From Syntrophobacter sp. SbD2 (GTDB lineage: Bacteria; Desulfobacterota; Binatia; UBA9968), in the NCBI GenBank assembly GCA_945889495.1, contig CAMDBU010000060.1:1-32487 (forward strand): DNA of 32,487 bases. Reading direction: 5' to 3'. Below the pieces are notes generated by a model. The model had not been told where the DNA came from and did no database searches. It was given only the letters and a program-made list of their open reading frames with translations. The position numbers and the translations under genes are program-made. Positions 1-32,487 of the stretch are shown piece after piece. Each line of letters starts with the position of its first letter. Position 1 is the first letter of the stretch.

Positions 1-145
1 CTGGCAACTGTTCGAGCTTTTTGGGAGCCACGATGGGACGGTCCATGCTACAAAACGGTCTCCAAGGACCGAGGGGCGAACGGCCTGTCCCATCCTGTTT
101 CGTGTTAAACAATGTGCATACAGACACTTCAATTTCATTATACAA

Positions 146-808
146 GCAACTGTCACGATTCCCATTGTCATGGTGAACGATACCGATCCTGTTGGTAATG
201 GGTTCGTCGCCAGCCTAGCGCGACCGGGTGGAAACATTACGGGATTGGCCACGCTTGCGCCGGAGCTGAGCGGCAAACAACTGGAGCTTCTGAAGGAGAT
301 CGTTGCCAAGCTCTCCCGCGTGGCCGTCCTCGGGAATTCGACCCAGCCGGGCAACGCACTTGCGTTAAGAGAGATCGAACTCGCCGCGCGTGCGTTCAAG
401 GTGCAGCTTCAAAACCTAGACGTACTCGATCCCATGGATCTTGAGACCGCATTCCGAGCCGCCAGCAAGGGACGTGCTGAGGCACTCCTCGTACTGGGCG
501 GTCCGGTCCTCTTTTCTAACCGAAAACGAATCATAGACTTCGCGGTAAAGAACCGGCTTCCGGCGATCTACGAAAGGCTAGAACATGTAGAAGCTGGGGG
601 ACTTATGACCTACGGCCCGAACATTAACGATCTGCACCGCCGTGCCGCCACGTACGTGGACAAAATCCTGAAAGGTCGGACGCCTGCCGACCTTCCTGTC
701 GAACAGCCGATAAGATTTGAGTTCATCGTTAATTTGAAAGCGGCCAAGCAAATCGGCCTGACGATCCCGCCGAACGTCCTGGCGCGGGCGGATAGAGTGA
801 TCAGATAG
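146..808 (+). pseudogene. 5'-truncated ABC substrate-binding protein (ABC_sub_bind/TrpX-like)
   Basis: From about base 146 this reading frame matches the C-terminal two thirds of the complete substrate-binding protein at 834-1817. Homology begins at ATVTIPIVM and runs to the shared ending LARADRVIR. The first ATG (170) lies inside this homology, so it is not a natural N-terminus. The N-terminal lobe and signal peptide are missing. The same frame is open back to base 2, but residues before base 146 bear no resemblance to the family, so the frame is chimeric. The last 50 or so residues are almost identical to the neighbouring copy although many codons differ synonymously, so the duplication is not very recent. 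Without a signal peptide the product could not work as a periplasmic binding protein. I infer a relic. If the frame extends beyond the window edge, a fusion protein is the alternative. Confidence 0.7.
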
Positions 809-833
809 GCAACTGTAGAGCTGAGCAAAAACC

Positions 834-1817
834 ATGACAAAAACAATTCTTATCTGGCTGCTAGTAGTTTTCTTTGTTGCAAATGTTTCCGTCACTCAGG
901 CGCAGCAGCCGACGAAAATCCCGCGGATAGGGAACCTAGCTGCTAACTCCCGTGCGGCTACGTTGGCCCGCACCGAGGCCTTCCGGCAGGGTCTGCGCGA
1001 GTTGGCGTATGTAGAGGGGAAGAACATCTCCATCGAGTACCGATTTGCGGACGGCAAGCCTGATCGCCTCCCCGCGCTCGCGGCCGAGCTCGTGCGTCTC
1101 AAGGTCGACATCATCGTCTCGGGTGGTCCGTCATCAACCCGTGCTGCTAGGGACGCGACTGTTACAATTCCCATTGTTATGGCGCAACATCCCGATCCTG
1201 TTGGCAGCGGGTTCGTCGCCAGCCTAGCGCGACCGGGCGGAAACATCACTGGATTGTCTACTCTTGCCCCTGAGCTAAGCGGAAAACGACTGGAGATTTT
1301 AAAGGAGACTGTTCCTAAGCTCTCCCGCGTGGCCGTCGTTGGGACTTCGACCGTGCCCGGCTACGCGCAAATGTTAAAAGAGATGGACCTCGCCGCAAGG
1401 GCGTTGAAGGTGCAGCTTCAATACCTAGACGTGCTAGAGCTCAAGGATATTGAGACTACATTCCGCGAAGCGAGCAAGGGACCTGCTGAAGCAGTCCTCA
1501 CGCTGAACAGCCCCGTCTTCAATTCTCATCGAACACGATTTGTAGAACTCGCGGTAAAGAACCGACTACCGGCGATGTACGACAGGGCGGAATTTGTCGA
1601 AGACGGGGGCCTCATGACCTACGGCGTGAGCTTCACCGACTTGGACCGCCGCGCCGCAACGTATGTCGACAAGATTTTGAAAGGCCGGACGCCCGCTGAT
1701 CTTCCGGTCGAACAGCCGATAAGATTTGAATTCATCGTTAATTTGAAAGCGGCCAAGCAGATCGGCCTAACGATTCCGCCGAACGTGCTGGCGCGGGCGG
1801 ATAAAGTGATCAGATAG
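834..1817 (+). CDS. ABC transporter substrate-binding protein, ABC_sub_bind (TrpX-like) family
   Basis: A complete 327-residue periplasmic binding protein. Residues 1-23 form a signal peptide (hydrophobic ILIWLLVVFFVA, likely cleavage after VTQA). The mature part has the family features: PRIGNLA near the N-terminus, FRQGLRELAYVEGKNI, DIIVSGGPSSTRAARDAT, then SLARPGGNITGLSTL, and the IPPNVLARADKVIR ending. Known members bind small ligands such as amino acids, but the ligand here cannot be read from sequence. No permease or ATPase gene is adjacent, so it is an orphan binding protein whose transporter partners must lie elsewhere. The start is the ATG just ahead of the signal peptide; no clear Shine-Dalgarno sequence precedes it. 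It follows a truncated paralogue after 25 bases, and a 3' remnant of a third copy lies about 0.8 kb downstream. Confidence 0.85.
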   Translation: MTKTILIWLLVVFFVANVSVTQAQQPTKIPRIGNLAANSRAATLARTEAFRQGLRELAYVEGKNISIEYRFADGKPDRLPALAAELVRLKVDIIVSGGPSSTRAARDATVTIPIVMAQHPDPVGSGFVASLARPGGNITGLSTLAPELSGKRLEILKETVPKLSRVAVVGTSTVPGYAQMLKEMDLAARALKVQLQYLDVLELKDIETTFREASKGPAEAVLTLNSPVFNSHRTRFVELAVKNRLPAMYDRAEFVEDGGLMTYGVSFTDLDRRAATYVDKILKGRTPADLPVEQPIRFEFIVNLKAAKQIGLTIPPNVLARADKVIR

Positions 1818-1821
1818 GCAA
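1791..1821 (+). repeat. 31-bp direct repeat at SBP gene end (left copy beside the TA-like module)
   Basis: This segment, running from gcgcgggcgg through the stop codon to ggcaa, recurs at 2621-2651 with one mismatch and at 782-812 with one mismatch. Each copy encodes the C-terminal ARAD(K/R)VIR and the stop of an ABC_sub_bind gene. The copies at 1791 and 2621 bracket the two-gene toxin-antitoxin-like module exactly 830 bases apart, as expected if the module was inserted into, or recombined between, tandem binding-protein genes. Confidence 0.8.
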
Positions 1822-1904
1822 CGGCGTTGGGGGGATTGGGTTCGAGGATTGACGGTCGCGGCAATTTATTGCGCGGCCCCGGAGGGCGTGGTACGGTTTC
1901 CTGC

Positions 1905-2261
1905 ATGAGCGCGGACGCTGTCAAACGAATTATCGAGCCTTTTCTAACTCACGGCATATGTAAAGATGAGGCCGAGGCGTTAAAGATGTTGGCTCAGGAC
2001 TACGTCCAGCGTCAGGTCGGGAAATATCGCCAGCGTGTGGAGCATTATCGCGCCTTCTACCAGACCTCGGTAGAGGGGTTTGCAAAGCAGACTGCCGAGC
2101 TTTGCCAGGGGGCCGCGGCGATTCCTCCACTGGGCCATCTGAGCAGACAACAACAAATCTTGAAGGCCGAGGATGACTTAGAAGAATGGCAGGCGGCCGA
2201 GCAGTTTCTCGCCCGCTGGCAGGCCGTGGAGGCAGAATTGCCGAATGCTGCCGCTGCTTGA
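1905..2261 (+). CDS. Putative antitoxin-like partner of TumE-type toxin (helical, unassigned)
   Basis: A predicted 118-residue, highly charged and probably all-helical protein. It contains YVQRQVGKYRQRVEHYRAF and, near the C-terminus, ILKAEDDLEEWQAAEQFLARW, a pattern like small helical proteins that accompany TumE-family toxins. I see no helix-turn-helix, membrane segment or catalytic motif. The frame opens earlier, at 1827, but that extension is glycine/arginine-rich and would begin almost at the preceding gene's stop; the ATG at 1905 gives a more sensible protein. Its 3' end overlaps the next gene by 17 bases, so the two are probably translationally coupled. Antitoxin function is inferred only from size, overlap and neighbour. 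Confidence 0.5.
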   Translation: MSADAVKRIIEPFLTHGICKDEAEALKMLAQDYVQRQVGKYRQRVEHYRAFYQTSVEGFAKQTAELCQGAAAIPPLGHLSRQQQILKAEDDLEEWQAAEQFLARWQAVEAELPNAAAA

Positions 2262-2589
2262 GGCTCTCCTACGGACTTCTCCCAAGGTCGTATCCTTTCA
2301 CATCGTCGATAGCGATCCGCTCGATGAGGCGAACTTCCTGTTTAAGCTCCGCTGTGAGTTGATCTCCGGACAGACCCTTCAGATAAGGCTCCGAGCGGTT
2401 TCCGGCAGCATCCGATATTCTTATCAAGAATTCACCGACAAACCGTTGCGGCGTTGGGACAACGCGCCGCATTTTGCCGATCTGCCAAATTTTCCACACC
2501 ATCATCACGACTCGCGCGGCGATATTGTGGCGTCATCGCTAACCGGCGACCCAGTTGCCGATCTTGCGCAAGTGTTAAACGTACTTTAA
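2245..2589 (+). CDS. TumE-family (DUF6516-type) toxin-antitoxin system protein
   Basis: A 114-residue protein. It carries the motifs I associate with the TumE/DUF6516 family: an N-terminal half of alternating strands (LRCELISGQTLQIRLRA), then SYQEF, the signature RWDNAPHFADLPNFPHHHHD at residues 70-89, and a short tail ending in a helix like LAQVLNVL. The RWDNAPH and poly-His segment is the likely functional centre; its activity is not established from sequence. Translation probably depends on the upstream gene, whose last 17 bases it overlaps. The pair sits between direct repeats derived from substrate-binding-protein gene ends, which fits the mobility of toxin-antitoxin modules. Family assignment rests on recognised motifs without a search. 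Confidence 0.65.
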   Translation: MLPLLEALLRTSPKVVSFHIVDSDPLDEANFLFKLRCELISGQTLQIRLRAVSGSIRYSYQEFTDKPLRRWDNAPHFADLPNFPHHHHDSRGDIVASSLTGDPVADLAQVLNVL

Positions 2590-2614
2590 CAACCGGTCTA
2601 TCTGGATGCTGTTC

Positions 2615-2647
2615 CTGGAAGCGCGAGCGGATAAAGTGATCAGATAG
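2615..2647 (+). pseudogene. 3'-end relic of a third ABC_sub_bind gene
   Basis: Eleven codons read LEARADKVIR followed by TAG, the same ending as the two binding-protein genes upstream. The flanking 31 bases (2621-2651) match 1791-1821 with one mismatch. Nothing of the rest of such a gene precedes it: the bases before it are the end and 3' flank of the TumE-like gene. It is therefore a scar of a former tandem copy or a repeat created by insertion of the module. Confidence 0.75.
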
Positions 2648-2709
2648 GCAAAAGGCAAATGACATTCGCGAGGCCGGCTATTGCCTGTTGCCTCATGCCT
2701 ATTGCCTTG
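2646..2709 (+). repeat. Short imperfect word repeat (GCCTNTT type)
   Basis: The gap before the acyl-CoA dehydrogenase contains ggcaaaaggcaaat, then its complement-like words ttgcctgttgcct, atgcct and attgcct. The words are near-identical 6-7 mers and the two halves can pair as an imperfect hairpin. This is one of several word-repeat types in the window. Confidence 0.55.
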
Positions 2710-2722
2710 ATTTGGAGGAACC

Positions 2723-3874
2723 ATGGATTTTGATTTGTCAGACGAGTTGATCGCCGTGCGCGACTTGGCGCGGGAGTTTGCCGAGAAGGAGATTGCGCCG
2801 ACCGCGGCGCAGGATGACAAAGCGCAAACCTTTCGCGGCGATCTGGTGCGCAAGATGGGCGAGCTGGGTTTTTACGGCACGATGATTCCCGAAGCTTACG
2901 GCGGCAATGAGCTGGGCGCGCTCGCCATGGTGTTGATCACCGAGGAGATCGCTCGGGTGCATAGCGCCATGCGCGTCGGCATCAATATGCAAATTGGTCC
3001 GGCGCTGACGCTGCTGCAGTTCGGCACCGACGAACAGAAAAATAAGTTCATTCCGGGTTTGATGACCGGTGAAACCATCGGCTGCTTCGCCATCACCGAA
3101 CCCGATGCCGGTTCGGATGTCGCGGCGATGCGCACGACGGCGACCAAAGACGGCGATCGCTACTTACTCAACGGCGGTAAGCTGTGGATCTCCAACGGGC
3201 CGGTGACCAACGGCGGGTTGGTTTACGCCTACACCGACCGGACGCAGAAACATCGCGGCATGAGCGCGTTCTTCGCCGAGTGGGATCAACCCGGACTCAC
3301 CCGGCGCACGTTGGAAACCATGGGTGCGCACTGCTCGCCTTTGGGTGAACTGACTTTCGACAATTTCCCGATTCCAACCGCGAACCTGCTGGGCAAGGAA
3401 GGCGACGGTTTCAAAATCTGCATGTGGCAGTTGAATCAAACCCGGCTTAACTGCGCCGCCGGCGCGTTGGGCGTCGCCCGCGCAGCCAAAGAAGCGGCGG
3501 TGAATTACTGCAATCAACGATCGCAGTTTGGCCAAAAGATCGGCGAGTTTCAGATGAATCAAGATTCGATCGCGCAGATGATCGCCCATGAAGAGGCGGC
3601 GCGCTTGCTGGTCTACCGCGCCGCTTGGCTGGCGGATCAAAAACGGCCGAACAACTTGGAAGCTTCTATCGGCAAATACTGCGCGGCAGAAGCCGCCAAC
3701 TTCGCCGCCGACGCGGCGATGAAAATCCTCGGCGCCTACGGCTATTCAACCGAGTTTCCCGTCGAGCGTTATTATCGCGACGCCAAGTCGTACCAGATCG
3801 TCGAAGGTTCATCCAACGTGCAGAAGATGATCATCGCTCAGGACGCGCTGGGATATCGCAAGGCGAATCGGTGA
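2723..3874 (+). CDS. Acyl-CoA dehydrogenase
   Basis: A 383-residue FAD-dependent acyl-CoA dehydrogenase of normal length. The N-terminal helical domain (about 1-115) is followed by signature CFAITEPDAGSDVAAM in the beta domain. The C-terminal helical domain has the FAD-contacting QRSQFGQKIGEFQ and the second signature ILGAYGYSTEFPVERYYRDAK region. Glu361 in YQIVEGSSNVQ is at the position of the catalytic base of medium- and short-chain dehydrogenases. The enzyme should form the alpha,beta double bond of an acyl-CoA thioester and pass electrons to ETF. The exact acyl substrate is not decidable; glutaryl-, cyclohexene- or branched-chain CoA are all possible. A GGAGG site at 2713-2717 supports the ATG. 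It converges on cobQ with a two-base gap, so no separate terminator fits between them. Confidence 0.92.
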   Translation: MDFDLSDELIAVRDLAREFAEKEIAPTAAQDDKAQTFRGDLVRKMGELGFYGTMIPEAYGGNELGALAMVLITEEIARVHSAMRVGINMQIGPALTLLQFGTDEQKNKFIPGLMTGETIGCFAITEPDAGSDVAAMRTTATKDGDRYLLNGGKLWISNGPVTNGGLVYAYTDRTQKHRGMSAFFAEWDQPGLTRRTLETMGAHCSPLGELTFDNFPIPTANLLGKEGDGFKICMWQLNQTRLNCAAGALGVARAAKEAAVNYCNQRSQFGQKIGEFQMNQDSIAQMIAHEEAARLLVYRAAWLADQKRPNNLEASIGKYCAAEAANFAADAAMKILGAYGYSTEFPVERYYRDAKSYQIVEGSSNVQKMIIAQDALGYRKANR

Positions 3875-3876
3875 GA

Positions 3877-5397
3877 TTACTGTCGATCCAGGATGCGCTG
3901 AATCAGCTCCATGTTTAAGCTTCCGCGCACATGAGCGGCCAGCCGGTCGTATTGTTCGTCGGCGGAGAATTGCGCTTGGCCTGCTGTGTAGGTCTGCCCT
4001 TTGCGTTCGGCCAGTTCCTGCAAGATCGCTCGGCGCAATTCATCGTTGTGAAATAAGCCGTGGATGTAAGTGCCGATAATGTTGCCGTCGGCACTGAGCG
4101 CACCATCGCGGTCTGCGATGATTTGCCGGGACCGTTGCTCGATTAGAAACGGTTGCGCAGCGCCCTGGCCTGCCGTCCTTCCCATGTGAATTTCATAGCC
4201 GGAAATCTTCATGTCCTGCGCTCTAGCGAGCAGGCCAATGTTGGCCAAGGTGCGGGCGCGAACTTGGTGGGTCGCTTTCACTGCCCCAAAGCGGGTGGTC
4301 ACCGGTAAGAGCCCCATGCCGGTGGTCAGCGCAGTCGATGACTCGATTCGCTCTGGATCGTGGATGGATCTACTGAGCATTTGAAAGCCAGCGCAAATGC
4401 CGACGATCGGCACGCCGGCTGAAACCGCGCGGAGAATTTCCTGCTCCCGGCCGCTTTCACGGAGGTAAAGGAAATCGGCCACAGTCGCTTTGCTGCCGGG
4501 CAGAACGATCAGGTCAGGAAGGCCGAGACGGTCGCCGCTTTCGACATAGCGTAGACGCACTCGAGGTTCGCGTTCGAAGGGATCGAAGTCATCGAAGTTG
4601 CTGATATGCGGCAGAGCGATGACCGCGATGTCCAAGTCGAAGTCGCGGCGATTTTTCATAGCGTTACGTTTCTCCAACGAGACCGAATCTTCTTCGGCGA
4701 TGTGGATATCGTGATAATAGGGCACCACGCCGGCCACCGGCACGCCAGTGCGGGCTTCCAGCCAATCCAATCCCGGCGCGAGTAATGAAACGTCACCGCG
4801 AAACTTATTGACGATAAACGCTTTGACACGTTCTCTTTCCGGCGCGTCGAGCAGCTCCATGGTGCCCACCAGCGCGGCAAAGATGCCGCCGCGGTCGATA
4901 TCGGCGGCGAGCAACACCGGTGCATTGCAGTAGAGCGCGACTTTCATGTTGACCAGATCGCGTTCCTTGAGATTGATTTCTGCCGGGCTGCCGGCGCCTT
5001 CGATGACGACGACATCGTAGGCGCTACGCAGCTGGTCGAGGGATTCGGTGATCGCGCTCCAGAGTTCGGTTTTGAGTTGAAGAAAATCCGCCGCGGCGAT
5101 GCGCGTCAGCGGCTTACCGCGTAGGACGATCTGGGCATCGCAATCGCTTTCTGGTTTGATCAACACCGGATTCATCGCCACCGTCGGCGCGATGCCCGCA
5201 GCTTCGGCTTGGACGACTTGAGCGCGGCCGATCTCACCGCCGTCCGCCGTGACGAAAGAGTTAAGCGACATGTTTTGCGCTTTGAACGGCGCGACCCTTA
5301 ACCGCTGCTGTTTGAAGATGCGGCACAACGCGGTGACGAGAATGCTTTTCCCCACCGATGAGCCGGTGCCTTGGACCATTAACACTTTGGCGAGCAT
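3877..5397 (-). CDS. cobQ: Cobyric acid synthase (glutamine-hydrolysing)
   Basis: A 506-residue CobQ/CbiP. It amidates four side chains of adenosylcobyrinic acid a,c-diamide using ATP and glutamine, in the cytoplasm. The N-terminal dethiobiotin-synthetase-like domain has P-loop GTGSSVGKS (residues 10-18), FKAQNMSLNSFV and the VIEGAGSPAEINL motif. The C-terminal class I glutamine amidotransferase domain has Cys335 in IVGICAGFQM and His446 in GTYIHGLF. Length is typical. It is the last gene of the minus-strand cobalamin uptake operon, 26 bases after btuD, and so is probably under the same cobalamin riboswitch. No other corrinoid ring-synthesis gene is in view, so it may serve late synthesis or salvage with genes elsewhere. 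Confidence 0.95.
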   Translation of the reverse strand: MLAKVLMVQGTGSSVGKSILVTALCRIFKQQRLRVAPFKAQNMSLNSFVTADGGEIGRAQVVQAEAAGIAPTVAMNPVLIKPESDCDAQIVLRGKPLTRIAAADFLQLKTELWSAITESLDQLRSAYDVVVIEGAGSPAEINLKERDLVNMKVALYCNAPVLLAADIDRGGIFAALVGTMELLDAPERERVKAFIVNKFRGDVSLLAPGLDWLEARTGVPVAGVVPYYHDIHIAEEDSVSLEKRNAMKNRRDFDLDIAVIALPHISNFDDFDPFEREPRVRLRYVESGDRLGLPDLIVLPGSKATVADFLYLRESGREQEILRAVSAGVPIVGICAGFQMLSRSIHDPERIESSTALTTGMGLLPVTTRFGAVKATHQVRARTLANIGLLARAQDMKISGYEIHMGRTAGQGAAQPFLIEQRSRQIIADRDGALSADGNIIGTYIHGLFHNDELRRAILQELAERKGQTYTAGQAQFSADEQYDRLAAHVRGSLNMELIQRILDRQ

Positions 5398-5423
5398 GGT
5401 TTTCCGGCTGAATGCTAGTACGC

Positions 5424-6215
5424 TTAAGAAAACGGATGGCGCGGCACGAAGTAGCGCGGCTGCGATTCGTGGCCGGCGATTTGTTTCATCTCGACGTCGA
5501 GCAATTCTTTGATACTTGCTTCATTGATAACTTCAGCCACTGGGCCGAAACCGCGCAGTTCACCGCCGCTCAGCAGCAGTGCTTTGTCGGCGAACAGCGA
5601 CACCAAATTGATGTCATGCAGCACCGTGACGACGGCGATGCCTTCGTCCACGCATAAGCGTTTCAGCGTCGAGAGAATTTGCAATTGAAAGTTGAGATCC
5701 AAGTGCAGCGTCGGTTCGTCGAGCAGTAATATTTTCGCCGATTGAGCTAGGGCGCGGGCGATCAGCACTTTTTGCCTCTCGCCGCCGCTCAGGGTGTTGA
5801 ACTGCCGGTCGCAGAGCTCAGTTGCGGCGGTCTTCTTCAGCGCGTCGGCAATCGCAACTCTGTCCGCCGCGGTTTCGCTGCCGCGCAGTCCATGAGGGTA
5901 ACGACCGAGGGCGACCAGCTCGCGTACGGTTAAGGGAAAACTCGCCGCCGGTTGTTGGGACACGTAGGCAATGGCTTGCGCCCGCGCTTTGGGTTCGAGA
6001 GCGGCAATTGGTTGGCCGTGGAGCGTAACCACGCCAGAGTTTGGACTGAGCAGGCCGAGCATGATTTTTAGCAGAGTGGTTTTTCCTGAGCCGTTAGGCC
6101 CGATGACAGCGACCAGTTCGCCAGCCGCGACGGCAAACGAGATATCCTTCAGCAATAGCCAGCTGTTGTAGCCGAACGAAACATTGCGGACATCGAGGGC
6201 GCGCGTCGCTTCCAT
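5424..6215 (-). CDS. btuD: Cobalamin-type ABC importer ATP-binding protein (BtuD-like)
   Basis: A 263-residue ATPase of the iron-siderophore/B12 importer family. Walker A is GPNGSGKTT (residues 39-47), the Q-loop region follows as AYVSQQPAASFP, the ABC signature is LSGGERQKVLIARAL, Walker B is ILLLDEPTLHLDL, and the switch histidine is in VTVLHDINL. The usual DEPTSHLD is DEPTLHLD here. It should drive import through the BtuC-like permease encoded immediately upstream; the permease stop lies four bases before this ATG. Position in a block with a BtuB-like receptor, btuF and cobQ behind a cobalamin riboswitch argues for corrinoid rather than siderophore transport. Confidence 0.9.
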   Translation of the reverse strand: MEATRALDVRNVSFGYNSWLLLKDISFAVAAGELVAVIGPNGSGKTTLLKIMLGLLSPNSGVVTLHGQPIAALEPKARAQAIAYVSQQPAASFPLTVRELVALGRYPHGLRGSETAADRVAIADALKKTAATELCDRQFNTLSGGERQKVLIARALAQSAKILLLDEPTLHLDLNFQLQILSTLKRLCVDEGIAVVTVLHDINLVSLFADKALLLSGGELRGFGPVAEVINEASIKELLDVEMKQIAGHESQPRYFVPRHPFS

Positions 6216-6219
6216 AGCG

Positions 6220-7194
6220 TTAACCTAAATCGCTGCTCTCGTTGCGGATCAGGTAGAGGAAGATCGGCACGCCAACCAAGGAAGTCACGATGCCGACCGG
6301 CAGCTCCGCCGGTTCGATGACTATCCGCGCGGCGGCGTCGCAGAGAACCAGAAAGATCCCGCCGGTAAAGAAAGTCAGGGGAAATAGCGTCCGATGATCG
6401 GCGCCGCAGCTCAAACGGATCATATGCGGCACGATCAAGCCGACGAAGCCGATTAAGCCGGCCACCGATACCGAGATCGAAGTAAGCAGCGCGGCGAGTA
6501 CGGCGAAGATCAGTTGCACGCGGCCGGTGCGCACGCCGCTGCTCTGGGCGGTTTCTTCGCCAAGCAGCAAAACGTTTAGCTCCGGCGCGTAGTAACAGGC
6601 GGTAAGCGCGGCGATGGGAATGCAGGCAAGCGACACCCAGGTGGTGTCCCAACTGGAGCTCGAAAAGCCGCCGAGAAAGAAAAAGATCAGCGCCTTCAAC
6701 TCTTCGCCGGCCATCAACATGAAGATGGCGACCAGCGAAGAAAGAAACAGACCGACGCCCAGGCCCGAAAGCAGCAAGCGAAAGATCGAGAAGCCGCCCT
6801 GGCGGTGGCCAAAGTAGAAAACCATAGCGAGGGCGCCGAGCGATCCGCCGAAGGCGAACACGCTGACGGCGGCGAAGCTCGCCAGCGGCGACGCGAGCTT
6901 GAAGACGATGGCGGCGGCGGCACCCAAGGACGCGCCGGAGGAGACGCCGAGTAAATAGCTGTCGGCGATGGGATTGCGAAACAAACCTTGGAAGATCGCA
7001 CCCGCCAGCGCTAGACCGCCGCCGACCAAAAACGCCGAGAGCACGCGCGGTAGACGCAGGTTGAACAAGATTTCTTTATCCGTTGCCGACAGATGAAAGA
7101 AAGAGATCGGCACCGGGCCGATGCTCAAGCCGATGGCGAGGACGGCTAGGATCGCCGGCGCGATCAGCCAAGGATGCAAACCGCGGCGATTCAC
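6220..7194 (-). CDS. btuC: Cobalamin-type ABC importer permease (BtuC-like, FecCD family)
   Basis: A 324-residue inner-membrane permease with the many hydrophobic segments of the FecCD/BtuC fold. Family landmarks are LRLPRVLSAFLVGGGLALAG near residues 46-65, NPIADSYLLGVSSGASLGA, and the late GLIGFVGLIVPHMIRL, which contacts the ATPase. The initiation codon is GTG, and it overlaps the btuF stop in a GTGA arrangement, which implies coupled translation. It works with the adjacent BtuD-like ATPase and BtuF-like binding protein. The specificity assignment to cobalamin is from the operon and riboswitch, because siderophore permeases look very similar. Confidence 0.9.
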   Translation of the reverse strand: MNRRGLHPWLIAPAILAVLAIGLSIGPVPISFFHLSATDKEILFNLRLPRVLSAFLVGGGLALAGAIFQGLFRNPIADSYLLGVSSGASLGAAAAIVFKLASPLASFAAVSVFAFGGSLGALAMVFYFGHRQGGFSIFRLLLSGLGVGLFLSSLVAIFMLMAGEELKALIFFFLGGFSSSSWDTTWVSLACIPIAALTACYYAPELNVLLLGEETAQSSGVRTGRVQLIFAVLAALLTSISVSVAGLIGFVGLIVPHMIRLSCGADHRTLFPLTFFTGGIFLVLCDAAARIVIEPAELPVGIVTSLVGVPIFLYLIRNESSDLG

Positions 7195-8138
7195 TTTAAC
7201 TCCGTTGGTAACCGTTGCGCCGCTGCCGCTTCACGGAACAAGCAATTGTGCAGCTTGGCCAGCCCATCGACGAACATGATGCTGCGGCGAATGTCGGGCT
7301 CGTCGATGAAACAAAAGTTACCGTCGCGCACGCCGCGGATGGACGACCAGCCGGGACGCTTTGACAGGGTTTTTACGAAAGGCGCTTGCTCGGCGAGAAA
7401 GATCAGCACTTCGGGATTTCTCTGAATCAGCGCTTCCAAACCGATCTGTCCCGAGTCGAAGGGCAGATCGCCGAACACGTTTACACCGCCGGCCGCGCTG
7501 ACCAACCAGTCGGTGAAGGAGGCGCCGCCGACGGTGATCAGCGGCTCGGTCCACATTTGCAAGTAGGCGCGCTTTTTCGACTGGTTCTTGGCTTTGCTGA
7601 CAATCGTTTGAAAGCTCTGGCGCATGTTATCGATGAAGCTGCGCGCTTTCGGCTCTTGCCCGAGCAACTCGCCCAGCAGCAAAAAATCTTTTACCAGCCC
7701 AATCATGTTGCGCGGCCACAAACTCACCACCGAATAGCCGAGGGTTTTGAGCGGCACGGCGAAGCGCTGTTGACTCGGTCCGTTGGTAAGGATGAGATCG
7801 GGTTGCAGCTGGACGATTTTCTCCAAGTTGGCGTCGAAGCCGCCGCCGATGATGTCGACTTGCTTGCGTTGGAGTCGCTGGCGCAGTTCCAGGGGGAACT
7901 CGTCGTAACGAGTTCCCCCCTTGAGTCGCTGGCAATCGAGCAAACAAACCATCTCCGAGTTGGTTGGAACTAAGGATACAACCCGGCGTATTTCCCGTGT
8001 GACCGTCACGGTGAAGCCCAAGTCGTCGACGACGCTGCGGTCGCCCGCACCAACCGATGGCGGGCGAAGCAGCGGTACGACGAGAGCGGCAAGTAATAAA
8101 ACCCGCTTGCTCCCGAAAGATGGCCGGCGCGACGACAT
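7191..8138 (-). CDS. btuF: Cobalamin-type ABC importer substrate-binding protein (BtuF-like)
   Basis: A periplasmic class III binding protein, 315 residues from the ATG at 8138. An upstream in-frame ATG at 8219 would overlap the receptor gene by 65 bases and place 27 residues ahead of the signal sequence, so I prefer 8138. That ATG is followed by a basic N-terminus and hydrophobic VLLLAALVVPLL. The mature protein has RRVVSLVPTNSEMVCLL, the BtuF-like GGTRYDEFP, LQPDLILTN and a long connecting helix. C-terminal segments LIQRNPEVLIF and RPGWSSIRGVRDGNF are also typical. It lies 16 bases after the receptor gene and overlaps btuC by four bases. It should capture corrinoid delivered by the receptor and hand it to BtuCD. 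Confidence 0.88.
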   Translation of the reverse strand: MSSRRPSFGSKRVLLLAALVVPLLRPPSVGAGDRSVVDDLGFTVTVTREIRRVVSLVPTNSEMVCLLDCQRLKGGTRYDEFPLELRQRLQRKQVDIIGGGFDANLEKIVQLQPDLILTNGPSQQRFAVPLKTLGYSVVSLWPRNMIGLVKDFLLLGELLGQEPKARSFIDNMRQSFQTIVSKAKNQSKKRAYLQMWTEPLITVGGASFTDWLVSAAGGVNVFGDLPFDSGQIGLEALIQRNPEVLIFLAEQAPFVKTLSKRPGWSSIRGVRDGNFCFIDEPDIRRSIMFVDGLAKLHNCLFREAAAAQRLPTELK

Positions 8139-8154
8139 GGTATCGTAAATTGCG

Positions 8155-10215
8155 TCAATACCGATAAGACAATCCGGCAAACACATTCGTCCCCGGTGCC
8201 GGCACGCGGAACGATTCATTGAACGTGCCGCCGACGAGTATTCCCGAGGTTGAGTATTTTTGGTTGGTCAGGTTGTTGACTGTCACGTGAGCGGTCCATT
8301 GGCGCCATTGGTAAGCGACGCGGCTGTTGAGGACAAAGTAGTTAGCCAGTTGTTTCGATTGGTTGGGCTCGTCGCGGAACTGGAACTGCGAGCTGACGTA
8401 TTGTCCCAACAGCGAAACTGTCAGGCCGTCGACGGGCCGCAGATTGATGCCGACGCCGACCCGGTGGCGCGGCACAGCCGGCAGCTCATCGCCTTTTTGA
8501 ACCAACCGTAGCGGGTCGAAAAAGTTGAGGCCGGGAACGAAGAATTTATTCTCGAAGGTCGCCTTCGTGATCGTGTAATTGAGAAAGCCGTCGATCCAAC
8601 TATCGGGCCGGACCTTGAGCGAAATTTCCATACCACGCCGCAAAGTCCGTTTGATGTTTTCGTTGCGGCCGGTGAAAGGGTCGAGGGGGTCGGGCGCGAT
8701 AAACATAATCTCATCGCGCACCGGGGTGTAGAAAAGCGCTACCGAGGCGTCGAGCCAACTTTGCAGCCGAGCTTGCGCGCCGATTTCGTAATTGCGGCTT
8801 TTCATCGCTTTCAAGTCTGGGTTGGAGCCAAACAATCCTTGGGCAAATAGTTCGTCGACGGTGGGCATGCGCACGCCCTCCGAGTAACTGAACGACATGC
8901 TCAAATTCTTCATCGGGGTGTAGACCAGCCCGCCTTTAGGACTGACGCGGCTGTAAGTTTTGACGCCGCTGAGAGTCGGATCGATCTCGTCGGTGAAATT
9001 GAGTTTGTCCCAATCGTAACGCAGCCCAGCGCTGGCGACCAAAGAGTCGAACAGGTGAAAGCTATCGGTGATAAAGACGCCGGCGACATTTTCTTTCGTC
9101 CTACGGCGGTTTTGAAACGTGAAGTTAGGGAGAAATAGTCCGTCGTTGGCCGAGTCAAAGTTGTTGCGGCTATATTCTACTCCCAGGGTCAAGAGATTTT
9201 TCTTGCCGAGGATGACGCCGTCATGGCTCGCTTGCGCCGTCACGCCGCCGGAACGAGTGGCGGTGGCTAAAGTCGATTCGCTGCTCAACCCACGATTGAA
9301 TATCTCGATATCGTTGCGCCGGTAAAAGCTGTTGAGCGCCAGCGAAAAACCCATGGGCAGTTTCTGATTCAAATTGGCCGCGATCTGATGCAGGTTGGTT
9401 TTAGACTGATCGCCGGGGGTCAAATTGTCGTTACGGTCCACCCGCAGACGGCTTGCCGGCAGCGAACCGGCCTGGCTGATGCTATCGAGCACGCGCGTGT
9501 AAGCCAGGCTGGCGTCGGTGTTCTCGCCCAGGCGGTAGCCCAGTTTGGCGAGCAGGCGGGTGATCCCCGCGCCGGCGTGGCGCGAGTTGAACTCTTCGCG
9601 AAAGCCATTGGTCAGTTCCCTGGTGGCGCCGAAGTAGTAGTCGAAGTTGGCCAGCGGCAGCGGGCCGTCGGTGCTGAACGAATACTTCTGCCGGCCGAAA
9701 CTACCGCCACCGATATCGAAACCGAAATGGGGCCGGTCCCGGCGTCCGCGTTTGGTTGTAATGTTGATGACGCCGCCGAGCGCGTTGCGGCCAAACACCG
9801 TCGCCGTCCCCGGCAGGATTTCGATGCGCTCGACGTCGTCGATGGGAATGGAATCGAAATTGATCGTGTTGAAGTCCGGCTCGTTGATGCGCACGCCGTC
9901 GACGAACACGCTGGTCGCCGTCACCGGTTGGCCGTTGAAGCCGCGCAGATCGATGGTTTTCTGAAACTCGTTGCCGACCGCGTCATGGGCGACGATGCCG
10001 GTTTGATATTCCAAGACTTCCTGGATGTTGCGCGCGCCAAGATTTTTTATCTCCTCGGCGGTGACGACGATCACTTTGCCGGGAACCTGACTGGCCGGTT
10101 GCTCGACATCGCGCAAGCGCGTCGAGGTCACCACCACCGGCGGCAACGTATCTTGGGCGTGCGACAACGCTGGCGCGCCCAGCAAAAATAGTAAGACTAA
10201 ACCCCGTGCTTTCAT
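8155..10215 (-). CDS. btuB: TonB-dependent outer-membrane receptor (BtuB-like)
   Basis: A receptor of 686 residues from the ATG at 10215; the frame also has a TTG one codon earlier, but the GGAGG site spaced five bases away fits the ATG. Residues 1-20 are a signal peptide ending SHA. A TonB box LPPVVVTS follows directly (about 24-31), then the plug domain with LRGFNGQPVTATSVFVDGV and RIEILPGTATVFGRNALGG. The remainder is a beta-barrel with alternating strands and a C-terminal aromatic (AGLSYRY). TonB-dependent receptors carry vitamin B12, siderophores or sugars. Cobalamin is inferred from the riboswitch directly upstream and the btuFCD-cobQ genes downstream. The first gene of this operon. Confidence 0.92.
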   Translation of the reverse strand: MKARGLVLLFLLGAPALSHAQDTLPPVVVTSTRLRDVEQPASQVPGKVIVVTAEEIKNLGARNIQEVLEYQTGIVAHDAVGNEFQKTIDLRGFNGQPVTATSVFVDGVRINEPDFNTINFDSIPIDDVERIEILPGTATVFGRNALGGVINITTKRGRRDRPHFGFDIGGGSFGRQKYSFSTDGPLPLANFDYYFGATRELTNGFREEFNSRHAGAGITRLLAKLGYRLGENTDASLAYTRVLDSISQAGSLPASRLRVDRNDNLTPGDQSKTNLHQIAANLNQKLPMGFSLALNSFYRRNDIEIFNRGLSSESTLATATRSGGVTAQASHDGVILGKKNLLTLGVEYSRNNFDSANDGLFLPNFTFQNRRRTKENVAGVFITDSFHLFDSLVASAGLRYDWDKLNFTDEIDPTLSGVKTYSRVSPKGGLVYTPMKNLSMSFSYSEGVRMPTVDELFAQGLFGSNPDLKAMKSRNYEIGAQARLQSWLDASVALFYTPVRDEIMFIAPDPLDPFTGRNENIKRTLRRGMEISLKVRPDSWIDGFLNYTITKATFENKFFVPGLNFFDPLRLVQKGDELPAVPRHRVGVGINLRPVDGLTVSLLGQYVSSQFQFRDEPNQSKQLANYFVLNSRVAYQWRQWTAHVTVNNLTNQKYSTSGILVGGTFNESFRVPAPGTNVFAGLSYRY

Positions 10216-10280
10216 CAAACCCTCCTTCTCCCGCGAAAGGGGAACGTTGTGGCGGAGCGGACAGGTCTCCTGGCTTGAGC

Positions 10281-10357
10281 TTTAAGGCCGTGGTCGTGCT
10301 CGTTTCTCGTGCTCGGAAATCCCTTCCAACGAACACGATCGCGAACCACGATCACGA
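10281..10357 (-). repeat. CGTG(N)TCG word-repeat hairpin inserted in the btuB riboswitch
   Basis: A 77-nt insertion relative to the tonB riboswitch. It consists of near-repeats such as cgtggtcgtgctcg, tctcgtgctcgg, cgaacacgatcgcg and accacgatcacg. The left and right halves are imperfectly complementary (outer cgtggt with accacg, inner ggaaat with cccttcc-like pairing), so it can form one long stem that leaves the flanking riboswitch helices together. Confidence 0.6.
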
Positions 10358-10385
10358 TTTTACCTACTCACCGCGCCTTCCCACC

Positions 10386-10454
10386 CGCCGATTTTGGATT
10401 TTAGATTTTCGATTTTGGATTAAAGCCAAATTCGTCGATCCGAAATGCAAAACT
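10386..10454 (-). repeat. GATTTT word-repeat inserted in the btuB riboswitch
   Basis: An AT-rich insertion of about 69 nt between the GTCACTG and GGGAAGGC boxes. On the plus strand it reads as serial variants of gattttgg, gattttag, gattttc and gattttggatt, followed by a less repetitive part ending gcaaaact. Its base composition contrasts sharply with the GC-rich surroundings. The sister riboswitch has only a few bases at this position. Confidence 0.65.
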
Positions 10455-10516
10455 GGCTTGAGCAGTGACTTTGTTGCAGCTTTCGTAGCTCTTACAGTTG
10501 CGGGGCAGCAGAGGAG

Positions 10517-10593
10517 TCCCCGGAAAGTATGAAGGATGAAATAGGAAGGATGAATTATTCATCCCTCCGCCTTTTGCCTTCCGCCTTTCCGCG
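10517..10593 (-). repeat. GGATGAA / GGCGGAA word-repeat inserted in the btuB riboswitch
   Basis: A 77-nt insertion between the two strands of the stem AGAGG...CCTCT. It contains two word types: gaaggatgaaataggaaggatgaa with a palindrome ggatgaattattcatcc, and the pyrimidine words ccgccttttgccttccgcctttcc. The palindrome has eight-base arms around one base. The insertion replaces what is normally a seven-base conserved loop. Confidence 0.65.
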
Positions 10594-10653
10594 TCACCTC
10601 TTTCCCTTAGTGCGCTCTGCGGTTGATAAGACTGACTCGATGCCTCCTTAGGT

Positions 10654-11370
10654 TCAGCGGTTATTGTTCGACAGCTGGAACTCGATCGGTACTTTGACCC
10701 AGGTTTCGATGGGCCGGCCATCGGCGTGGGCCGGCACGAAGCGCCACTTCTTGAGCGCTTCGCTGGCGGCCTGGTCGAGCATACCGTGGCCGGAGCTGCT
10801 GTTGACCTCGACGGCTTTGGCTCTGCCCTCGGCGTCGACTAGCACGCGCAACAACACCCGGCCTTCTCTACCGGCGCGCCGGGCGCTGTCGGGGTAATGG
10901 GGTTGCGGCGTGTCGCGATAGCGGGCTTGAGTGACTATCGCTCCGCCCTGCCCCGTTCCAGTGCCATCGCCATTGCCGGAACCCGTACCCGCTCGTAGCG
11001 CGGTTGCATGATTTCTCGCCGCTTCGACGCCAGGTGACAAAATATCAGCGTGGTTATTTGACGGGCTTGCCACCGCCACACCGACGATGGACGTGACGAT
11101 CTTGTCGCTGGCAACTGACGGAGCTTCGGTTACGGGAGTTGGCGCGGCGACGGGTGTCGGATTGGGCGCGGCGGCAGCGGTGCGCTTAATCGTAGTCGCC
11201 TTGGCGGTTTTTGTTGCGCCGGCGTTACCACCCGGCTCGTTGGCAGACTCAAGCGGCAGGATCGCCACCACGATGGCGCGCTCCGGCGCCGACACGTTGA
11301 ACGCGACGTGAATCAGCAACGCCGCCCCATGGACGGCAAAGGATAAGAAAAAAAATAGTGCCAGCTTCAT
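10654..11370 (-). CDS. tonB: Energy transducer TonB
   Basis: A 238-residue TonB-family protein. Residues 3-24 form the inner-membrane anchor (LALFFFLSFAVHGAALL). A low-complexity Ala/Thr/Pro and Gly-rich spacer follows (about 45-145, including GTGSGNGDGTGTGQGG) that would cross the periplasm. The TonB_C domain occupies the last 85 residues or so: YPDSARRAGREGRVLLRVLV, VNSSSGHGMLDQAASEALKK and WRFVPA. It should carry proton-motive energy to the BtuB-like receptor. ExbB and ExbD are not in the window. It has its own cobalamin riboswitch upstream, so its expression is tied to corrinoid need, which suggests a dedicated transducer rather than the general one. Confidence 0.9.
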   Translation of the reverse strand: MKLALFFFLSFAVHGAALLIHVAFNVSAPERAIVVAILPLESANEPGGNAGATKTAKATTIKRTAAAAPNPTPVAAPTPVTEAPSVASDKIVTSIVGVAVASPSNNHADILSPGVEAARNHATALRAGTGSGNGDGTGTGQGGAIVTQARYRDTPQPHYPDSARRAGREGRVLLRVLVDAEGRAKAVEVNSSSGHGMLDQAASEALKKWRFVPAHADGRPIETWVKVPIEFQLSNNNR

Positions 11371-11451
11371 CCGAGCTCACTACTGGCCTCTGAGGGTTTT
11401 AGGAAAAGTTATGCAACCTTTCTCTCTTCTCCGGAGAGGCTGGTGTAATCA

Positions 11452-11596
11452 CCCTAGGTAGGTTTCCTGGCTCAGGCTTGATTCTACTCGCCGCGCCTTC
11501 CCATTCCCTTGAACAGTGGCTGAGTTGCGGCTTTCGTGGCCTTTACAGTGGCGGGACCGCGCCGGAATTGCACCGGACTTCCCTGAGAACCTAGGG
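11452..11596 (-). promoter_or_regulatory. Cobalamin riboswitch upstream of tonB
   Basis: A compact 145-nt element on the minus strand. The closing helix is a perfect eight-base pairing of 11589-11596 (ccctaggt on the minus strand) with 11452-11459. Boxes in order are GGGAAGTCCGGTGCAATTCC, GCGGTCCCGCCACTGTAA, GCCACGAAAGCC, GCCACTG, GGGAAGGCGCGG, GAGTAG and GAGCCAGGAAACCT. About 80 nt separate it from the tonB ATG and contain complementary words (GCCTCT and AGAGGC) that could form an expression platform. It should lower tonB expression when adenosylcobalamin is abundant. Confidence 0.93.
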
Positions 11597-11618
11597 CTGT
11601 GACTAAATGTAGGCGGAA

Positions 11619-11645
11619 ACTATAATGCGTGTGCGCGGCTGTCAA
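11619..11645 (-). promoter_or_regulatory. Candidate sigma-70 promoter for tonB riboswitch transcript
   Basis: On the minus strand TTGACA (11645-11640) is followed after 15 bases by TATAGT (11624-11619). The predicted start near 11612 lies about 15 bases ahead of the riboswitch closing helix, which is the right place. The spacer is shorter than the usual 16-18. Confidence 0.45.
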
Positions 11646-11650
11646 GCCGG

Positions 11651-12526
11651 TTAGAGGATCAACCAAAAGACGATGGGAATGGTGAGCACGGAAATAAACG
11701 TGCTGATGACCACGATGGACGCGGCGAGGGCAGGATCTTGGCGGTACTTTTCGGTCAAGATGAAATTGATTACGGCGGCGGGCAGCGCGCCGTAGAGCAG
11801 CAGCACTTGGCGGTTGACGCCGGTGGCGCCGATGGCCAAGACCGCGAGGTTGGCGGCGGCGAAGCCACCGAAGATGCGCACCAAGGCGCCGCCCAGCGCG
11901 TGGCCCCATTGCAGCGATTCGACTTCGTGCAGACGGTAACCCAAGCTGATTAGCATGATCGGGATGCTCGCCTGCCCCATCATCGATACCGGCTGGAGCA
12001 GGAGCTCGGGAATTTTCACCTGGGCGAGATTGACGATCAGTCCGGCGACGGCGGCGTAGATCAGCGGCAGACGAAAACTTTCGCGCCAGTTGCCGCGGCC
12101 GTTCAAGATGTAAATGCCCAGCGAATATTGCAGGAACGTGATGATCACGAACATCAGCGTGGCGCGCTGCAGGCCGGCCGGGCCGAAGGCGAAGAACGCC
12201 AGCGGGATGCCCATGTTGCCAGCGTTCATAAACAGCGCCGGCAGGGCGAAGCCGCGCGAGTGAAACCCCGACAGCGCGAAGTAGGCGCGGATCAACAGAC
12301 CGACGCCGGCGAAGATGATCACCACGCCCGCGCTCAGGACGAAAATATCGCCGGCTTGGATCGGCTTGCTGGCCAGCGAGCTGAAGACTAGCGAGGGCGT
12401 GCCCAGGTAAACAACGATCTCAGTCACCGACGCCAGGCTGATTTTTTTCCACTGGGCGAAAATAAATCCGGCGCCGATTAGTAGGAACACCGGAATCACT
12501 GGTGACAGCGGTTTGAAAATTTCCAT
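11651..12526 (-). CDS. AEC-family (auxin efflux carrier-like) membrane transporter
   Basis: A 291-residue membrane protein with about ten hydrophobic segments arranged as two five-helix halves. It shows family features: IPVFLLIGAGFIFAQWKK near the N-terminus, the Asn-containing FMNAGNMGIPLAFFAFG in the middle, and ASIPIMLISLGYRL at the start of the second half, plus VSTFISVLTIPIVFW at the end. AEC proteins export or import carboxylates and other small organic anions; the substrate is not predictable. It begins 21 bases after the CobS-like reading frame ends, so the two may be co-transcribed. No clear Shine-Dalgarno sequence precedes the ATG. Confidence 0.85.
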   Translation of the reverse strand: MEIFKPLSPVIPVFLLIGAGFIFAQWKKISLASVTEIVVYLGTPSLVFSSLASKPIQAGDIFVLSAGVVIIFAGVGLLIRAYFALSGFHSRGFALPALFMNAGNMGIPLAFFAFGPAGLQRATLMFVIITFLQYSLGIYILNGRGNWRESFRLPLIYAAVAGLIVNLAQVKIPELLLQPVSMMGQASIPIMLISLGYRLHEVESLQWGHALGGALVRIFGGFAAANLAVLAIGATGVNRQVLLLYGALPAAVINFILTEKYRQDPALAASIVVISTFISVLTIPIVFWLIL

Positions 12527-12547
12527 GATTAAAATAGCCGCGGTTTG

Positions 12548-13239
12548 TTACAGAATGGTGATCAAAGCCAGCGCCAGCGCTTCGCCGACATCGGTGACCG
12601 CGCCCAAATTATGGACGGTGAGGATGGCATGGCGGCGATGGAGCAATGCGCGGCTGGCTAGTGCCAGGAGCGACAAGGCCAGGCCGATCCACAAAGCTTC
12701 GCGGCCGAGCAAGTAAGTGGTATTGCCAAGGTCGCCAAGGTCGTAAGCACCAAGTGCCAGAGTTTGGTATTAGCGGCGATGGCGCGCATGGTCGCGTCGC
12801 AACGGTCATGGTAGCCGTACAACAACACCACTAGAGCCCAACGGGCGAGCGCCGGCGCGGCGGTGAGATTGGCGGCGACTTTGTCGTCCATGGTGTTGAT
12901 GGCGTGAATCTTTAACAAAGTCACGATCAGCACTGCGGCGAAACCATAAATCTCTCCGCCATGTTCGCGCTGCGGCAGGGTGTCGAAAGTAATCTTGGTG
13001 CCGGCCATCGGCATGGCGGCAGTGGCCACGATCAACAGCGCGACAATCAGAACGCTGAGAATTTCCGTGGCGACCTGCAACGCAAGTAGATAATTGATCG
13101 CGGCCAGAATGACGCCGATCACTAGGCCGACCACGGGAAACCACAGCGGGGCGTTGCTAAAGCCCGCTGGGTCGTCGGCGGACTCTCGCCAACGGCCCAA
13201 AATCGTTAGGTATTTGAATGCGGTGACGAGGCTTTGCAC
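12548..13239 (-). pseudogene. CobS-like protein gene, frameshifted and lacking acidic motifs
   Basis: The N-terminal reading frame (GTG at 13239) has the CobS-like pattern LVTAFKYLTILGRW, WFPVVGLVIGVILAA and HGGEIYGFAAVLIVTLLKI. It leaves frame near 12735-12775 and stops at 12658. Homology continues in another frame as LLGREALWIGLALSLL and LGAVTDVGEALALALI, ending at 12548. CobS joins alpha-ribazole to adenosylcobinamide-GDP in the membrane. Here the family motif HLDGLADT is replaced by PMAGTKIT and the late GGxTGD by AILTVH, so the metal-binding aspartates are gone. I infer a decayed or repurposed paralogue; one base error in assembly could explain the frame change but not the missing motifs. 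Confidence 0.55.
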
Positions 13240-13467
13240 GGCCTCTGTTGTGGCCTAGTGGAGCGCGCTAGTCAACCGCGTCGAGGAGCTAAAACTGACC
13301 AACTTGTCGGAAATTGACAGGAGCCTAAAAAATTCAAAAAACCACTTGAAAATTCAAGGCCTTATAGCTCTTGCTGTGCTTTACTTTCGAACTCCATTCC
13401 GATACTATTTCTATCAGCGGAAACTCTGTCTAACTCCAGAACTTTTCTAGCAAATTTTAAATTTTAG

Positions 13468-15921
<2,454 letters not shown>

Positions 15922-15989
15922 CGCGCGCTTGGCAGCGTTCTACGCCGGGCACCGACAAACCATCAGGCAGTTAAGTTAGCGAGCGATTC

Positions 15990-18449
15990 ATGGAAGCTAC
16001 AATCAAGCCGCAAAAAGTTCCGGTCTACATCGAAGAAGAGATGCGCGAGTCGTTCATGGCCTACGCCATGAGCGTGATCATTAGCCGCGCCCTGCCGGAC
16101 GTGCGCGACGGCTTGAAGCCGGTGCACCGGCGCGCGCTCTACGCCATGTACGACGCCAGCAATACGTCGGACAAGCCGTATAAAAAATCCGCCCGTCTGG
16201 TCGGCGATATCATGGGTAAGTACCATCCCCATGGCGACACGGCGATCTACGATACGGTCGTGCGCATGGCCCAGGACTTCAACCTGCGTTACCCGCTGGT
16301 CGACGGTCAGGGCAATTTCGGCTCCATCGACGGCGACAATCCGGCGGCCATGCGTTACACCGAAATCCGCATGACCCTGTTGGCCGAGGAAATGCTCGCC
16401 GACATCGAAAAAGAGACCGTCGACTTCGTCCCCAACTACGACGATTCGCTCAAAGAGCCGTCGGTGCTGCCATCGCGGATTCCCAATTTACTGATTAATG
16501 GCTCGGCCGGCATTGCCGTCGGCATGGCGACCAATATACCGCCGCATAACCTGAGCGAAGTGATCGACGCCTTGGTGGCGTTGGTGGACAATCCCGATAT
16601 GACGGTCAAGCAGTTGATGCGCCATATTCCCGGCCCGGATTTTCCCACCGGCGGTTTCATCCATGGCCGCGAGCCGATCATCCGCGCCTACCATGAAGGC
16701 AAGGGCATCATTCAGATGCGCGGCAAGGCGTTCACCGAGACCGTCAAGCGTACCGGCAAAGAGCAGATCATCATCCGGGAAATCCCCTATCAGGTAAACA
16801 AAAAGCGCTTGATCGAACAGATCGCCCAACTGGTCAACGAGAAAAAGATCGACGGCATCAGCGATCTGCGCGACGAGTCGGACCGCGAAGGCATGCGCAT
16901 CGTCATCGAGCTCAAACGCGACGCGGTGGCTGAGATCATCATCAACCAGCTGCACAAGCATACCCAACTGCAAGACTCCTTCGGCATGAACATGCTCGCC
17001 ATCGTCGATGGCAAACCCAAGCTCTTGACGCTCAGAGAAATGCTCAAGTGCTTCCTCGATCACCGCAAGGAAGTGGTGACCCGGCGCACCGCCCACGATC
17101 TGCGCAAGGCCGAGGAACGGCTGCATATCTTGGAAGGCTTCCGCATCGCACTCGATAATCTTGACGCGGTGATCGCGCTGATCCGTGCCTCCGCCGACGG
17201 CAAGGAAGCCAAAGACGGCTTGATGAGTCAGTTCGCACTGAGCGAATTGCAGGCCCAGGCGATCCTCGATCTGCGCTTGCAGCGCTTGACTGGCTTGGAA
17301 CGCGACAAGATCATGGAGGAGCACCGCGAGGTGGTCGCGCTGATCGCCAAGCTGCGCGCCATTCTCGCCGACGAAAAGGAAATTTATAAGATTATCGTCG
17401 GCGAGCTCAAAGAGATCAAGAAACAATATGGCGACGAGCGGCGCACCCAGATCGTCGATCATTCCGACGATATCTCCATCGAGGACATGATCGTCGACGA
17501 AGACATGGCGGTGACGATCTCCCATGAGGGCTATATCAAGCGGAATCCGGTGACGCTCTACCGGGCGCAGCGGCGCGGCGGCAAGGGCAAGATCGGCACG
17601 ACGACCAAGGAAGAAGATTTTGTCGAGTCCTTGTTCATCGCCTCGATGCACTCCTATATTCTTTTCTTCACCACCGTCGGCAAAGTCTATTGGATCAAGG
17701 TCCATGAACTGCCTCAAGCGAGCCGGGCGGCGCGCGGCAAGCCGATCGTCAATCTGTTGAATCTAGAGCCCGGCGAAAAGGTCTCGGCGTTCCTGTCGGT
17801 GCGCGAGTTCCAGGAAGGGCGCTTCATTATATTCGCCACCAAGAACGGTCTGGTCAAAAAGACCGAACTGATGCTCTACGCCCATCCACGACCGAGCGGC
17901 ATTCGCGCCATCGGCCTGGAGGATCACGACGAAGTCATCGGCGTGCGTTTGACCGACGGCCAGCAGGAGCTGATCCTGTCCACCGCCGAGGGGCAATCGA
18001 TTCGCTTCAAGGAAGAGCAGGTGCGGCCCACTGGCCGCGGTACTTTTGGCGTGGTCGGCATGCGTTTGGATGAAGGCGATCATATCGTCAGCATGGAGAT
18101 CCTCACCCGCGGCTTCGCGGTGTTAACCGTATCCGAGGGCGGCTATGGTAAGCGCACCGAGATGGACGAATACCGGCTGCAGTCGCGCGGCGGCAAGGGC
18201 ATCATCACGATGAAGACCAGCGACCGCACCGGCCGGGTCATCGGTGTCCAGCAAGTGACCGAAGAAGACCAGCTCATGTTGGTCACCAACATCGGCAAAA
18301 TCATCCGTCTGCGCATCAAGGACATCCGCATCATCGGCCGCAACACCCAGGGCGTGCGTTTGATCGAACTGGAAGAAGGCGAGCGGCTGGTGTCATTGGC
18401 GCGGGTGGCGGAAAAAGAAGAAGAGGACGACGGCGCCGGCGACGCGTAG
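15990..18449 (+). CDS. gyrA: DNA gyrase subunit A
   Basis: An 819-residue gyrase A; with GyrB it introduces negative supercoils. The winged-helix region contains [20 protein letters not shown]; Thr84 stands where E. coli has Ser83, and Asp88 is kept. Catalytic Tyr123 is in AMRYTEIRM. The coiled-coil gate and the C-terminal beta-pinwheel follow, with GyrA box QRRGGKG, which marks a true gyrase rather than topoisomerase IV. The tail is acidic ([12 protein letters not shown]), as in E. coli where it tunes supercoiling. Threonine at the quinolone-contact position is natural in several lineages and is not by itself evidence of resistance. Confidence 0.97.
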
Positions 18450-18469
18450 GTCGGAATCGGAGATTTGGC

Positions 18470-18541
18470 CGCAAAGAACGCAAAGGGCTCAAAATAAATT
18501 CACAGCGGTGGTCCGATGTAGGGGCGTATCGTCATACGCCC
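18470..18541 (+). repeat. Intergenic repeats: CGCAAAG words and an 8-bp-arm hairpin
   Basis: The gap between gyrA and gpsA contains cgcaaagaacgcaaag (18470-18485), related to words at 31395 and 23236. Further on lies a perfect hairpin: gggcgtat (18522-18529), loop cgtc, atacgccc (18534-18541). No T-run follows the hairpin, so a factor-independent terminator is not well supported; it looks like a palindromic repeat unit. Confidence 0.6.
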
Positions 18542-18607
18542 TTGGGCGGTGGGTGGCGGTTCCAGATCCGATTTCGGAGCACAATTTTTTCTTTTTGCAG
18601 ATCGACC

Positions 18608-19615
18608 ATGGCTAGAGAGATTGGCGTTGTCGGCGCCGGCGGATGGGGCACGGCGTTGGCCAAAGTGTTGGCCGACAAGGGCGAGCGGGTGACCCTATGG
18701 TGCCATGGCGCGGCGAGTTTTCGCGAGCTCAGCGAACAACGGCAGAACGTGAGTTATCTGCCGGGCATTAGGTTGCCGGATAATTTCGTCGTAACTCAAT
18801 CGTTGCAAGTCGCGGTGGCCGCCAAGGCGCTGGTGATTTGCGCCGTGCCGTCCCACGCGGTGCGTGAAGTTTTCACCGCGGCGGCGGCGCACTTTGACGA
18901 CCGAACGTTATTGCTCTGTGGTACCAAGGGGTTGGAAGAAGCGACCCTGCAAACCATGGCCGAACTGTTCAGTGAAATTCTTGGCGCCGCCAGTACGCCG
19001 CGCCATGGTTTTTTATCCGGGCCGACCTTCGCCAGCGAAGTCGCTCGTGGATTGCCAGCGGCGGTGACGGTGGGCGCTTATTCGGAAACGGTCGCGCTGA
19101 TGATGCAGGAGATTCTCAGCACACCGAGCTTGCGGGTTTATACCTCCCTCGATGTCGTCGGCGTGCAGATCGGCGGCGTGGTGAAAAATGTCATCGCCAT
19201 CGCCGCCGGCATTAGCGATGGTTTGGGGCTCGGGCTAAATGCCCGGGCGGCGTTGATCACTCGCGGCCTGGCCGAGATCACCCGCTTGGCGACCCGCATG
19301 GGAGCCGATCCGATGACTTTGGCCGGTTTGCCAGGTTTGGGCGACTTGGTACTCACCTGCACTGGCGACTTGAGCCGCAACCGGACTGTTGGCCTACAGA
19401 TCGCCGCCGGCAAAAGCCTGCAAGAGATCACCGCGTCGGCGCGCACCGTGGCCGAGGGGGTGCGCAACACCCGGGCGCTACACGACCTGGCGCAGCGGCT
19501 GGCAGTGGAAATGCCGATCGTCGAGCAGATGTATCAGGTGCTATATGGCGCCAAGCGACCTGGCGACGCGGTGCGCGATTTGATGCAACGGTCGTTAAAA
19601 CCCGAGGCCGGTTAA
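18608..19615 (+). CDS. gpsA: Glycerol-3-phosphate dehydrogenase [NAD(P)+]
   Basis: A 335-residue enzyme from the ATG at 18608; a longer frame starts at 18542 but its extra 22 residues are unlike the family, whose N-terminus is right at the Rossmann motif VVGAGGWGTALAKVLA. Other landmarks are LSGPTFASEVARGLP, the catalytic-lysine region GGVVKNVIAIAAGISDGLG, and GLGDLVLTCTGDLSRNR. It reduces dihydroxyacetone phosphate to sn-glycerol 3-phosphate for phospholipid synthesis. It lies between gyrA and rpmH on the same strand. No clear ribosome binding site precedes the start. Confidence 0.95.
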   Translation: MAREIGVVGAGGWGTALAKVLADKGERVTLWCHGAASFRELSEQRQNVSYLPGIRLPDNFVVTQSLQVAVAAKALVICAVPSHAVREVFTAAAAHFDDRTLLLCGTKGLEEATLQTMAELFSEILGAASTPRHGFLSGPTFASEVARGLPAAVTVGAYSETVALMMQEILSTPSLRVYTSLDVVGVQIGGVVKNVIAIAAGISDGLGLGLNARAALITRGLAEITRLATRMGADPMTLAGLPGLGDLVLTCTGDLSRNRTVGLQIAAGKSLQEITASARTVAEGVRNTRALHDLAQRLAVEMPIVEQMYQVLYGAKRPGDAVRDLMQRSLKPEAG

Positions 19616-19617
19616 AA

Positions 19618-19647
19618 TTGACTTCGCTGGGGCGGTATGATTGATAT
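19618..19647 (+). promoter_or_regulatory. Weak candidate promoter for rpmH operon
   Basis: TTGACT at 19618-19623 is followed after 18 bases by TGATAT (19642-19647), with TATAGT overlapping three bases on. It falls in the 76-base gap ahead of rpmH. The match is partial. Confidence 0.3.
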
Positions 19648-19691
19648 AGTCACTTGGCTGTGAAGGCGGCCTGAAGGGGAAGTAGTCTTAT

Positions 19692-19856
19692 ATGAGTAAA
19701 AGAACCTATCAACCGAGCAATATTAAGCGCAAGCGCACCCATGGCTTTCTCGCTCGCATGGCGACTCCCGGCGGGCGCAACGTAATCAAGCGGCGCCGCG
19801 CCAAGGGGCGCAAAAAATTGACCGTGTCGGTGCCGCCCAAGCGGGCGCGCACATAA
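19692..19856 (+). CDS. rpmH: 50S ribosomal protein L34
   Basis: A 54-residue basic protein with the L34 core [40 protein letters not shown], followed by a ten-residue tail [11 protein letters not shown]-like that makes it longer than the usual 44-46. It stabilises 23S rRNA structure in the large subunit. A purine-rich ribosome binding site aaggggaag lies nine to ten bases upstream. Its TAA stop is in the same frame as rnpA, which begins 15 bases later. First gene of the rpmH-rnpA-yidD-yidC-jag run. Confidence 0.95.
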
Positions 19857-19860
19857 CCGC

Positions 19861-19868
19861 GGAGGAAG
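19861..19868 (+). promoter_or_regulatory. Strong Shine-Dalgarno site that points to a CTG start for rnpA
   Basis: GGAGGAAG is the best ribosome binding site in the region and sits in the short rpmH-rnpA gap. The GGAGG core is six bases before CTG at 19872, the only start-like codon upstream of the conserved RnpA N-terminus. The later TTG at 19929 would discard conserved residues. Confidence 0.65.
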
Positions 19869-19871
19869 GCG

Positions 19872-20231
19872 CTGAAGGGTAAGCAAGCGTTCCCGAAGTC
19901 GGCCCGCCTGAGGAAACGACCCGAATTTTTGCGGCTTTCGCGATCTGGATACAAGGTCCATTCGGAAAACTTCGTCATTATCAGCAAGCTCAGCGATCAT
20001 GCCGAATCCCGGGTGGGCATCACCGTTAGCGGTAAGGTTGGCAACTCAGTGATCCGCAACCGGATCAAGCGGCAAGTGCGGGAGTTTTTCCGGCGCCGTC
20101 GCGCCGCCTTAGCCCCAGCGGTGGACTATCTCGTGATCGCGCGCCAGAGCGCCGTGGGGTTGCCGTCCGACCGGCTCGACGCTGAATTGGTCAAGGGGTT
20201 TGCGCCGCCGCGCGGACGCCGGTCGGTATAA
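19872..20231 (+). CDS. rnpA: Ribonuclease P protein component (probable CTG start)
   Basis: A 119-residue RNase P protein when started at CTG 19872; it binds the RNase P RNA and helps it take precursor tRNA. The family N-terminus FPKSARLRKRPEFLRL is encoded from 19890, upstream of any ATG, GTG or TTG. The first conventional candidate, TTG 19929, would remove it. The RNR signature is NRIKRQVREFFRR, and GYKVHSENFVIIS forms the first strands. The stop of rpmH is directly upstream in the same frame, so no other start is possible. The C-terminus ends FAPPRGRRSV, four bases before yidD. Sequencing error is the alternative to a genuine CTG start. Confidence 0.88.
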   Translation: MKGKQAFPKSARLRKRPEFLRLSRSGYKVHSENFVIISKLSDHAESRVGITVSGKVGNSVIRNRIKRQVREFFRRRRAALAPAVDYLVIARQSAVGLPSDRLDAELVKGFAPPRGRRSV

Positions 20232-20235
20232 GCCC

Positions 20236-20448
20236 ATGATCCGCCGGCTCTTGATCTTCGCGATTGGCGCTTATCGCTTGGTGATCTCACCTTGGCTGCC
20301 GCCAGCCTGCCGGTTTTACCCCACATGTTCGGACTACGCACAATCGGCGATTTATCGTCACGGAGCAATCAAAGGATTGCTCCACGCACTCAGGCGTTTC
20401 TGCCGCTGCCATCCCTGGAGCGCCGGCGGATACGATCCGGTCAGTTGA
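20236..20448 (+). CDS. yidD: Membrane protein insertion efficiency factor
   Basis: A 70-residue YidD. It has a short N-terminal amphipathic/hydrophobic helix (LLIFAIGAYRLVISPWL) and the family core CRFYPTCSDYAQSAIYRHG, ending RCHPWSAGGYDPV. Three conserved cysteines are present. It is believed to assist YidC-dependent insertion at the inner membrane. The ATG at 20236, four bases after rnpA, matches the usual N-terminus MIRRLL; an earlier in-frame start at 20200 would overlap rnpA. Confidence 0.95.
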   Translation: MIRRLLIFAIGAYRLVISPWLPPACRFYPTCSDYAQSAIYRHGAIKGLLHALRRFCRCHPWSAGGYDPVS

Positions 20449-20457
20449 ACTTAATCA

Positions 20458-22086
20458 ATGGATAAACGCGCACTCATAGGCATCGCTTTGTCGGTCATGG
20501 TGTTGATCGGCTACCAGCAGTTGATGAATTATTATTATGGCCCGCCGCCCGGTAGCGAGCCCGCGGTGGCGGAAAAAACCGCCGCCGCGCCAGCCGCCGC
20601 CCCAGCGGCGCAACCTGACAGCGCGCCGGCGGCGCCCGGCGCGGCGGCGGTGCAAGCGGCGCCGGTAGTGCCCTCGCCCAGCCAAGCGGCGCAACTGGTG
20701 CGGGTGGAAACCGACAACTACATCGCGACTTTCACCAGCCATGGCGCGCGGCTAAAAAGCTTTCAGATCAAAAATTATCGTGCCAGCGCAGCGCCGCAAA
20801 GTCCGCTCCAGGAAATTGTCTCGCTCGCTAAAGACGTGCCGTTGCCGCTGGGCGTGCGCTGGCAAACTCCGGCGGCCTTCGACGATGCGGCGCTCGCCTA
20901 CGGCGTCCAGGGCGGCGATCTCAAACTCACCGGCGACGCCAAGGGCACTCTGGTATTTCAAGGCCAGAGCGCCGATGGCATGACCATCACCAAGACCCTG
21001 GCCTTTACCGGCAATCTCTATCCGATTCAGTTCGATGTCGCGGTCCAAGCGGCGACGGGAACGGCGCCAGTTCCAGAGATCATCATTACAGAGAAGAGCG
21101 ATCACACGGTGCCGGAACCGGGCGCGCCCTTCGAAGGCTACGTCGCCTTGGTCGACAACAAGATCAAGCGTGAAGCGCCGGCGGACGCGCTCAAGGGCCA
21201 TGAGTTTAGCGGCGATGTCGCCTGGGCCGGCTTCGGTCATACCTATTTTTTCTTCGCTTTGATGCCGGAGAACGGCGCGGGACATAAAACCTCGGTGCGC
21301 CAGAATGGCGCGGCGTTGATCGCATCGGTCACCGGGCCGGCGGCCACCGGCCGCTACCGGCTGTTCATCGGACCGAAGGAGCTGGAGCTGCTCAAGTCGG
21401 TGGGTAAAGACATCGACCGCGCCATCGACCATGGCTATTTCGGATTCGTCTCGGTGCCGCTGCTCTACGTGCTGCATTTCTTTCACCGTTTCACCGGCAG
21501 CTACGGCATCGACATCATTATTCTCACCGTGCTGATCAAGCTGATCATGTGGCCACTAACCCATAAGAGCTTTAGTTCCATGAAGGCGATGCAAAAGCTC
21601 GGGCCGCAGATGGAGAAGTTGAAAGAGCGCTACGCCAACGACAAAGAGAAGCTCAACAAGGAAATCATGGACCTGTACAAGCGCAACGGAGTCAACCCGT
21701 TGGGCGGCTGCTTGCCGATGGCGATGCAGTTTCCGGTGTTCATCGGCTTGTACAACGCGCTGAGCACGCCCATCGAGCTGCGCCATGCGCCGTTCATGTG
21801 GATTCCCGATCTGTCGCGCCCCGACTGGGAAGCGCTGCCGTTTATGTTTAACAGCTGGCACTTGGGGATTCCGATTCTGACCATCGTCATGGGCGCGACC
21901 ATGTTCATTCAACAATGGATGACGCCGTCGGCCGGCGACCCCAATCAGAGAAAATTGATGATGTTGATGCCGCTCATGTTTACCTTCATGTTCGTGTCGT
22001 TTCCGGCTGGCTTGACGGTCTACTGGCTGGTCAACAACGTGCTCAGCATCGCCCAACAGTACTGGATCAACAGCAAAGACAAGTAG
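20458..22086 (+). CDS. yidC: Membrane protein insertase YidC
   Basis: A 542-residue Gram-negative-type YidC. TM1 (ALIGIALSVMVLIGYQQLM) is followed by an Ala/Pro-rich linker, a large periplasmic beta domain (about 80-320), and the conserved 60-kDa insertase core. In the core, GIDIIILTVLIKLIMWPLTH carries a lysine where E. coli has the groove arginine (R366). The cytoplasmic coiled hairpin MQKLGPQMEKLKERYANDKE and VNPLGGCLPMAMQFPVFIGL follow, with final TMs in LMPLMFTFMFVSFPAGLTVY. It inserts inner-membrane proteins with or without SecYEG. It starts nine bases after yidD. Confidence 0.96.
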   Translation: MDKRALIGIALSVMVLIGYQQLMNYYYGPPPGSEPAVAEKTAAAPAAAPAAQPDSAPAAPGAAAVQAAPVVPSPSQAAQLVRVETDNYIATFTSHGARLKSFQIKNYRASAAPQSPLQEIVSLAKDVPLPLGVRWQTPAAFDDAALAYGVQGGDLKLTGDAKGTLVFQGQSADGMTITKTLAFTGNLYPIQFDVAVQAATGTAPVPEIIITEKSDHTVPEPGAPFEGYVALVDNKIKREAPADALKGHEFSGDVAWAGFGHTYFFFALMPENGAGHKTSVRQNGAALIASVTGPAATGRYRLFIGPKELELLKSVGKDIDRAIDHGYFGFVSVPLLYVLHFFHRFTGSYGIDIIILTVLIKLIMWPLTHKSFSSMKAMQKLGPQMEKLKERYANDKEKLNKEIMDLYKRNGVNPLGGCLPMAMQFPVFIGLYNALSTPIELRHAPFMWIPDLSRPDWEALPFMFNSWHLGIPILTIVMGATMFIQQWMTPSAGDPNQRKLMMLMPLMFTFMFVSFPAGLTVYWLVNNVLSIAQQYWINSKDK

Positions 22087-22100
22087 CCGAGGAAAGTCTT

Positions 22101-23204
22101 ATGGATTCCGTCGAAACCGAAGGCGACAACATCGACACCGCCATCGCCAACGCGCTCAAAGCGCTCGGAGTCGAGCGCGAAAAAATCACCGTCGACATCA
22201 TTTCCGAAGGGCGCAAAGGCATCCTGGGCTTCGGCGCGCAGAAGGCCAAGATTCGCGCATCGTTGCGCAAGCTCAATCTCGAACCTGAGCCGGCGCCGGC
22301 CAATGCGACAAGCGAACCCCAGCCAGCGGCCCGCGCCGCCGAACCGCGACCTCGTCCACCGGAGCGGCGCCCCCCAGAACAACGCCGGCCCGAACCGCCG
22401 CGGACGGAACAGCGCCGGCCGGAACCGCAAAGAAGCGAGCCGCGCGCCCGACCCCAAGATCAGCGACCGCGCCCTGAGCCACGGCAGAGACCTCAAGCGC
22501 GCCAGGACTCGCCGCAGCGGCCCGTGGCCGCGCCGGGAGCTGCAGAGATGGCGCCAGCGCAAGCTGAAGCGCGCCCAGTGGATGCACCGCCGCCACTGAG
22601 CGCCACGGAGATCGCCGCCATGGTCGAGAAGGGCAAGGTGGCGCTCGCCGAGATTCTCAACCTCATGGGCATGAACGCGACGGTGGAGCAGAAAGCCGGC
22701 ATCGACGCCGAGGAAACCATTCTCGAAGTCAAAAGCGATAACAGCGGCTTGATCATCGGCCGCAAGGGACAGACTTTAGAGGCGCTGCAATATCTGGTCA
22801 CGCGCATCGCCGGCGAGCGGCCGGGCAACGAGTCGCCACATATTCTTATCGATATCGAGAACTACCATGAGCGGCGGCGCCAGACCCTGCAAGATATGGC
22901 GTTGCGCTTGGGTGAGAAAGCCAAGCGCCAACGTAAGACCGTGACCATCGATGCGCTGAGCGCCGCCGACCGTAAAGTGGTTCACGCGGCTTTGCAAGAC
23001 GATCCCTGGCTGACCACACGCAGTCTCGGCCAAGGCGCTTTTCGCCGGCTGCTGATCATCCCCGAGGGCGACCGCCGCATTCAAGAAGACAGCCCAGCAC
23101 AGGGGCGCGACGGCGGCCGGCCGCAACGCGACAACCGGCCCAACCCGGCGCCGGCGCAGCAAGCGCAACCGTCGATGGAAGATGACAGCGAGGGTGATGC
23201 TTAG
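22101..23204 (+). CDS. khpB: Jag/KhpB RNA-binding protein with long Pro/Arg linker
   Basis: A 367-residue SpoIIIJ-associated protein. The Jag_N domain (about 1-60) has GREK-like EREKITVDIISEGRKGILGF. Next is a linker of roughly 110 residues made of imperfect repeats such as RRPEPPRTEQ, RRPEPQRSEP and RPRPEP. The KH domain has GLIIGRKGQTLEALQYL, and the R3H domain has ENYHERRRQTLQ to VVHAALQDDPWLTTRS. A second low-complexity tail ends DSEGDA. It binds RNA, and in Gram-positives it influences division and cell-wall regulation. The start is ATG 22101 behind GAGGAAAG; earlier in-frame codons would overlap yidC. mnmE, its frequent neighbour, is not next. Confidence 0.93.
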   Translation: MDSVETEGDNIDTAIANALKALGVEREKITVDIISEGRKGILGFGAQKAKIRASLRKLNLEPEPAPANATSEPQPAARAAEPRPRPPERRPPEQRRPEPPRTEQRRPEPQRSEPRARPQDQRPRPEPRQRPQARQDSPQRPVAAPGAAEMAPAQAEARPVDAPPPLSATEIAAMVEKGKVALAEILNLMGMNATVEQKAGIDAEETILEVKSDNSGLIIGRKGQTLEALQYLVTRIAGERPGNESPHILIDIENYHERRRQTLQDMALRLGEKAKRQRKTVTIDALSAADRKVVHAALQDDPWLTTRSLGQGAFRRLLIIPEGDRRIQEDSPAQGRDGGRPQRDNRPNPAPAQQAQPSMEDDSEGDA

Positions 23205-23235
23205 GCAGACGTAGCGGCCAGCAAAACTCGGATGG

Positions 23236-23318
23236 TCTCGCGCCAAGCTCGCAAAGGTCGCGAAGGGTCAGAAAACAAGCCATTCTAACTTTGCGTCCTT
23301 GGCGAGCTTGGCGTGAGA
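23236..23318 (+). repeat. Inverted repeat with 30-bp arms between jag and ispG
   Basis: The left arm (23236-23265) starts tctcgcgccaagctcgcaaa; the right arm (23289-23318) is its reverse complement in 26 of 30 positions. A 23-base spacer separates them. RNA would form a long hairpin. There is no open reading frame and no T-run on either side. The arms contain the cgcaaag words seen elsewhere, so it is probably a two-copy inverted version of that repeat family. It may act as a terminator for the yidC-jag transcript, but this is inference. Confidence 0.7.
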
Positions 23319-23363
23319 TAATTCCTACTTCTGCAAAGTTCCAGCTGACAAAAATTAACCAAG

Positions 23364-23392
23364 TTGACCCCAGTGACCCGGTTCTCTATAGT
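23364..23392 (+). promoter_or_regulatory. Near-consensus promoter directly abutting ispG (leaderless candidate)
   Basis: TTGACC (23364-23369), a 17-base spacer and TATAGT (23387-23392) form a strong sigma-70-type promoter. The ispG ATG begins at 23399, seven bases after the -10 box, just where transcription would start. No ribosome binding site fits in between. Confidence 0.6.
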
Positions 23393-23398
23393 TGAGCC

Positions 23399-24499
23399 AT
23401 GATTGAACGGCGCAAAACCAGACAAATTGAACTAGGCAAAGTGAAAGTCGGCCGCGATGCGCCGATCACCGTCCAGTCGATGACCAAGACCGACACCCGC
23501 GACGTGCGTGCCACGGTGCAACAGATCTGGTCGTTGGAAGCCGCCGGCTGCGAAATCGTCCGCTGCGCCGTGCCGGTGCGCGAGGCGGCGGAGCAATTGG
23601 GCGAGATCAAGAAAAAAATTCGCATTCCTTTAGTCGCCGACATTCACTTCAACTACAAGCTGGCGCTGATCGCCATTGAGCAGGGGGTCGACGGGTTGCG
23701 CCTCAACCCCGGCAACATCGGCGCGCGCAAGTATGTCGAGGAAGTGGTCAAAGCGGCGTCGGAAAGAAAAATTCCCATCCGCATCGGCGTCAACGCCGGC
23801 TCGCTGGAAAAAGATTTATTACAAAAATACAACGGCCCCACCGCCGAGGGTATGGTCGAGAGCGGCCTGCGCCACATTCATATACTCGAAGATGTCGGTT
23901 ACGAGGAAATAAAAATTTCTCTCAAAGCTTCCGATCCGCTGATGATGATCGAGGCCTACCGCATGCTCGCCGACAAAGTTGATTACCCGTTTCATCTGGG
24001 CGTCACCGAAGCCGGCACGCCGGGCATCGGCACGATCAAATCCGCCGTCGGTCTAGGCACGCTCTTGGCCGAAGGCATTGGCGACACCATTCGGGTCTCG
24101 CTGGCTGCCGATCCGGTGGAAGAAGTGCGCGTCGGTCTGGAAATTCTAAAAGCCTTGAAGCTGCGTAAGGGCGGCATGACGTTTGTCGCTTGTCCGTCCT
24201 GTGGCCGCGCCGATGTCGATCTAGTTTCTCTCGCGAAAGCGGTGGAGCAGCGCATGCTGCCCTACAGCAATCATAACATCCACGTCGCGGTGATGGGCTG
24301 CGAAGTCAACGGCCCCGGCGAAGCGCGGGCCGCCGATCTCGGCGTCGCCGGCGGCAAGGGCATCGGTCTGATCTTCAAACGCGGCGAAGTGATCCGCAAA
24401 GTTCCCGAAGCGCAAATCGTCGACGCGCTGATGGAAGAAGTGGCCAAGTTCGCCGCCGAAATGGAAACAGCCCAAGGCAAAATGCAAAGTGCAAATTGA
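23399..24499 (+). CDS. ispG: 4-hydroxy-3-methylbut-2-enyl diphosphate synthase (flavodoxin/ferredoxin)
   Basis: A 366-residue IspG/GcpE that reductively converts methylerythritol cyclodiphosphate to HMBPP in the MEP isoprenoid pathway. The TIM-barrel part includes TVQSMTKTDTRD, LVADIHFNYKLA and RLNPGNIG. The [4Fe-4S] cluster is set by Cys265 and Cys268 (ACPSCGR) and Cys301 (MGCEVNGPGEA), with Glu308 as fourth ligand. The last few residues (GKMQSAN) are encoded by the TGCAAA word repeat that fills the gap to proS, so the repeat has extended the C-terminus. A near-consensus promoter ends seven bases before the ATG and there is no ribosome binding site. Confidence 0.96.
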   Translation: MIERRKTRQIELGKVKVGRDAPITVQSMTKTDTRDVRATVQQIWSLEAAGCEIVRCAVPVREAAEQLGEIKKKIRIPLVADIHFNYKLALIAIEQGVDGLRLNPGNIGARKYVEEVVKAASERKIPIRIGVNAGSLEKDLLQKYNGPTAEGMVESGLRHIHILEDVGYEEIKISLKASDPLMMIEAYRMLADKVDYPFHLGVTEAGTPGIGTIKSAVGLGTLLAEGIGDTIRVSLAADPVEEVRVGLEILKALKLRKGGMTFVACPSCGRADVDLVSLAKAVEQRMLPYSNHNIHVAVMGCEVNGPGEARAADLGVAGGKGIGLIFKRGEVIRKVPEAQIVDALMEEVAKFAAEMETAQGKMQSAN

Positions 24500-24560
24500 A
24501 AAATGCAAAATAAAGAAAGAGACTCGGCAATTTTGACTTTTGCATTTTGCAATTTTCAAT
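24477..24560 (+). repeat. TGCAAA word repeat in inverted arrangement (ispG-proS)
   Basis: The left half holds ggcaaaatgcaaag, tgcaaattg and aaaaatgcaaaa; the right half holds the complements ttgacttttgcattttgc and aattttcaat. The halves can pair imperfectly. It overlaps the final codons of ispG and ends 18 bases before proS. It is AT-rich in contrast to both genes. Confidence 0.6.
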
Positions 24561-24578
24561 CTGCTTTGTATTAAGCCT

Positions 24579-26306
24579 ATGCGTTGGAGTAAAACTCTCA
24601 TCCCGACATTGAAAGAAGTCCCGGCCGATGCTGAGGTCATCAGTCACAAATTATTGGTGCGCGCCGGTTATATCCGCCAGATCAGCCGGGGCATCTACGA
24701 CTACTTTCCATTGGCTCTCAAAGTCATTCGTAAGATCGAAACCATCGTGCGTCAGGAAATGGACCGGGCCGGCGCCCAGGAATTACTCCTACCGATTTCC
24801 TCGCCAGCGGAGCTCTGGCAGGAGAGCGGCCGCTGGGAGTATTACGGTAAAGAATTGTTGCGCTTCAAAGACCGCCATGAGCGCGACTTCTGTCTCGGCC
24901 CGACCCATGAAGAGCTGATCACCGATTTGGTCCGCCGTTCGGTGCGCTCCTACCGCGAGCTGCCGATCAATCTTTATCAGGTGCAGACTAAGTTTCGCGA
25001 TGAGGTGCGACCGCGTTTCGGTTTGATGCGCGGGCGCGAGTTCATCATGAAGGACGCCTATAGTTTTCACACTACGGTCGAGGACTGCCGGCGTGAATAC
25101 GACAACATGTACCAGGCCTACAAGCGCATCTTCACGCGCTGCGGTCTGAGCTTCCGGCCGGTGGAGGCGGACACCGGCGCCATCGGCGGCAGCCTGTCCC
25201 ATGAGTTCCAAGTGTTGGCCGAGTCCGGCGAAGACGCCATCGTCAGCTGCGACCAGTGCGAGTACGCCGCCAACGTCGAGAAGGCTGAAGTCAAAGGCAA
25301 ACCGCCGGCGGCGCGCGACATTTCCGAGGAACTACCCAAGCTCGAGAAAGTCGCCACGCCGGGGAAGAAAACCGTGCCTGAAGTCGCCGAGTTTCTGAAA
25401 CTCGGCGCCAACAAATTCATCAAGACGCTGGTTTACAAAACCGACAGCGGCGATTTGATCGCGGCCTTGGTGCGCGGCGATCATGAAATCAACGAACTGA
25501 AGCTGCGCACCATGCTCGGTTGCCGCGAAGTGACCTTGGCCGACGAAGCGGCGGTGACGGCGGCGACCGGCGTCGTCACCGGTTATATTGGCCCGATCGG
25601 ATTGTCCTTGCGCGTGGTCGCCGACCTTTCGGTGCATGGCATGCGCGGCGCGGTGACCGGCGCCAACGAAGCCAACACGCACTACGTCGACATCGATCAG
25701 GAGCGCGACTTCACGCCGAGCGCGTTCGCCGATTTGCGTCTGGCGGTTGCGGGCGATCCCTGTCCACGCTGCGAGTCGGGCAAGTTGCAAAGCCATCGCG
25801 GTATCGAAGTGGGCCAGGTATTTTATCTCGGCACCAAGTACAGCGAAAAGATGGGCGCCACCTATCTCGACGCCGAGGGGCGCGAGCAGCCCATCGAAAT
25901 GGGCTGCTACGGCATCGGTATCAGCCGCATGGTGGCCGCCGCGGTGGAGCAAAACAACGACGCCAACGGCATCATCTGGCCGCTGGCGATCGCGCCGTTT
26001 CAGGTGCTGGTGCTGCCGATCAATTACAAAGAAGACAAGTTGCGCGACGCTGGCGAAAAGCTTTATCGCGACTTGCAGCGCGCTGGCGTCGAAGTCTTGC
26101 TCGACGACCGTGACGAGCGCGCCGGGGTCAAGTTCAAGGACGCCGATCTGGTCGGCATCCCGCTGCGCGTCACCATCGGCGCCAAAGGATTGGACAAGGG
26201 CTTTTTCGAATTGCGTAGCCGGCGCGACGGCAAGACCGAAGAAGTGCCGGTCGGCGAGGCGGTGAAAGTTATTACTGAAAAAATCGCTCAGGCGGTGCAG
26301 GGATAA
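24579..26306 (+). CDS. proS: Proline--tRNA ligase (bacterial type, with editing domain)
   Basis: A 575-residue class II synthetase. Motif 1 lies around AGAQELLLPISSPAELWQ, motif 2 is TKFRDEVRPRFGLMRGREF, and motif 3 is GCYGIGISRMVAAAVEQ. Between motifs 2 and 3 sits the INS editing domain (about 225-405), which clears Ala-tRNAPro. The C-terminal anticodon-binding domain contains VLLDDRDERAGVKFKDADL. I choose ATG 24579 (MRWSKTLIPTLKEVP), the usual N-terminus; the earlier in-frame start at 24540 would translate part of the word repeat. TTGCAA (24547) and TATTAA (24569) with a 16-base spacer end four bases before the ATG, so the mRNA could be nearly leaderless. Confidence 0.96.
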   Translation: MRWSKTLIPTLKEVPADAEVISHKLLVRAGYIRQISRGIYDYFPLALKVIRKIETIVRQEMDRAGAQELLLPISSPAELWQESGRWEYYGKELLRFKDRHERDFCLGPTHEELITDLVRRSVRSYRELPINLYQVQTKFRDEVRPRFGLMRGREFIMKDAYSFHTTVEDCRREYDNMYQAYKRIFTRCGLSFRPVEADTGAIGGSLSHEFQVLAESGEDAIVSCDQCEYAANVEKAEVKGKPPAARDISEELPKLEKVATPGKKTVPEVAEFLKLGANKFIKTLVYKTDSGDLIAALVRGDHEINELKLRTMLGCREVTLADEAAVTAATGVVTGYIGPIGLSLRVVADLSVHGMRGAVTGANEANTHYVDIDQERDFTPSAFADLRLAVAGDPCPRCESGKLQSHRGIEVGQVFYLGTKYSEKMGATYLDAEGREQPIEMGCYGIGISRMVAAAVEQNNDANGIIWPLAIAPFQVLVLPINYKEDKLRDAGEKLYRDLQRAGVEVLLDDRDERAGVKFKDADLVGIPLRVTIGAKGLDKGFFELRSRRDGKTEEVPVGEAVKVITEKIAQAVQG

Positions 26307-26309
26307 GCC

Positions 26310-27056
26310 ATGGCATCGAAGCTCGAGCTGGTGCGTAAACATGGTTCCATGCGCGAGCGCTTGATCGTCGCCCTCGACGTCGACACTTTGGAACAGGCCA
26401 CCGAGCTGGTGCGCCAGTTGGCCGGCGAAGTCGGCATGTTCAAGATCGGCAAGCAGCTGTTCACTCACGCCGGGCCCCAGGCGGTGCGGCAGATTCAAGA
26501 GTTGGGCGGCGAAGTTTTTCTCGATCTCAAGTTCCACGATATTCCCAACACCGTCGCTAAGGCCGCCATCGAAGCGACCCGGCTGGGCGTGAAAATGTTC
26601 AACGTCCACGCCTCGGGCAGTTTAGAGATGATGCGCATGACGGTGAAAGAGGTAAAGCGCGTCTGCCGCCAGCAAAAGCTGCGTAAGCCGATCATGCTGG
26701 CGGTCACCGTGCTGACCAGTTTGAACCAGGACGATCTGTCGCGGGTCGGCGTCGAGCGCAAAGTCGCCGATCAAGTGGTGCGCTTAGCGTTGCTCACGAA
26801 AGAGGCCGGCATGGACGGCGTGGTCGCTTCGCCCCATGAAGTCGCCGATATCCGCGAGGCCTGCGGCCGACGCTTCATCATCGTCACCCCTGGAATTCGC
26901 CCAGCCGACGGCAACCGCAACGATCAACAGCGGGTCATGACGCCGCAAGATGCCGTGCGCGGCGGCGTCGATTACATCGTCGTCGGCCGACCGATCATCG
27001 AAGCCAGCGATCCAGTGGCCGCGGCCCGCGCCATCGTCGCCGACATGCGGCTATGA
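26310..27056 (+). CDS. pyrF: Orotidine 5'-phosphate decarboxylase
   Basis: A 248-residue OMP decarboxylase, the last step of UMP synthesis. The catalytic signature DLKFHDIPNTV gives Asp72, Lys74 and Asp78; Lys47 in FKIGKQLF is the other conserved lysine. The phosphate-binding end is VTPGIRPADG and YIVVGRPIIEA. The ATG at 26310 lies three bases after proS; a second in-frame ATG at 26349 begins closer to the conserved RLIVALDV and cannot be excluded. It is probably co-transcribed with proS. Confidence 0.94.
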   Translation: MASKLELVRKHGSMRERLIVALDVDTLEQATELVRQLAGEVGMFKIGKQLFTHAGPQAVRQIQELGGEVFLDLKFHDIPNTVAKAAIEATRLGVKMFNVHASGSLEMMRMTVKEVKRVCRQQKLRKPIMLAVTVLTSLNQDDLSRVGVERKVADQVVRLALLTKEAGMDGVVASPHEVADIREACGRRFIIVTPGIRPADGNRNDQQRVMTPQDAVRGGVDYIVVGRPIIEASDPVAAARAIVADMRL

Positions 27057-27103
27057 CGTCGCTGTCGCGACGTATCTCAAATTCCAAATTTCAGATTTCA
27101 AAC
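27056..27103 (+). repeat. Hairpin at pyrF stop plus AAATTTC word repeat
   Basis: A perfect hairpin acgtcgc-tgtc-gcgacgt (27056-27073) begins at the last base of the pyrF stop. It is followed by words ctcaaattcc, aaatttcag and atttcaaac (27076-27103). This 57-base gap separates convergent pyrF and thiD. A bidirectional terminator is possible, but neither side has a T-run. Confidence 0.45.
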
Positions 27104-27113
27104 TTCGGAACGG

Positions 27114-27908
27114 CTACGCTTTCCAGTAGCGATAGAAATGATGCACCGGGCTGTGGCCGGCGCCGATGCGATAACTGTGGCGCAGGGCTGCGGTGATGTA
27201 GCGCTTAGCGTTGCCGACTGCGGCTTCGAGCTTCTGACCCTTGGCTAGATTCGCCGCGATGGCGGCGGAGAGTGTGCAGCCGGTGCCATGGGTGTTGGTG
27301 GTGCGGATGCGCGGGACGCGAAGTGAAATAAATTCTTTGCCATCAAAAAATAGATCGGTGGCCGGGCCCTTGAGATGACCGCCTTTGATGAGAACCGACT
27401 TGGCGCCCAGCTTGACGATTCGTCTTGCCGCTTCCCTGATGTCCTCGTTGGTTTCGAACTTCATGCCGATAAGCACTTCGGCTTCGGGAATGTTCGGTGT
27501 CACCACCGTCGCCAAGGGAATCAGCTTCCCGCGTAGCGCGGCGACGGCGCTTCTCTGAATCAGCAAATCGCCCGAGGTCGCCACCATCACTGGATCGACG
27601 ACGAGATTTTTTATGCGATGCTGGAGAATCTTCTTTACCACCAGATCGATGATCGCGGCGTTGGCGAGCATGCCGGTTTTCACCGCGTGGGCGCCGATGT
27701 CGCTGATGATCGCGTCGATCTGGGCGGCCACTAGTTCTGGCTTGAGTGCCAAGACTTTTGTGACACCAACGGTATTCTGCGCGGTGATCGCGGTGATTGC
27801 CGAAGTGCCGTAGACGCCATGGGCGGCGAAGGTCTTCAGATCGGCTTGGATGCCGGCGCCGGCGCCGGAGTCGGAGCCGGCGATGGTCAGGGCTTTGCGG
27901 ATGTTCAT
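27114..27908 (-). CDS. thiD: Hydroxymethylpyrimidine/phosphomethylpyrimidine kinase
   Basis: A 264-residue ribokinase-fold kinase that phosphorylates HMP and HMP-P in thiamine synthesis. Landmarks are [20 protein letters not shown] at the N-terminus, [35 protein letters not shown], and the anion-hole/catalytic [16 protein letters not shown]. The start is ATG 27908; a longer frame to 27977 would begin inside the upstream gene. The start is only two bases past the stop of the binding-protein gene, so they share a transcript. No thiamine riboswitch lies ahead of this operon. Confidence 0.94.
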
Positions 27909-27910
27909 GA

Positions 27911-28978
27911 TTACTTCGCTTCGCGCATGATCAGGCGGTTGTAGAGCTGAACTAATTCGTTGGTCCGCTCGCCCCATTTCTCATGGGAGACCACTTGGAG
28001 CTTACGCGCTCCGGGATCGACTTGATACTTGACGTCCTTGCGGCTCACCCAGCGGCCCTGGCCGGCCATGATCTCTTGGGCTTTTTTCGACAGCATGTAA
28101 TCGACGAACAGCGCGGCGCCATGCGGATGGGGCGGTTTGGCGGCGACCCAGAAACCTTGGGGAATCATCACCGGAATGAACGGCTCGGGAAATAGATATT
28201 CAATCGGCGCGCCTTTCTTTTTCAAATCGTAGGCCAGGTGATTCGAGCCATCGACCATGATGGGAAATTCGCCGGCGGCGACCAGCTGGCCGACCAGGGT
28301 CGTGCCGCGGCGAAAGCTCGGCTCCTGCTTGCCCAGCGCTTCGGCCATGCGCCGGCCTTCACTGTCGCCATAGTGATCGAGCAGCGCGGCGAGCAGATCG
28401 TAGGACTCGTTATCCATGGCGAGCTTGCCCTTCCACTTGGGCTCGAGCAAGTTGGCAAACGACTTCGGATAATCCTTCGCCGCGACTAAATTCTTGTTGA
28501 CGATGAACATGAAGGCGCGCGTGAAAGTCGCGTTAAAATATCCTTCTTGATCGACGAAGCCGGGGCGGAGAAATTCCCGCAGTGGCGTGCGGTAGGGCAT
28601 GATCACGCCGGCCTTGCGCGTCGGCGTGAGGAAGGTCGCGCGGTAGCCGGTGGCGTCGTAGAGATGGGCGCCGGCGCGGTACTCGGCGGTGATGCGGTTG
28701 AGCGTCTTGGGCCCGCCGGCGGTGACGAAGTTTACTTTGAGAAATGGATAGTCGGTTTCGAAGGCGCGAATCAGTTCGTTGGAGTCCTCGCGGTTCATGG
28801 TCGAGTACCAGACCACTTCCCGTTCTTTTTTCGCGCCGTCTTCCAAGCGGCGCTGCCGTTCGCTCATCGGCAGCCGGTTGATCTCGTCGAGCAAGTCTTG
28901 CGGGCTTTTCTGCGCGCGTGCTTCACTGGCAAATAAAAACAGCGCAGCGGTCAACCCCAACCACAATCGCGGTTTCAT
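27911..28978 (-). CDS. Iron/thiamine-type ABC substrate-binding protein (SBP_bac_6-like)
   Basis: A 355-residue periplasmic binding protein with signal peptide at 1-22 ([18 protein letters not shown]). Family-type segments are [68 protein letters not shown] and [20 protein letters not shown]. The class contains Fe3+, thiamine, polyamine and phosphonate binders; the ligand is not decidable. The ATG overlaps the amidohydrolase stop by ATGA, and thiD starts two bases after its stop, so translation of the three is linked. No permease or ATPase gene is nearby. Confidence 0.85.
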
Positions 28979-30429
28979 GCCCGCGCCTTGCCTTCTAACA
29001 GCTGCGCCACGGCGCCTTCGCACACCGTGCCTGTGAAAAACTCGGGATTCATGCCGGCGTAAAGCGACGCCGCGTTGGTGAACGTGTAGTCGCGAAAGTC
29101 TTCATCGGTGATCAAGCCGTCGTCGACCAGCTCATGGGCCTCTTCGACCACCTCGTTCATCTCGGTGACATCCCAGTGGCCGATGTCGGAGCTCATCATC
29201 GCTTTCAACTTGGCGCCCATGGGATTGTTTTTGGCGTTGAACGCCCAGGCGACCATGGGGTCGTCGGCTTCGCAGCCGAAGTAAAAGTTCTCGACGAAGA
29301 GTTGGCGAAGATCTTCCAGCTTCTCCACCTGGCAGGCGGACCAGTCGTCGAGATTTTGCGGATGGCGCTGCGGCTGGCTCAGCCACTGCATGATGTCGTC
29401 GAGCTTGGCGGTCATTTTCGCGTTGCCGTGTTCAGCAATCAATTCCCGCATCAGCGCGCGGTCCAGGTTCATCGGATCGAGATCGTGGATCGCCTTGGCG
29501 TTGCGTTTTTTCCAGTGGCCGACGATGTCGGAGTAGACGCCGCAGGCCCAGTGCACGCCGCCTTCGAGGAAAGCGAAATTCAAACTGGGAAAGCGCCGGG
29601 TCACGCCGCCGAAGAACAACGCTTTGCACATCGCCTCGCCGGCAGCGCCGAAGTGGCCGATGTGGTTGAACATGTAGTTCGACACCGAACGGCGGCTGCC
29701 CCAACCCTGGCCGGTGGCGTGGGTGGTGATGGCGACCTTGAGTTCGACGCACCGTTGCCAGAATGGATCGTAGTCATACTCGCTGTCGAGGGCGAGGAGA
29801 TCGAGATAGGTCATGTTGGCGGCGAGCTCGGGATGTTCCTGCAACATCTTCGGCACCGGCCGCTGCACATGGGAGATCACCGCGGCTTTGAAGCCCAATT
29901 GCTTGACGGCGAATTCCAATTCCTCCATGCCTTCTTGCGGCGTGTGCACCGGGATCACCGCTACCGGCGTCATGCGGTCGGCGTAGTCGCGATAGATGTC
30001 GGCGTGAAAGGCGTTCAACGCCCGGCAGGCGAGCCGGCGCACTTCCTCGTCCTCGATGCGCGGCGGTTCGGTCAAACCGAAGGTCGGATAGAGCACGGTG
30101 AAATCCATGCCCAATTCATCCATGCGCTGGTAAAGTAAATGCGGCAGTGACGCGGTGGCGCGGTCGAGCGTGTTCTTCGCCGGCCGCGCCCACCAGGGTG
30201 GGCATGTTGCGCGCGAATAGCGCCGCTCTTCGTCGCTGAGATCCACCCAGCGGTTGTTGGCCCGGCCGCCGACGGCTTTTTTATAGCGCTCGACCATGCC
30301 GGCGCCTCCAAGCTCTTTGATGTAATCGAAGTAGACCGGCGTGAGTTCGACGGTATGGCCGTCGGTGTCGATGATCGGATGATCGAGCCGGGCGCGGACT
30401 TTGGCGGATTTGGAATTGTTCGCTGACAT
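28975..30429 (-). CDS. Amidohydrolase-2 family metal-dependent hydrolase or decarboxylase
   Basis: A 484-residue TIM-barrel protein of the amidohydrolase-2 (ACMSD-like) family. The N-terminal metal motif is IDTDGHTVEL; later histidines occur in VAITTHATGQGWG, FNHIGHFGAAGE, and the glutamate-bearing FAFLEGGVHWACG. The late Asp region is MMSSDIGHWDV. Family members hydrolyse C-N or C-O bonds or decarboxylate aromatic and related acids. It is longer than the typical 300-400 residues because of an N-terminal insert (about 40-95) and a helical C-terminal region. Its 3' end overlaps the binding-protein gene. The substrate is unknown; the divergent neighbours suggest aromatic or ester catabolism. 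Confidence 0.85.
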   Translation of the reverse strand: MSANNSKSAKVRARLDHPIIDTDGHTVELTPVYFDYIKELGGAGMVERYKKAVGGRANNRWVDLSDEERRYSRATCPPWWARPAKNTLDRATASLPHLLYQRMDELGMDFTVLYPTFGLTEPPRIEDEEVRRLACRALNAFHADIYRDYADRMTPVAVIPVHTPQEGMEELEFAVKQLGFKAAVISHVQRPVPKMLQEHPELAANMTYLDLLALDSEYDYDPFWQRCVELKVAITTHATGQGWGSRRSVSNYMFNHIGHFGAAGEAMCKALFFGGVTRRFPSLNFAFLEGGVHWACGVYSDIVGHWKKRNAKAIHDLDPMNLDRALMRELIAEHGNAKMTAKLDDIMQWLSQPQRHPQNLDDWSACQVEKLEDLRQLFVENFYFGCEADDPMVAWAFNAKNNPMGAKLKAMMSSDIGHWDVTEMNEVVEEAHELVDDGLITDEDFRDYTFTNAASLYAGMNPEFFTGTVCEGAVAQLLEGKARA

Positions 30430-30447
30430 GGTGAATACCTCTAGGCC

Positions 30448-30477
30448 GGTATATTACGCGGGCTTCGGCACTGTCAA
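30448..30477 (-). promoter_or_regulatory. Candidate promoter for the amidohydrolase-SBP-thiD operon
   Basis: On the minus strand TTGACA (30477-30472) and TATACC (30453-30448) are 18 bases apart, with TAATAT overlapping. Downstream AGAGG lies eight bases before the amidohydrolase ATG at 30429. The 5' leader would be only about a dozen bases. Confidence 0.45.
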
Positions 30478-30547
30478 TTGGCGCCGGCGCACCGATTGCC
30501 CGGAGAAAATTACAGTGCTACGAGTAAGGGCGCGAAAGGTGGATTCC

Positions 30548-31372
30548 ATGAACACAAACGTCGACATTCGTCTCGATATTCCCTACGGCGGCGGGCCGGC
30601 GGGGAATCTTTGTCTCGATGTTTATTTGCCAACTGGCGCGGGGCTCCATCCGGCGCTCATCTGCCTGCACGGCGGCGCCTGGCTGCGCGGTTCGCAGCGG
30701 CAGTACAAAAGTTGGGGGCCGTATCTGGCCGCGCGCGGCTACGCGGTGGTCGCCGTCGATTACCGTTTGTCGAGCCAGGTGAGCCCAGCCTGGCCAGGCG
30801 TGTGGGATGATGTCTGCCGGGCGCTGGATTGGCTGATCGCCCAGGCGCCGGCGCTGCGTCTCGATCCGTCGCGCCTCGGTACCATCGGCGACTCCGCCGG
30901 CGGCCATATGGCGGCGATGTTGTCGCTCCATGAATCGACGGCGCGACATATTCGCGCCGTGGTTGGCGTCTACGGCATTTACGATCTACCCGACTGGTGG
31001 CGCGTCACCCAGCCGCCCAAGCGCACCGACGATCCGGTGAAAAAGCTCATGGGCAAATCCTACGACGAAGCGAAAGCCGACTACGAAAGTTTTTCGCCGC
31101 TACACCGGGTGCAAGCGCTTAAGACGCCGCCCGCGGCGAAATACATGATCATTCACGGCGACGAAGACGCCATCGTGCATCACAATCAATCCGAGCGTTT
31201 GGTCGCCGCGTTGCGCGACAAAGGCGCCGACATCGAAGACCTGTTGATCCCCGGCGCTGGCCATCATTGGTTCACCCTCGCCGACGACAATCCAGCGCGC
31301 AAGCGCGTCGACGAGGAGCCCAATCTTACCGTGGCACCGGTGCTGCTGCGGTTTCTTGAGCGTGGGTTGTAA
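30548..31372 (+). CDS. Alpha/beta-hydrolase esterase (BD-FAE/carboxylesterase-like)
   Basis: A 274-residue cytoplasmic esterase/lipase-like protein. The oxyanion motif is CLHGGAWLRGS, the nucleophile elbow is GDSAGG, the acid is in IHGDEDAIVHHNQS, and the catalytic His is in IPGAGHHWF. It should hydrolyse carboxyl esters of small molecules. I choose ATG 30548, preceded by aaaggtgg; earlier in-frame codons back to 30401 overlap the divergent amidohydrolase. It is divergent from the amidohydrolase and followed after 54 bases by the decarboxylase-like gene. Confidence 0.88.
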   Translation: MNTNVDIRLDIPYGGGPAGNLCLDVYLPTGAGLHPALICLHGGAWLRGSQRQYKSWGPYLAARGYAVVAVDYRLSSQVSPAWPGVWDDVCRALDWLIAQAPALRLDPSRLGTIGDSAGGHMAAMLSLHESTARHIRAVVGVYGIYDLPDWWRVTQPPKRTDDPVKKLMGKSYDEAKADYESFSPLHRVQALKTPPAAKYMIIHGDEDAIVHHNQSERLVAALRDKGADIEDLLIPGAGHHWFTLADDNPARKRVDEEPNLTVAPVLLRFLERGL

Positions 31373-31394
31373 TCGGATGTTCGGAATTTCTCCC

Positions 31395-31409
31395 GCAAAG
31401 GCGCAAAGT
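31395..31409 (+). repeat. CGCAAAG word repeat
   Basis: The 15 bases cgcaaaggcgcaaag resemble the 18470 site and the arms of the 23236 inverted repeat. They sit just ahead of the ribosome binding site of the next gene, within its probable leader. Confidence 0.5.
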
Positions 31410-31426
31410 GCGGAAAGGAAAAAGTC

Positions 31427-32323
31427 ATGACTGACGAGGCTGGCGTTTTACATTTGCCTACTCTGCTCGGCGATTATCCCAACACCAAGGCGCTCAAGTC
31501 GGGGGCGATTGGTTCCGCCAGTGTTGCTTTGGATTTCGCCAATGTGAAGGTGCCGAACACGGCGTTCAAGGATGTCGTGCGCCATTTGAAGTACGACGTC
31601 GCCGAGCTGGCCATCGTCACTTACTTGCAGGCGCGCGCCCATGGCAAGCCGCTGGTGTTGTTGCCGGCGGTGATCGTCGGCGCGTTGCCCCATCCGTTTT
31701 TGGTTTACAACGCCGAGCGCGGCCGGATTGCGCCGAGCGAACTTGGCGGCAAGCGCGTCGGCATTCGTGCCTATTCGGTTACCACCGCCGCCTGGGTGCG
31801 CGGCGTGTTGCAAAACGATCATGGCGTCGATTTGAACAGCATTCGTTGGGTGACTTTCGAAGATCCTCATGTCGCCGAGTACACCGATCCACCGACAGCG
31901 GTGCGCGCGCCGGCTGGTAAGTCGATGGCGCAAATGCTCATCGACGGCGAGCTCGACGCCGCGGTGGTCGGTGGACCGGATCTCAAAGATACCCGCTTGC
32001 AGCCGGTGATCGCCAACCCCGATGACGCGGCGAAGGCTTGGTGTAAAAAACAGGGCGCGCTGCCGATCAATCATATGCTGGTGGTCAAAGAGTCGCTGGC
32101 GCAAGCCAATCCGGCGGCGGTAAAGGAAATATTCCGGCTGGTTCGCGACAGTAAGCAGGCGATGGCGCCCGCCGGCGCGGCATTCGATCCGTTGCAGTTC
32201 GGCCTGGCCAACATCCGGCGCAGCCTGGAGCTGATCGTCGATTATTCAACCCAGCAAGGATTGATTCCCAAGCGCATTGCGGTGGATGAGCTGTTCAACG
32301 ATGCGACCCGGGATTTGCTTTAA
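31427..32323 (+). CDS. 4,5-dihydroxyphthalate decarboxylase-like protein (SBP fold)
   Basis: A 298-residue protein without a signal peptide. It has the pattern of 4,5-dihydroxyphthalate decarboxylase homologues, which share the periplasmic-binding fold: LLGDYPNTKALKSGAI, LLPAVIVGALPHPFLVYN, LGGKRVGIRAYSVTTAAWVR and VTFEDPHVAEYTDPP. The GDYP N-terminus begins within about 14 residues of the ATG, so the protein is complete and cytoplasmic. The start has purines ggaaaggaaaaag upstream. Some members decarboxylate phthalate derivatives, while many are of unknown activity and are annotated only by fold. It pairs with the upstream esterase, which fits an aromatic-ester route, but this is inference. 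Confidence 0.8.
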   Translation: MTDEAGVLHLPTLLGDYPNTKALKSGAIGSASVALDFANVKVPNTAFKDVVRHLKYDVAELAIVTYLQARAHGKPLVLLPAVIVGALPHPFLVYNAERGRIAPSELGGKRVGIRAYSVTTAAWVRGVLQNDHGVDLNSIRWVTFEDPHVAEYTDPPTAVRAPAGKSMAQMLIDGELDAAVVGGPDLKDTRLQPVIANPDDAAKAWCKKQGALPINHMLVVKESLAQANPAAVKEIFRLVRDSKQAMAPAGAAFDPLQFGLANIRRSLELIVDYSTQQGLIPKRIAVDELFNDATRDLL

Positions 32324-32487
32324 ACCGCCGCGTAGACTTAGCAGCCCGTGGTGAAAGTCGAGAATAAAGTGGGTGATCCGTGGTGATGAAGATCGACACT
32401 AACGACATAACGTACTAAAGTTTTCTGCATGGCGATGGGAAAACGAAGACACGAAGAGCAGCGAGGGATGTGGGTTGCGGTGAGCGA
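32324..32487 (+). other. Non-coding right edge with CGAAG word repeat
   Basis: No gene is recognisable in these 164 bases. It contains cgtggtgaaagtcg and ccgtggtgatgaag, then cgaagacacgaagagcagcg at 32444-32463, another short imperfect word-repeat type. The window ends here, so a gene could begin beyond it. Confidence 0.5.

Follow-up and report, generated by a model that had tools for sequence, protein, structure and literature searches.

Can a cobalamin riboswitch still serve as a genetic switch when three of its loops, one of them a conserved tertiary-contact loop, have been filled with repeat-like sequence? The question is raised by the btuB leader in the window, by which we mean the whole 32,487-nucleotide stretch of DNA analysed here. 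Scanning the window with Rfam cmscan returned two RF00174 matches, both on the minus strand and each covering model positions 1-189 (gathering score 31.5). A sequence-only reading of the same DNA had taken the btuB leader for a cobalamin riboswitch, and the covariance model bears this out. On the minus strand, the order is riboswitch, tonB, riboswitch, btuB, binding protein, permease, ATPase and CobQ/CobB-like gene, with the following features:

11440-11609, minus strand: sister cobalamin riboswitch in the tonB leader, uninterrupted (cmscan 95.1 bits)
10654-11370, minus strand: tonB, 238 aa (Pfam TonB_C)
10243-10630, minus strand: btuB-leader cobalamin riboswitch with three inserts (RF00174, cmscan 46.5 bits, model 1-189)
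8155-10215, minus strand: btuB-like TonB-dependent receptor, 686 aa (Pfam Plug and TonB_dep_Rec_b-barrel)
3877-8219, minus strand: periplasmic binding protein, FecCD permease, ABC ATPase and CbiA/GATase_3 (CobQ/CobB-like) protein, downstream (Pfam)

By their Pfam content, the genes downstream of the btuB-leader riboswitch (receptor, FecCD permease, ATPase, binding protein and CobQ/CobB-like protein) belong to B12 transport or synthesis. The two riboswitches stand about 1.1 kb apart in a single operon, and most of the order's genomes with RF00174 matches retain the pair. In several genomes, gyrB adjoins the btuB locus on the same contig, which supports one orthologous locus across genomes.

The btuB element exceeds its tonB sister at three places, all in the stretch from the P3 box to the B12 box. 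L4 measures 97 nt against 23 nt (an excess of 74 nt), the hairpin after GUCACU (GYCACU) 87 nt against 18 nt (an excess of 69 nt, or 59 nt when compared with the commoner 28-nt form), and the segment before the B12 box 107 nt against 30 nt (an excess of 77 nt). The L4 T-loop holds one of the insert sites, and the P6 extension holds the other two. Earlier lengths of 69 and 77 nt for the two P6 sites agree with ours, while the 77 nt given for L4 is corrected to 75 nt, the length of the insert proper. That the three inserts fold on themselves, look like repeats and occupy separate loops also held up: their RNA MFE z-scores were -4.4 (L4), -2.3 (second site) and -1.9 (third site), calculated against 100 dinucleotide shuffles for window segments with flanks, and the words differ among the three. 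In transcript order, the parts are as follows:

10594-10601, minus strand: P4 5' strand and U-G-A, the 5' part of the L4 T-loop
10519-10593, minus strand: 75-nt L4 insert with GCGGA/GAAAGG words and a perfect central hairpin (dispersed family in its own genome)
10510-10518, minus strand: G-A-C-U (R-A-N-N of the T-loop) and P4 3' strand CCUCU
10500-10509, minus strand: P5/L5 hairpin GCUGCCCCGC, the kissing loop, intact (L5 consensus from PMC10653944)
10383-10462, minus strand: distal hairpin of the P6 extension, expanded by an ATTTTGG-word insert (dispersed family)
10285-10361, minus strand: 77-nt insert before the B12 box, with CGTGATCG/CGAGCACGA words (dispersed family)
10259-10276, minus strand: B12 box AAGCCAGGAGACCUGUCC (from sequence)
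10220-10242, minus strand: P13-like hairpin CCCCUUUCGCGGGAGAAGGAGGG with L13 (GCGGG, 10230-10234) and the Shine-Dalgarno AAGGAGGG

The stretch AGCCAGGAGACC at 10259-10276 is what we take, by name and consensus, to be the true B12 box, which the sequence-only reading had misplaced. All T-loop residues (U-GNR-A plus the two bulged nucleotides closing P4) are present in the window element, split by 75 nt.

One insert had also been thought to replace the kissing loop. According to the accessible part of PMC10653944, this loop is L5, with the consensus UCCCG, and it kisses L13 of the expression platform. The interrupted loop is instead L4, the T-loop of the published description, and the L5 loop UGCCCCGC of the window element is untouched by inserts. 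Its CCCGC is the exact complement of GCGGG in the loop of the ribosome-binding-site hairpin, and the pairing CCCGC:GCGGG can form. Across the order, L5 is identical in all 28 btuB-type elements; the platform reads GCGGG in 26 of them and GUGGG in two (G011, G017), leaving L5-L13 pairing possible in 28 of 28. Because L5 is invariant, the kissing pair rests on complementarity rather than covariation. An alternative assignment, in which the GGUG..CC hairpin of L4 was treated as L5 and its complement sought in the ribosome-binding-site hairpin, was dropped on the strength of the UCCCG given for L5 in the excerpt of PMC10653944.

A further Shine-Dalgarno-like (A)AGGAGG lies at window positions 10643-10650, and many btuB-type leaders likewise carry one about 40-45 nt upstream of P3. 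In the rows read, no start codon stood at a usual distance from it. In the core-mismatch comparison, some upstream rows come from a different genome, and we use from it the core-mismatch counts only. As a rival of the true Shine-Dalgarno, the motif could pair with the 5' arm of the P13 hairpin.

RF00174 matches were found in 20 of 25 genomes of the window's family and in 29 of 35 genomes of the order. All 53 order matches were parsed, giving 25 tonB-type and 28 btuB-type elements; these labels were set by the L5 block, and none of the 53 fell outside its two patterns. The downstream frame bears out the btuB label in all 28 cases; the tonB label follows the L5 block. L4 length is bimodal, with 21-23 nt in 43 elements and 74-169 nt in ten, and all ten long-L4 carriers are btuB-type and belong to the window's family, where they make up ten of 20 btuB-type elements. 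At the second site, 11 elements (seven btuB-type, four tonB-type) have 66-96 nt and 42 have 17-29 nt; at the third, three have 85-107 nt and 50 have 29-52 nt. The element of G028 has about 22 extra nucleotides just before GCCACU. In four relatives, the RF00174 match started inside the L4 insert and was extended by hand. A class-wide screen showed, among the matches listed outside the window's family, none longer than 241 nt, with unlisted matches outside the order covered by 28 genomes (hand tally). Span is a poor screen for L4 inserts, however, because the carriers G007 and G016 span just 218 and 207 nt, and such inserts may occur elsewhere in the class.

The insertion point is the same in all ten L4 carriers: U-G-N precedes an insert of 52-147 nt, and R-A-N-N follows it. 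R-A stands after the insert in nine of the ten, G011 having U-A, and it is found at that position in all 43 uninterrupted L4 loops; six uninterrupted tonB-type loops of a third family have U-U in place of U-G. The P4 strands are complementary in all ten carriers, with 50 of 50 pair cells standard. The third P4 pair is G-C in five carriers and A-U in five, and has therefore changed on both sides across the insert. This covariation across the interruption shows that the outer stem has been kept. Long loops at the same places in relatives, together with a pair covarying across them, are what the sequence-only reading had named as speaking against insertion; both were found, but so were members of the family without inserts, because of which the covariation leaves the inserts real. 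Thermodynamic folding predicts P4 with a probability of 0.71-0.99 in seven carriers (0.99 in the window element) and with low values in G014 (0.41), G010 (0.16) and G013 (0.00); the uninterrupted G026 and G029 are also low (0.21 and 0.23). A two-pair P5 was predicted in none of the 28 btuB-type elements by plain folding. Among the L4 folds, z-scores calculated with flanks were weak in G024 (-0.5), G013 (-1.5), G023 (-1.5) and G010 (-1.6).

The repeat nature of the inserts was assessed by genome search for the window genome and by shared words for the other genomes. At E <= 1, the second-site insert has at least 56 own-genome matches including itself, and at least 44 besides itself at E <= 1e-3; examples show two ATTTTGG-type arms flanking a middle, and they lie next to long open frames or in the gaps separating them. 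The third-site insert has at least 41 matches including itself at E <= 1 and at least 17 besides itself at E <= 1e-3. For the L4 insert, there are 17 including itself at E <= 1 and four besides itself at E <= 1e-3, which hints faintly at a many-copy dispersed repeat. Simple word counts in 400 kb of own genome against single mononucleotide shuffles were low and barely above the shuffles (2/0, 7/2, 8/3, 1/0, 0/0, 3/1), and the repeat claim therefore rests on the own-genome insert searches.

Across the elements, raw word counts, taken without shuffle control, place ATTTTGG words in four L4 inserts (G007, G010, G014 and G016) and in seven second sites. By the same counts, CGTG/CGAGCACGA words occupy one second site and three third sites. 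L4 of G002, G013 and G016 holds CCCTC/GAGGG words, which also turn up in the second sites of the two elements of G013. GCGGA/GAAAGG words belong to L4 of G000, G011 and G023; G024 joins this set only through its alignment with G023. The L4 insert of G016 looks nested, with ATTTTGG words inside an outer CCCTC-type stem. Insert content differs even within the window's genus, between G010 (JAERMN010000114.1, Deltaproteobacteria bacterium isolate CoA_1_bin.89) on one side and G000 and G011 on the other, and mean column identity among six L4 inserts is 54 percent. Of the 42 short second-site hairpins, 16 belong to the CCTGAG..TCGAAGG type, a motif with 12 occurrences in 432 kb of own genome against none in the shuffle. 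The GAGCC..GGCTC type, in turn, was found 0 times in the 432-kb own-genome sample against nine times in shuffles, and not every peripheral hairpin is therefore a dispersed repeat. The tonB-type and btuB-type elements of G013 carry nearly identical CCCCCTCTTTC..GAAAGAGGGGG hairpins at their second sites.

The L4-insert carriers show no decay of the core. Over 52 core positions, the ten carriers show 12 mismatches to consensus against 15 in ten uninterrupted members of the family, and eight members of other families show four. G011 has the most core changes among the carriers (four), plus the U in place of R after the insert. Behind nine of the ten carriers, btuB reads without a stop for 619 residues or more in the available sequence; in G013 it stops after 70. 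In each of the 16 elements with inserts, fewer core-insert base pairs were expected than the mean for shuffled inserts, and in nine of them fewer than in any of the 25 shuffles; the window element has 7.7 pairs against 50.1 (sd 11.1) with shuffled inserts. These predicted folds show that the rods need not disturb the core, a matter of compatibility and not of selection, because palindromic repeats fold on themselves anyway.

The history of the L4 insert was traced on a gyrB tree of 30 rows, 26 of them labelled (G003 and G020 absent). The insert label needs four changes (three to four over bootstrap trees; at least three by starred branches), against a mean of 8.2 for shuffled labels, and two of 500 shuffles were as low. 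The changes fall on G002, on G016, on G013 with G014, and on the group G000, G007, G010, G011, G023 and G024. The BtuB protein tree (27 rows, G013 left out) was rejected as a species tree for its two deep groups, its long branches and the placement of G034, from another family, beside G011; there, the label takes six changes and is hardly clustered, 48 and 59 of 500 shuffles being as low. Both trees leave gains and losses of the insert unseparated. The two deep groups of BtuB proteins in the order do not follow the gyrB tree, which would fit replacement of the receptor gene, in some genomes, downstream of a leader that stayed conserved; the long branches make us unsure of this picture.

The intact core, the open btuB frames and the low core-insert pairing together favour a working B12 translational off-switch that tolerates palindromic-repeat rods in its peripheral loops, and we consider this probable and prefer it to decay or tuning. 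Upon binding cobalamin, as we presume the element does, L5 (CCCGC) would kiss L13 (GCGGG), and this contact would steady the P13 hairpin and thereby hide the btuB Shine-Dalgarno. The three inserts would be copies of dispersed palindromic repeats that arrived by insertion in loops tolerant of length change, the L4 copy exactly between N and R of the U-G-N-R-A motif. They would be extruded as self-contained rods, leaving the core helices and the kissing pair free and the split T-loop presumably preserved.

The sequence-only reading had left the choice between decay and tolerance, and our data lean towards the latter. Had repeats landed in a switch that is now decaying, ligand control of btuB would be lost or nearly so while the core had not had time to erode. 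The window element does have the lowest bit score of the 53 order matches, one insert lies inside the conserved T-loop, the relatives G009 and G022 (98 and 96 percent complete) have no RF00174 match at all, and G011 has its four core changes. The low score, however, is partly accounted for by insertion cost, and L4 inserts occur in ten genomes of several genera and have diverged widely, while the 52 core positions are nearly invariant, P4 co-varies across the insert and nine of ten receptor frames stay open; we consider decay distinctly unlikely. That the long loops are ordinary variable riboswitch helices, slowly grown and never inserted, is very unlikely. The P6 extension is indeed described as strongly variable in length (PMC9600662) and variable insertions as forming stem-loops (PMC2258182), in the parts of both papers available, but L4 lengths fall into two separate modes and the same words recur in different loops, in different genomes and elsewhere in the window genome.

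The rods might also have been put to use, tuning the switch by slowing co-transcriptional folding or by providing an RNase III site or a weak terminator. L4 inserts are found in ten of 28 btuB-type and none of 25 tonB-type elements, even though four of the 25 tonB-type elements take second-site inserts; the site persists on the gyrB tree while insert content turns over within one genus. The inserts have no sequence in common, though, terminator-like matches in the region number four where 2.4 (sd 1.6) are expected, and the ten-to-none contrast is weakened by the relatedness of the genomes, so that such tuning appears unlikely. Beyond the tolerated-rod off-switch that we prefer, we raise tentatively, as a possibility, that palindromic repeats in this family settle preferentially in the loops of structured RNAs, and most of all inside the L4 T-loop of the btuB riboswitch. 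Repeats would land there and be swapped repeatedly, with the two parts of the T-loop coming together again around a rod that can reach about 150 nt and the rod becoming part of the switch.

Relative to the RF00174 AdoCbl riboswitch, the window element is the same in its whole model, L5, L13-type hairpin, B12 box and B12-uptake gene context, and differs in the 75 nt inside the L4 T-loop and the two repeat inserts of the P6 extension. Variation in P6-extension length (PMC9600662) and variable insertions forming stem-loops (PMC2258182) are already known, as far as the accessible text of these papers goes. The latter, by Barrick and Breaker (2007), describes in its accessible part stem-loops at fixed sites that spare the core and a GNR triloop interrupted at a single position by a helix; in contrast to the insertions described there, the inserts in the window's family resemble dispersed genomic repeats, of a family that differs from genome to genome. 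A literature search short on subscription papers turned up no published case of dispersed repeats within the loops of a riboswitch, and this arrangement may perhaps be new. The nearest case, from the available part of PMC3049150, is a pneumococcal BOX element between two T-box riboswitches, a leader that in its authors' view still works. It is likewise an interspersed repeat within a riboswitch leader, but lies between aptamers, while the window repeats lie inside loops of one aptamer. With MITEs and other palindromic intergenic repeats of bacteria, described in the accessible portion of PMC10969869 as dispersed, palindromic and mostly non-coding, the inserts share these three traits.

The family offers ten natural riboswitches in which the same position of a conserved tertiary-contact loop bears widely differing rods, and alongside them relatives and same-operon sisters that lack the interruption. 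With this series, one can ask whether a split T-loop functions, how far an aptamer tolerates internal growth and whether dispersed repeats are a source of variable helices in structured RNAs. It also carries a warning: searches that go by length, or that apply a covariance model locally, can overlook such switches or cut them short, as the matches in four relatives illustrate.

Vioque is said to have found, in 1997, STRR repeats inside the RNase P RNA of heterocyst-forming cyanobacteria. Like the window inserts, these are short genomic repeats inside a structured RNA gene; unlike them, they are tandem heptamers, in RNase P RNA and not in a riboswitch. When we screened tmRNA and RNase P RNA, neither showed the riboswitch insert repeats. 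Of 27 tmRNA matches over the cut-off, 26 span 343-354 nt and one 262 nt. The RNase P RNA pattern was found in 21 of 30 loci, with a P12 of 64-98 nt in four and 12-34 nt in the other 17. The long-P12 loci (L146 in G019, L150 in G013, L152 in G014 and L156 in G025) have CCGTGAAA..TTTCACGG-like ends, which were found nowhere else in 970 kb of DNA; the long P12 is therefore no evidence for the same process. In the window itself, other short word-repeat stretches lie near or between open frames at 2678-2707, 24477-24555, 27077-27106 and 31394-31418, and in that at 24477-24555, GCAAAAT and ATTTTGC arms face each other.
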